Below the pieces are notes generated by a model. The model was not told the DNA's origin, searched no databases, and saw nothing but the letters and a program-made list of their open reading frames with translations. 64,000 nt of DNA from Corallium rubrum (lineage: Eukaryota; Cnidaria; Anthozoa; Scleralcyonacea; Coralliidae). This document shows, in pieces, positions 1 through 64,000 of the stretch. Within the stretch, counting starts at the first letter, position 1. Each line of letters opens with the position of its first letter. The stretch lies in assembly GCA_964035015.1 (NCBI GenBank), contig OZ036010.1:5005927-5069926 (forward strand), in the 5' to 3' direction. The translations under genes and the position numbers were made by a program.

Positions 1-429
1 TCAGACGACCCTCATACTTTTAAATCTCCGTAAAATACACAAAAACCGCTCGATCTCGAAAATTTGCCATGAGTACATTGGTCAGGAAATCGGCTATCCG
101 TTCATTGCTCTTTCATCTTCTTTGTATATAGCAGTATTTTTTGTTACTTAATCACTCAAGATTTTGTTGTTCATAACTAGTAGTAAAACAAATAAGATAT
201 AGACGTGTGGCAAGTCTATGAGGTTAGTTTAAGCTAGTTTATATAATAACAGGTGTCTAGTTACGCACGCACTGATTGGCCGGTATACTGAATTCATTTT
301 ATATTGTACAACGCATGCTCTGTTTCGTTAAATCTCACGTAATCACTGAATTCATAGATTGCCTCTCGTTGTTAGTTGCCAGGTATAGGTCGAATTATAG
401 ATTTGGCCCATCTTACAGGTGTCGGATGA
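1..429. other. Non-coding flank with a CCAAT-type repeat end
   Basis: No coding sequence is recognised. Positions 263-282 (acgcacgcactgattggccg) match a motif that recurs at the ends of fold-back repeats elsewhere in the window, near 1857, 13711, 18033, 22468 and 22761. The piece is probably a remnant of one of these repeats. Confidence 0.5.
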
Positions 430-875
430 CATGAAAAAATTTTTGGATGAAAAGCCCATGGTTGCATTTAGAAGGCCCAGAAATCTTATTTAGGATGCAT
501 TAGTTGGGCCTAAACTTAAAAATGAGATGAATATTAATAAAGGGATGAACAAATGTGATAAATCACGTTGTAAAATATGTATTTTTGTTGAGGAAGGTTG
601 TGAATTTGAAGGAGAAAATCGTAAATCTCCTTTGATTGTGATTCGGTCGGAGTGGTTTACCTCATTTTGTGTAAAAGATGTAAGAAGAAGTATGTAAGAA
701 GAAGTATGTAAGAAGAAGTATGGAGGAAGTAACCATTACTTCTTTCAGACAAAGATTTAATAATGATCATAAGAGCAGTGTGATTAGGTTTGGAAAGGGA
801 CTTATATCTTATTAGATGTTTTGGTGTGTAGTATCGCTGTATATTTTTACGAGTTGTGCCGTATTATGAGCCCGC

Positions 876-906
<31 letters not shown>

Positions 907-1300
907 ATACAGCGATACTACACACCAAAACATCTTATAAGAGATTTATTATACAACTGCTCTGATCAACAAATTTTTATGGAAAAAGAAAACTCTAAAA
1001 AGGCCAGAGAAGTAGCGTGACTAGCACCAGGACAAAACCAAGACAAAATAATAAGCATACATGAAGTAGTTCCTGAGTGATAAATTTGATTGGCTAACAA
1101 AATCTGTCAAACCGGTTTTCTACAAGTTTTCTACTATCCAAATAACTAACTATCCAAATATCGCTGTATATTTGTACTCATTTTTAGCGTTATTTGGACA
1201 GTTTTTAATGCAGTTGTATAATAAAGCGGGATATACCTGAGGAGCATTTATATGCGCATTTCTATGGGAAGGGCATGAGGGTGTTCATGATGTAATATTT
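430..1300 (+). pseudogene. Penelope-like retroelement fragment (linker and GIY-YIG region), interrupted
   Basis: Conceptual translation from about 451 gives a segment with FRRPRNL, then a cysteine-rich KCDKSRCKIC motif. After a frame change comes TSFRQRFNN followed by a basic stretch. The reading resumes near 1227 with IPEEHLYAHFYGKG. This order, a CCHH-like linker followed by the GIY-YIG-type endonuclease region, is known from the C-terminus of Penelope-like elements. The copy is dead: there is an in-frame TAG at about 503, short GTAAGAAGAAGTAT duplications near 680-720, frameshifts, and an insertion at 809-1226. The reverse transcriptase domain is not seen. The assignment rests on motif recognition only. 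Confidence 0.65.
809..1226. mobile_element. Nested fold-back element inside the Penelope-like fragment
   Basis: Arms at about 814-851 and 898-935 are near-perfect inverted repeats (GATGTTTTGGTGTGTAGTAT and its complement). A second inverted pair, TTTATTATACAACTGC at about 946 and GCAGTTGTATAATAAA ending at 1226, closes the outer boundary. The Penelope-like reading frame stops before it and resumes after it, so the block is an insertion. No coding capacity is seen. Confidence 0.7.
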
Positions 1301-1333
1301 CATAAACGAGGTAGTGGGGGAGTTTTACCAGGG

Positions 1334-1538
1334 GTTACAAACACGAGAGGACAATGAAAATCATGAGGCCGTTAACCGAGTAATTTTCATTGTTCTCGAG
1401 TGTTTGTAAAACATGAGAGAATAATGAAAATCACGAGGCTGCAAGTCGGGAGATTTTTATTGTTTTCGAATGTTTTACAAACACGAGAGAACATTGAAAA
1501 TTACGAGGTAATAGGTCGAGTGATTTTTGTCGAACTGG
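1334..1538. repeat. Cluster of inverted ACAAACACGAGAG repeats
   Basis: The motif acaaacacgagaggacaatg recurs in direct and inverted orientation. It forms a hairpin at about 1337-1409 and a second imperfect one up to 1538. The block is probably the remains of a fold-back element. Confidence 0.6.
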
Positions 1539-1629
1539 TGAAACACGATACAAGCTTCTCAATCGTCAATTATAGTACAGAGACTTGGTAATTTAGGTCA
1601 TATTAGATTTATAGACAATGTTTCACGTT

Positions 1630-1749
1630 GATGCAAACACGAGAGTGAGTTGGGAGAATTCGAAAGTTTATGTGAAACCAAGCTGTAAACAAGGGTTTAC
1701 ATAAATAAGTACTTTCGAATTCTCCCAAACTCACTCGGGTGTTTGCATC
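1630..1749. mobile_element. Fold-back (MITE-like) hairpin
   Basis: Arms at 1630-1667 and 1711-1749 are inverted repeats of about 38 bp (GATGCAAACACGAG inward) around a 43-bp spacer. There is no coding content. Confidence 0.75.
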
Positions 1750-2605
1750 AGGTTATATAAACACAGAGCATCCATTTCTTTTATGAAATACGGCTACGAA
1801 ATGTGCCGTGACGTCACAACCGTGTTTACATAGCCTGATATAAACACAGTAATTGACCAATCACAGCGTGCGTAAGAGGCAACCTATTTTATAATAAACG
1901 GTTCTTTGTTTGTGCTGTTAATTATCTGATTTCTTAATCATAAATTCAGTTTGCGCGACCTTTATCAGGTTTCAAAACTCATACACAGGACCAAATATTT
2001 TTCTCTCATTGGATAATTAGCTCATTAGTTTGTTTACCTAATCAAAGTTCTACTTGCACAAAAAATTAATAAATTTTCTTTTGTTATGTAAATATGTAAC
2101 ATTTTTTGGAAGGCTGCATGTTATGTCACTATTATCCTTATCCCTAAAATAACCTTAATGCTAACCCTAAATAACCATGATTAACCCTACAAAAGTGCTA
2201 TAAATAGAGCCTAATACTGTCAGTATGTCTATATTTACGACATTTTTGCCATAACTATAGCCAGCCACTTCAGCAGTATAGGGAAGAGGGGTTCTGCGGC
2301 TGGTGGATTTGGTGGATCCCCTGATCCACCCATGACGTCACCATTTTAGTCTTATATTAATTTATGCGTTAATTAGCAGCGTAATCTTCAGCGTAATTGA
2401 GTGACATATGTGTCCCGGAGGAACTTTTATTTGATAATTACTCCCGTTTCAAGAATACACCTTGTTGCCTTCCATAGCCCCATACCCCCTCTAACACCAA
2501 AGTTTTAAATATTACGGGACCATCTAACCCTTACTTTTATCCAACCCCCAAACCCTAGCTGTTTCTCAACCCCCGTGTAATACGTCATAACCGATAGCTC
2601 TCCGA
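1750..2605. other. Non-coding, with a dispersed repeat copy
   Basis: No gene is seen. A CCAAT-type repeat end lies at 1857-1876. Positions 2041-2212 are one copy of a dispersed repeat that ends in TAACCCTA-like text. Related copies lie at 34861-35036 and 51543-51695, beside the two tandem PARP14-like genes. Confidence 0.55.
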
Positions 2606-4106
2606 CTGATTCCCAAAGTTCCAAATGTTTGACAAACGGTGTTTTCCCGTGTGTCCTATTTTAAGTCTTTAGACATCACGAGAATATTTCGTTTGTATTC
2701 TTTCAATTATTTGGTGCCTGTTAAAAGATTGTAATTCTTAAAATATGATTTGTTTAAAGAAACGTTTTTGTAATATGACTAAGTAACGAAATGAAGTTTC
2801 CAAAATATATAATTCTCTTTCTTCTTCTCCTCCTCCTCCTCCTCATCTTTCCCTCCTCCTCCTTCTCTTTCTCCTCCTCTTTCTCCTCCTCTTCCTTCTC
2901 CTCTTTCTCCTCCTCCTGTATCCTCCTCCTCCTCTTTCTCCTCCTCCTCCTCTTTCTCCTCCTCCTCCTCTTTCTCCTCCTCCTCCTCTTTCTCCTCCTC
3001 CTCCTCTTTCTCCTCCTCCTCCTCTTTCTCCTCCTCCTCCTCTTTCTCCTTCTCCTCTTTCTCTTCCTCCTCCTCTTTGTCCAACTCTTTTCCCTCCTTC
3101 TCCTCGTTCTCCTCCTCCTCTCCTCTTTCTCTTCCTCCTCCTCCTCCTCCTCCTCTTTCTCCTCCTCCTACTCCTCCTCCTCCTCTTTCTCCTCCTCCTC
3201 TGTCTCCTCCTCCTCCTCTTTCTCCTCCTCCTCCTCTTTCTCCTCCTCCTCTTTCTCCTCCTCCTCTTTCTCTTCCTCCTCCTCTTTGTCCAACTCTTTC
3301 CCCTCCTTCTCCTTCTCCTCGTTCTCCTCCTCCTGCTGCTCTTCCTCCTTCTCCTTCTCCTCCTCTTTCTCTTCCTTTCTCCTCCCTTCCTCCTCTTTCC
3401 CCTCCTCCTTTTTCTCCTCCTCCTCCTTCTCTTTCTCCTCCTTCTTCTCCTCCTCCTCTTTCTCCTCCTCCTCCGCTTTCTCCTCCTCCTCCTCTTTCTC
3501 CTCCTCTTCGTCCTCCTGCTCTTTCTCCTTCTCCTCCTCCTCCTCCTGCTCTTTCTCCTTCTCCTCCTCCTCTTTCTCCTTCTCGCCCTCCACTTTCTCC
3601 TCCTCTTTCTCCTCCTCTTAAAATATGTGTTTTGGTAGCGTTTTCCTCATTTAGACCCTGACTGTCAAATAGAGATGTTGATCAAAAAGCACGAACCGTT
3701 TCTTGAACTTTTATGTACAAGTGAACCGATTCAACAGCGAGCTCTGTTGGAGACTGCAAGTCCCGAGCAAATTAGATGCATTGAATGTAAATAATTTTGA
3801 CACTTATGTATTTTAACTTTTTGTGTGATTGTAAATAATAGAAGATTTTTGTGATTCTAAATAGGAAATTATATATTTTGGAAACTTTATTTCGTTATTT
3901 AGTTATTTAGTTTCGTTATTTAGTTTCGTTATTTTAAACAAATCACATTTTAAAAATTACAATATCTTAACAGGCACCAAATCATTGAAAGAATACAAAC
4001 GAAATATTCTCATGATGTCTAAAGACTTAAAATGGGAGGTGTATAATCCAGAAACCCCACACGGGAAAGACACCGTTTGTCAAACATTTGGAACTTCGGG
4101 AATCAT
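2606..4106. mobile_element. Fold-back element with a giant pyrimidine core
   Basis: Positions 2606-2812 and about 3872-4106 are inverted repeats of roughly 200 bp. Both contain CAAATGTTTGACAAACGGTG or its complement, and AAATATTTCGTTTGTATTC-like text. They enclose the CTC-rich tract at 2816-3620 and an AT-rich spacer. The right arm runs straight into the truncated 5' end of a LINE, and a few bases of LINE-like sequence appear in both arms. There is no gene: the long open frames here come only from stop-free repeats. Confidence 0.7.
2816..3620. repeat. 800-bp polypyrimidine minisatellite (CTC-rich)
   Basis: Nearly uninterrupted C/T on the + strand, built from an 18-bp-like unit of TTTCTC plus CTC triplets. 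A sub-block is repeated, with GTCCAACTC near 3080 and again near 3288. Mirror symmetry of this kind can favour triplex (H-) DNA. Confidence 0.95.
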
Positions 4107-6490
4107 TTGAATATCCGATCTTTAAAGAATACAGCCCATTTCCTTCAAGTAAAGGACCTCGTTAAATCCAACGACATCCATGTACTGACAATCTCTGAAA
4201 CATGGCTAAATACTACAGTAACTAACGAAGAGATCCACATAGAGAACTATAAATTACATAGACTGGACCGAAAGACATAAAATCAACCACTTTAAAAAAC
4301 CTGTCCCAAATATCTGCAACAAGCTTCCATCAGCTTTGGATCAATTTGCAATACAAAAAGGCTAAATCCATCGTCTCCTATCGTCCACCAGATTGCCCTC
4401 TGGCCTGTTTTGAAGATTTCCTCAAACCTAGTTACATAGATGCCCTTACCATGCATGGGTAAACCAATCATTATCCTAGGCGACCTCAATTGTAATATGC
4501 TTAAATCTGGCCCTGATTCTAATTTCTTATCGGAGTTCTCGACAGAATTAAATCTTACGCAGGTGATAAAGACCTCCACTAGAATTACTGACTCGAGTGA
4601 ATCTCTGATTGACGTAATCCTCGTCTCTTCTTCAACGAGCATACGTGAAAGCGGAATTTTGGGATCTCCAATCAGTGACCACCTTCCGGTTTATATTGTT
4701 CTCAAGCTGAAATCCCCCAAGTTTTTACCTTCTTATATCTCCGTGCGTAGTCATAAGAATTATGATTCAGACTGCTTCGCCGTTGACCTTGCCTACCAAT
4801 CACAACGGCTACTCACCGTGTTTTCGACTGCAGAAGTGGATGCTAAATTAAATACTCTTAACGACGTTCTACAATCTACTCTCGACGTTCACGCCCCAGT
4901 TAGAACAGTTAAAGTGTGTAGTAAACCATGTCCGTACGTGACATATGAAATAAAAGAACAGATGAAGAAAATGGACCATTTGCATCGGTCTCTTTTTGCA
5001 AACTCGTAATAAGTTGAATTGGATTAATCATAAGAATACACGTAATTCTGTTAAAACTGTACTCATGAACGCCCAGAAAGAACACTTTCTCAGTGAAGTT
5101 AAAAAACACAAAACAAATACTGGATCCTTATGGAAGACAATCAATTGCTAACGTTCCGCTCAGGCAAAGGGAAACACAAGTTTACACTAAAGATCTAAAA
5201 TTGATAGTCGAAGAATTTAATCAATTCTTCTCAACCGTTGGCAAGAATACATCGAAGCTAATCTCAAATGAGAACGTAGCCGTCGTAATGTCTCAATCAA
5301 TTCCAAGCGTGACCATGCCCCCCCCCCCCCGGGCATTTGATGATTCACCTGTTCCCAGGGTCGGGCATTTTCCTCTGCAGGGGGTGGGGAATTTGTTGAA
5401 GTACCTAAATAGTATATACTTTCCTGTTATTTTCTTGAAAAGTAACCTGGCAAAAGTAAGTACTGTAAATCTATACTCAATTACAAAAATTCTATCTTTT
5501 ATAAAGGCACACCACATCCACTTCTCTAGCTTTTTTATATAAAAATACGATATACGTCGGCAAATTTTTTCCATACCACTGGCTCACAAGCGCAAAAAAT
5601 GTCGCATATCTACCGTTCTTTAACTGTATTATAAAATCCGCCATGCACATGTCATTGCAATCAATCATGGCGAATTTACAGGAGTTTGAGGGGAATGATG
5701 TGCTGTTTGTGGCTTCTGGAAAAAGGCTTGGACAACTTAGTTGAGACGTTTGAAAGTAGTTTTTGAATTTTGACCTTTATTTTATAAATATGGTTGGTCA
5801 CGGCCGCTTCAGCTGTCTGACAATATGAACATCTGTTTCTTTAAATTCCCATGGGTGGGGCATTTGCATCAATTTCAAGATCCCTCTGTGGGGATTTTGT
5901 ACAGCTATGCTGACCCCATGGTGGGGCATTTGCAATACTCTAACGCAAAAATGTCAAATGCCCGTCAAATGCCGGGGGGGGGGGGGGGGGGGATGGTCAC
6001 GCTTGGAATTGATTGAGACATAAGACCTGTTCATACCACATTACCCGCCTCCATCCCAGATGCAACGAAATTGTTCGAATTCTGCCCCGTCACTTGCACG
6101 ACAGTGAAACGCATAATTTCATCTATGCCCTCAAACAAGGCACCTGGATTGGATAAAGTCAGCATACGCCACATTAAGGACTGTCTTCCAGTTCCAGTCA
6201 TCCTTGGTCCTCTCACAGATATTACTAACTGTTCATTAATGACTGACACTTTCCCTCAAGTATGGAAAGAAGCAGAAATTATCCCCTTCTTAAAAGGTTG
6301 CCACCAACAATCACCCGCTGTCGCTTCTTATTGTAGCATCAAAGATCTGTGAGAAGGTCGCACTCGAGCAATTTAGTGCTTATTTATCCAGAAATAATCG
6401 CTTGACTCCACATCAAAGTGGAAACAGGAAGTATCATTCAACAGAAACCTTGAATATACTCGTGAGCGACACAATTCTAGAAAACATAGA
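4107..6490 (+). pseudogene. LINE (CR1/L2/jockey-like) endonuclease-RT, split and decayed
   Basis: The conceptual translation shows an apurinic-type endonuclease. HLNIRSLKN is at about 4107, TISETWLN at about 4190, YRPPDCPL at about 4377, IIILGDLNCN at about 4468 and ISDHLPV at about 4671. A linker follows to about 5290. The reverse transcriptase N-part resumes at about 6020 with SNKAPGLDKVSIRHIK and WKEAEIIPFLKG, then PHQSGNRKYHSTETLN at about 6410, and stops before the FADD-box region. The two parts are separated by a 0.7-kb insertion. Frameshifts and stops (near 4280, 5009 and 6350) show it is inactive. It is 5' and 3' truncated. The fold pattern is typical of non-LTR retrotransposons; the exact clade is not certain. 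Confidence 0.85.
5290..6016. mobile_element. Insertion bounded by poly-C and poly-G, within the LINE
   Basis: The left end reads TCAATCAATTCCAAGCGTGA then about 13 C. The right end has about 18 G followed by the exact inverted complement of that sequence. LINE endonuclease/linker coding lies on one side and RT coding on the other. The interior is rich in GGGCATTTG and GTGGGG motifs and has no convincing gene. A degenerate relative lies at about 52445-52620. Part of the inverted ends may be duplicated target sequence. Confidence 0.65.
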
Positions 6491-6663
6491 CAGAACCCCT
6501 CTTCCCTATACTACTCAATTCGTTTTTTGAAACCTAATTCAACTAAATTTCCTAGCCCTTTTAATAACCTGTTGAACTCGGAAGCTTCTACGACTTCCCC
6601 TCATAACTTAAAATTGGCGACCATCTTGAATTCATGTTTTTTACTAATAAGGCTTTATATATA
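6491..6663. other. Non-coding junction
   Basis: The LINE frame ends abruptly at about 6490. Positions 6497-6518 (cagaacccctcttccctata) are the inverted counterpart of 2277-2300, so the composite LINE/fold-back block is bracketed by a short inverted repeat. Confidence 0.5.
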
Positions 6664-7128
6664 AATCAAAACACCACAACACACAGCACACAGCACACCG
6701 CAACACAATGCAAGGCAACACATACCACACCACAGTATACCATACCACAGCGCACCACAACACAGAACACCACGTTACAGTACAGCACAGCACAGAACGC
6801 CACACCACACCACACCATAAAACACCACATCACAGTACACCACACCACAGTACACCACACCACAACATAGCACAGCCAGCACACCACACCACACCACAGC
6901 ACACCACACCACACCACAACATAGCACAGCCAGCACAACACAGCACAGCACAGCACACCATAGCACACCAACAACATAGCACAGCCAGCACAGCACAGCA
7001 CAGCACAGCACAGCACAGCACAGCACAGCACAGCACAGCACAGCACAGCACAGCACAGCACAGCACAGCACAGCACAGCACAGCACAGCACAGCACAGCA
7101 CAACACAACACAACACAACACAACGTTG
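6664..7128. repeat. Pentanucleotide array (CACAG/CAGCA family)
   Basis: A degenerate CACAC/CACAA/CACAG region at 6664-6990 leads into about 100 bp of uniform CAGCA repeats, then CAACA up to 7128. Open frames through it are repeat artefacts. Confidence 0.95.
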
Positions 7129-7193
7129 TAATCAGAAACTTGTTAAAAAATTTTAAGCTAATTAATTCTTTGAACGTTTTCATGGCGATAAAG

Positions 7194-7286
7194 TAATATA
7201 AATAAGTTTTGTGGAAACACCACGTAAAATATTTCTTTAGCAAAGAAATATTTTACGTGGTGTTTCCACAAAACTTATTTATATTA
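7194..7286. mobile_element. Perfect 45-bp-arm palindrome
   Basis: Arms 7194-7238 and 7242-7286 are perfectly complementary around a 3-base loop. The flanks share the direct repeat ATTTTAAGCTA (about 7150-7160 and 7287-7297), which may be a target duplication. Either a very young hairpin element or one maintained by gene conversion. Confidence 0.8.
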
Positions 7287-7296
7287 ATTTTAAGCT

Positions 7297-7442
7297 ACAA
7301 TCTTGGACAATAATAGTTGTAACAGTCAACCCCTCCCCCCCGATTCAATGTTGTTATATGAAACTCCGTTCCAGCATTGTTTCATTTCGGTCAACATTGA
7401 ATCGGGGGGAGGGGGTGTTACAACATTATTGTCCAAGATTGT
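7297..7442. mobile_element. 146-bp palindromic element, copy 1
   Basis: Begins ACAATCTTGGACAATAATAG and ends with its near inverse. The inner arms carry a C-run and a G-run. By eye it is identical to 10031-10176. It lies immediately left of the 1194-bp tandem repeat. Confidence 0.85.
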
Positions 7443-8636
7443 CCTTGACTGATTTTTCTTAATATTGTTTAAAATACAGCTAAAAGATGCTTTCTATTTG
7501 TAAATTAAAGTCACTAAACAGTGGTGAAGTTTGAGACTGTTTGGTGCAATTAGTAGAAAGATATTTGCATTTAAAATGTATAGATTGCGCTCTACTACGC
7601 ACGCTTCTCCGCCATATTTCTCTGCCTGAAGCCCTTTCTTTGTCACTCAATAATATCTACGTCACTAGTATTGCGAGAGAAAGTGTGAGAGTTGGTAACT
7701 TGGATAGGATAACTGTTGAAAGAGAGATGTATTAATAATATTACTATTGTTTCGATATGACGCTCATATTTCAGCCGTTGGGTGATTGATATCTGAACCC
7801 GCTTTAACTAAATCTATATCTGACATTGTGATGATTGGGGGAAAATAAGCACGTACGGTGTATTTCATTTCATAATAGAACGTTTTATTTAAGTTTAAAA
7901 ATTATTTCCCCAGCTAATACTATCAATGAATTGTTAATGGGAATATAGTTATTTTCATATTAAGATTAATAGCTTCGAAAACTAAGAAGACCCGCCGCTA
8001 CCTTGTCGTTGAAATTTGAGAAATTATCGTATTGCCGCACGTGTTTTAGACGAAGCGAAATCTGGAAGAGGTTGAAATCATTCAATAAATAAGTGTAAAG
8101 CTTAAGCCTCTTTTATAGAATGCTTGTAAAGCCACATTTATTCATAAGCAGTTGGTTTAATTTCCCCTGCGCAACTATATACCGCCTTATGCAACGGTCT
8201 ACCACGGTCTACCACGGTCTACCATGGGTTTCAAAGGGATTTACATGTATATTAATTTTGTTATATTGTAGTGGTAGACCGTGGTAGACCGTGGTAGACC
8301 GTTGGTGGATGGTTCAGATAACTATTTATTATATAAATTATAAAAACACGATGAATACCGACATAATTTTAAGATATATTTTAATGTCCAATCGTCTTAG
8401 TGTTACTCTACATGTCAATACTTCAATCTCTGGCCTTTCCTTTCCTTAATATTTGTTATTCTTTTGCCCATGGAAGAGATTATGTTATTTGTAATTTGGA
8501 TGTCCAAACTACGGAGGGTATTTAATACTTGATATTGAAAATTTGATGCAAACTAATCTTTTAATGCTGTACCACTACCGTAACATAAAAAAACTAGTTG
8601 TTTTATCAAAATTAGGAAAATTGCGTCTTAGACAGT
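7443..8636. repeat. 1194-bp tandem repeat, unit 1
   Basis: Starts CCTTGACTGATTTTTC and repeats at +1194 with almost no change. It includes an inverted triplicate motif at 8193-8224 and 8269-8312, a 64-codon open frame at 7541 that is probably chance, and a CACGTG near 8039. No recognised gene. Confidence 0.95.
8193..8312. repeat. Iterated CGGTCTACCA motif facing its inverse
   Basis: Three 11-bp direct copies (CGGTCTACCAC) face three inverted copies (GTGGTAGACCG) across about 45 bp of AT-rich sequence. The whole arrangement is repeated in unit 2 at about 9387-9506. It looks like a protein-binding iteron or a cruciform-forming site, but no function is known. Confidence 0.8.
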
Positions 8637-9830
8637 CCTTGACTGATTTTTCTTAATATTGTTTAAAATACAGCTAAAAGATGCTTTCTATTTGTAAATT
8701 AAAGTCACTAAACAGTGGTGAAGTTTGAGACTGTTTGGTGCAATTAGTAGAAAGATATTTGCATTTAAAATGTATAGATTGCGCTCTACTACGCACGCTT
8801 CTCCGCCATATTTCTCTGCCTGAAGCCCTTTCTTTGTCACTCAATAATATCTACGTCACTAGTATTGCGAGAGAAAGTGTGAGAGTTGGTAACTTGGATA
8901 GGATAACTGTTGAAAGAGAGATGTATTAATAATATTACTATTGTTTCGATATGACGCTCATATTTCAGCCGTTGGGTGATTGATATCTGAACCCGCTTTA
9001 ACTAAATCTATATCTGACATTGTGATGATTGGGGGAAAATAAGCACGTACGGTGTATTTCATTTCATAATAGAACGTTTTATTTAAGTTTAAAAATTATT
9101 TCCCCAGCTAATACTATCAATGAATTGTTAATGGGAATATAGTTATTTTTATATTAAGATTAATAGCTTCGAAAACTAAGAAGACCCGCCGCTACCTTGT
9201 CGTTGAAATTTGAGAAATTATCGTATTGCCGCACGTGTTTTAGACGAAGCGAAATCTGGAAGAGGTTGAAATCATTCAATAAATAAGTGTAAAGCTTAAG
9301 CCTCTTTTATAGAATGCTTGTAAAGCCACATTTATTCATAAGCAGTTGGTTTAATTTCCCCTGCGCAACTATATACCGCCTTATGCAACGGTCTACCACG
9401 GTCTACCACGGTCTACCATGGGTTTCAAAGGGATTTACATGTATATTAATTTTGTTATATTGTAGTGGTAGACCGTGGTAGACCGTGGTAGACCGTTGGT
9501 GGATGGTTCAGATAACTATTTATTATATAAATTATAAAAACACGATGAATACCGACATAATTTTAAGATATATTTTAATGTCCAATCGTCTTAGTGTTAC
9601 TCTACATGTCAATACTTCAATCTCTGGCCTTTCCTTTCCTTAATATTTGTTATTCTTTTGCCCATGGAAGAGATTATGTTATTTGTAATTTGGATGTCCA
9701 AACTACGGAGGGTATTTAATACTTGATATTGAAAATTTGATGCAAACTAATCTTTTAATGCTGTACCACTACCGTAACATAAAAAAACTAGTTGTTTTAT
9801 CAAAATTAGGAAAATTGCGTCTTAGACTGT
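8637..9830. repeat. 1194-bp tandem repeat, unit 2
   Basis: A near-exact copy of unit 1; one visible difference is C to T at the position matching 7951. The high identity means recent duplication, ongoing homogenisation or an assembly duplication. Confidence 0.95.
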
Positions 9831-10030
9831 CCTTGACTGATTTTTCTTAATATTGTTTAAAATACAGCTAAAAGATGCTTTCTATTTGTAAATTAAAGTC
9901 ACTAAACAGTGGTGAAGTTTGAGACTGTTTGGTGCAATTAGTAGAAAGATATTTGCATTTAAAATGTATAGATTGCGCTCTACTACGCACGCTTCTCCGC
10001 CATATCAAAATTAGGAAAATTGCGTCTTAG
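9831..10030. repeat. Partial third unit of the tandem repeat
   Basis: The first 175 bp of the unit (to about 10005) are joined to the last 25 bp of a unit (CAAAATTAGGAAAATTGCG), so about 990 bp are deleted. The shared TAT at the junction suggests a microhomology deletion. Confidence 0.9.
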
Positions 10031-10176
10031 ACAATCTTGGACAATAATAGTTGTAACAGTCAACCCCTCCCCCCCGATTCAATGTTGTTATATGAAACTC
10101 CGTTCCAGCATTGTTTCATTTCGGTCAACATTGAATCGGGGGGAGGGGGTGTTACAACATTATTGTCCAAGATTGT
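10031..10176. mobile_element. 146-bp palindromic element, copy 2
   Basis: The same sequence and orientation as 7297-7442. The two copies exactly bracket the 1194-bp tandem array. Confidence 0.85.
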
Positions 10177-11589
10177 AGTTAACTTCTTCGAATATTATAC
10201 TCTGACGTAGGTTTGAGGCAACAGGTCGAAAGCTAAGCAATAAATAATAAACATGGTGTTACTACAAATGCTGTCTATTATACAAGCTAGTTACAACCGA
10301 AAACTCGACAATAAGAACCTGTTTGTGACTATCAATACAAAGTTTCCCTCACGTTTCAGAAAGCACAAACAACCTGTTGCTTCATTGCTGAATAGAAGAA
10401 TTTCATGTTGTTGAAACAATTATTGTTGCATGACATAACAATGTTGTTTTATTTCTAGACTTCAGCATAAAGTTATTATTATTAATAAAATGAAAAACTC
10501 TTCGCACAAATAGAAACTAAACTCTCCGCCATGTTCTTCCGGTTAAGGACGTAATTCCAAGAAGATAAATTTTACTTTCGTTTCAGTTACATGCTCACTG
10601 CGAAACACACCTTTGGTCTGTCTGATGCATGTTTTTCCATGATCGACGAATTCCCCCAAAAGAGCAAATATTTTTGCCAACAACAACTTACTGTAAGTAT
10701 AACGGTTTTATATTGAGTTAACTTGAAATTACAAACATTTTGTTAAAAGCGTTAATACTAAAGTTAATATTTAAGCTAGTTAATAAATTAAACGTCAAGC
10801 AGAGTGATAGGCAACTCGCGCCAAGGGTGTAATACTAAATCGTATGATGAAAGTACAAGTATTGGGACCTTGAAATACATTGAAAGATACAGTGTACTGC
10901 AATGAACAATATGTCTTAGTGCTTGCTTTTCCTTCATTTCACAAACGCATCAGTTGTTGACGATAGAATTGTCAGGAATTTGAAGTATGATATAGAAAGC
11001 TGTGTCATGAAACGTGTTTTAAGCACAGTATCTTCTGTCGAAAGGTTTAGCAGTTACATGATATGAATATCTTACCATGCTTTGTGCATATAGATAAAAA
11101 GGATTTTAGGAGAAAAGATTAAGCTGAATCTAGCAAAAAAAGCAAGCTACGAAGCTAGTTAACTAATCCAAAGAATTCCATCAAACCATTTTACCATAAC
11201 TATGTGTATTCAAATTTATAAAGTCTGGTGAATAACCCATGCTGGGCGTAAATTCAACTCCGTGACCAAAAATGATCAATTGGGAATACCAAGATGGCTG
11301 CCGTGAAAACGTTGTAAGTTTTCGTATAGCATGAAAAGAGACAAAAAGACCCATGCTTAATTAAAACGACGGCTATCAAACAAAGAAAACTGAACAAGGC
11401 GTAAGAAAGTAAAGAAACTTAATTTTTGCATTGGTTGGTGTTAACTCTTTCCTGTTCGAAACGGTCTTTATCCCCGAGCCGGGCGACGGGCCGAAGGCCC
11501 GGAGCCCGGTGAGGGTGCTAATCTCGACACGCGTGGAGTTCATTTTACACGCGTGTAGAAAAAGCAAGGCAGACGAAAATCTGGAAGCT

Positions 11590-11590
<1 letters not shown>
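10177..11590. other. Non-coding; no gene recognised
   Basis: AT-rich sequence without a supported reading frame. Positions 11479-11512 hold a GC-rich imperfect palindrome (GGGCCGAAGGCCCGG). Short CAACA-type palindromes lie at about 10370-10460. Confidence 0.5.

Positions 11591-11642
<52 letters not shown>
11591..11642. repeat. (TA)n microsatellite
   Basis: About 26 uninterrupted TA units. Confidence 0.98.
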
Positions 11643-11643
<1 letters not shown>

Positions 11644-11651
11644 GTCGTAGG

Positions 11652-11882
11652 GTGTCATGCGGTAAGAATTGTCGGGTACTGGTGACTGACAACGAAGCAC
11701 CACAAAATTTTAAACTAAATCTATGGCTATATTTTGCGAAACGAAAGAAACGAAATGGAGCCCGCTCTACTAAAACAACAAACGACGGTTTAATATATCT
11801 TGAAGAGAAACCAGAAAACCTGAAGATACTAAACGCTGTTGGTAAACAAAAAGTCGATCTGAATTGCCAGTGTTTGTGGTAA
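11652..11882 (+). CDS. Small unrecognised open frame (76 codons)
   Basis: A 76-residue frame, rich in K, N and R, directly after the (TA)n tract. It opens with a non-ATG codon and ends TGG TAA just before a CAG/GTAGGG that could be a donor site. No domain is recognised. It could be a chance frame or an exon of an unseen gene. Confidence 0.15.
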   Translation: MSCGKNCRVLVTDNEAPQNFKLNLWLYFAKRKKRNGARSTKTTNDGLIYLEEKPENLKILNAVGKQKVDLNCQCLW

Positions 11883-13627
11883 CTCAGGTAGGGGATTTGT
11901 ATATTTATTTTGCTGATTGGATTCATTGTATTAAGTTCCAAGACCGGCAATACGTTTAAGTAAAAGCCCTTTAATAGTCACTCGTCCGTTAAACTTAATC
12001 TAGCATCTATTATATAAAGTTTAATTACTTTAATACATTGTGTTGTTTTCATGTTTTCGCTTAAACCTAAATGATATACAGCTCCACTTATATTCGTGCT
12101 TACCTTTTTAAAAACTTGTAAAACTTATCTGGACGTGGTGTTTTTCATTGACTGTGTATATGCACTTCTTATTATTTATAATACTCATGGGCCGACTTTG
12201 CCGATTTTCTAGGCAGTATTTCCAAATTTTCGCCAGAAACGTTGTCTGTTTAATATTTCTTTCTGGAATCCGATTCATGGCGAGAAATGGTGGACATAGA
12301 GAGGCGGAGGTAAAGCCCTATTAAACTAGTACTTATGTCGTGCGGTCGTCACAGTTCCGCGGTTCAGAAGAAAAGAGAACAACTAATTTATGCAATGTTG
12401 GATGAAATCTTCATTCGATGATCAGAAAATACTGAAGCTTTGAGATTGAAAACCGCAACAACGACAAATACAGGCTAGAAATGAAGAATATCATCGAAAA
12501 GACGGATCTTTATAGTAGCCGAATCAGATCGAAACTTGTACGGAAATAGTATACCTCTGTTTGATTTTCGATAACGTGAGCAGCAAGGTTGGTACAATTT
12601 GCGTATTCGCCATATTGGCTTATGATAGACTTGTGCTCAAAATAGTATACAAAAAACCGCAACGGATTTAATATCTGTGGCATATCGCTCATGATATTTA
12701 TATCGCAGATGTGTTGCACTAGACGATTCAGATTGAAACATTTGAAATAATTTAAAAATTGACACTGCTACGACGATTGTTTCACTCGTCCTCTATGTAA
12801 GTCCTATTAATCTTGCAGAACTTTTCTAGTCAAAATTTTTGTAAGTGGGCATGCATTACGCGCATGCGTGACCATTATTTCTCGCCATGCTACTGAATTG
12901 TTTTTATCTCAGACTTTATATTATAAATGTAGTTTTGGAGCTGTTAACTTTTAATTCTGCCTTTGTAAAACATGTATGCAAAATAGCAGAGGGAAGCCAT
13001 TTAAAGACTTGCTAAAAATAATTCCCTTGGAAACCTATAAACAATGAATATATGTTTTACAGCTATAGTTCAATTAATGAAACCTAAGTTTTGCTTTCGT
13101 ATGTTCAATTTTCAAATCAGAAATCTGAAAGTAAACAGTTAGTTACCCTTTAAATGCATATCAGGAGGGCTTTAATATTTTAATCAGGGGGTGTGTGTTT
13201 CAAAAATACATATAAAATTTAAAGATGATCTGTGTGTCATTAATACAACAAAAACAGAAATTATGGGAGGGGGTGGGGGGTGGGGGGGGGGGGGTTAAAA
13301 AATGCATATAAAACGGGCGAGGGGTTGTTGCGTTCATGTATTTCTAGTATAGTATTTTATTCTGGCTAACGCCAGACGATTTTATTCACTTATGGGAAAG
13401 CCCTGGGACAGGAATGAGTTAAGCAGTAGCACGCGAAAACATATCCATTCATTTTTTTAAATACCGTGTAATGTTCTATGTTATTGTATATATATGGACA
13501 ATGAAATTAGGCGTGTAACTCATGAGTAACCACGACTATTTAAAGCTAAAACCCACCACCGTTTGACCTAAAACACAAGTACTTGTTGGGCTACAAGTCG
13601 CATTTCAGTAAATGTTTTTTGTACGTT
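11883..13627. other. Non-coding; G-rich run at 13264-13294
   Basis: No gene is recognised. A run of GGGAGGGGGTGGGG-type sequence at 13264-13294 could form a G-quadruplex. The rest is AT-rich unique-looking sequence. Confidence 0.5.
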
Positions 13628-14119
13628 ATTAGTGTTTTCAGCTTGTCAGTTGGTAAGGGTTTTAGGTTGTTTTCGATATTTATACGCTTTTATAAAATAA
13701 GGTGTCCTCTACGCACGCTCTGATTGGCTGGGCTCCGTGCATTTATAAGAGAACATAGATCATGAATGACGTAAAGTGGCGTAGAATGGCGTCAGCTGGC
13801 CGGAAAAGCCCGCCAAATTCTAAAATTACCTCACTTTTAGTTTGTTTTTTATTATTATTATTTTATAAAACAAATAAAACAAACCGCTCCTGTGCATATG
13901 CACTCTTATAAAGGTACGTTCGACGTCATTTGAACACGAAAGAAGTGCAAAGGAATTCGGCTATCGCCTCGTGCCTCTACTCAACTTCTTTCGTGTTCAA
14001 ATGACGTCAAACGTGCCTTTATAAGAGTACATATGCACGGAGCTTTATGTTTTATTTGTTAAGTACAGCAAAAACATACGAAAAAACTTTACCAACTCAA
14101 GCTGAAAACACTAATAATC
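13628..14119. mobile_element. Fold-back element with nested arms
   Basis: The outer arms, about 13628-13675 and 14062-14119, share AGTGTTTTCAGCTTG and its inverse. The inner arms, about 13869-13947 and 13984-14060, share ACACGAAAGAAG and TGACGTCA-type text. A CCAAT-type motif at 13711-13730 lies in extra DNA inside the left arm, consistent with a second insertion. Confidence 0.75.
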
Positions 14120-14276
14120 TATTATAGTTCACATTGTACGCAACAATGTGATAGTAAGTAGAAACTTTTATTCAGCATTTGAAATTTATGCCTTACGTTC
14201 ATATATAGACGAGAAAACTATTCAAATAATCCGATTTTGAAACTCCTTGGAAATAACGCAAAATATAGAAACAATG

Positions 14277-14511
14277 GATTTTATTAAAAAGAAAAAGCGA
14301 GGAAAGACTAAAGTCTCAGACAAGGAGGAAGAAAATATGTATAAGACAAAGCACAAAAATCTTTTTGGACCGGTTATGAGTGAGTTTCTCCGAAAACTTA
14401 CTGGAAGAAAAAAGAAGATTGAGAAAGAATGTTCCGCTTTTGAGCAAAAAAGACAAGAACAACAAAAACAAATATTTCTCGTTGATAAACAAGAGTTTCT
14501 AGCTTTTAAAC
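14277..14511 (+). CDS. Candidate first exon of an unidentified host gene
   Basis: ATG at 14277 opens a lysine- and glutamate-rich frame of about 78 codons (MDFIKKKKRGKTK ... QEFLAFK). It ends at GTGAGTAA, a good donor, at about 14512; the frame hits a stop 2 codons later. The composition (charged, coiled-coil-like, with EKECSAFEQKRQEQQKQ) looks more like protein than chance. No homologue is recognised and the next exon is not identified. It lies 9 kb upstream of PARP14-like gene 1 on the same strand and could belong to it, but nothing proves this. Confidence 0.35.
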
Positions 14512-14534
14512 GTGAGTAAACTATAGTACTAAAA

Positions 14535-14823
14535 ATGTTGTTGTGTTGTGCTGCATATATGTGCTGTGTTGTGTTGTGCTGTGTGGTGTGGGGTGGTGGG
14601 GTGGTGTGGTGGTGTGGTGATGTGGTGATGTGGTGGTGTGGTGGTGTGTTGTCTGTTGGGCTGGGGGGCTTGGCTGGGCTGTGTTGTGTTGTGTTGTGTT
14701 GTGTTGTGTTGTGTTGTGTTGTGTTGTGTTGTGTTGTGTTGTGTTGTGTTGTGTTGTGTTGTGTTGTGTTGTGTTGTGTTGTGTTGTGTTGTGTTGTGTT
14801 GTGTTGTGTTGTGTTGTGTTGTG
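14535..14823. repeat. TGTTG pentanucleotide array, left part
   Basis: A degenerate TG-rich lead (14535-14680) becomes uniform GTGTT repeats up to 14823. At that point the array is cut by the 2.8-kb inverted-repeat element and continues in the same orientation at 17623. Confidence 0.97.
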
Positions 14824-14866
14824 AGTAGATTAACCCGCACATATGGCGGAAATATGTGAAGAATGT

Positions 14867-14901
14867 TGACGTCACAGGGGTGTGTGCACAGGCTGACGTC
14901 A
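14867..14901. promoter_or_regulatory. Paired CRE-type palindromes in the left TIR
   Basis: Two perfect TGACGTCA octamers, at 14867 and 14894, are spaced 27 bp apart. They are mirrored at 17545 and 17572 in the right TIR. They lie about 130-165 bp before the start of the TIR ORF, so they may drive it through CREB/ATF-type factors. The site match is seen; the function is inferred. Confidence 0.4.
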
Positions 14902-15031
14902 TAATTTTTGCGAACGTACGCGAACGTTCCCAAATGTTCGATATCATCAAATTCCCATAAATTCTTTTTTTTCGGAATAAAGAACACAATGCTTATAGTT
15001 TTCATAGAGATACCATTACTATTGCATAAAT

Positions 15032-15479
15032 ATGGATACGAAGATTACGGAATGCCGAACTATAGCCGAACTAACGAGTTTGGAAAACATGTATGTCTTG
15101 AGCGAGTACGAACAGGGTTTAGTGTTTGAGAGGAAAGTGGAATTAATTACTCGTTCGCTCGAGTGCATGGGGAGTCGAAAATGAACAACTTGGGTTAACA
15201 GCGAACCTTACGGATTCCTGGACACCAGAACAAAGACAACAGTTTTTGATGGACTGGCAAGATGATGAGGCATTGCTACAGAACGAACGATTAGGGCTCG
15301 CTTCAAACCATATGGATTCTTGGACCCCTGAACAACGAGAAAATTTCATGATGGATTGGCAAGAAGACGAACCTTTGCTACAGACTGGCCGTGGGGAGAA
15401 GAGATCAATCGACGACGTAGACGATGGTGCAAGTACATCTGAACAGGTTAGCGATAATACCTTGCTCATTTGCTCATAA
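15032..15479 (+). pseudogene. TIR-encoded ORF, left copy (frameshifted)
   Basis: Left-arm copy of the 147-residue protein found intact on the minus strand at 16970-17413. An extra GCAT at about 15165 shifts the frame after about 44 codons. The downstream part, with two SWTPEQR repeats, is open again from about 15246. It reads inward from the element end. There is one other visible difference late in the frame (threonine for alanine). Confidence 0.8.
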
Positions 15480-15685
15480 CTGCTCTGAGCACTTGCTCAT
15501 TTGCTCATAACTGCTCATGAGCACTAGCTCATTTGCTCATAACTGCTCTGAGCACTTGCTCATTTGCTCATAACTGCTCGTGAGCACTTGCTCATTTGCT
15601 CGTAACTGCTCATGAGCACTTGCTCATTTGCTCATATGGCCCGATCAGGCCCGATAAGGCCCGATGGCCCGATTGCTGACTAGAC
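15450..15685. repeat. 32-bp GAGCA minisatellite and GGCCCGAT repeats, left arm
   Basis: About five units of a 31-32-bp repeat (TTGCTCATAACTGCTC core, itself partly palindromic), followed by three or four GGCCCGAT units at 15639-15672. Mirrored at 16738-16990. They lie at the inner end of the TIR. Confidence 0.9.
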
Positions 15686-15754
15686 ATCTAAATGTCATTT
15701 TATGAGTTATATTACACGTACGCGCTTGCGAATCAGAGAACTTCATTTCGAAAC

Positions 15755-15964
15755 ATGCCACGAAGACGTAAAGATTGTCCCTTATGTGGGAAACAAAGTT
15801 TGGTAAAGCTATCCAACCATTTGGCTGATGTTCATCAACTTTCTCGCGAGAAAAGGCAGCCATATCTTACTCAAGCAAGATTAAATGCGTTAGAGAATGA
15901 TCGACAAAAACCAGTTGCTAAAGTTGAAATAACTATAGAAAGCATGGACGAAAGAAATTCCTAG
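15755..15964 (+). CDS. Small C2H2 zinc-finger protein of the 2.8-kb element
   Basis: The start is chosen at the ATG at 15755, giving 69 residues; an in-frame upstream ATG at 15692 would add 21. The N-terminus is basic (MPRRRKD), followed by one finger with Cys8, Cys11, His22 and His27 (C-x2-C-x10-H-x4-H), CPLCGKQSLVKLSNHLADVH. After the finger comes a basic helix (SREKRQPYLTQARL) and a tail with no recognised domain. A single finger with a basic helix suggests DNA or RNA binding, perhaps of the element's own ends. Similar small fingers occur in invertebrate mobile DNA, as recalled and not checked. It ends at TAG, 78 bp before the next frame. Confidence 0.65.
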   Translation: MPRRRKDCPLCGKQSLVKLSNHLADVHQLSREKRQPYLTQARLNALENDRQKPVAKVEITIESMDERNS

Positions 15965-16041
15965 TCCAAAAATCAAGTGGTGTTTATTAATAAGGACTTT
16001 CCGTCCCTACTCGTCATTTACAGGTTGTCTGAGCTGAAAGA

Positions 16042-16602
16042 ATGAACTGCCAATATTGTGGGAAAATGTTTAGTAAAGGCTATAATCTAAGACGGCACGA
16101 AAACGATTATTGTCCGTCAAGGGAATACACTGACACTGAGGAGCCTGATATGGAATCTGATGAAGAAATGTCAAGCTCGTCGTATGATGAAAACAGTCAG
16201 AGTTCCGAAGATGATGGTGAAATAAAGGAAGAGATTGATCCTTGGGCAACCATGATTGACGATGCAAAAGTGACGGTTCGGCCAGAATATGATGAACTAT
16301 TAAAAACGTTGCAAATGGAAGGGCAAGAAGAAAGTGTAGCTAAGCAGAAAGCCTTTGAAAAAATTCTCCCTGAACTTCAGAAAGAATTCGCTGACGTTTA
16401 CGTGGATAATTTACGTTGGATGAAAGCACTTAAAAAGGATCCTGTGCATGGAAAGATCATGGAAACGAAGCAGACACTTGTGAACGAAGACTCGTTTGAT
16501 CCTGATGAAGCTTTATCTGCAGCGGTTGACAAAAGAAAGCTTCTTTTGAAACAGCTTTTAGAAGATCAAGGACGTGTTTCAGATAGTGATGATGATCAGT
16601 GA
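16042..16602 (+). CDS. C2HC zinc-finger acidic protein of the 2.8-kb element
   Basis: A 186-residue frame from the ATG at 16042. Residues 3-24 form a finger, CQYCGKMFSKGYNLRRHE, with Cys3, Cys6, His19 and Cys24 (a C2HC variant). Residues 30-66 are acidic and serine-rich. Residues 67-175 look helical and charged, with DNLRWMKALKKDPVHGKIM near 130 and VDKRKLLLKQLLED near the end. A possible acceptor (CATTTACAG) lies at 16015-16023 just before the ATG, so the frame may be spliced to an upstream leader. A polyadenylation signal, AATAAA, lies about 20 bp after the stop. No enzymatic domain is visible. The function is unknown; a DNA-binding regulator or scaffold is possible. Confidence 0.75.
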   Translation: MNCQYCGKMFSKGYNLRRHENDYCPSREYTDTEEPDMESDEEMSSSSYDENSQSSEDDGEIKEEIDPWATMIDDAKVTVRPEYDELLKTLQMEGQEESVAKQKAFEKILPELQKEFADVYVDNLRWMKALKKDPVHGKIMETKQTLVNEDSFDPDEALSAAVDKRKLLLKQLLEDQGRVSDSDDDQ

Positions 16603-16720
16603 ATCGATGTAATGCTCATGTGAAATAAAAATTTATCAAAATTGTATTGTGTCTTGTTTCATTTTTTAAGCAATAATAAGTCCTGGAGCATGACAAGCCT
16701 GGACTTGCCCAGGTTAGGAC

Positions 16721-16990
16721 GTCCAGTCAGCAAACGGGCCATCGGGCCGTATAGTGCCTTATAGGGCCAAAACGGGCCTGATCGGGCCATATGAGCAAAT
16801 GAGCAAGTGCTCATGAGCAGTTATGAGCAAATGAGCAAGTGCTCATGAGCAGTTATGAGCAAATGCTCAGAGCAGTTATGAGCAAATGAGCAAGTGCTAA
16901 GAGCAGTTATGAGCAAATGAGCAAGTGCTCATGAGCAGTTATGAGCAAATGAGCAAGTGCTCAGAGCAGTTATGAGCAAATGAGCAAGGT
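16721..16990. repeat. GAGCA minisatellite and GGCCCGAT repeats, right arm
   Basis: Inverse of 15450-15685 with about one extra 32-bp unit, which accounts for most of the 40-bp length difference between the two TIRs. Confidence 0.9.
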
Positions 16991-17413
16991 ATTATCGCTA
17001 ACCTGTTCAGATGCACTTGCACCATCGTCTACGTCGTCGATTGATCTCTTCTCCCCACGGCCAGTCTGTAGCAAAGGTTCGTCTTCTTGCCAATCCATCA
17101 TGAAATTTTCTCGTTGTTCAGGGGTCCAAGAATCCATATGGTTTGAAGCGAGCCCTAATCGTTCGTTCTGTAGCAATGCCTCATCATCTTGCCAGTCCAT
17201 CAAAAACTGTTGTCTTTGTTCTGGTGTCCAGGAATCCGTAAGGTTCGCTGTTAACCCAAGTTGTTCATTTTCGACTCCCCACTCGAGCGAACGAGTAATT
17301 AATTCCACTTTCCTCTCAAACACTAAACCCTGTTCGTACTCGCTCAAGACATACATGTTTTCCAAACTCGTTAGTTCGGCTATAGTTCGGCATTCCGTAA
17401 TCTTCGTATCCAT
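16970..17413 (-). CDS. TIR-encoded protein with duplicated SWTPEQR repeat, right copy
   Basis: An intact 147-residue frame starting at the ATG at 17413-17411 and reading inward. Residues about 1-50 are unique (MDTKITECRTIAELTSLEN). They are followed by two 34-residue repeats, each with LGL-x6-DSWTPEQR-x2-F-MDWQ-D-E-LLQ, then KRSIDDVDDG and a short tail. The acidic/aromatic repeat has no counterpart that I recognise. A possible donor (GAACAG/GTTAGC) lies about 33 bp before the stop, so the tail may be spliced into the centre of the element. Because the frame sits inside the inverted repeat, the element carries two copies, of which the left is frameshifted. Confidence 0.65.
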   Translation of the reverse strand: MDTKITECRTIAELTSLENMYVLSEYEQGLVFERKVELITRSLEWGVENEQLGLTANLTDSWTPEQRQQFLMDWQDDEALLQNERLGLASNHMDSWTPEQRENFMMDWQEDEPLLQTGRGEKRSIDDVDDGASASEQVSDNTLLICS

Positions 17414-17622
17414 ATTTATGCAATAGTAATGGTATCTCTATGAAAACTATAAGCATTGTGTTCTTTATTCCGAAAAAAAAGAATTTATGGGGAATTTGAT
17501 GATATCGAACATTTGGGAACGTTCGCGTACGTTCGCAAAAATGATGACGTCAGCCTGTGCGCACACCCCTGTGACGTCAACATTCTTCACATATTTCCGC
17601 CATATGTGCGGGTTAATCTACT

Positions 17623-17866
17623 GTTGTGTTGTGTTGTGTTGTGTTGTGTTGTGTTGTGTTGTGTTGTGTTGTGTTGTGTTGTGTGTTGTGTTGTGTTGTG
17701 TTGTGTTGTGTTGTGTTGTGTTGTGTTGTGTTGTGTTGTGTTGTGTTGTGTTGTGTTGTGTTGTGTTGTGTTGTGTTGTGTTGTGTTGTGTTGTATTTTG
17801 CTGTGTTGTGCTGCATGTGCTGTGTTGTGTTGCATGTGCTGTCTTGTGCACGCTGTGTTGTGTTAA
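17623..17866. repeat. TGTTG pentanucleotide array, right part
   Basis: Continues the array interrupted at 14823. One extra GT lies at about 17683; degenerate units with TGCATG follow beyond 17795. Confidence 0.97.
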
Positions 17867-18077
17867 AGAAATACCAAATGGTTTTCCGTGTTTGGATACT
17901 TTGATCCAAACAAGCGGGAAATTGCGAGACTGGAGAAAAGCGTAACAAAACACGAGCCGTATAGGCGAGCGTTTTTAGCTTTTTGGTGGGAATTTTCCGT
18001 GTTTGGATACTCTGATCCAAGCACGGCAATTGACCAATCAGGGCTCGCGTAGTAAACATGTTATTTCATAATCTGTT
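17867..18077. other. Short non-coding block with a direct repeat
   Basis: TTTTCCGTGTTTGGATACT followed by TGATCCAA occurs at about 17882 and again at about 17993. The second copy leads into a CCAAT-type end at 18033-18050. Probably part of a MITE. Confidence 0.5.
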
Positions 18078-18151
18078 CTGCTGCATGTGTTGTGTTGTGT
18101 TGTGTTGTGTTGTGTTGTGTTGTGTTGTGTTGTATTGTGCTGTGTTGTGTT
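18078..18151. repeat. TGTTG pentanucleotide lead-in
   Basis: Uniform TGTTG units that change to an octanucleotide at about 18150. Confidence 0.9.
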
Positions 18152-18902
18152 GTTGTGTTGTTGTGTTGTTGTGTTGTTGTGTTGTTGTGTTGTTGTGTTG
18201 TTGTGTTGTTGTGTTGTTGTGTTGTTGTGTTGTTGTGTTGTTGTGTTGTTGTGTTGTTGTGTTGTTGTGTTGTTGTGTTGTTGTGTTGTTGTGTTGTTGT
18301 GTTGTTGTGTTGTTGTGTTGTTGTGTTGTTGTGTTGTTGTGTTGTTGTGTTGTTGTGTTGTTGTGTTGTTGTGTTGTTGTGTTGTTGTGTTGTTGTGTTG
18401 TTGTGTTGTTGTGTTGTTGTGTTGTTGTGTTGTTGTGTTGTTGTGTTGTTGTGTTGTTGTGTTGTTGTGTTGTTGTGTTGTTGTGTTGTTGTGTTGTTGT
18501 GTTGTTGTGTTGTTGTGTTGTTGTGTTGTTGTGTTGTTGTGTTGTTGTGTTGTTGTGTTGTTGTGTTGTTGTGTTGTTGTGTTGTTGTGTTGTTGTGTTG
18601 TTGTGTTGTTGTGTTGTTGTGTTGTTGTGTTGTTGTGTTGTTGTGTTGTTGTGTTGTTGTGTTGTTGTGTTGTTGTGTTGTTGTGTTGTTGTGTTGTTGT
18701 GTTGTTGTGTTGTTGTGTTGTTGTGTTGTTGTGTTGTTGTGTTGTTGTGTTGTTGTGTTGTTGTGTTGTTGTGTTGTTGTGTTGTTGTGTTGTTGTGTTG
18801 TTGTGTTGTTGTGTTGTTGTGTTGTTGTGTTGTTGTGTTGTTGTGTTGTTGTGTTGTTGTGTTGTTGTGTTGTTGTGTTGTTGTGTTGTTGTGTTGTTGT
18901 GT
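18152..18902. repeat. 750-bp octanucleotide array (TTGTTGTG)n
   Basis: About 94 units of an 8-bp repeat with no visible interruption. All six frames stay open because 8 is not a multiple of 3 and the unit lacks stops in most phases, so the long frames seen here are not genes. Confidence 0.97.
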
Positions 18903-19084
18903 CGTGCCGTGTTGTGGTGTTGTCAAGAATGTTTTGCTGTGTTGTGTTGTGTTGCGTTGCGTTGCGTTGCGTTGCGTTGCGTTGCGTTGTGTTGTGTTGT
19001 GTTGTGTTGTGTTGTGTTGTGTTGTGTTGTGTTGTGTTGTGTTGTGTTGTGTTGTGTTGTGTTGGGTTGTGTTGTGTTGGGTTG
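18903..19084. repeat. Mixed TGTTG/CGTTG pentanucleotide array
   Basis: GTTGC units at 18952-18987, then TGTTG units to about 19084. The same TGTTG/CGTTG pair occurs in reverse at 59697-59898. Confidence 0.95.
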
Positions 19085-19336
19085 TCGAGCTGTCGTCGTG
19101 TTATGTTGAAATGTATTGATACTAATTTTAGTAAATATTGATCCATTTAACACTCTTTAGCCATTGTTTAGGTTGATTCGCAAATCATATTTATTTAGAT
19201 GTTTTACCTCACGGTAAATTCTCATAATACCTATAGAGCAAAATTAAGTTTGTATCATTTAAACAAACATTTAAAATGACAATGTAACTTCTTTAGTAGT
19301 TTTTCGTCTCCTTGCCTTGAGATATTTAAGTTTGTT
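19085..19336. other. Non-coding
   Basis: AT-rich sequence with no recognised feature. Confidence 0.5.
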
Positions 19337-19510
19337 TGATATGTAAATAAACACTTATTTACTGGCGCCGAGGGAAACAGTGTGTTTTGTGGACCCGAGA
19401 CTGGCGTTGTTTCCCGAGGCGAAGCCGAGGGCAACAACGAGCAGTCGAGGGGCCACAAAAACACACTGTTTTCCCGAGGTATCAGTAAATAAGTGTTTTG
19501 TTATATATCA
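19337..19510. mobile_element. Fold-back hairpin
   Basis: Arms of about 35 bp (TAAACACTTATTTACTG and its inverse) with inner arms around ACAGTGTGTTTTTGTGG-like text. The centre is GC-rich (GAGGCGAAGCCGAGGG). Confidence 0.75.
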
Positions 19511-19763
19511 AGTGTCAAATGACAATAAAAATGTTGAGTAAAATCTTCACACATTGTTTTTAATGTGAAAGAAAATTGGAGAAAACAAAGACAAACTGAA
19601 CCTGACCATCTACTTCCGGTTTTGATAATTTTCCCTATGGAAAAATAAATGTAATGATACCCGCTGCCATGGGTTACGCGGGAAACATCACGATTTTCGG
19701 ACCGCCACGCGAGGACCGCTCGCCCAATCAGAGAGCTAGAAAAACGGACTTTGACACTTCATA

Positions 19764-20015
19764 TATAACAAGGTCACATGTTGTGACGTACACGTGAGAT
19801 AATCATGACTTATCAGAGGTTATCAGAGGTTATATATCTTTACTATTATCATACGAAATCACTTGAAAATCTACATGTTTAGTGTTGTGAAAGAAATACA
19901 CCCACATGCATGTTTCCTTCAAAGTTTGGTTTGACAATAGCAAAGATATATAACCGTCTCCGATAACTCGTTATGCACGTGTACGTTACAGCATGTGACA
20001 TTTACATATCAAACA
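19764..20015. mobile_element. Imperfect fold-back element
   Basis: Arms at about 19764-19850 and 19930-20015 share GGTTATATATCTTT and GTACACGTG-type text in inverse. Their outer ends match AT-rich text beside the 19337-19510 hairpin. Confidence 0.6.
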
Positions 20016-20519
20016 AACTAAAATATTTTTAAAAAAAAACGAAGCCAGGAAACGAAAAACTAGAAAAAATGTTACTTTGCCATTTTAATTTTTCTTTCAA
20101 ATACAGACTTAATTTTCGTATCATATGAACTTTAATGTCTTATATTGATAGCTAATTCAACTTTAAATAAAGCCTCGGAAAATTCTTAAGCTAGCCTAAA
20201 CAAGTTTGCTGTGCGAATTGTAATAAAAGATCAATTTAAACCAACCTATACATAACCTTATCTTCTTATTAGAACATCAGCAAAATGCCAGACGCAGAGA
20301 TACGTTAGACGCCAATAGAAATCCGAGAGTGGGATTTGGATCTGCACAAAAGTCGACAAATCTACAGAGTGTACAGACAAGAAGAAAGTCCCTAAGTGAG
20401 TGATTTATTCTCGCTTCTGCAGAGCTATCCCACTGTTATAAAATAAGTTGTTTTTTGTATAAGAGCAAGAAATAAGAGTAAGGAAAGCACATGAAGGGCA
20501 TTTTGTTCGGGGGGTAGAG
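20016..20519. other. Non-coding
   Basis: No gene or strong repeat recognised. Confidence 0.5.
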
Positions 20520-20535
20520 CTTCAAAAGGACACTT

Positions 20536-20724
20536 AGCCTGCGAAGCAGACGGTTGTTTTGGGGGTGGGTTTATTTTTGGGGTCGTGGAATACCGGAGGC
20601 GGAAAATCCGCAAAGACGGAATTACCCGCCAGGCGGAAGAGATTCCGCCTTTGCGGGTTTTCCGCCTCCGGTATTCCACGTACGACGCCAAATATAAACC
20701 CTCCCGTCTGCTTCGCAGGCTAAA
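20536..20724. mobile_element. GC-rich palindrome (CCGCCTCCGG)
   Basis: Two inverted arms of about 80-90 bp. They contain AGCCTGCGAAGCAGACGG and GTGGAATACCGGAGGCGGAA with their complements, and enclose a short loop near 20630. Confidence 0.8.
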
Positions 20725-20936
20725 GGACACTGGAGGCACATGTTTTACTGAGAAAAAGGCGCATTTTTATTACAAAAGGGCACTTCACGACAAAGTTGGG
20801 GGCCATGCCACAAGCTGTTAGCGTGCTCCTTTTCATCACGAAAGTTAAGCCTACTCAGATGGGCGACCATGCAACTTAGCTGCATGTCAGTAGAGTCAAT
20901 GGTTCTCCCCCGTCCCTCGAGGCTAGGGTTTATCTC

Positions 20937-22301
20937 ATAGAAATAATAGGGAGCTTAAGCAAGCTAGGACGGCAACGGCAATCTAAAGTTCAGTATCTAG
21001 CAGAAACCACGAATCATTTGCGTAGTACTGAATACATAAACTATGTTTTCCGACATTCAAAAGCTTCAGAGTTTTAAAAGGATTTTTGTCGCACAGTTTG
21101 AAGTCAAACTCAACTAACAGGTTTCGCCGTTTCAAGAGTTACCGTCGTCCTGAAGACGTGAAAATGATCTGAATAACGTTGTATGTAGAACGGGGACGGC
21201 GTTAGGATTACTCTTGGGGCTAAAAATTATTCATTTTCTTTGTTGTGTGAGGAAAAATCTATTGTATTAAGGACGTTGCCCTTGACGTTCGCGTTGTATT
21301 TGCTTAAGCTCCCAATCATACCTAGAATGCGGGCTCCTATCTCCTGTCAGTCAAAAAATTCTCGCCACAAAATGGCGGATTTATAAGGGCAAAAGGAACC
21401 CGCCCTAGGACTTTTCTACAGTTTTTGACACGGCCGCCGTTGGTAACCGTTGTGGAGTGGACGATGGATGTATTTTAGCACTGAATTTATTTCTTTTTTA
21501 CGCCGGGAAATTTACTGGACTAGTGAATTTAAAGATAAAGGCATGTGAAGTGCAATATCCTTCGCCAAAACATTTCGAACATCAAACCCTGGATGTAGAA
21601 ATGGCGACGATAGCGGCCTTTTAATACGAATGGTTTTAGTGTTTTTACTGTTTTACATTATATTTGAATGATTCCCACTTGCCAATCTGTGTGTGATTTA
21701 TACTGAGTGTGAAGGATTAATCCAGGAGACAGTAAGTGTTTTGTTCTTTTTTATCCAATCTAATAGGAATTTCTAGCTTGTGATTTTTGAAATATAAATG
21801 TTTATGCACCTGTCATACTTTTTATACATCAGTCTTTTCGACATCTATTTATATTGACATTTTAAATCCATGTTTTTCTTAAGATTTTCCCCTAGTTTCA
21901 TTACGTATTCAGTGATTCTTTTCTTTTCTTTTTAACGGGCTCTGATACAGACAATTTCTGAGTTTTAAGTTTTGCATGAGCCTATCGTTTTGTTGCTTTT
22001 TGTAATTGTGGTGAATTGATCGAAATATAATTTTGACTTATAGTTTTTAGTACGTTTAATAAAGCAAGTGTCTTGCAAATTGTTTTATTTTATGCTAATG
22101 ATCTGGCTGATTTGTTGTCATACATGTATCCAATTTATCCCTATGAATCGCCCTCCAATTCTTTATTTTGAGGCGATCATTGTTGTTTATATACCCCACC
22201 CCCTTGCAAAATTCAAAATGGCGGATCTATAAGGGCAAATAAAATTTAATTTGGACACCTGTCACGTGACAGAGCACGCATTCTAGGTCTATTATTTCTA
22301 T
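20937..22301. mobile_element. 1365-bp element B with 10-bp target duplication
   Basis: GGTTTATCTC occurs exactly at 20927-20936 and 22302-22311. The element ends are ATAGAAATAATAG and its complement. The TIR continues with CCTAGAATGCG after element A is removed. A 9-11-bp duplication suggests a Mutator-like, non-autonomous element. No transposase is seen. Confidence 0.75.
20949..21318. mobile_element. Element A nested in the TIR of element B
   Basis: Ends GGGAGCTTAAGCAA and TTGCTTAAGCTCCC are inverted repeats. Removing the block restores the left TIR of element B so that it matches B's right end. Confidence 0.65.
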
Positions 22302-22435
22302 GGTTTATCTCCATCAGTAAAATCAACGTTTAATAATATTCTCAATTAGTTCTGCGACCTACATACGTTTTAAAACCTCTTTAAATAATTATTTAATTAA
22401 TGTTTAATAAACGAGCAGCAGCGTTTTATCGGGTT

Positions 22436-22808
22436 TTAGTATAGCTACACAGGTGATTATGAAAATCACGCGCGCTTGATTGGTCGAGCTACCTCGGACT
22501 AATTAACAATTATTCGCCGAAGGGGAGGTGAATATCGGTGAATAATAACCGAGACGAAGTCGAGGTTATTATTACCGATATTCACTGAGCTAAATAATTG
22601 TTTTAGTATAAATACACATTTTCCTACTTTTAGAAACATCATTTTCTTTGAACGTGCTTTGAAATTGTTAATTTCCTCGTCTGTCGCATTGACATTTGGC
22701 TGGCGGCCATCTTGAATAAACGCTGTAGGTGATTATCGAGAATTAGTCCGAAGTAGCTCGACCAATCAGCGCACGCGATTTTCTATAATCACCTGGGTAT
22801 TTATACTA
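22436..22808. mobile_element. Fold-back element with CCAAT motif in the TIRs
   Basis: TIRs of about 70 bp (TTAGTAT...CTCGGACTAATT and inverse) each hold a gattgg/ccaatc motif next to ACGCGCGC-type sequence. An inner hairpin at about 22500-22610 (TTATTCACCGATATTCACC type) and a further inverse match to 22809-22970 show several layers of nesting. Confidence 0.75.
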
Positions 22809-23218
22809 ATTCGCGATAATCACCTCCAGCCGGACTATTCAAAATGGCCGCCAGTCAATTTGTCAATGTGACAGTAGCCTGCGTGCATGTGACAGACGAC
22901 GAAATTAACAATTTTAAAGAAAATGTTGTTCCTAAAAGTATAAATATGTGTATTTATATATACAATTTTTCTTCTCGGTTATATTTCACCAATATTCACC
23001 TCGGGAATAATTGTTAATTAAACTACGAAGGCGCACTTGTTGGTTGTTTTTTTGGTTATTATGTTCATTAGTATTCTTTATATAAAATTGTATGTCATTA
23101 GTATTTTTTCTGACGTCAGTAAGTTTTATTAGGTATAAAACCACCGACATCACATGGTACTGATTTCTTTTTCTCTTCCTTTAACTTATAAAAAAAATTG
23201 CACTGTTGGTCAAAAAAG
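22809..23218. other. Non-coding, upstream of the first recognised exon of gene 1
   Basis: The first part is an inverted copy of 22610-22735 (AAAATGGCCGCCAG). No TATA-box promoter is convincing. The gene probably has further exons upstream. Confidence 0.5.
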
Positions 23219-23502
23219 ACCAAGAAGACATGCAATTTTTGGTACACATTGGATTCGACGGAGCTATAAGAGCCAAATATCCAGATATCCATGTTAACAT
23301 GAACGTACAACGTGGAGAGCTGTTCTTTGAAGGCCCTGATACGCAACTTGAAGAAGCGCTAAACACGTATACTGAAATCGTAAGCAAAATTACTAGAAAG
23401 ACATTGGATATTGACGAACCCACGCTTTGGAATATAATTACAAACGTACAATGGCATGATTACTTTGCAGAAAAGCTTGTGAAAGAAAACGTACAAGCAA
23501 AG
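23219..23502 (+). CDS. Gene 1 exon 1: KH-like segment
   Basis: The frame is open from a stop at 23182 to a donor (AAAG/GTGTGT) at 23503. The acceptor is taken at AAAAAAG/AC (23218); the alternative is a start at the ATG at 23230. It encodes a KH-like unit (FLVHIGFDGAIRAKYPDIHV) and ends VKENVQAK. Upstream exons are not identified, so the 5' limit is uncertain. Confidence 0.65.
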
Positions 23503-24036
23503 GTGTGTCAAATATTATATATATATATATAATTTATTAACTTTTAATGCTGAGTCGCTACTCAGAGTTTTTGGAATCTTTCGCGTAAGCGTGAAACTCT
23601 GAGTAGCGACTCAGCATTAAAAGTTAATAAATTATACTTCGCTCTGCCTATAATGGTATTGAGCGCTCTTATACCTTACGCCAATCTAGTGATCTTTATG
23701 CTACACACTATTTTTGGTATATATATTTGTGAAATTCATTACTAATTCATGAGTTTTGCAGCCAATCCAATTTCAGAAATTACGTCACATGTATACCCCT
23801 GTAAACCCCATACAAACTAAAACCAATGATGCTAATTAGTTACAACCACTAGTGGATGTATATACTCTTCTGATACAACCACTAGTGCTTGTAACTAATT
23901 AGCAAATTAGCATCTCAATATCCCAAAGGGATTTTTACTATTTATTCATTTCACAAGTTGTTTACAACACTCGCGTCCTTGTTGTATTGAATATACAATC
24001 CCGCCTTATATATATCAATACAACCGCCTCGTGTTT

Positions 24037-24106
<70 letters not shown>

Positions 24107-27100
24107 TTACTTCACTTATACTTCACTTATACTTCACTTACCAAAAATACTTCACTTCACTAGATTGGCGTATATATATATATATATATATATATACATA
24201 ACTTCACTTCACTTCACTTCACTTCACTTCACTTCACTTCACTTCGCTTCGCTTCGCTTCGCTTCGCTTCGCTTCACTTCACTTCACTTCACTTCACTTC
24301 ACTTCACTTCACTTCACTTCACTTCACTTCACTTCACTTCACTTCACTTCATCTCACCTCGCATCACTTCATGCACATCACTTTATTTATTTTATTAATT
24401 TATTTACTTAATTTATTTATTTATTTATTTATTTCCTTAATTTATTTATTTATTTATAGGTATCTGTTAAATCCAATCACTCTGTCACAATAGTTGCTTC
24501 AAGTGCCATGGAAGGCCAAAACGCGCAAGATTTACTCTGTTCGTCAGTGATATCCGGTAAAGTAGAATTTCCAAAAGATGTCGCTGTCTTCGTTCAAACA
24601 ACAGCGTTTCAGGACTTCTTATCAGAATTAGAGCATGGTAATATTTTGAAGATTCGTACAGAAATGGCAGAATCTGTGATTGAATTGGCTGGTGTTCACG
24701 AAGAATGCCTTTCTGGCGCCAAGAAAAAAATCGAAGATTTTTTAAAAACAAAACAGATACAGAGCGTCAACGAAAAACTTCCCAAAAGTGTAGGTCGTTT
24801 TCTGAAACGCCATTTCTCGTCGAAAGTGAAACCTTTAGAAGAGAGCTTAAAAGAATACAACGTATCGATAAGGATAGACGAAGCGTCTGGAACTGTTCAG
24901 ATGGAAGGAACGAATGAAGGCCTTGCCAAATGTAAAGAGCTTTTTTCTAAACTTCGCACAGCAATTGTCGAAAAAGATGAAACGGTTTCATTTCCTGGTT
25001 TAAAGAAGCTTATTTTAGGAAAAAATGGAAAAAGGCATTTGGATGAGATTTCAGTGAAGGGGAACGTTGACATCGCGGTAAAAAGCTGTAAGAAACGAAT
25101 AATAAAGAACCCAATCCCGCCACCAACACCCGCCGAGCGTTGCTACAATCAATGCAATTTCACTTCAAAAGGAGTCAAAGTCTCTTGGAAGTATGGCTGT
25201 ATAGAAGACGAAAAGGTAAGTCTATAAAAACAAGGATACGCCGAATTCAAATGACATAAAGCACAAGCACTTAATGTACAGTATTGTATTGTATCGTATC
25301 GTATCGTAACCGTAACCATAACCGTAACCGTTACCGTTACTGTTACCGTATCGTACTGTACCGTACCGTACCGTACTGTACTGTACTGTACTGTACTGTA
25401 CTGTACTGTACTGTACTGTACTGTACTGTACTGTACTGTACTGTACTGTACTGTACTGTACTGTACTGTACCGCACTGTGCTGCACTGTATTATACTGTA
25501 CTGTACTGCACTACACTGTACTGCACTGCACTGCACTGCACTGCACTGCACTGCACTGCACTGCACTGCACTGCACTGCACTGCACTGCACTGCACTGCA
25601 CTGCACTGCACTGCACTGCACTGCACTGCACTGCACTGCACTGCACTGCACTGCACTACACTGCACTGCACTGCACTGCGCTGCGCTGCCCTGCACTGCA
25701 CTGTTCTGTACAGCACTGCACTGCGCACTGCACTGCGCACTGCACTGCGCACTGCACTGCACTGCACTGCACTGCGCACTGCACTGCACTGCACTGCACT
25801 GCACTGCACTGCACTGCACTGCACTGCACTGTATTGTACAGCGCTGCGCTGCACTGCACTGCAATCTAATCTAATCTCATATTATTTCATTTCAATTTGT
25901 AGGCTGATATTTTGGTCAACTCTGCCCACTCTGATCTCAATGATCCTACAGCGTGCACAAAGGCTCTTAATGGTCGCGGTGGACCATCGTTTGTCGAAGC
26001 ATGTAAACCACATACCAATATTTCACCAGGAAATATCGCATGTACCACAAGCGGTAACCTAGCGTGTACGTACGTGATTCATGCTGTGTGTTCCGACTGG
26101 AAAGAGCAAGAAAAAGAAAAGTCAGAAAAGGTAGAGAAATTGAGTTGTAAAGTAAATGTATAAACTGACTATACTTATATTGATGGTAACATATGACAGT
26201 ATTTAGATACTGATAACCCAATAGCCCTCAACCCTTGATGAAAGAAGGATTCAACTGAGGAAAAAAAGATGTTAATCTTACTGAAATACGAAAACAGGTG
26301 TCACAGGAAATTTGTCCCCCCAAAATTTGTCCCCCTGAGCCAGAATTACTAGGAAATATGTCCCCCCTTAAGAACATGCTTTACTTTTATCTTTTAACGT
26401 ATGCCACGCTCAGAAATCGAGAAGTTACTTCTGAAAGTTTCTAAAACTTTCTGTCAGTATTTAGAACTGGAATTGAATAAAAAGTTCAGGTTATCTTTGT
26501 GAGGGAAGCATAATAAGGAAGATCAATTTTGCTTTGTTAACACTTTGGTAGAAAATCGCTTCGTCTTATAACGTACGCCGTAGCTCAGAAACCGAGAACC
26601 TAGATAAATTTATAAGTGAATATATTAGGTATGCATTATTAAAGACATACCAAAGTGTTAACAAAGAAAAATAGATTTTTTTATTATGCTTCTTTCCCAA
26701 AGGTATCCTGAACTTTCTATTCAATTTCAAGTTTTAAATACTGATAGAACGTTTTAGAAACTTGGTTTCAGAAGCTTCTTGGTTTCCAAGCGTATGTTGT
26801 ACGTTATAGACCACTTTCATAATAGCGATTAATTTGAATATTCTTTTATGTGCATTTTATTAAGCCTTTCTAGCCTCGTGTGTGTGTGTCTGCAATTCAA
26901 AAGAATCTTTGCTTCATAACGAGGCCAAGAAGGCTCATTTAGATGCACATATTTAAAGCGTTGGCCATTATGAAAGTGGTCTATAAGATAAAGTTAAGCA
27001 CGTTCTTGTGGAGGGACAAATTTCCTAGGAAATATGACCCTGGGGGGACAAATTTCCAAGGAAATTTAGCCTGGAGGGGACAAATTTCGGGGGAGGGGAC

Positions 27101-30100
27101 AAATTTCCTGTGACACCGGAGAACCTGGTAATTAAGGGAAAACCCTCGAGACACAGGAGAGAACCAACAACTCTACTCACATGAAACTAAGTTGGTCACC
27201 TATCCAAGTACTATACCTTATTGGACCTTAACTTCAGTGGTGAGAGGAAGTGAGCTAACAGTTTGTGCGACCCATGCCTCCCATACAGTGCATGACTAGT
27301 TAAGTAATTTCATAGCAAAATTAACATACAACGTCAAAGAAATAGAAACGTTGGAAAACTCTATAACACTATGTGATTTTTCAGGATTATCTTTCTTAAA
27401 ATAACTCTCCTGATTTTTAGTTACTTCGTGGTCTGGTGAAAAAAATCATTGATAAATGCATTGAGCTTGGTGTTTCATCGCTAGCAATGCCAGCAATCGG
27501 AACAGGACAACACCGCTTCCCAGAAAGTTTGGTATTTAAGATATTCAGAGAAGAGATAACCAAAATGAGCACTTCCAATCCTTCGCCAGTTTGTTTAAAA
27601 GAAATTCGAGTGATTATCTTTAAAACAAGCCCATCTCCTTCACTTTCTGGGTCTCATTCCAGTGTTCAGTTTTCTTCACCTTCTTCGTCTGCTACATCTT
27701 GTTTGGTTCCTCCGCTTCCTTCGCCTCCTAAGAGATATTCGATGCCTGTGTATCCTCCGCCATATTCGCGTTTGGCATCTCGGTCTCCTCCAAGTTCTCC
27801 GCCTCCCGCCTCCCCTGCGTTCTAAGTCTCTTTCTGCAAGTACTCGGTATCTTCATTCTTATCGGTCTTTTCATGCAGGTAATCGGCAATTTCTGTCCCT
27901 CTTGGATGATCTATCATCCTCTCCTCCAGATTCTCCTCCAGATTCTCCTCCAGATTCTCCTCCGCCTTCTCTGCTTTCTAGGTTTGGATCAAGTAGTTGG
28001 TTTTTGCGAGATGATTTATTGCGCCTTTCTCTAGATTCTCCGCCTCTTCCACTTTCTAAGTCCCGATCTAATTCAAGTACTCCATATTCACCTCTTCTAC
28101 TAAAGCGACGAGTTATTAATCAAGCAACCACCTTCAGTGCTTCAAATCTTCCAGCACTCAGCTTTGGGTCTGTACGGGTCTTTCTTCACGAAGGTGACAT
28201 AACACAACGCCAGGCAGACGCCATCATCAACGTGTTACCAAATAACTTAACACTTTCAAACGGTGGAGGAGTATGCAAAAGCATCCTAAAAGGTGGTCAG
28301 AGTATCCAACAAGAGCTAAACGATCTTCAAGCCAATGTTTCGCCTGGTTCTGTATTTCTCACAAATGCTGGTTCATTGCAAAATGTCAAAAAGATTATAC
28401 ACTTTGTACCAACATCAACTGACGTCCAGGGACTCAAAGTGTCGATAGAAAAGTGCTTCAACTTGGCAAAACAGCAGTCTCTGGATCATGTTTCAATCCC
28501 AGCAATTGGAACAGCTTCATTTAACATCAGCCCAGAGGACTCAGCAGCTCTCATTTTAAAAGCCGCCAAGAATTTCTCAAACACCAATCACGCGCTAGAT
28601 ATAAGCATTGTCGTTTTTCAGAAAACAATGGTGACCGTTTTTGAGACAGTTGTGAACGAGAAAGCTCAAGATGAAGCAGCTGCAAAATCCCAATCAACAA
28701 ATTCACCAAGTTCTACCGCAACACAAGCTCAAAACACAAGTGGTCAACTGAGATTAGGAACAAATGACGAGGCAGTGATTCATTTTGTTGGCACTTGCCA
28801 ACAAGATATTAATGCAGCTCATGAAGAGGTGAAAATGTTTATCAAAAAAAGCATGGCAAGGAAGGTGATTGAAAACGAGAAAATCTATGAAGTCATTATA
28901 CAGCATCTCACTAAAGTTAAAAAGTTGTTGGAAAAACAAGATGTCCTTGTCATATGTTCACCGTCAAAAGAAGTGTCCATCGCAGGAATGATGGGAGATG
29001 TTTCCGACTGCAAGGATGAATTGACACGTTTGCTCGCAAATTATGAAGAGAAAGAACGAGAGGAGAATCAGTTGGATCACATTTCACAATATGTACAGTG
29101 GTCCTTAAACGATGGAGCTCAGTCAGTGATGTACGACAAACAGTCGAATGGAAAGATTGAAACGGCATTCCAGGATGATAAAAGCAAACTTTTTCACTTC
29201 ACAAGGAATGGAATCCAGTTCGAAATTGATTTCATTGCCAAGACTGAAAAGAACAAGCAAAATGGACAAGAGGTGAACATAACAAGAACAGTTCATGGAA
29301 GTTCAGGTATGGCTTGCATTTTATTTTAATGCAAACTCAATAAAATCTCACTAATCTCAGAATTTAGATGCATAACCATCGTTATAGTGTTCTTCCTGTT
29401 AACAACACTAAGCTACAACCTTGCACGGGCAATCTTGTAACACCATCAAAAACGCATTAATAATTCATGAGGAAAACACAAAGGAAATCAGTACCATGTC
29501 CGTGGTTTTATATCTGATAAAACTTATTAAATCTGATAAAACACTGCTGCTCATGTTTTAAATATTACATATTATCATTCATTTCGTTTCTATCCCGCAT
29601 TCTGATTGGTTAATTTACCTGCAAATAACTGAGTGCAAATAATTTTATGGGCATGCGCACTAGCGGTAACACTGCTGACGGCAAACAATTTTCGTAAACA
29701 TGGCGGCTAGTTCTTCAGCCATCCGAGGAAATAATCGAGATTATTTGGAAGCATCCTTAACGACAATGTACTTCAGAAAAGAAATAGTGAAAAGGAAGTT
29801 GTAGTGATATAAAAAGCAAGACTCGTGCCAACAAAAATAAGTTTTACGAAGATTTTAGTATGCCGAAGACAGAGAGGAATGGCGATCACTTACTTCAGGC
29901 ATTTCAACTTTTTAACTATTTTATGAATGATAAATCAATTATTGAACTCATCTATCGCAAAATATCATGATTTGTCCGTGTCTCGCTACTAGTTATTTGC
30001 CTCTGTCCACGGCATCGGCAAATAACTAGTAGCTCGCCACTGACTCCGACTCGTCCAGTAATTGATAATTATTATATGGCAGCAGCACTGAAAGGTCCGA

Positions 30101-30856
30101 ATACGGAAATCCTGTAATTTGATTGGTTTATATGCGGTCGGATATTTCCCGTATCCACCATCTGCCGTTCGGGGCCGTAGTTTTATAAACAAAATGGCAG
30201 TCATGTCAGTTCAGTGGTCAGTATATGCAACAAGATGGATTATAATTTCAGAACTACTCATTGTTGAAATATATCGTGCAGGTATGTTGTTAGAAATTGT
30301 ATGAGCTTTCATTTGATGTACAGTTCGAGTTTCCACGTTTTGTGAAAGTTTTTAAAATGTCCAAAACGTTCGTAACATTGTTCGGAATAATATAACATTT
30401 ACTTCTCACAAGTATTAGAATTTCAGATGATTTTTTATTCAACTACTTAAACGTACGATCTTGAGCAATATGTCAAACAAAAGCAATGGAACAACATTAT
30501 TTGGGGTAGAAAGTTGAAGATTCTAGCTCAACGGAAAGTACTTTCAAAATGGGATAAATGTCTGCCATTTTCGTTTAGTTCACAAGAAAGATGGGTCGAG
30601 TTTTCACAGAACGTTCACAACATTATGGCCGTATAATAAACTACTTATTGACCTCGTTTGTTCGGTCTGTACTAGTGAAATATCGGACCTCTGTTTTTTG
30701 CACAGCGCTTCAACTCGCTGCGCCCGTCTCGCGATGCGCTTGCCTCAACTCGCTGCGCTCGTCTCGGTCCGTACTAAAAAAACATCGGTCCGATATTTCA
30801 CTAGTACAGACCTCACGCTCGGTCAATAAGTAGTTATTATAATATAATATTTATTG

Positions 30857-30902
<46 letters not shown>

Positions 30903-31374
30903 ATTGCTTATGCAGCGAAAATAAAGTTCAAAAGAAACTTATTTGAGAAAACGTTTGAATTTATAAAAATGGACGTTTACAGTTTGTTCTTATCTCACTT
31001 CGTTCTTGAGATGTTGAGATTTGTTTTATATGTAAGTATAGACGTCACATTGCATAATAACTTGGTGGAAAGCCTTGAATATCAATTTGAGATGATTTAA
31101 CGAAATCACTTTTAACTGTGTATGTGCTTCTGTGTATTGCAAGTCACTATACGTGAAAAGATTGAAGTGATTTACTTGAATTATTGCAAGAATAAACATG
31201 ATTTTCCAACAAATCATTATACAGTGTGATGTCTAAGTGATGTTATTTGCATATCACGCAAATCGCAATATCTAAAGACCGAAATCTTTATAACTTCAAA
31301 CGTTCTTTGAAATAAGACTCTCCGGAATGTATCGCTGCATAAGCCCTTTAAAGATAATAAGTATTTAATATAAG

Positions 31375-31445
<71 letters not shown>

Positions 31446-33532
31446 CGCCTAGACGTATCTTTGCCAGCTGAGTGGGATCCACAGCCACCTAGCCAAGTCG
31501 TTCATCTTGTTTCACTGTCACAATCGTCGTCAGAGTATCAACAAGTGTTGAATCATTTCACTTCAAAAGGAGGAACAAGCCAGCAGATAATAAAGATTGA
31601 AAGAGTTCAGAATCCTGGTTTGTATAAAGCTTATCTTGCGAAGAAACAGTCGATGAACGGAGAAGAGAATGAAATGCAGTTGTTTCACGGCACGAAGGCA
31701 GACAACACTCATTTGATTAATGTGAATAACTTCAGCCGAAGTTTTGCTGGAATTCATGGTAAGAATATATTGCATGTTGAACAATTATTAACAACTTAGA
31801 AATTTACTCTTCCAAGGGAGAATCCTCAGACATCTTAGGCAGTTGTGGCCTAATATCAGTAAAATATAAGAAAAAGTGCTGAGGTGAGAGAAATTGGTGA
31901 CTGACTTTCTAAAGTGATACCAAATGGAATGATTAATGAATCATTGACCTGGTTCATGTGTTACGGAAAGATGATAGTAACTGGGTGAAGAAAAGCATGT
32001 TGTATGAGGTGGAAGGTGTGAGAGGAAGAAGGCTAAGGATGATATAGAGTCATGTGATGGAAAAGTACACGAGAGAAGGCAAGGCAACTTCATTTGTTTA
32101 TTGAACCTATATGGCCCTCACCCCTTGATATAACTGTAGTTAGTAGAATTAACTGTGGAAAGTATGGTGTTGATTCTGCGGAGGGAGAAAGAGAACGGGA
32201 AAGCGAACGGGGAAAGGGAAACGGAAAGCAAAAAAAAAAACGAAAGGGAAAGCAAAAGGAAAAACGAAAGGGAAAGCGAAAGGAAAAGGAAAATGAAACG
32301 TGAAAGCGAAAGGGAAAGCGAAATGGAGGGAGAAGTAGGAGAAGGAGAAGGAGAAGGAAAGGAAAAATGAAGCGAAAGAGAAAGGGAAAGAGAAAAAAAG
32401 CAGGGAGAAAGGAAACGGGAAAAGGAAAGGGGAGGAGGGGGGGGGAGAAAGGGAAAAGGAAGAGAAAGAGAAAGGGAAAGCGAAAAGGGAAAGCGAAAAG
32501 GGAAAGCGAAAAGGGAAAGGGAAAGGGAAAAGGAAAGGGAAAGGGAAAGGGAAATAGAAATAGAAAGAGAAAGAGAAAGAGCAAGAGAAAGAGAAAGAGA
32601 AAGAGAAAGAGAAAGAGAAAGAGAAAGAGAAAGAGAAAGAGAAAGAGAAAGAGAAAGAGAAAGAGAAAGAGAAAAGAAAGAAAGAAAGAGAAAGAGAAAG
32701 AGAAAGAGAAAGAGAAAGAGAAAGAGAAAGAGAAAGAGAAAGAGAAAGAGAAAGAGAAAGAGAAAGAGAAAGAGAAAGAGAAAGAGAAAGAGAAAGAGAA
32801 AGAGAAAGAGAAAGAGAAAGAGAAAGAGAAAGAGAAAGAGAAAGAGAAAGAGAAAGAGAAAGAGAAAGAGAAAGAGAAAGAGAAAGAGAAAATTGCGATG
32901 TCGAGCCACTAGTTAGCCCCCGCATGAGGGAAATTAATAGCCGTAAAAACAAATATTGTGAAAACAAATATTGTTTGTAGCACTATAAATTCTCAGTTGT
33001 ACCTTACAAAATTATCTTCTCCCAACAAATATTAATGCTGAGCTCCAAGACTCCAAGGCCTGAAATTTCCCTAAAACGTATCCACAGTAATTGCGTTTAA
33101 AATTTCTGTAGAACGGAGAAGCTCTCCACAATAATTTTGACAGTCACCACAACATTTTCTTCAGTTACAGTTCCTGCGAGTGCCTGCTGAAAATTTTAAA
33201 TTGCTATTTTTTAAATATAATATCAAATTTTTATTACACATTTAGGTGCTAAGTATGGAAATGGCGTGTATTTTGCCCGAGACGCCTCCTATTCCTTGCG
33301 TTATGCCCAAAGTGGCAATTTAAACCCCTGTCAAATGTATGTGGCCAAAGTTCTAGTTGGGAAATATACTACTGGTGAGGAGGGAATGAAGGCACCGCCA
33401 TCAAGGAATGATCCTGCCAATCCAGGAGTATTGTATAACTCTGTAGTGGATAACAATGTGGATCCGTCCATCTTTGTTATATTTACTGATCATCAATGCT
33501 ATCCTGGATACCTTATTACATTTCTTCAATAA
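23219..33532 (+). CDS. PARP14-like mono-ADP-ribosyltransferase, gene 1 (six recognised exons)
   Basis: The exons are about 23219-23502, 24460-25215, 25903-26130, 27421-29306, 31453-31758 and 33246-33532. All introns are GT/AG and the phases agree (0, 0, 0, 1, 1). The domain order is KH-like segments (exons 1-2), macro domain 1 (exons 3-4), a proline-rich linker, macro domain 2, a KH-like segment, WWE (end of exon 4), and the ART catalytic domain (exons 5-6). This matches PARP14/PARP15-type proteins, without the N-terminal RRM-like part, which may lie further upstream. The ART triad reads His (LFHGT), Tyr (GVYFA) and Ile (PSIFVIF). Lack of the catalytic Glu points to mono-ADP-ribosylation. Exon 4 is 1886 bp against 1894 in gene 2, an 8-bp difference that breaks the frame in the linker. 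As written, the product would stop after macro domain 1. It may be a pseudogene, an allele or a sequence error. Confidence 0.85.
23527..23637. mobile_element. Perfect 44-bp-arm hairpin in intron 1
   Basis: Arms 23527-23570 and 23594-23637 are exact complements (core CTGAGTCGCTACTCAGAG) around a 23-bp loop. A MITE-like palindrome. Confidence 0.85.
23828..23911. repeat. Inverted repeat in intron 1
   Basis: ATGCTAATTAGTTACAA and ACCACTAGTG face their complements across about 25 bp. Confidence 0.7.
24042..24360. repeat. (TA)n and ACTTC pentanucleotide arrays in intron 1
   Basis: A (TA)n tract at 24042-24103, a second at 24172-24195, then ACTTC units to about 24350 with a run of GCTTC variants at 24243-24273. 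Confidence 0.97.
24460..25215 (+). CDS. Gene 1 exon 2: KH-like segments and start of macro domain 1
   Basis: The acceptor is TTTATAG at 24453-24459 and the donor is AAAAG/GTAAGT at 25216, both strong. 252 codons in phase 0. It encodes at least two KH-like units (SVTIVASSAMEGQNAQDLL; KPLEESLKEYNVSIRID) and ends with TSKGVKVSWKYGCIEDEK, which fits the first strand of a macro domain continued in exon 3. Confidence 0.85.
25275..25862. repeat. TACTG/CACTG pentanucleotide array in intron 2
   Basis: Degenerate GTATC/ACCGT units pass to uniform TACTG (25375-25470), then CACTG or GCACT to 25862. It fills nearly the whole intron. Confidence 0.97.
25903..26130 (+). CDS. Gene 1 exon 3: macro domain 1, N-terminal half
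   Basis: The acceptor is TTTGTAG at 25896-25902; the donor is GAAAAG/GTAGAG at 26131. 76 codons. ADILVNSAHSDLND is the strand and ADP-ribose-binding loop of a macro domain; CTYVIHAVCSDW is the conserved strand before the second half. Gene 2 retains only the second half of this exon. Confidence 0.9.
26297..27117. mobile_element. 821-bp fold-back MITE in intron 3, absent from gene 2
   Basis: TIR GGTGTCACAGGAAATTTG and its inverse. The long imperfect arms continue inward with repeated GGGACAAATTTC and ACGTATG-type text. The matching intron of gene 2 lacks it, so it was inserted or lost after the duplication. It contains a nested element. Confidence 0.85.
26807..26983. mobile_element. Nested Tc1/mariner-type MITE
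   Basis: TAGACCACTTTCATAAT faces its complement about 140 bp away, with TA on both outer sides. The block interrupts the right arm of the 821-bp fold-back element, whose left arm has the uninterrupted counterpart near 26397. Confidence 0.7.
27120..27288 (-). repeat. 5S-rRNA-like SINE copy in intron 3
   Basis: On the minus strand, GAAGTTAAGG ... TACTTGGATAGGTGACC resembles the 5S internal control region. The same body is found at 20795, 44370 and 52935. The copy is shared with gene 2 and so precedes the duplication. Confidence 0.6.
27421..29306 (+). CDS. Gene 1 exon 4: macro 1 end, linker (frameshifted), macro 2, KH-like, WWE
   Basis: The acceptor is TGATTTTTAG and the donor is TTCAG/GTATGG at 29307. 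The first frame gives the macro 1 C-terminus (SLAMPAIGTGQHRFP) and a Ser/Pro-rich linker, and stops at 27823. A second frame (+1) is open to the donor. It gives the linker (SPPDSPPDS repeats), macro 2 (HEGDITQRQADAIIN, NGGGVCKSI, VSIPAIGTASF), a KH-like unit near EAVIHFVGTCQQDINAA, and WWE (YVQWSLNDG ... YDKQSNGKIETAF ... EIDFIAKTEKN). Gene 2 reads through this region in one frame, so the break is in the linker at about 27760-27830. Confidence 0.85.
29576..30839. mobile_element. 1.26-kb composite fold-back insertion in intron 4, absent from gene 2
   Basis: Gene 2 has ACATATTATAATATAATA, uninterrupted. Gene 1 has ACATATTAT, then 1.26 kb, then TTATAATATAATA. Inside are a hairpin at 29986-30034 (CTACTAGTTATTTGCC) and long inverted arms at 30645-30830 (CGGTCTGTACTAGTGAAATA). 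A CCAAT-type motif lies at 29599-29612. No gene is recognised. Confidence 0.75.
30840..31452. other. Remainder of intron 4 with two (TA)n tracts
   Basis: (TA)n at about 30858-30896 and 31376-31442. The 480 bp between them has no counterpart in gene 2. Confidence 0.7.
31453..31758 (+). CDS. Gene 1 exon 5: ART domain, N-terminal half
   Basis: The acceptor is TTCGCCTAG and the donor is CATG/GTAAGA. It encodes LPAEWDPQPPSQ, IERVQNPGLYKAYLAKK, then LFHGT with the NAD-binding His, and ends FSRSFAGIHG. These are standard PARP14-type ART motifs. Confidence 0.92.
31759..33245. other. Intron 5 of gene 1 with a 720-bp polypurine tract
   Basis: Positions 32170-32891 are almost pure A/G on the + strand. 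A mixed region passes to uniform GAAAGA hexamers (about 32570-32890). The matching intron of gene 2 has the same tract at about 500 bp. The rest of the intron is nearly identical between the two genes. Confidence 0.95.
33246..33532 (+). CDS. Gene 1 exon 6: ART domain, C-terminal half
   Basis: The acceptor is CACATTTAG; the stop is TAA at 33530. AKYGNGVYFARDASYS carries the second triad residue (Tyr), PSIFVIF the third position (Ile instead of Glu), and QCYPGYLITF is the usual PARP14-type C-terminus. PGYLITF here is PEYLITF in genes 2 and 3. Confidence 0.93.
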
Positions 33533-35174
33533 TGCACAGTGCTTGTTATACTCTGCCAAAGTCCTTCCCAATTTTTCTCTTATCGCTTAATCACTCAGGA
33601 TTTTGTTGCTCAAAATTAGTACTATTAACCCTTTGAGGCCTGGACCTCTGCCTGCGCTGAATAAGATCGCGTGTGGTGTTAACCAGATAAAATACTAAAG
33701 ACTCGTCTTCAGGCTTCAAAGGGCTAATACTACTTGGCAAACAAAGTGATTGTGAAAACATCCAAGCTTTAATATAATGTTTTAATTTCGGTTGTTCACT
33801 TCTAGGTCCCACAGTGTATTTAAAACTATTAGATATTTCATTTAAGATTCTCAATAAAAGGCGCTCGATTTTCCAAGCTTGCTGACCGGTGTGATCGCGA
33901 TCAAGCACTTTTCCATGCAGGGAGGCCTGACCTTGAGCAGCTCTGCTCCAAGATGCACTGACTAGCTGCATGCATTAGCTGAAAATACTTTAAACCTAGA
34001 GCTCAATTCTAGACGTGTGGCTAAATGGAGGAATTGCTCCGACCTGTGATCAATTGAACGATAAAAATAGTAAAGCAGCGTAGAGTTGCATTAATACTCC
34101 AACACTCTTATTAGATATTTATCAAAATGCTACCAACAAATACACAGTATTAAAACTATATCAGTGGTTTTATTCGTAATATTAAAGAAAGATTGGTTTT
34201 CTGTTGATGTATTGCTACGATCACTATAAAAATATTGGAAACTTATTTAACAAAGAATGAACTAGAGATTTATAATGCATGAGACTCACTGGTCCGTCTT
34301 GACTTTCGACGTGTGTTAAATTCAAAGACTTCCAATCCACTATAATGATAGTGAATTATTTAACTGCAATTATTTGCGTTTTTTAAAATTAAAAATTTAA
34401 TAATACGTGTAGAACCCAGCTGGCTTCGTCTTCAAATATAGAATCGGATAGATAAAACTTTCGTATATATATTTAATACAACTGCCTGAACACTTACTTA
34501 ATGAACCAGAATTTCAGATATGTTGAAGCGTATAAACTAATAAACGGGAATAGTAACTCCACATAGTAACTCTACACCACTGTTACTACTTTTATCGTCC
34601 AATCACAAGTCGGAGCAATTCGTCCATTTAGCCACACATAATTCTAGCCAATCAGGACCAGAGTCTGAGAAGTTAACTACGATTTAACTACGTGACAGGG
34701 TAGTTAAATTGCCACTAAACGTTTTATACAACTGACCCTAATTGTTGTGCAGTGAAATGGACATAGATCTGCAGATTAAATATATCTACTGTATATATTG
34801 CAAAATTATGTGCAAAATTTTATGACTCTATCAACTCTATCAGAGTCTGTTTTATTACTTAATTAAAGTTCCACTGGCACAAAAAATAATTTAAAATAAT
34901 TTTCTTTTGTTATGGAAATATGTAACATTTTGTGGAAGGCTGTGGCTATATTTATGACACTATTATTCTTATTCCCAAACTAACCCTAACTCTAACCCTA
35001 AATAACCACGATTAACCCTACAAAAGTGCTATAGCCAAGGGGCACAACTAGAAAATTTCGAGGGCAGGGGTTGAACGCAAAAAAAGGGCAAAGTTGTTCA
35101 GTATTCTAAACAATTTGGGACTAGAAGCCAGTGGCGTGGGTGGCAGAGATTGTAGTCTCTGAAACGGCATTTCC
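33533..35174. other. 3' flank of gene 1, duplicated downstream of gene 2
   Basis: Non-coding and closely similar to 50274-51832. Similarity ends at 35174/51832 after GGCATTTCC. It includes the dispersed TAACCCTA-type repeat copy at 34861-35036 and an AATAAA at about 33853. Confidence 0.85.
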
Positions 35175-35783
35175 ATATGAGTCAAGAATTAGGAATTACG
35201 CTCCCCCGTTGGGTTTCTTGTTGGGCCAACAGACCCAACGGAAGTTATGATTCGTTCTCAGGCCTAATCTCAGCCCTCGCTCAAAATTAGTATTTTGGAG
35301 TTTTCTACTTTTTATACGGATTTTAATAAGGAGGTTAATGTCGGACCACGGGACTTTATAATATGCCGATTCGATTGTGCGTATCTACTATCTACTTGGC
35401 TAATCATGCTCCAGGATATTATTCAGAAATTGGACAGTGGCGACGCAAAGGTAAATACTTATAGAAAACCTACGTATCGTTGGAAGACAATGCAGACTGA
35501 TATCTTGCGACTGTGGTGACTAATAAATACCCAATATTACTTCAAAAAATCCTCCAAAGTTTATTACATGTAAATAATTCCAGACAGGGTTTATAGTTTC
35601 CCGAGTTTGATGTCTGTTGCCATTGAGTCTTGCATATAATTTAAACAGCATAACTTCACAGTCTCGCTATATTTTTAAATTCTATTTTGGTAGTTTACTG
35701 TATGTATATTCTTGTATCTTGTCTACTAATTATATCCTTGTTAACTATCATAGTTAATGTTCTTGGGCTTGTTGTAATTTGCC
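35175..35783. other. Non-coding junction after the duplicated segment
   Basis: Starts with a small inverted CCGTTGGGTTTC / ACCCAACGG motif at 35203-35245. This is related to the large minisatellite at 41718-43560 and to 43968-44010. No gene recognised. Confidence 0.5.
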
Positions 35784-36308
35784 TTATTATATGCATGACA
35801 AAATTACTGCAATCTGATTGGCTAAGAGGAGTGCAATTAATCGTTAATTGCATTCTCCGGAGTGCAAATTAATGTTACCATGGTAACAGTGGTAAAAAAT
35901 AAAATTCAAAATGGCGGCGTATTTTCAAACTGAAAGATTTTGACTTTTCCAACGACTTGTGGAACACTTTCAACTGAAAATTTCATGTAAATATTTGAAG
36001 ATCAATACAGGTAACATCTGCTCACCATAAGTGAAACTGTTTGTTGTCCAGTTGTAAGGAAACAAGACATTTTCAAATGCGCGAATTACTACGAAGCGTA
36101 CGACAAGAATTGACACTTCAGGTAATTGTAAATTGGTTTTGAAGTTTGTGATTACTTATAGTTAGTTGCCAGAAAGAAAAATTAATTCACTGCTTTGAAT
36201 AACGTTTTAAGATTGTCTGTGGTTGTATGGCCAATAAACATTCAAATTAAGACAAAATTTTTGACTGTAATTAAGATAGATATCGTAATTTTGTCATGCA
36301 TATAATAA
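35784..36308. mobile_element. Fold-back element, about 24-bp TIRs
   Basis: TTATTATATGCATGACAAAA at 35784 and its complement ending at 36308. A CCAAT-type motif (CTGATTGGCTAAG) follows the left end. A start-like AAAATGGCGGC lies at 35909, with no long frame. Confidence 0.7.
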
Positions 36309-36312
36309 ACAA

Positions 36313-36476
36313 GTAATCATATGATCTTGCTCATGCAATTAATGATTTTACACTACTCGTGATATTTGAAAATTGAGCCAAATTGCACTCGCCTACGGCT
36401 CGTGCAATTTTGGATCAATTTTCAAATATCACTCGTAGTGTAAAATCATTAATTGCACTCGCTATCATATGATTAC
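36313..36476. mobile_element. Long hairpin abutting the previous element
   Basis: Arms of about 70 bp (GTAATCATATGAT ... AATTAATGATTTTACACTA) face their complement around TTGCACTCGCCTACGG. Confidence 0.8.
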
Positions 36477-37277
36477 CTATACTAATTATGCTGTCGTTTA
36501 TATACCCTGTCTTGGCTCAGTACTAATGTCCACAAATATTTTTTAAAAATGTACTATAGTCAGAAAAGTGTAACTTATAAATAAACTTTATATACATTTG
36601 CAAATTATCAAGAATCTAGTTGAATCATGAATGTTTATAAATATCAAATTATGTTGGAATTACAATATATTTGACTAAATTGAGAGTTATAGTTATAGCC
36701 AGGCACACAGTTACTATTTATAGGCTGAAATTAAAATTAAATCTCAAGGGATTCCTAAGAAAAACCTTTTTTGGTTGGAAGTACAAGAATAAATTATAAA
36801 CCCACTAAACAAAAATGAATTCGATATTAGTTTTGTGAACTGTCAATACTGATTAGAAATTTTGATTGGCCATAATCATGTTTATTAGACATCATGGTGT
36901 AAAATAAGAATTTTATTAGTAGTTTTGTGCACAGTAATATGAAGCAATTTTTCTGTCTATTCAAATACAATTGGACATTTTTCACTGCTATTTCAAGGCT
37001 GTGAGGTTTTTCTATAACTAATTCTATTTATAATATACAGTCAAACACCTTCTTAAGTGGACACCCCTTTTAAATGGAAACAGACAGCTTATCTTTGGTT
37101 CCAGTGAGCAAATTAACCTCTCTTAATTAAGTGAACAAATCCATATCAAAATTAAAGTTTTCTTAACCCTTTATGACCCAGGAGGTCTCCAATTGATGAG
37201 TAAAATAACAATATCATTCCCATCGGTGCCATTAGAAAAGAAAAAGTGAAATTTAGAAAAAACAAAATTTTGTCTTT
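36477..37277. other. Non-coding
   Basis: AT-rich sequence with no recognised gene or repeat. Confidence 0.5.
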
Positions 37278-38278
37278 GTTAATTTCTATGGAATGCCGTT
37301 TGTATCAATAATAATTGTCTGACATATATACAACTTGTTGGCAAATAATGTAGTTGTTGGCAAATATATAAAACTTGTTCAAATATATTCAACTTAATAG
37401 CAAATATATACAACTTGTTGGCAAATATATACAATAATTGTTGCATAAAATAAATACAACCTGTTCACAAATATATAAAACTAGCTTGTTGCATAATATA
37501 TAAAACTTGTTGCAAAATATACAACATGTTTTCTAATATAAAACTTGTTGCATAATATATAAAATTTGTTGCAAAATATACACCATGTTTTCTAATATAG
37601 AACTTGTTGTGTAATATATAAAATAAAACTTGTTGTGTAATATATAAAACTTCTTGCAAAATACAACTTGGTAAAAAAAACTATTTTCAATACCGGTGGT
37701 GGTGAAGTGTAAAAAGTTATGGGTGAGTGCTGGAAACGTTAGAATCTACGAGGGTTGGGGCATGCTCTCCCTTAATTATTAAAATCTAGAGTCGTTGAAA
37801 TACCATTTCCTGTGTTTTGGGGGCAGAGTTCTGAAGATTATAAGACGTCATATAAAATATACCCAAGATAACACATTTCAGTGTGTTGAATATATATTGA
37901 AAACTTGCCAGGTATTAAATCTGTGGTGTAGCATGACCATTCTGAGTGGGGGGTGGGGGGAGGGGGTTACCTCTATTGCCTCTGCTCCTCACATTACCGA
38001 CCTTTCCGAAAAGTAGGGAGGGGTGACAACAATGTGAGTGAAAGGGTTAAAATCCGTTGTCCACATCCTGATTTAGACAATAAATCGTCTAGTAATCATA
38101 CGTCTTCTTCCTTATTCCAATTTACTGGAAGCAGCCTGGGAACAAGCTACGTCAACCCACGTCTATTAAGCAGCGGACTATTAGAAAAGTAATAGGCAAA
38201 AAATCGTGCAGGAATTTAATGGAAATAAATTTGTGCACAAAAAAATAATAATCCTTTAATTGCACACTAACTAAGTAA

Positions 38279-38570
38279 TACGAGCAACAAATTGCTGCAA
38301 CATTGTTGTGTTGCAAGTCTAACAGCGTTGTTGCACATCTTACCACCCAGCTCAAACATTGTCATGCAACAAAATTTTGTTGTTGCAAGTTGAAACAGCA
38401 TGTTGCAGCAAGTAGAACTAGCATCTACTTTTTTCAACAATTTTTTTCAATTTGCAACAACAAAATTTTGTTGTGTGACAATTTTTAAGGTGTGTGGTAA
38501 TACGTGCAACAATGCTTTTCAATTTGCAATGCAACAAAGTTGCATTGAAAGTTGAAGAAAAATGTTGCCT
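38279..38570. repeat. Cluster of CAACA...TGTTG micro-palindromes
   Basis: Many short inverted motifs such as CAACAAAATTTTGTTG and GCAACATTGTTG within 290 bp, inside the 3.6-kb fold-back element. Origin unknown. Confidence 0.7.
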
Positions 38571-40060
38571 GTATTACATAGCCCTTTAAACCTTGGAGCT
38601 TTCCCGTTGACGAGTAAAACCGTCTGGTGTTAGGCAGAGTAAAATAGTAGTCGTTTTCAGGTCTCAACTGGACTAGCCTTAAAAATCCTAGAAAAAATCT
38701 CGCACGAGCAATCCCCTTCACTTTGCTAATGGTCTGCCCAGTCCAGGGTGCCTGGCCAGTGTCCGACCCACCCACAGTGCCGCCTTACAGAGCCTTCACC
38801 GTGCATACAAACTCTGAGATAATCACCGGAAACAGGAAAGCCTGTTGGCGCTTCAAAAGAAGCCGCCTTTATCTAGCCAATCAAAACGCTTCCTGGTTAT
38901 GCATTATATATCTCAGAACCTTGTGGATACGATATTAAGCAGATAAGGGCCTAGGTGCAAGTTTGACTGAGGGGGCTGGCAAGAAAGAGGGAGGTCTTCA
39001 AATAATTTTCACAGATGTTGATTAATGCCATAATACCCCCTTCAATATAATTAACATTTGTAAATGTTAAGATAATTACCACATACAGCTGAAAAAGTCC
39101 ACCTTCATGCGTAATTTAGTGAGCTAATTACAACAATTACTAAAAAAGCCCAAAAATTTTACTAAGAGTTTATATTAATTATTAAAATTGTTTATCTTAG
39201 TTGTTAATATTTTATATTAAAAGTGTTTAAATTGTTTATAATTGTTTAAAAAATTGTTTTATTGGTTTGAAAGCATGATTTATTGAAATTCTAACAATTA
39301 TGTAACATTGTTGTTAAATACCCGTATATCTGCAGGAGGGTCAGGAAGGGCTACAGCCCCATCCCCCGTCTGGAAACCTTTCCCCTCCCCACTCCGCCAG
39401 GGAAAAATTAAATATTTGTTGGAAAACATAGTCGAAGAAAAAATTGGCTTGAAGTGAACTGGTGAAAGGTGTTGTTTTTCTACACGCAACAATAAATGCA
39501 TTGCACGACAACTAGTATCTTATTTAAGAGTGAGGATACAGGAAATCGATAAACCAATGCCATAGTAATTTGGCGCAAAACTTATAGCTAGCCATATTAG
39601 GGTCGTTTATACGAGCCGATAAGACGCGTCTTACACAAGACGCGAACTGACCAACTTATACGGCGTTTGAGGCGCGGCTTGGGTAACATATCTTTTATAC
39701 GAGTGTTTTGCGTCTTATATAAACCGCAACTTATAAATAATTATCTGTATCCAAATTATAAATCGCTATACAAAACTTTAATTCATTGATGAGTATAATA
39801 ACCATTTGTTATAATAACTATGCTTTCTGTATTGTTGCAATTATTTTCATCTCAAAACCCTTGGCACTTAAGACCATATTCCAGAGGGGCGTGGCCAAAG
39901 ACCTTCAAGATTAGCAAAATACTCCCTTGGCATTTTATACAAATTGTACCATCTTAATCAAGTCTTGCAGTCCTGTGCGTGACATTTAAGTGGAAACATT
40001 CGATCATTTCCATTTTCTAGTATTTTTTTCTAATTTGTCAAAAATTTAAATTTCTCGGCT

Positions 40061-40077
40061 CCCCCCCCCCCCCCCCC
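40061..40077. repeat. Poly-C run
   Basis: 17 consecutive C. Long C or G runs also occur at about 5318, 5974 and 52091, two of them at element borders. Confidence 0.95.
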
Positions 40078-40914
40078 AAGTAATAGATAGTTGTTCTTTT
40101 ATGTCTATAACTCAACATAATGTCTTAAACGAAATTGGCTTCAAAATCCACATATAATCAGTGATAACTGCCCATATATAGTGGCACGAAACTGGGAGGC
40201 CACTGACCATGTCTATTTGATAAATATAACAAGGTGCTGAGATCTAACCAAATTTTGGCTTTCGACAGTCTTGATTTTTGTGCATCGGACATATCCGAAA
40301 AATGTCAGGACAATGATACAGCATCCATGAATTTGGATCCTTCAATACACTACATGTTTGTTCAATTTCAGGCATTACGTATATTACACAACAAGTTCTA
40401 TATTAGCAACATGGTGTGTATTTTGCAACAAGTTTTATATATTATGCAACAAGTTCTATATTAGAAAACGTTGTGTATATTTTGCAACAAGTTTTATATA
40501 TTGCACAACAAGTTTTAAATTAGAAAACATGTTGTATATTTTGCAACAATTAAGTTTTAGATATTACACAACAAGGTCTATATTAGAAAACATGGTGTAT
40601 ATTTTTCAACAAGTGTCATATATTACGCAACAAGTTTTATATTAGAAAACGTGGTGTATATTTCACAAGTTTTATATATTACACAACAAGTTTTATATGT
40701 TTGTGAACAAGTTGTATTTTATGCAACAAGTTGTATATATTTGCTAACAAGTTGTATATATTTCCTATTAAGTTGGATATATCCGAACAAGTTTTATATT
40801 ATTATTTGCCAACAACTACTATATATTTGCCAACAAGTTGTATATATGTCAGCCAAGTATTATTGCTATAAACGGCATTCCATAATTTTCACTCGAATTT
40901 TCAAGTTGTCTTTT

Positions 40915-41640
40915 TCGATTTCAACAAATGAAATCACAAAACGCCGTTTGTTTTTTGCGATTCCAACAAATGAAATCACAAAATGACGTTTGTCTTTTGC
41001 AATTTCGACAAATGAAATCACAAAACGACGTTTGTCTTTTGCTATTTCGACAAATGAAATCACAAAACGACGTTTGTCTTTTGCAATTTCGACAAATGAA
41101 ATCACAAAACTCCGTTTGTCTTTTGCGATTTCGACAAATGAAATCACAAAACTCTGTTTGTCTTTTGCGATTTCAACAAATGAAATCATAAAACGACGTT
41201 TGTCTTTTGCGATTTCAACAAATGAAATCATAAAACGACGTTTGTCTTTTGCAATTTCGACAAATGAAATCACAAAACGACGTTTGTCTTTTGCAATTTC
41301 GACAAATGAAATCACAAAACGACGTTTGCCTTTTGCAATTTCAAAACTCCGTTTGTCTTTTGCGATTTCGACAAATGAAATCACAAAACTGCGTTTGTCT
41401 TTTGCGATTTCAACAAATGAAATCACAAAACGTCGTTTGTCTTTTGCAATTTCAAAACTCCGTTTGTCTTTTGCGATTTTGACAAATGAAATCACAAAAC
41501 TCTGTTTGTCTTTTGCGATTTCAACAAATGAAATCACAAAACGACGTTTGTCTTTTGCTATTTCAAAATATTGTTTATCTTTTGCTTTTTCGACAAATGA
41601 AATACTAAAACGGCACTTTTTTTTGCAATTTGGACAAACA
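40915..41640. repeat. 42-bp minisatellite
   Basis: About 17 units of 42 bp (core GACAAATGAAATCACAAAAC then GTTTGTCTTTTGC), with some shortened to about 24 bp. Because 42 is a multiple of three, frames stay open on both strands (ISTNEITKRRLSFA; ISFVEIAKDKRRFV). Spliced or expressed use is not supported. Confidence 0.95.
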
Positions 41641-41717
41641 AAATCTCTAAACAGCATTCTTCTTTTGCAAAACGCTCTCTTGCTTTTGTTATTTGAGCCT
41701 CCTCGGCTTCCATACTT

Positions 41718-43560
41718 GTTTGATCTGTTGGGTCTGTTGGGTTTGTTAAAATTCGTTGGGTCTGTTGGGTCCGTTGGCTTTGTTAAATTCGTTGGCTCTG
41801 TTGCGTTTGTCGGCTTGTTTGATCTGTTGGGTCCGTTGGGTCTGTTGGGTTTCTTAAAATTCGTTGGGTCTGTTGCGTCCGTTGGGTCCGTTGGGTTTGT
41901 TAAATTCGTTGGCTCTGTTGCGTTTGTCGGCTTGTTTGATCTGTTGGGTCCGTTGGGTCTGTTGGGTTTCTTAAAATTCGTTGGGTCTGTTGCGTCCGTT
42001 GGGTCCGTTGGGTTTGTTAAATTCGTTGGCTCTGTTGCGTTTGTCGGCTTGTTTGATCTGTTGGGTCCGTTGGGTCTGTTGGGTTTCTTAAAATTCGTTG
42101 TCGGTTGGGTCTGTTGCGTCCGTTGGGTCTGTTGGGTTTCTTAAAATTCGTTGTATCTGTTGGGTCCGTTGGGTTTCTTAAAATTTGCTGTGTCTGTTGG
42201 GTCTGTTGCGTCCGTTGGGTTTGTTGGGTTTCTTAAAATTCGTTGGGTCTGTTGCGTCCGTTGGGTCCGTTGGGTTTGTTAAATTCGTTGGCTCTGTTGC
42301 GTTTGTCGGCTTGTTTGATCTGTTGGGTCCGTTGGGTCTGTTGGGTTTCTTAAAATTCGTTGTGTCTGTTGGGTCTGTTGCGTCCGTTGGGTTTGTTGGG
42401 TTTCTTAAAATTCGTTGGGTCTGTTGCGTCCGTTGGGTTTGTTGGGTTTCTTAAAATTCGTTGGGTCTGTTGGTCCGTTGCGTCCGTTGGGTCCGTTGGG
42501 TTTGTTAAATTCGTTGGCTCTGTTGCGTTTGTCGGCTTGTTTGATCTGTTGGGTCCGCTGGGTCTGTTGGGTCTGTTAAAATTCGTTGGGTCCGTTGGGT
42601 TTCTTAAAATTCGTTGGGTCTGTTGGGTCCGTTGGGTCTGTTGGGTTTCTTAAAATTCGTTGTGTCTGTTGGGTCTGTTGCGTCCGTTGGGTTTGTTGGG
42701 TTTCTTAAAATTCGTTGGGTCTGTTGGTCCGTTGCGTCCGTTGGGTTTGTTAAATTCGTTGGCTCTGTTGCGTTTGTCGGCTTGTTTGATCTGTTGGGTC
42801 CGTTGGGTCTGTTGGGTCTGTTAAAATTCGTTGGGTCCGTTGGGTTTCTTAAAATTCGTTGGGTCTGTTGGGTCCGTTGGGTCTGTTGGGTTTCTTAAAA
42901 TTCGTTGTGTCTGTTGGGTCTGTTGCGTCCGTTGGGTCTGTTGGGTTTGTTAAAATTCGTTGTGTCTGTTGGGTCCGTTCGGTCTGTTGGGTTTCTTAAA
43001 ATTCGTTGTGTCTGTTGGGTCTGTTGGGTCCGTTGGGTCTGTTGGGTTTCTTAAAATTCGTTGTGTCTGTTGGGTCTGTTGGGTCTGTTGCGTCTGTTGG
43101 GTCTGTTGGGTTTCTTAAAATTCGTTGTGTCTGTTGGGTCTGTTTCGTCCGTTGGGTCTGTTGGGTTTCTTAAAATTCGTTGTGTCTGTTGCGTCTGTTG
43201 GGTCCGTTGGGTCTGTTGGGTTTCTTAAAATTCGTTGTGTCTGTTGGGTCTGTTGGGTTTCTTAAAATTCGTTGTGTCTGTTGGGTCCGTTGGGTCTGTT
43301 GGGTCCGTTGGGTCTGTTGGGTTTCTTAAAATTCGTTGTGTCTATTGGGTCCGTTCGGTCTGTTGGGTTTCTTAAAATTCGTTGTGTCTGTTGGGTCTGT
43401 TGGGTTTCTTAAAATTCGTTGGCTCTGTTGGGTCCGTTGTGTCTGTTGGGTCCGTTGGGTCTGTTAAATTCGTTGGCTCTGTTGGGCCGTTTAATCTGTT
43501 GGGTCTGTTGAATTCATTGGGTGTGTTGAATTTGTTGGGTCCGTTGGTTTCGTTAAATGA
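41718..43560. repeat. 1.8-kb GTTGGGTCT/GTTGGGTCC minisatellite
   Basis: Nine-base units (GTTGGGTCT, GTTGGGTCC, GTTGCGTCC, GTTGGGTTT) with a periodic TTCTTAAAATTCGTTG punctuator. They form higher-order repeats of about 60-180 bp. Open frames are a by-product of the 9-bp period. Confidence 0.97.
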
Positions 43561-44036
43561 CTAAGTTCGTTAAATTCGTTGAATCTTTTGGGTTTGTTGA
43601 ATTCGTTGGGTCTATTGCGTTTGTTGGGTTTGTGGAGGCCGTGTTGTTGAAGGTTATAGAGCGGAGGTCAGTGCCTAGCCCTAGTGTGGTAGAAAACAAA
43701 GAAACAGCTTGGAGTAGCGCTGCTGGGTATTTCGTAGTTCTTTCATTTTGCCATTTGCCAAATACGGTCTCTTTTGAACAGATTAGAATGAAGAAAAATA
43801 ACAGCTGCGTTCTTTCAGTTTGGATGGTGTTTACCGATGCATGTGTCAAATCTGATCAGTTACCATGGTGATCCAAAACTTTTATACATTGCAAGCTCTA
43901 AAAATTCAGAGTTAACTCTCTTCTAAAAAAAACAAGCGGAGTTCAGATGTTTACTGAACTTTTGAAATCTCGTTGGGTCTGTTGGACCCAACGAGAAACC
44001 CAACAGAATTTGCTGTTCCTAAATCGCGCCCGGTAT
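43561..44036. other. Non-coding junction before gene 2
   Basis: The minisatellite fades out by about 43620. Positions 43968-44010 hold an inverted GTTGGGTCTGTTGG / CCCAACGAGAAACCC pair like the one at 35203. Confidence 0.5.
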
Positions 44037-44093
44037 AAAAATTTATCATAATTACACCCGGGCCGACTGCTAGAAGCCTCCGAGTCTCACCAG
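44037..44093. repeat. 57-bp direct repeat at the left edge of the duplicated segment
   Basis: AAATTTATCATAATTACACC followed by CGGGCCGACTGCTAGAAG recurs in the same orientation at 51900-51955. The duplicated gene segment (44100-51832) lies exactly between the two copies. Confidence 0.9.
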
Positions 44094-44099
44094 TATTTA

Positions 44100-44218
44100 A
44101 TACCAATATTTCACCAGGAGATACCGCATGTACCACAAGCGGTAACCTAACTTGTACCTACGTGATTCATGCTGTGTGTTCCCACTGGAACGAGCAGGAA
44201 AAAGAAAAGTCAGAAAAG
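44100..44218 (+). CDS. Gene 2 partial exon: end of macro 1 N-half
   Basis: Encodes TNISPGDTACTTSGNL ... VIHAVCSHW and keeps the donor GAAAAG/GTAGAG. The first 109 bp of the gene 1 exon are missing. Confidence 0.75.
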
Positions 44219-47200
44219 GTAGAGAAATTGAGTTGTAAGTAAATATGTAAAGTGACTATATTTATAATATTGATGGTTACTGATAACCCAATGGCCTTCA
44301 ACCCTTGATGAAACTAGTTCATAGACTCAACTGAAGAAACAAAGATGTTAATTTTACCAGAACATCTTCTAGACACAGGGGAGAACTAACAACTCTACAC
44401 TCACATGAAACTAAGTTGGTCACCCATCCAAGTATTAATCCTATTCGACCGGGGTTAACTTCAGTGGTGAGAGGCAGTGAGTTAACAGTTTGTGCGACCC
44501 ATGCCTCCCATACAGTAGTAATTTCATAGCAGGGATTATTTTAAGGAATTTTTATCACCGCACAAAGAGCTGAAAAAGGCATAAAATCTAACTTCAGTAG
44601 CACGTTAAACAGCGATGGAGCACTGAGTAGCTCGGTAGCTCGTCAGTAATCAACTAGTCAATATACGGCCATAGTATACATAAGCGGCCCTCCTTTTCCC
44701 AATTTTTAATGATTTAATCCCTTTCGCACAGCATACATTCGCATTTTCAAAATAACAATGGTAAAACAGTAGCACACGCCCGACACTGACGCATCGACCT
44801 GAGAGAAGCCTCAAGCATGTCATGTGGGGTTGACTGGTTGGCACCGTTGGGTAGTCTGGCTAAATAGTAAGAACACCAGCGTTTTGTTTATTAGGCCGGT
44901 ATAGGGCCTGCTATAGTAGCTATACTCATTCATGTATCTTGAAAGTTGAAATTAAGGGCATAAGGGTGTTAGTTTAAGGTACGCTTAACGTTATCAGAAG
45001 ATAGTGGACCTATCGTCTTATTTGTGTATTTGCTAATTTAAATATCGTAATAACATGATCGCCTCGGATTCTTTGTTCTCCGAGGGAATGTAAACCTCGT
45101 ATTTCCCTCATCACTCATGCAAGAGGGAAATTTATCCTTTGTCTTCTAATTTTCCCGTGCATGTTGATGAGGGAAAATTAGAAGACAAAGAAATCTTCTA
45201 ATTTTCCCGTGCATGTTGATGAGAGAAAATTAGAAGACAACGAAATCCTTTGACTTCTTCTAAATTTCCCGCTTGCATATATACTTTCCCTCATCAACAT
45301 GCAAAGGAAAATTAGATGCAACTTCTCTGATCAAACGTGTAAATTTCCTGTCGGTAAGATTCTCGAAGTTTTCCTCGGCGATCATATTACAAACTAATAA
45401 CATGACTTGGCCCGAGGACTTTTTCAAGAAATTTAATCGCTAATTTCCCTCAAGTCATGTTATTACTTATAAATATTAAATATATAAATATATGTTGGAA
45501 TGTAGTATGTTGGAATGTAGTATGTACTGTGCCTTTGAACATAGTTTCTGATGCAATCCTTTCACGAATAACGCATATTCTTAAATATTAAAGAAAAATT
45601 TATCACTGCACAAAATTGCGCTTATCACTGCACAAGTCTCATTTATCACTGCACAAATGGGTTATCACTGTACGTTAAAATAATCCCTGTTTCATAGCAA
45701 AATTAACACACAACTTGAAAGAAATAGTTGGAAAACGCTCTAATACTGTCTCACTGCATGGTCTTTCAGCATTATCTTTCTTAAAATAACTCTACTGAAT
45801 TTTATAGTTCCTCCGTGGTCTCGTGAAGAAAATCCTTGATAAATGCATCGAGCTTGGTGTTTCATCACTAGCAATGCCAGCAATCGGAACAGGACAACAC
45901 CGCTTCTCAGAAAATTTGGTATTTAAGATATTCAGAGAAGAGATAACCAAAATGAGCGCTTCCAATCCTTCGCCAGTTTGTTTAAAAGAAATTCGAGTGA
46001 TTATCTTTAAAACAAGCCCATCTCCTTCAGTTTCTGGGTCTCATTCGGGTCCTCCGCCTTATTCGCCTCCTCCGCCTCCTGGAAGACATTCGGTGTCTCC
46101 GCCTTATTCGCCTCCTCCGCCTCCTGGAAGACATTCGGTGTCTCCGCCTCATTCGCCTCCTCGGAGATTTTCTTACTCGCATCAGCACTGGTCTAATCCA
46201 TTAATCTCCTTGAATAATATATCGTCCTCTCCCCGAGATTCTCCAGCAGACTCTCCTCCAGATTCTCCTGCAAATCCTCCCCCTGATTCTGCTCCAGATT
46301 CTTCCCCGCCTTCTCTGTCGTTTAGGTTTGATTCAAGAATTCAGTCTCCCCGTTTTTCACTGACTCATGCAAGATCACCACTCTACCGATCTTTGCGAGG
46401 TGATTTATCGCTGCCTTGTCCATATTCTAACCTTACTTATTCTCCCTTACTTTATAAGTCTCAATTTGAGTCGAGTATCCCACCACTTCTTCCACTAAAG
46501 CGACGAGTTATTAACCAAGCAACCAAATCCAGTGCTTCAGATCTTCCAGCACTCAGCTTTGGGTCTGTACGGGTCTTCGTTCACGAAGGTGACATAACAC
46601 AACACCAGGCAGACGCCATCATTAACGTCTTACCAAATAACGTATCACTTTCAAACGGTGGAGGAGTATGCAAAAGCATCCTAAAAGGTGGTCAGAGTAT
46701 CCAACAAGAGCTAAACGATCTTCGACCTAACGTTTCGCCTGGTTCTGTATTTCTCACAAATGCCGGTTCATTGCAAAATGTCAAAAAGATTATACACTTT
46801 GTACCAACATCAACTGACGTCCAGGGACTCGAAACGGCAATAGAAAAGTGCTTCAACTTGGCAAAACTGCAGTCTCTGGATCATGTTTCAATCCCAGCAA
46901 TTGGAACGGCTTCATTTAACATCAGCTCAGAGGACTCAGCAGCTCTCATTTTAAAAGCGGCCAAGAATTTCTCAAACACCAATCAACCGCTAGATATAAG
47001 CATTGTCGTTTTTCAGAAAACAATGGTGACCGTTTTTGAGACAGTTGTGAACGAGAAAGCTCAAGATGAAGCAGCTGCAAAATCCCAATCAACAAATTCA
47101 CCAAGTTCTACCACAACACAAGCTCAAAACACAAGTGGTCAACTGAAATTAGGAACAAATGACGAGGCAGTGATTCATTTTGTTGGCACTTGCCAACAAG

Positions 47201-47987
47201 ATATTAATGCAGCTCATGAAGAGGTGAAAATGTTTATCAAAAAAAGCATGGCAAGGAAGGTGATTGACAACGAGAAAATCTATGAAGTCATTATACAGCA
47301 TCTCACTAAAGTTAAAAAGTTGTTCGAAAAACAAGATGTCCTTGTCATATGTTCACCGTCAAAAGAAGCGTCCATCGTAGGAATGATGGGAGATGTTTCC
47401 GACTGCAAGGATGAATTGACACGCTTGCTCGCAAATTATGAAGAGAAAGAACGAGAGGAGAATCAGTTGGATCACATTTCACAATATGTACAGTGGTCCT
47501 TTTACGATGGAGCTCAGGCAGTGATGTACGACAAACAGTCGAATGGAAAGATTGAAACAGCATTCCAGGATGATAAAAGCAAACTTTTTCACTTCACAAG
47601 GAATGGAATCCAGTTCGAAATTGATTTCACTGCCAAAACTGAAAAGAACCAGCAAAATGGACAAGTGGTGAACATAACAAGAACAGTTCATGGAAGTTCA
47701 GGTATGGTTTGCATTTATTTTAATGCAAACTCAATAAAATCTCTATAATCTCAGAATTTAGATGCATAACCATCGTTATAGTGTTCGTCCTGTTAACAAC
47801 ACTAAGCTACAACCTTGCACGGGCAATCTTCAGTAACACCATAAGAAAGGCATTAATAATTCATGAGGAAAACACAAAGGAAATCAGTACCATGTCCGTG
47901 GTTTTATATCTGATAAAACTTATTAAATCTGATAAAACACTGCTGCTCATGTTTTAAATATTACATATTATAATATAATATTTATTG

Positions 47988-48022
<35 letters not shown>

Positions 48023-50273
48023 GGAAAATTCATAGTGTAGAATATATACATTTTAAGACCAAACCGGGACCAGTTGCGAAAAATGTAACTACACAGGGCT
48101 TCCGGCAGGAATTGAACCCACGACCTTGCGATTCTAGTGCAATGCTCTGACCACTGAGCCACGGAGGGCGTTGCCGAGAGCTTGATCGCGAGTTCTGTAT
48201 ATATAATAAGGCGGTAATGCCAGGAGAGAATTGGGTATATTATAAGTAATATTGGGCATTTCACTCGATTACATAGCGTGTTCTAAGGATTTTGGGTGAA
48301 GGAAAATTCGAGTGTAGAATATATACATTTTAAGACCAAACCGGGACCAGTTGCGAAAAATGCAACTACACAGGCCTTTTTATATATATATATATATTTC
48401 GCCTAGACGTATCTTTGCCAGCTGAGTGGGATCCACAGCCACCGAGCCAAGTCGTTCATATTGTTTCACTGTCACAATCGTCGTCAGGGTATCAACAAGT
48501 GTTGAATCATTTCACTTCAACAGGAGGAACAAGCCAGCAGATAATAAAGATTGAGAGAGTTCAGAATCCTGGTTTGTATAAAGCTTATCTTGCGAAGAAA
48601 CAGTCGATGAACGGAGAAGAGAATGAAATGCAGTTGTTTCACGGCACGAAGGCAAACAAGACTCATTTGATTAATGTGAATAACTTTAGCCGAAGTTTTG
48701 CTGGAATTCATGGTAAGAATATATTGCATGTTGAACAATTATTAACAACTTAGAAATTTACTCTTCAAAGGGAGAACCCTCAGACATCTTAGGCAGTTGT
48801 GGCCTAATATCAGTAAAATGTAAGAAAAAGTGCTGAGGTGAGAGAAATTGGTGACTGACTTTCTAAAGTGAAACCAAATGGAATGATTAATGAATCATTG
48901 ACCTGGTTGATGTGTTACGGAAAGATGATGGTAACTGGGTGAAGAAAAGCATGTTGTATGAGGTGGAAGGTGTGAGAGGAAGAAGGCTAAGGATGATATA
49001 GAGTCATGTGATGGAAAAGTACATGAGAGAAGGCAAGGCAACTTAATTTGTTTATTGATCCTATATGGCCCTCACCCCTTGATATAACTATAGTTAGTAG
49101 AATTAACTGTGGAAACTATGGTGTTGATTCTGCGGAGGGAGAAAGAGAACGGGAAAGCGAACGGGGAAAGGGAAACGGAAAGTGAAAGGGAAAGCAAAAG
49201 GAAAAACGAAAGGGAAAGCGAAAGGAAAAGGAAAATGAAAAGTGAAAGCGAAAGCAAAATGGAGGGAGAAGTAGGAGAAGGAGAAGGAAAGGAAAAATGA
49301 AGCGAAAGAGAAAGGGAAAGAGAAAAAGAGCAGGGAGAAAGGAAACGGGAAAAGGAAAGGGGAGGAGGAGGAGGAGAAAGGGAAAAGGAAGAGAAAGAGA
49401 AAGAGAAAGAGAAAGAGAAAGAGAAAGAGAAAGAGAAAGAGAAAGAGAAAGAGAAAGAGAAAGAGAAAGAGAAAGAGAAAGAGAAAGAGAAAGAGAAAGA
49501 GAAAGAGAAAGAGAAAGAGAAAGAGAAAGAGAAAGAGAAAGAGAAAGAGAAAGAGAAAGAGAAAGGGAAAGCGAAAAGGGAAAGCGAAAAGGGAAAGGGA
49601 AAGGGAAATAGAAAGAGAAAGAGAAAGAGAAAATTGCGGTGTCGGGCCACTAGTTAGCCCCCGCATGGGGGAAATTAATAGCCGTAAAAACAAATATTGT
49701 GAAAACAAATATTGTTTGTAGTACTATAAATTCTCAGTTGTACCTTACAAAATTATCTTCTCCCAACAAATATTAATGCTGGGCTCCAAGGCTCCAAGGC
49801 CTGAAATTTCCCTAAAACGTATCCACAGTAATTGCGTTTAAAATTGCCGTAGAACGGAGAAGCTCTCCACAATAATTTTGACAGTCACCACAACATTTTC
49901 TTCAGTTACAGTTCCTGCGAGTGCCTGCTGAAAATTTTAAATTGCTATTTTTTAAATATAATATCAAATTTTTATTACACATTTAGGTGTTAAGTATGAA
50001 AATGGCGTGTATTTTGCCCGAGACGCCTCCTATTCCTTGCCTTATGCCAAACGTGGCAATTTAAACTACTGTCAAATGTATGTGGCCAAAGTTCTAGTTG
50101 GGAAATATACTACTGGTGGAGAGGGAATGAAGGCACCACCATCAAGGAATGATCCAGCCAATCCAGGAGTATTGTATGACTCTGTAGTGGATACCATTCG
50201 TAATCCGTCCATCTTTGTCATATTTACTGATCATCAATGCTATCCTGAATACCTTATTACATTTCTTCAATAA
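44100..50273 (+). CDS. PARP14-like mono-ADP-ribosyltransferase, gene 2 (5'-truncated tandem duplicate)
   Basis: The exons are 44100-44218 (partial), 45808-47701, 48407-48712 and 49987-50273. They are homologous to gene 1 exons 3-6, with the same splice sites and phases. The similarity to gene 1 starts abruptly at 44100, inside the macro 1 N-terminal half, so the KH-like exons and the start of macro 1 are missing. What remains is intact: the macro 1 C-half, proline-rich linker, macro 2, KH-like, WWE and ART domains. The ART triad is His-Tyr-Ile. One striking change is KYENGVYFA, with Glu for the Gly found in gene 1's KYGNGVYFA, close to the NAD site. Without an upstream promoter it could be a pseudogene, or it could be expressed from an internal or fused start. 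The frame has been kept, which suggests youth or function. Confidence 0.8.
44370..44516 (-). repeat. 5S-rRNA-like SINE copy in the gene 2 intron
   Basis: Orthologous to 27120-27288 by position, with the same orientation and body. Confidence 0.6.
44530..45689. mobile_element. Non-autonomous hAT-like element with exact 8-bp TSD
   Basis: TIR CAGGGATTATTTTAA and its exact complement. TTTCATAG flanks it at 44522-44529 and 45690-45697. Gene 1 has a single uninterrupted TTTCATAG at 27308-27315, the empty site. The right subterminal region has four copies of TTATCACTGCACAA-like motif, typical of hAT transposase-binding repeats. The interior has no transposase and carries a nested fold-back. Confidence 0.92.
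45052..45477. mobile_element. Nested fold-back within the hAT-like element
   Basis: TAATAACATGATCGCCTCGG near 45049 and the inverse-type CAAGTCATGTTATTA near 45455. Between them are direct repeats of TCTAATTTTCCCGTGCATG at 45155 and 45197 and several GAGGGAAATT motifs. Confidence 0.6.
45808..47701 (+). CDS. Gene 2 exon: macro 1 end, linker, macro 2, KH-like, WWE
   Basis: 1894 bp with an uninterrupted frame. The linker has tandem PPPPPGRHSVSPP units. Macro 2 has HEGDITQHQADAIIN, NGGGVCKSI and VSIPAIGTASFN. The canonical N-A-A-N after IN is replaced (INVLPNN), so ADP-ribose binding may differ. WWE: YVQWSFYDGAQAVMYDK ... EIDFTAKTEKN. The donor is TTCAG/GTATGG. Confidence 0.93.
47702..48017. other. 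Intron of gene 2, shared part, ending in (TA)n
   Basis: Nearly identical to 29307-29575 plus 30840 onward. It lacks the 1.26-kb insertion present in gene 1. Confidence 0.8.
48018..48376 (-). repeat. tRNA-derived SINE pair in the gene 2 intron
   Basis: An 80-bp sequence (AGAATATATACATTTTAAGA core) is present at 48018-48098 and 48296-48376. Between them, on the minus strand, lies a tRNA-like head with A-box TGGCTCAGTGGTC and B-box GGTTCAATTCC (about 48100-48172). The acceptor stem does not pair well and a long AT-rich tail follows, so this is a SINE, not a working tRNA. Gene 1 lacks it. Confidence 0.7.
48407..48712 (+). CDS. Gene 2 exon: ART domain, N-terminal half
   Basis: Same 306-bp length and splice sites as gene 1 exon 5. 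LFHGT and IERVQNPGLYKAY are conserved. Confidence 0.93.
48713..49986. other. Gene 2 last intron with a polypurine tract
   Basis: The A/G tract at about 49138-49632 includes uniform GAAAGA units (about 49390-49560). It is some 220 bp shorter than in gene 1. Confidence 0.95.
49987..50273 (+). CDS. Gene 2 exon: ART domain, C-terminal half
   Basis: KYENGVYFARDASYS, VAKVLVGKYTTGGEGM, PSIFVIFTDHQCYPEYLITF and stop. The Gly-to-Glu change before NGVYFA is the main oddity. Confidence 0.93.
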
Positions 50274-51832
50274 TGCACAGTGCTTGTTATACTCTGCCAA
50301 AGTCCTTCCCAATTTTTCTCTTATCACTTAATCACTCACGATTTTCTTGCTCAAATTAGTACTATTAACCCTTTGAGGCCTGGATCTCTGCCTGCGCTGA
50401 ATAAGATCGTGTGGTGTTAACCAGATAAAATACTAAAGACTCGTCTTCAGGCTTCAAAGGGCTAATACTACTTGGCAAACAAAGTGATTGTGAAAACATC
50501 CAAGCTTTAATATAATGTTTAAATTTCGGTTGTTCACTTCTAGGTCCCATGTAAGATTCTCAATAAAAGGCGCTCGATTTTCCAAGCTTGCTGACCGGTG
50601 TGATCGCGATCAAGCACTTTTCCATGCAGGGAGGCCTGACCACTCAAGTAGTGATTTGAGCAGCTCTGTTCCAAGATGCACTGACTAGCTGCATGTATTA
50701 GCTGAAATTACTTTAAACCTAGAGCTCAATTCTAGACGTGTGGCTAAATGGAGGAATTGCTCCGACCTGTGATCAATGGAACGATAAAAATAGTAAAGCG
50801 GCGTAGAGTTGCATTAATACTCCAACACTCTTATTAGATATTTATCAAAATGCTACCGACAAATACACAGTATTAAAACTATATCAGTGGTTTTATTCGT
50901 AATATTAAAGAAAGATTGGTTTTCTGTTGATGTATTAATTGCTACGATCACCATAAAAATATTGGAAACTTATTTAACAAAGCATGAACTAGAGATTTAT
51001 AATGCATGAGACTCACTGGTCCGTCTTGACTTTCGACGTGTGTTAAATTCAAAGACTTCCAATCCACTATAATGATAGTGAATTATTTAACTGCAATTAT
51101 TTAAGTTTTTTAAAATTAAAAATTTAATAATACGTGTAGAACCCAGCTGGCTTCGTCTTCAAATATAGAATCGGATAGACAAAACTTTCGTATATTTGAA
51201 GCGTATAAACTAATAAGGTCTAATAAACGGGAATAGTAACTCCACATAGTGACTCTACACCACTGTTACTACTTTTATCGTCCAATCACAAGTCGGAGCA
51301 ATTCGTCCATTTAGCCACACATAATTCTAGCCAATCAGGACCAGAGTCTAAGAAGTTAACTACGATTTAACTACGTGACAGGGTAGTTAAACTGCCACTA
51401 AACGTTTTATACAACTGGCCCTAATTGTTGTACAGTGAAATAGACATAGATCTGCAGATTAAATATATATACTGTATATATTGCAAAATTATGTGCAAAA
51501 CTTTATGACTCTATCAACTCTATCAGAGTCTGTTTTATTACTTAATTAAAGTTCCACTAGCACAAAAAATAATTTAAAATAATTTTCTTTTGTTACGGAA
51601 ATATGTAACATTTTGTGGAAGGCTGTGGCTATATTTATGGCACTATTATTCTTATTCCCAAACTACGATTAACCCTACAAAAGTGCTATAGCCCAGGGGC
51701 ACAACTAGAAAATTTCGAGGGCAAGGATAGAACGCAAAAAAAAGGGCAAAGTCGTTCAGTATTCTAAACAATTTGGGACTAGAAGCCAGTGGCGTGGGCG
51801 GCAGAGATTGTAGTCTCTGAAACGGCATTTCC
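50274..51832. other. 3' flank of gene 2, copy of the gene 1 flank
   Basis: Non-coding with small indels against 33533-35174. It carries the third copy of the dispersed repeat at 51543-51695. Confidence 0.85.
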
Positions 51833-51899
51833 TGCATTTTGAGGACGCTTTTCTCGTATTTTTTGTTGCGGAAATTTTTATTTTGGTCTTGCATTATTT

Positions 51900-51955
51900 A
51901 AAATTTATCATAATTACACCCGGGCCGACTGCTAGAAGCCTCTGAGTCTCGTCAG
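51900..51955. repeat. Direct repeat at the right edge of the duplicated segment
   Basis: Matches 44037-44093 with about four differences. Confidence 0.9.
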
Positions 51956-52934
51956 ATTTGCGGAGAATTGTCCTGCGTACTACAACAGACGATTACTTAT
52001 CTGTTTATCTAATGTCTAACCTAGTATTAGAGGTCTCACAAAAAGGACAGGGGTTAAAAAAGACAGGGGTTAAAAAGGGCAGGGGTTGCAACCCCCCCCC
52101 CCCCCCCCCCTAGTTGTGTGCCTGTAGCCACTAGCCTAGCTTATCCTGTCACTCAGTATGGTTATACAGTATATTTACAGCACTTTTGCCATAAATATAG
52201 TCACTTTGGTTTTTGAAACAAACTAAGGATATACTATGTTTTTTGCTATTAATTCAACTAAATTTGCTCTTAAATTTTTTAAACTAGGAGCAAATTAAGT
52301 TAGTCAAGTTAATGTCATGATGGTGTTTTTAATATTTAATTTTAGCTAACCCAACCAGTTTGCTGCCTAGCAAGCTTATATACGGCTAGATTATAGAATA
52401 CTGCACCACTTTCATGATTTTCGTGTTATGTATCAGTAAAATCCCAGTGTGCCCATCCCCCCTTCCAGACCAACCCCCAGGCATTTGACAGTTTTTCAAA
52501 AAATAGTGCTAACTCCCTGCTGTGGGGATGAAAAGTAGGTAAAACTGCCCCATGGTGGGGCCAAAAATCTGTGGCAAATTCCCCACCTTGGGGAAAGTTG
52601 TACACTACTTTTATCTGTTGCTGAACGTATGATTCACAAGAGAAAAATCAATATTTTATTCTGAGTACTTATTTCAAACACAATCTACTACTGTACATGT
52701 AATGTAATTAAACTCTCCAGGCATTTTTCAGCCAAGATGCAACAAACTCCATATCTTTCACTTTAAACTCTTAAAAGGGGGGTTTGACTGATACATTAAT
52801 GATCAGGTTCCAAGATTTGGAAAAGTTCATCATATGCAATATATTGCCTCGTTCTTTTATAAAATTACAGCCTGATGGAGTTGAACATGACAGACAAAAA
52901 TTATATTAAACCTTCACCTATACACAACAGCTGG
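51956..52934. other. Non-coding, with poly-C run and a relative of the 5.3-kb insertion
   Basis: Poly-C at about 52091-52111, preceded by three GACAGGGGTTAAAAA-type repeats. Positions 52445-52620 carry CAGGCATTTGACAG and GTGGGG motifs like those of the insertion at 5290-6016. Confidence 0.55.
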
Positions 52935-53280
52935 CTTGGCTAGGGGAGCATGGGTGGTGTGTGCTGTTAGTGCACTGCCTCTCACCAAAAAGTTAAGCCT
53001 GGTTTGGTGGGAATATATAACGCCATTGTCGAGCTTGAAACTCATGTGAGTAGAGTTCTAGTTGATCTCTCCTGTGCTTCGAGGGTTTTTCACTGGGTTT
53101 TCCCTCTGTAAAATCTGGCACACCTAGGTCTTAGCTGTGATCCATGGTCTGAACACAACTGTGTCGTACAGTAGCTGCTTGGAGCACCTTTGATATGCCT
53201 CAACATGGCCATGTTGATCTGCGTCCTTCACAAAGGATGATTAGCCCCCAGTCCTTTATCCTTTATTTATTTGTGTGTTG
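52935..53280 (+). repeat. 5S-rRNA-like SINE, longest copy
   Basis: The head has AAAAAGTTAAGCC (5S box-A-like). The body has CATGTGAGTAGAGTT and CTTCGAGGGTTTTTC, shared with the other copies. The tail is T-rich with a TTTATTTATTT end. Confidence 0.65.
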
Positions 53281-54203
53281 AAAGACATATTCAAAAGTGG
53301 TGGGGTATTCTATAATTGCTCTACAAAAACTTCTTAAAAGTGATAGTCTGGTAGATTGTTTTGCTAGATTCTAAAAAAATGTATATATACATGTATATAA
53401 AACATATATTTTAATAGTTTAAGCACCCTGCACACATGTACTACACATACAATGATTTCTGGTCAGTTTCAATGAAAAAGCCATAACTTACCTCAAAACT
53501 ATTAAAATGTCTTTTCTACATCATTTTACTACCAATATATACTTGATCTATAAAAGCCCAGTCATTCATGAACCATTGACACATTTGTTGGTCACCATCT
53601 TGAAAACCTGAGTGGTTAAAACTATATGTAATAAAGCATGAAATGTCTTCATGTAATTAACACTGTGCTTTCTTAACTCTTTCAGGTCAGTTCAAAAACC
53701 AGTCACAGCAAGTGGTCTCAGCAATTTGTGAATTGTCTTTACCTCTACTATTCAAATTTTAGGCTGTCGGGTCTTGTTGGACAACCCATTTTGCAAATTA
53801 TGCTAATTTATGCTAATTATTATAAAAAATATTATTTTAATCTATAACAAAATGGCAACTATTTAGACAATAAATTATTTTATCAACAAACTTTTTATTG
53901 ATATAATGAAAAGCACCACTTCACAAATTGAAATTGAAAAAATCAAGGCAATACAATAAAACGCAAATATTATATTGTTTTTTGAAGACCATGATGATCC
54001 CCCATGGTGCGCCCAGCGGGTGAGCGCGTGGTTTTCACTTATTTTGGAAATTTACAAATTAAAACAGAATTACACCACAACATAAGACCATAATACATCA
54101 TTGAAATCGTTTTTAAGACAGCTATTCAGATTTCAAGTTATTTTGAATGACATTTACTCCTGTTTGTCATTACAACGCTGCCAAGTTTAGTAGAATTGTG
54201 TAA
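53281..54203. other. Non-coding
   Basis: AT-rich. No gene recognised. Confidence 0.5.
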
Positions 54204-54653
54204 TTGTTCGATATTATGGCCAGATTGCCCGAGATGGTTTTCATCAATTTTTACCAAATTATTGCTAATCCACGAAAAAATTACAAAAAACAAATGCTTA
54301 TACTTACTTTAGGAGTCGTTAGAGTCAAAATTTTCATTGGTTTGGCTTATATTTCGGTAGACAAATCCATGTTTTTCTCCCTTGAGCGTGCGCGACAAAT
54401 CGCAAAAATAAGAAAATTGAAAATTCGGCAGGTCACCAGTGTCGCAAATACTTCATGGCATATCGTTATTAAGGTTTCATTGTATGGGACTCGTTTATCG
54501 TGTTTCATCAGGGGAATTCAAAAACTCGAAAACAATAAAACCACTCGGCTTTTCATTTTAAGCATAAGGGAGGTAAATTTGGTCAAAAACTCGATAAATT
54601 ATAACAGAGGTCCAAAAGAAACACCCCACACCCCGATTTGGTTCCTTCTGTAG
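54204..54653 (+). CDS. Unrecognised 149-codon frame
   Basis: The frame opens with a non-ATG codon; the first ATG is at 54216. The protein is basic and hydrophobic (MARLPEMVFINFYQII), without a recognised domain. It lies directly upstream of a LINE-type 3' end, so it may be decayed LINE or chance. Confidence 0.15.
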   Translation: MFDIMARLPEMVFINFYQIIANPRKNYKKQMLILTLGVVRVKIFIGLAYISVDKSMFFSLERARQIAKIRKLKIRQVTSVANTSWHIVIKVSLYGTRLSCFIRGIQKLENNKTTRLFILSIREVNLVKNSINYNRGPKETPHTPIWFLL

Positions 54654-54656
54654 TAA

Positions 54657-54985
54657 CACTACTTATGACTGTGAAAACCCTCGTACATTTAAAACAATCT
54701 GCTTAAAATGTAACTGTTCCCGTAGCCTTAGGTACCCTATTTCTTGTTGTTATTAACATATTTAGTTTAGTTAGTATTTTGCTGTTATTAATTGTAGCTA
54801 AGACTTGACTTTGTAGTTAGTATATCTATTTACTATTTTATTTAGTTTATTTTTGTGCCCGCAGTAATTGGCTTACTGCTGTTGCGGTGACCATGCCGTT
54901 ATATTTTGAATTCATTTTGTAATGCATGTATATACTATAACACTATAATGGCAAATCTAATAAAAAACCCAAAACAAACACTATG
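54657..54985 (+). mobile_element. Possible 3' end of a LINE
   Basis: TA-rich text, then TTGCGGTGACCATGCCGT, AATGCATGTATATACTATAA and ATAATGGCAAATC/TAATAAAAAACCC. This resembles the 3' untranslated ends of CR1-like LINEs in invertebrates, as recalled and not checked. Confidence 0.35.
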
Positions 54986-55040
54986 TAACACTGGAACAAG
55001 AGTAAATAAACTAAACTAACTTTATTTATTTATTATAATA

Positions 55041-55345
55041 GCATAAAAAGAGGAGCTATTAAACATACCGCTTGATACCGCATTTAAATGACCCAAATCG
55101 AGCGGGACGTTTAATATTATAATCACCTCTTTTTAAGCTATTCCTTTGTAATATCACGTTTGCGGGAATTTCTTTTGTTGTCACGCCCGTTGACGTCAAA
55201 CCGGGTATGATTGGTTCCAATCAGACCTTAGTTGGACGTCAACAGAGGTAGGACTAGTAAAAATGAATTTTAATGACGTGTATTAGTTGTCAATGACCTG
55301 TGACTGAGAACAAAGGAAATTCCCGCAAACATGATCATACTAGAT
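55041..55345. mobile_element. Two adjacent fold-backs
   Basis: The first (55041-55136) has AAAAAGAGGAGCTATTAAAC facing its relative. The second (55150-55345) has CGTTTGCGGGAATTTC facing GAAATTCCCGCAAACATG, with a CCAATCAGACC inside. Confidence 0.7.
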
Positions 55346-56295
55346 AACCCTCTAGAGGTCTAGTCCATCCCTCATTGCTCCAGAGGCTACAGAAGGAAAC
55401 TGGAATACCCCCAAAAATCTGTGGTGTTTGGCAGAATCAAATTGGTCAATTGGAAGCACTCTTCTCACATGCGGTCAAGGTGAAATGTTTATCAAATAAC
55501 TGCACCGAGCAGGAATCGAACCTGGGTCGCAGAGACTGAAATTGTGTGAGACGTGTGAAATCTGTCGATGCCGTTGACCTAAAAAAACACCATTAAACTG
55601 ACACTACTCTTAATTCAAACGGCCAAACAATAAGAAAATAAAAAAACCAAAATTAAAATTGAAAGAAACTTGGTGTTAAACTCATTTTTTTATTTGAACC
55701 AATCCATTATTACAATAAAACGTTCTGCATTACATAATTTTTAAGCGCTAAAAAGGCGTCTACAAAGTATATATCAACTAGACGCCTGGGTCTGGCATTG
55801 CGCAAAGCAGAGAAGAGGATTTATACCGCGCGAACAAAGGTGGGAGTGGGCCGAGGGAGATCAGATCGACGACGGGTGAATGTGGTGCATACTTCACAGA
55901 GGTGAACATCAAGGAGTTTGACGTCAGCCACATCACTGTTAAATAAACTACAAAGTCAGTCAGTCAGTTTTCGAAATCTACCAACAATGTGCAAGAACAC
56001 CTTGATCAAAAGGCAAAGCTGTTCAACTTTTTGTCCAACTCCAAAAGTAGGCTTTCTCAAAGTCCTTTTCAAACATTTTTGACCTTTCAACATTTTTGAC
56101 CTTCTACTCCAAAAGCCGAAGGAGCAAAGAACTTAATGCAACATGGCAAACAACTCACCGGAATTATGAATAGTAGCGGAAGTAAAATATGCAAAAATGC
56201 AAAATCGTGACACACAAAAAAAAAACACAAAAAAAAACGAGCAGAAACCTAGACTCGGCCCACCATAGCCCATAGATTGCCGGAGTAATGACAAC

Positions 56296-56299
<4 letters not shown>
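55346..56299. other. Non-coding, with a tRNA-like B-box on the minus strand
   Basis: On the minus strand, 55498-55590 contain GGTCAACGGCATCGACAG (A-box-like) and CAGGTTCGATTCCTG (B-box), but the stems do not close into a tRNA. Probably a SINE head. Confidence 0.4.
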
Positions 56300-56389
<90 letters not shown>

Positions 56390-56397
56390 TAATAATA
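56300..56397. repeat. (AAT)n microsatellite, left of the RT element
   Basis: About 30 AAT units with one GAT. Confidence 0.98.
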
Positions 56398-58326
56398 ATT
56401 AAAAATATATAAAATCCGTTCAAATATTAAATTAGTTAAAATGTACATCCAAAGTTAAAAAATACAGTTTCATTCAGAAAAAAAAACAAACAACTTAACT
56501 TACGATAATTACAGATATAGATTATAATTATAGATAATAATAATAGGTAATAATATTATAAATATAGATTAAAATATTTTTCTTTTCCAAATCTAATCTT
56601 TAAGAACTTCAACTAATGGATCCTTGCAACACCAGTCTCTATGTCTAAATCAATATCTTTAACATTACAATGTACTCTTCTTATCACTCTAGACCCTCTA
56701 AGACATAACAGAGCTGATCGAAGGATTGAAAAGGATATCTTTGCTCTTATCCACGCCATTGTCTTCGAATACATCTCTCCTTTCTTATTAGCGAGTAGCT
56801 CAGCTAATCGACTGTGATATCTCAGACACTCTTCTCCCATTCCACCAGTTGTTGTAAATATCAGCGGTGTAAATGTTCCTTGTTCTATATCTGTGACCCG
56901 TCTGTTATACATACGTTTCTTCTCATTCTCATGCATGCGGTAGATCTGTTTAGGAGTTAGATCTATGTAAGATTCTGCATTTGGGTGACATACCCGGACA
57001 TCGAAGAATGCAGATCTTTGTTTCTCCCAAAATCCACGTGCATGTACATCAAGTCGGGCGTCCGCTGATTTGTTTGATCCAGGGTTTAGGGCTTCGCCAT
57101 TGACTTCTTGCAACACTGGTTCGATCTGTACATCGTTGCAAACGGTATTCAGGAGTTCAGCTTCCAAATCTCGTAATTCATTGTGGCGTTGAATGATGAA
57201 CCCTCCTCGTCTACATATCATTGCATGGTCTGTGCTAAAGGACTCTCCGCATACACACTTCGATGGGTTATCGTTGAAAGGCCAATCATATCTTAACTTC
57301 AATGCATCTCTGAACTCACGCTTGCTTAAAGTAAAGCTCATCTCTGAAATCGGAATAACTGTCAACCAGGTAGAGGCTCCTTTCTCTGAGGCAAATTCCA
57401 ACATTCGCTTCACCTTTTGCGATGCTGAGCTGTTGATGACTTCAGCTTTTTCGTTAATAACCTCGTTTTTCTCTTTCCGTACCATCTGTTTCAGCGTTTG
57501 TATTCTGGAATCATCAGGTAGTTCATGCATTTGTGATTTGATTTGTTCCACCAATGGGGCTGTTATCTTTGTGGACGCTGCGTATTCTTCATCTGCTTCT
57601 TGGCATGGGTTTGTGACTCCAAGACCACCCTTTCTCACTGGTAGTGCCAGAATGTCGCGCTCAAGTTGGGTGCACTCGTGGTCTGTCAAAGCTGGTAGGA
57701 AGACCTTGGCTATTGCATTCTCTAATGGTTGTATTAGATCTTGAATTTCGGATAGAGTTCGCAAGAAATATGTCCATCCGATGTTTCAGGCCAAAGGTAT
57801 AAACGGCGTAACTTGCTTGAGGATGTGTTGTTGCAAATTCAGCTAACTTGGTTATCTCTTTTATCCATTCTTCTACTTTCTCGTTGACATATTCGGTCAG
57901 GTAAGATCTCGATCCAACTACTGCTCCTAGATGTTTCTGTCCTTCCGTTGTGATGTTGATGGCAGTTTCTCCAAAGGTCTCCCTTGCGATTTCTTCTTTC
58001 TCCGGTTTTACGATTAACCAACATTTCTCATCCTTTGGATAGTAACCATAGTCAGGCCCAGTTTCTGCCAATGTGTCCCACCACTTCTTTAACTGCGTTG
58101 TAGATCCTGCTCCACTTGCATCGTCGGCAAACCAGCACTGTTTTGTGGAACTTGCAAGATGCAAGTGTGTGATGAGTGGTTGAAGGCCTATTGCGTGGAG
58201 GGCCATTGAGATGGGGTCACCTTGTGTCATACCTTCAGATGATTTGAGTTCCTGGCCTCCAACTATAAACAATCGTGATGGTACCCTATACGTATTTATC
58301 GCATAGGTCGCAATAGTCGGGCATAG
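56398..58326 (-). pseudogene. RT plus restriction-like endonuclease retroelement, 5'-truncated and frameshifted
   Basis: On the minus strand, the coding piece starts at about 58326 with [16 protein letters not shown]. It passes [16 protein letters not shown] and the catalytic [10 protein letters not shown], then a thumb region ([28 protein letters not shown]). One extra base at about 57775-57780 breaks the frame there; the second part continues from about 57764 to 56613. It has PVRKGGLG, a zinc-knuckle-like CVCG-x8-H-x3-[18 protein letters not shown], then [14 protein letters not shown] and FFDVRVCHP, which fit a PD-(D/E)XK-type restriction-like endonuclease. This layout is known from RLE-type non-LTR elements (R2/R4/NeSL group). 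The 3' region runs into (AAT)n. Confidence 0.8.
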
Positions 58327-59074
<748 letters not shown>

Positions 59075-59139
59075 AGCCTGTGCACAGCCTGAAATACCCC
59101 TGTATTACAGGGGTATTTCAGGCTGTGTACAGGCTACTT
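59075..59139. mobile_element. 65-bp near-perfect hairpin
   Basis: GTAGCCTGTGCACAGCCTGA faces its near-complement, with CTTTGAGTG directly repeated on both sides (about 59067 and 59138). Confidence 0.75.
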
Positions 59140-59696
59140 TGAGTGGAGCTTGCCAGTTCCTTTAAAAAATGATGCGCGCGCAACACCCTGAACTCGCCTA
59201 TTAACAATTGCTCGTGTTTGAACACTATAATATTCATTTTGACACCTTGAAATTGATTTAAAAGCTCAACTATCGCAAGATCAGATAATTTTAATCAACA
59301 ACTGCTTCAATTTTTTTCAAACTGCTCAGTTAGTTTGAACGTCAAAAACTCGGAGTTTTATTTCTACAAAACATAAACGAGGGTCCACTATAGAAGTGTT
59401 TCTATTTGGATAGGGGCTCGTGTTCCCACTGTAATTTCTCGTTCTCCGAAACTTCTCCTCGTGTTTTCTATTAACTCTATAGAAACACGGAAAATGTTTT
59501 TTATTTCTTAAATGTTGATATCCTTAGCTTTATATATTAGCTTATATATGAATTTGATTGTTTGTTTTTTTTCTATGTAAAATTTTTGAGTGGAAATCGA
59601 TTGGTCAGAAATTTATTCTAGTTTATAGTATATAGCCATAATATCTTGATTATTTTGTAGTTTTGATGTTTACTTATACACACACAAAAACCACAA
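59140..59696. other. Non-coding
   Basis: No gene recognised. A weak inverted repeat around AGAAGTGTTTCTAT and ATAGAAACACGG lies at 59392-59490. Confidence 0.45.
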
Positions 59697-59898
59697 CACA
59701 ACAACACAACACAACACAACACAACACAACACAACACAACACAACACAACACAACCCAACCCAACCCAACGCAACGCAACGCAACGCAACGCAACGCAAC
59801 GCAACGCAACGCAACGCAACGCAACGCAACGCAACGCAACGCAACGCAACGCAACGCAACGCAACGCAACGCAACGCAACGCAACGCAACACAACACA
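59697..59898. repeat. ACAAC/GCAAC pentanucleotide array
   Basis: ACAAC units, a few CCAAC, then about 25 uniform GCAAC units. It is the reverse complement type of 18903-19084. Confidence 0.97.
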
Positions 59899-60125
59899 TT
59901 AAGAAGGTGGCATATAAGTAGAAACATATCACATTTAATTTCCAATAATTCAGAAAAGCTAATTAGCAATAAATCTGCAATGAATTATTACGCGAAAAGT
60001 ATTGTGGTTGTGCACGTGAGCCAAACTTATAGCTAGAATAAAACCTGAACCTACACTCCTAAAGATTGTATAAAAATGAATAATTTTCTTGTTACTATAT
60101 TGACTATATACCTTGATTATTATGA

Positions 60126-60415
60126 TTACTTAAATGTGATGAGATACTCTGGATAACATTGATGATCAAGGAATACAACAAACACGGTTGGATTCTGAGT
60201 GCTGTTAACAGTGGAGTCGTGCAACAATCCTGGATTATTTGGATCATTTTTTGGAGGAGGATTTTTCATATTATTTGCCCCTTGGGCGTAAGTTCCAACT
60301 AAAACTTTGCCCACGAACATTTGGAAAAATCCGTTGGCGTTGCTACCTCTCTTGGAATATCCCAATGATGTGCCGGCCTGTTTTGCGAAATATACTCCAA
60401 CTCCAAGAGCAACAC
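60126..60415 (-). CDS. Gene 3 last exon: ART domain, C-terminal half
   Basis: The acceptor is TTTTTAG on the minus strand. GVGVYFAKQAGTSLGYS, FVGKVLVGTYAQGANNM and QCYPEYLITFK, then TAA. Val replaces the catalytic Glu position. Confidence 0.92.
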
Positions 60416-63400
60416 CTAAAAATTACCATACATATCTAAATACCATCTAAAAAATGTATTTTACACGAAGGCCGTATATATGAGAGCAGACTAGTAAGAT
60501 GCGGCTTACACAAAACGCACTTTATATAACAAGTATAGGTTAGTTACTGAGGAGGTAACTTAGGTCTTTCGCCTCGGTCCCTAACTTTAGCTTATATGCA
60601 TGGGCGTTTATTGAAAAATTGAGCTCTGAAGGGGGGCGTTTCTTAGAAAGAGGCGTTTATTTCAAAATCTGATATTTCAGTTATTAAACAAAACGTCACA
60701 CAAATGTTCAATGTTCACACAACCTCATCATTAATATATAATAAGAACTAAAAAGTTCATCATATGCGTCCTTAACATCCGAATAAGCAATCAGAAACAA
60801 AAAATGTTCGCGCAATTCACATGTAACAATAAAAAAACTTCATCTTCTTAAAAGTTATTGTTAAAAAATAAAGCGCTGGCATTGTATTTTTGTTTTACGT
60901 TTTGTGTTGACAGGTATATTTGGAAGTAGCATTTATCAGGGGGGCGTATATTGGAGAGGGGGCGTCTATTGGAGAGGGGCGTTTATTTGATAGTGGGCGT
61001 CTATTGGAATAAATACGGTAGTTACCGACTTCGAGGTACCTAACCTACTTAGTTCATGCATGATGATATCCGTAATTATTTAACAAAAAAATAGTATTCT
61101 GGACGTATAGGTAATTTAAGAAATGGCCAAAATCAGATAAAATGAATAGGGTCCCCCCTTTACATTTTGACCAATTTTTAAACTTTTGAAGTAAGGCTAA
61201 ATTATGGCCATTTAGCAAGAATTAGCCTTTCTCTTTGCTAGGAAAGGTGCAAAAACGCTTTATCTCATCCAAACCATTCTTTTTCGACAAAATATTGGAA
61301 CTTTAATATGCAAGGTCACTAACCATTTTTTAACCGCGGTAGATCGAAGAGAATCGACGCATGAATGAACTAAGACGCCGTAAATATCAAAAACTTGCAT
61401 AAAACGTACAACAACTCATGTTTGAAAAAGCGAGCCAAAATAGAATGTAGTATCTTACCGTTGATTCCAGCATAACTTCGATTGAAATTATTTATACTGA
61501 TAGAATGGCTGTTGTTGGCGTGAGTTCCGTGAAACAACCTCATCTCATTGTGGGCACTTCCCATGGTTTGCTTTTTTATTGCATAAGCTTGATATAAGCT
61601 AGGATTCTGAACTCTTTCAATACTGTACACTTGACTGGCGTTGGTTGTGCCTCCAGTAGAGATGAACAAGTTTTGAATTTGTAAGTATTCGGCAGAAGTC
61701 TTTACTAAAGGAACAAGGTGAACCTTTTTACCAGGTGGCTGGGCGATCCAGTTGGGTGGCAACTGTATCCCTGCATAAAACAAATAGTAATCAAAAATGT
61801 TAAAAGATTGGTGTGTTAGCGAATTAGTACACAACCACACGTTGTACGATGAGATGTAGTATTGTGCGGTTTGGCGTAGAGTTGGTATGGTATGGTATGG
61901 TGTGGTGTGGTAAGGTATAGTGTGGTATATAGTGTGGTATGGCATGATGTGGTGTGGTATGGTATAGTATGGTGTAGTATAGTATAGTGTGGTATGGTAT
62001 AATGTGGTAAAGTACGGTATTGTGTGGTATGGTATGGTGTGGTATAGTATAGTGTGGTATGGTATAATGTGGTAAAGTATGGTATTGTGTGGTATGGTAT
62101 GGTGTGGTATAGTATAGATTAGTGTGGTATGGTATAGTGTGGTAAAGCATGGTATTGTGTAGTATGGTATAGTATGGTGTGGTATAGTATAGTGTAGTAT
62201 GGTATAGTGTGGTGAAGTATGGTATTGTGTGGTATAGTATAATATGGTGTGGTATAGTATAGTGTGGTATGGTATAGTGTGGTGTGGTATAGTGTGGTAT
62301 GGTATAGTATAGTGTAGTATGGTATAATGTGGTGAAGTATGGTATTGTGTGGTATAGTATAATGTGGTGTGGTATAATGTGGTGTGGTATATTATAGTGT
62401 GGTATGGTATAGTGTGGTATGATATGGTATGGTATGGTATGGTATGGTATGGTATGGTATGGTATGGTATGGTATGGTATGGTGTGGTATAGTGTGGTGT
62501 GGTATAGTATGATATGCAGTATGGTTTCGCACAAATATATACCTGAACTATTCGAAGAGCTATTATCTCCAAGCAATTTCCTGGATATTTTAACAACCTG
62601 GCCAGTTTTTAGATTCTTCTCAGTCATGGCAGTGAAATCAATTTCATAATTATCACCATTCTTGGAAACCTGGCAGCCTTTGTTTTCTTGAGCACTGTAA
62701 GCTATTTCAATTGTAGTATTCAATTCTTTATCGTAGTTAACAGATTGATTTGTCTGCATATACGACCACTGTACAGTCTTTGAAATAATCTTACAGACTG
62801 ATTTACGCTGATCAACCAGTTTAACCTTCCTTTCTTCATCATCGTATTCGTCAATCAAACACTGCATTTTATCCTTGCACTCGGAAACTTTCTCCGCCAT
62901 GCAGCCTCTAATCTCAACATCCGTTGCAGATGCACAACTGATGTTCACCTCGTTATCACGCGCCAAATTTTGAATTTTAGGCCAGTTCTTTGAAAGGATA
63001 TCGACAAGTTTCTGGTGCTTGATTCTTGCAACTCCGAGATTCTCCTTGATAAATTTCTCCATGTCCAGAAGAGACTCATCAGCGCTTTTCTTAGAGCTTG
63101 CGACAATGTTAACCCGGATAACCTCAGCGGTTTGTCCAGTTTTTAGTGTTTTATAATCAGTGTCTTGCGGTTGACTTGAATTTGTGTTTCCGTTGGGATT
63201 GTTGGAAGCTGCGGTTGCAGTCGGGACGGTAGCTTGCGCAGCTGGTGCTGTTTGTGGCGGTGCTGCTGCTGCTGGTTGTGGCGGTGCTGCTGCTTGTGGC
63301 TGTGGTACAGCAGGTGCTTGTACGGCATTCACGCTTGCTTTCTCGTGTATCTTAGCTTCAAACTGTGGGACCATACTCTTTTGAAACACCACTATATTAA

Positions 63401-64000
63401 CCACCAAAGCGTAGTTCACATTCGAGAAATTCTTAACCGCGTTTAAAATGAGTTCAGCTGAATCTCTAGGGTTGATGTTAAATCCCGCAGTACCAATAGC
63501 TGGTATTGATATAGATCCCATTGCTTGCGTCTTGGCTTCGTTCAGGCATTTTTCGACGGCGTTTTGGAGGCCAGGTACGTTATTCGAAGTTGGAATTACG
63601 TTCAAAATTTGTTTATAATTTTTAATTAAACCAGGACCTGTTCGTATAATGGACCCAAGTGGCTGGTTACCAGAAGCATCCAGTTGAGTTTGAATTGCCG
63701 CCCCTCCTGAATTCAGAATGCTTGTACAAACACCTCCCCCGTTTTTTAGTTTTAAATCAGGAGGTAGCAAATTGATAAGACCATCTGAAGGGGTTGCTTG
63801 TTGTGTGATATCACCCTCGTAAAGCGAGACCCGCACCTGCCCAAAGGTAACCACACGTGATCGACCACCCTGTGGTTGACTGGCTGAGGGAGGACTGGAC
63901 ACCGCTGACTGGGTTTTTGGTTGTTTGGCACTGAAGACAACAACACGAATGTCCTTTAATAGCAATTGAGAAGAATTGTTGGCACTGAACTTTTCGATTT
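60126..64000 (-). CDS. PARP14-like mono-ADP-ribosyltransferase, gene 3 (3' part; continues beyond the window)
   Basis: Minus-strand exons are 62543 to beyond 64000, 61459-61770 and 60126-60415. They use the same intron positions and phases (1, 1) as genes 1 and 2. The domains are: the C-terminal end of a macro domain (LLLKDIRVVVFS), a macro domain (LYEGDITQQATPSDGLIN, NGGGVCTSI, ISIPAIGTAGFN), an Ala/Pro/Gln-rich linker in place of the Ser/Pro one, a KH-like segment, WWE, and ART. The triad reads His (LFHGT), Tyr (GVYFA) and Val (PTVFVVF), again without Glu. It is more diverged from genes 1 and 2 than they are from each other. No break is seen in the visible exons. Confidence 0.9.
60416..61458. 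other. Gene 3 intron with GGGCGTTTATT repeats
   Basis: At least six GGCGT(T/C)TATT motifs lie at 60603-61000, ending ATAAATACGGTA. They are bracketed by a weak inverse of GTTAGTTACTGAGGAGGT at 60540 and 61020. Probably a repeat element. Confidence 0.6.
61459..61770 (-). CDS. Gene 3 exon: ART domain, N-terminal half
   Basis: 312 bp. LPPNWIAQPPGKKVHLVPL, IERVQNPSLYQAYAIKK, LFHGTHANNSHS and RSYAGING. The acceptor is TTTTATGCAG and the donor is CAACG/GTAAGA. Confidence 0.92.
61880..62520. repeat. GGTAT-type pentanucleotide array in the gene 3 intron
   Basis: Units TGGTA, TAGTA, TGGTG and AAGTA to 62420, then uniform GGTAT to about 62480. The array reaches to within about 25 bp of the donor at 62542. 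It opens the frame past the exon end, which is an artefact. Confidence 0.96.
62543..64000 (-). CDS. Gene 3 exon: macro, linker, KH-like, WWE (5' end outside the window)
   Basis: The frame is open to the window edge and ends at donor TTCAG/GTATAT (62542). The macro domain is at about 63860-63400, the Ala/Pro/Gln linker at about 63330-63180, the KH-like segment at about 63140-62830, and WWE (TVQWSYMQTNQSVNYDK ... EIDFTAMTEKN) at about 62790-62570. Confidence 0.92.

What the first reader, a model, noticed from the sequence alone, without database searches (positions are those of the whole stretch)
14824..17622. Compact zinc-finger element with gene-bearing long TIRs, no recognisable transposase
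Seen: 2799 bp, TIRs of 862 and 902 bp, an ORF inside each TIR reading inward, and two zinc-finger frames in the centre. Known: long TIRs with AG/CT ends occur in Polinton/Maverick elements, which are usually 15-20 kb with polymerase and integrase genes. Inferred: either a non-autonomous satellite of such an element that still encodes DNA-binding proteins, or a new type of mobile unit that uses host or helper enzymes. I do not recognise the duplicated SWTPEQR protein.
Basis: partly seen in the sequence, partly recalled or inferred. Interest (0 to 1): 0.88.

Follow-up and report, generated by a model that had tools for sequence, protein, structure and literature searches.

The report
Polinton satellite carrying zinc-finger genes
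A 2.8-kb jumping element turns out to be one of dozens of similar copies of a stripped-down relative of Polintons (15-kb virus-like transposons) in the same genome: it keeps their ends and the first part of their polymerase gene, carries two small zinc-finger genes, and probably borrows the Polintons' enzymes to move.

Summary
In detail: 14824-17622 is a 2799-bp element with long inverted arms (14824-15688, 16718-17622) and two zinc-finger frames between them. It is not one locus. The window's own 474-Mb genome gave 150 matches to the central 186-aa protein ZF1 (150 of 206 candidates scored). Of 16 compact copies with both end motifs, 14 have an exact 6-bp target duplication. The unrecognised 'SWTPEQR' protein is the first ~147 residues of a Polinton-type DNA polymerase B: 90% identical to the start of a 1387-aa frame with DNA_pol_B_2. 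A 15.3-kb Polinton in the same genome (PolB, rve integrase with chromodomain, adenovirus-type protease) has the same ends; its first 200 bp equal those of one compact copy. So this is a non-autonomous Polinton satellite, very probably moved by Polinton enzymes in trans. ZF2 has relatives in a second Polinton family. ZF1 was seen here essentially only in satellites, yet belongs to a family of at least 939 database proteins. Arms are near-identical within 12 of 17 elements but very different between them. Trans-mobilisation and ZF function are inferred; recent copies drift almost neutrally.

The parts
14818..14823 (.). left copy of the 6-bp target duplication GTTGTG
   Evidence: sequence
14824..15688 (+). 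left inverted arm, 865 bp, begins AGTAGATTA
14867..14901 (.). two TGACGTCA (CRE-like) sites near the left end (14867, 14894); mirrored at 17545 and 17572
   Evidence: the CRE label is recalled
15032..15479 (+). left-arm copy of the PolB N-terminal frame, broken by a 4-base insertion at 15164-15167
15461..15636 (.). 31/32-bp tandem array, about 5.6 copies, lies where the rest of the polymerase gene would follow
15755..15964 (+). ZF2 gene, 69 aa, CPLC...H...H finger (finger by inspection; Pfam match sub-threshold); relatives in a second Polinton family
16042..16602 (+). ZF1 gene, 186 aa: one N-terminal C2H2 finger, acidic linker, helical C-terminal domain conserved in relatives
16624..16629 (+). 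AATAAA just after the ZF1 stop
   Evidence: sequence; polyadenylation role recalled, untested
16718..17622 (-). right inverted arm, 905 bp
16790..16988 (.). 31/32-bp tandem array of the right arm, about 6.6 copies
16970..17413 (-). right-arm ORF, 147 aa = N-terminal part of Polinton PolB, cut at 'VSDN'
17623..17628 (.). right copy of the 6-bp target duplication GTTGTG

Best explanation
This is a non-autonomous satellite of Polinton/Maverick elements. Shown: it has the ends of full Polintons of the same genome, 6-bp target duplications like those of the one Polinton checked, and arms that contain the first ~147 codons of Polinton PolB; its centre holds only small frames (at most 186 aa), with no integrase or polymerase found. 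It is one of many closely similar copies. Inferred: the Polinton PolB starts protein-primed copying at the shared termini and the Polinton integrase inserts the product. During copying the two arms of one molecule template each other (panhandle or snap-back), which would make them near-identical within most copies although they differ greatly between copies. It would also explain how one truncated polymerase gene end came to lie in both arms. Inferred with less support: ZF1 and/or ZF2 bind the 31/32-bp arrays or the ends and help the satellite's own copying, expression or competition with the helper.
For: Copies: 53 matches to the terminal 127 bp (40 of 270 candidates scored); 150 matches to ZF1 (150 of 206 scored; 82 cover residues 1-186 without a stop; a few are pieces of one copy); 150 to ZF2 (150 of 426 scored), 25 of them, the window included, identical over all 69 residues. 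Target duplications: 14 of 16 compact copies with both end motifs have exactly 6 identical flanking bases, L048 5 of 6, L060 1 of 6. Of the 20 compact loci fetched, L050, L055, L056, L063 and L064 gave no motif pair. Helper: C156:601736-617047, 15,312 bp, flanked by CACAAC on both sides, has DNA_pol_B_2 in two frames, rve, Chromo and Peptidase_C5. Shared ends: 200 of 200 terminal bases of compact copy L049 equal the left end of that Polinton. The window's arm is 98.8% identical over 492 bp to the PolB start at C1:28960075 (L042). Arm protein: 89.8% identical over 147 aa to the 1387-aa L039 frame, which matches DNA_pol_B_2 at 3.9e-50. Arm homogenisation: in 12 of 17 elements the two arms are 95-100% identical over 200 bp; mean between elements 40%; own arm at least as close as any other in 13 of 17. 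Helper enzymes present: 35 places carry integrase of the C156 family (79-100%), eight with a 366-aa frame and no stop; of 34 of these places (one, C1:36528-37604, left out) 28 lie within 10 kb of a related PolB. Arrays go with ZF genes: 27 of 29 array places lie within 2 kb of ZF1 or ZF2 (from the 40 of 327 candidates scored).
Against: Trans-mobilisation was not observed. In one search five elements do not fit arm homogenisation well: L059 48%, L061 48%, L065 74%, L060 80%, and the Polinton C156 itself 26% (possibly because a fixed 200-bp cut crosses indels and repeats, or because some are recombinant; not resolved). Some compact copies have arms without the PolB fragment (L047, L058, L059, L060). 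Selection on the ZF genes is not demonstrated: omega for ZF1 singletons 1.00, shared 0.46 (p 0.08), all 0.81 (p 0.23); ZF2 all 0.80 (p 0.41); the truncated PolB frame 0.64 (p 0.049), so the ZF genes are no better kept than the fragment. Six copies read directly have ZF1 without its finger. The 31/32-bp array was not found in the C156 Polinton. The C156 PolB is split in two frames, so that copy itself is not shown to be active.
Confidence: 0.87

Rival explanations
1. A simple deletion derivative with passenger genes: ZF1 and ZF2 are hitch-hikers with no role, and the family spread only because it kept Polinton ends.
For: Near-neutral substitution pattern in recent copies; 22 of 150 listed ZF1 matches start at residue 20 and have a 168-aa frame, 21 residues shorter, and six copies read directly show an in-frame 63-bp deletion of the finger. 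22 of 150 ZF1 matches hold a stop.
Against: 82 of 150 ZF1 matches keep the full frame without a stop, though copies are so similar that this is weak. ZF1 belongs to a family of at least 939 proteins with seven invariant positions among 44 aligned relatives, which passengers should not keep. 27 of 29 array places accompany ZF genes.
Confidence: 0.35
2. An independent autonomous element in which a zinc-finger protein is the recombinase.
For: The ZF1 C-terminal domain has no Pfam match above cut-off and no Foldseek match with E<=0.001, so its activity is unknown.
Against: Ends of one copy are identical to those of a Polinton; 6-bp duplications like that Polinton's; PolB fragment in the arms. The ZF1 C-terminal domain is a small all-helical model, which gives no hint of a nuclease.
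Confidence: 0.03
3. Decayed full Polintons: each compact copy lost its interior after insertion.
For: Polintons with broken or split frames occur here.
Against: All or much of the same 1029-bp centre, about 96-99% identical over the longest stretch of each copy, recurs at independent sites between different arms; independent deletions would not give the same centre and arrays.
Confidence: 0.03
4. Assembly inversion artefact.
For: None found.
Against: 16 copies with both ends in separate flanks, 14 with exact target duplications.
Confidence: 0.01

Closest known systems
Polinton/Maverick elements (15-20 kb; passage of PMC4028283)
   Same: Termini, 6-bp target duplication, start of pPolB, ZF2-like accessory gene near integrases of one family of this genome
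   Different: 2.8 kb instead of 15.3 kb; no polymerase core, integrase or protease found; arms (0.6-1.2 kb among the copies) with a gene piece and tandem arrays; ZF1 gene not seen in full Polintons here
MITEs / ordinary non-autonomous DNA transposons
   Same: Short, many copies, TIRs of the autonomous partner, enzymes in trans (inferred)
   Different: Keeps two open reading frames, one from a conserved protein family
Foldback/Galileo elements (Galileo: start of abstract in the listing)
   Same: Long, internally repetitive inverted arms
   Different: Ends and polymerase piece are Polinton, not P-element type
Transpovirons (7-kb episomes of Mimiviridae) and virophages (starts of abstracts in the listing)
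   Same: Small DNA parasite that depends on a larger virus or virus-like element (here inferred)
   Different: The exploited element is a chromosomal Polinton; no capsid gene found in the satellite; integrated, many copies
Pack-MULEs (passage in PMC6431247)
   Same: Genes between TIRs moved by enzymes supplied in trans
   Different: The same zinc-finger cassette recurs in copy after copy, not varied gene fragments

Membership tests
Polinton/Maverick, autonomous | pPolB, RVE integrase, protease and ATPase genes | tested here: not met
   Only the first ~147 codons of PolB remain; the frames of 60 aa or more in the centre reach at most 186 aa, and the two zinc-finger ones gave no such Pfam match
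Polinton/Maverick, non-autonomous member | terminal sequence shared with a full Polinton | tested here: met
   L049 200/200 with the C156 Polinton left end; window arm 92-99% to Polinton PolB starts
Polinton/Maverick, non-autonomous member | 6-bp target-site duplication | tested here: met
   14 of 16 exact, one 5/6, one 1/6; C156 Polinton also 6 bp. That 6 bp is the general Polinton rule is recalled (primary paper not held)
Polinton/Maverick, non-autonomous member | ends begin AG and end CT | tested here: met
   AGTAG[AC]TTA read at the arm ends, then used as the search motif, so its presence in those 16 copies is by selection; 5 of 20 fetched loci gave no pair. C156 Polinton has it too. The rule itself is recalled
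Polinton/Maverick, non-autonomous member | moved by Polinton enzymes in trans | not testable with these tools
   inferred only
MITE | no coding capacity | tested here: not met
   ZF1 full and without a stop in 82 of 150 matches; ZF2 frames open
Foldback-like element | long inverted arms containing tandem repeats | tested here: met
   arrays of about 5.6 and 6.6 units in the arms; only part of each arm
Foldback-like element | P-element/FB-type enzymes and duplication length | tested here: not met
   6-bp duplications and Polinton ends; FB values recalled
Satellite virus (virophage-like) | encapsidated, by its own or the helper's capsid | not testable with these tools
   packaging not examined

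The most novel reading that the evidence does not exclude
A long-lived lineage of Polinton satellites, not a one-off deletion: a small mobile parasite with its own conserved protein (ZF1, seen in this genome essentially only in satellites, family of at least 939 database proteins) that binds array repeats or termini and exploits whichever Polinton supplies ends and enzymes, swapping arms between Polinton families. It would be the chromosomal counterpart of virophages and transpovirons.
Probability: 0.35. Interest if true: 0.82.

Novelty: new variant of a known kind. Interest (0 to 1): 0.62.

Why it matters
Polintons are now treated as integrated viruses that may form particles, yet I found nothing in the searched library on smaller elements that live off them. 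A many-copy satellite with Polinton ends, a candidate helper family in the same genome and a protein of its own makes that relation testable. The arms suggest how inverted ends of protein-primed elements can stay identical within a molecule while diverging fast between molecules. The ZF1 family is large and none of its 120 listed members has a precomputed Pfam domain; this places it in mobile elements.

Full report
The described structure is real. The two arms (14824-15688 and 16718-17622) are inverted copies, 93.5% identical over 909 columns by blastn and 98.7% without gaps, with four indels. The right arm carries an intact 147-aa frame reading inward; the left arm's copy is broken by four extra bases at 15164-15167. 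Each arm holds a 31/32-bp tandem array in its inner part. Between them lie ZF2 (69 aa) and ZF1 (186 aa).

It is mobile and multi-copy. The window lies in a 474-Mb, 312-contig genome. The terminal 127 bp matched 53 times there (40 of 270 candidates scored). ZF2 matched 150 times (150 of 426 scored); I count 25 rows, the window included, identical over all 69 residues and 74 at 94% or more over at least 67. ZF1 matched 150 times (150 of 206 scored); by my count 82 rows cover residues 1-186 without a stop and 22 rows hold a stop, and a few rows are pieces of one copy. Coding pieces of the copies I hold are mostly 97-99.5% identical to the window's. I fetched 20 compact loci. The arm ends were read first; then a script looked for the end motif AGTAG[AC]TTA in the window and in all 33 loci. 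Sixteen compact copies, the window included, show both ends. Fourteen have exactly six identical flanking bases, L048 five of six, L060 one of six. No full match appears at lengths 4, 5, 7 or 8, except in the poly-G target of L049. A seventeenth motif pair, in L039 (a PolB locus, three of six flanking bases alike), was left out. Five of the 20 compact loci (L050, L055, L056, L063, L064) gave no pair.

The arm protein is the beginning of a Polinton polymerase. Database relatives run on past the point where the window copy meets its tandem array. In this genome 165 matches to such a longer relative were found (150 of 521 candidates scored), with open frames up to 1445 aa. The 1387-aa frame in L039 starts with 147 residues 89.8% identical to the window's arm ORF and matches DNA_pol_B_2 at 3.9e-50. 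At DNA level the arm is 98.8% identical over 492 bp to the polymerase start at C1:28960075 (L042). In Polinton polymerases the N-terminal region holds the terminal-protein domain that primes copying, followed by an OTU-like protease (passages of PMC11071308). Whether the first 147 residues include any of that domain was not tested.

A helper candidate sits in the same genome. C156:601736-617047 is 15,312 bp long, both ends begin AGTAGCTTAATCC read inward, and it is flanked by CACAAC on both sides. It encodes DNA_pol_B_2 (in two frames, broken in this copy), an rve integrase with chromodomain and a Peptidase_C5 protease just above its cut-off; an ATPase-like frame has only weak AAA matches, and the two frames that I took for capsid genes match nothing in Pfam. 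Its first 200 bp equal those of compact copy L049, 200 of 200. Its integrase family has 35 places at 79-100% identity, eight with a 366-aa frame and no stop; a second Polinton family (54-59%) has 77 more, 69 of them without a stop.

The satellite is a mosaic. ZF2 has relatives near that second family: 38 of 63 ZF2-like places lie within 8 kb of one of its integrases, mostly at about 5.2 or 6.1 kb, and none within 8 kb of the 34 helper-family integrases tested. ZF1 lies near neither: 1 of 150 rows within 8 kb of an integrase, none within 15 kb of 44 long PolB frames. The arrays accompany ZF1 or ZF2 within 2 kb at 27 of 29 places. Among the 13 large stretches only L041 matched the array. Among compact copies some carry both genes and some ZF1 without ZF2, mostly with part of the centre also copied elsewhere in the element (L047, L051, L058, L059, L061, L063). 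A group has ZF1 without its finger, by an in-frame 63-bp deletion read directly in six copies; 22 listed rows with a 168-aa frame fit it.

Arms are homogenised within most copies. Over the terminal 200 bp, 12 of 17 elements have arms 95-100% alike, the mean between elements is 40%, and in 13 of 17 the partner arm is at least as close as any other. The five with lower identity are L059, L060, L061, L065 and the C156 Polinton. This is what one would expect if each new copy is made from a molecule in which one arm templates the other; that step is inferred. The same genome has near-palindromic Polinton derivatives with polymerase-bearing arms of about 5.8 and 5.6 kb at 99.7 and 98.6% identity (L035/L036, L037/L038), which fits the same copy-back process.

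What the ZF proteins do is open. ZF1 has one C2H2 finger (Pfam 20.7 bits, under the 25.2 cut-off), an acidic linker and a helical C-terminal domain with no significant Foldseek match. Its family has at least 939 database proteins (7990 candidates scored), none of the 120 listed with a precomputed Pfam domain, and seven invariant positions such as W68, W126 and D133 among 44 aligned relatives. That argues for long-term selection somewhere. But within this genome substitutions look near neutral: omega for ZF1 singletons 1.00, shared 0.46 (p 0.08), all 0.81; ZF2 all 0.80 (p 0.41); truncated PolB frame 0.64 (p 0.049). Young copies decaying after insertion would give this, so it neither shows nor excludes a function. 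My preferred but weakly supported guess is that ZF1/ZF2 bind the arrays or termini and help the satellite in cis.

Novelty: I found no paper on non-autonomous or satellite Polintons in the searched library (listings only, plus passages of PMC6431247, PMC11071308, PMC2836005, PMC4028283 and PMC8504770). The last reports fragmented Maverick consensuses of 600-4500 bp in a fly and reads them as deletion. The library is incomplete, so I rate this a new variant of a known kind.

Noticed in passing
L034:6327-7448 (C156:615726-616847, minus): At the right end of the C156 Polinton the same PolB N-terminal segment reads straight into an array of C2H2 zinc fingers (374-aa frame, zf-H2C2_2 2e-47): the duplicated arm gives a second frame the polymerase's start.
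   Followed up: partly
L035/L036 (C49:8474500-8488400) and L037/L038 (C20:2809900-2823000): Near-palindromic Polinton derivatives: polymerase-bearing arms of about 5.8 and 5.6 kb, 99.7 and 98.6% identical, with roughly 650 and 300 bases between them (from the coordinates).
   Followed up: partly
G000, 77 places such as C82:259000-260058: A second Polinton family whose integrase frame (about 360 aa) is without a stop at 69 of 77 listed places, which suggests recent spread.
   Followed up: partly
L064 (C1:41634500-41639500) and L012/L013 (C8:53207678-53211395): Two satellite centres facing each other between one pair of arm pieces, or back to back: possible head-to-head dimers.
   Followed up: no
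window 27421-29326, 33221-33529, 45808-47745, 49962-50270, 60129-60422: Repeated frames that look like macrodomain/PARP-type genes (recognised by recall from the ORF list, not searched).
   Followed up: no
window 48097-48168: tRNA match on the minus strand, 44.3 bits.
   Followed up: no
window 13869-14060 and other places: Several short hairpin-like inverted repeats that could be small non-autonomous elements.
   Followed up: no
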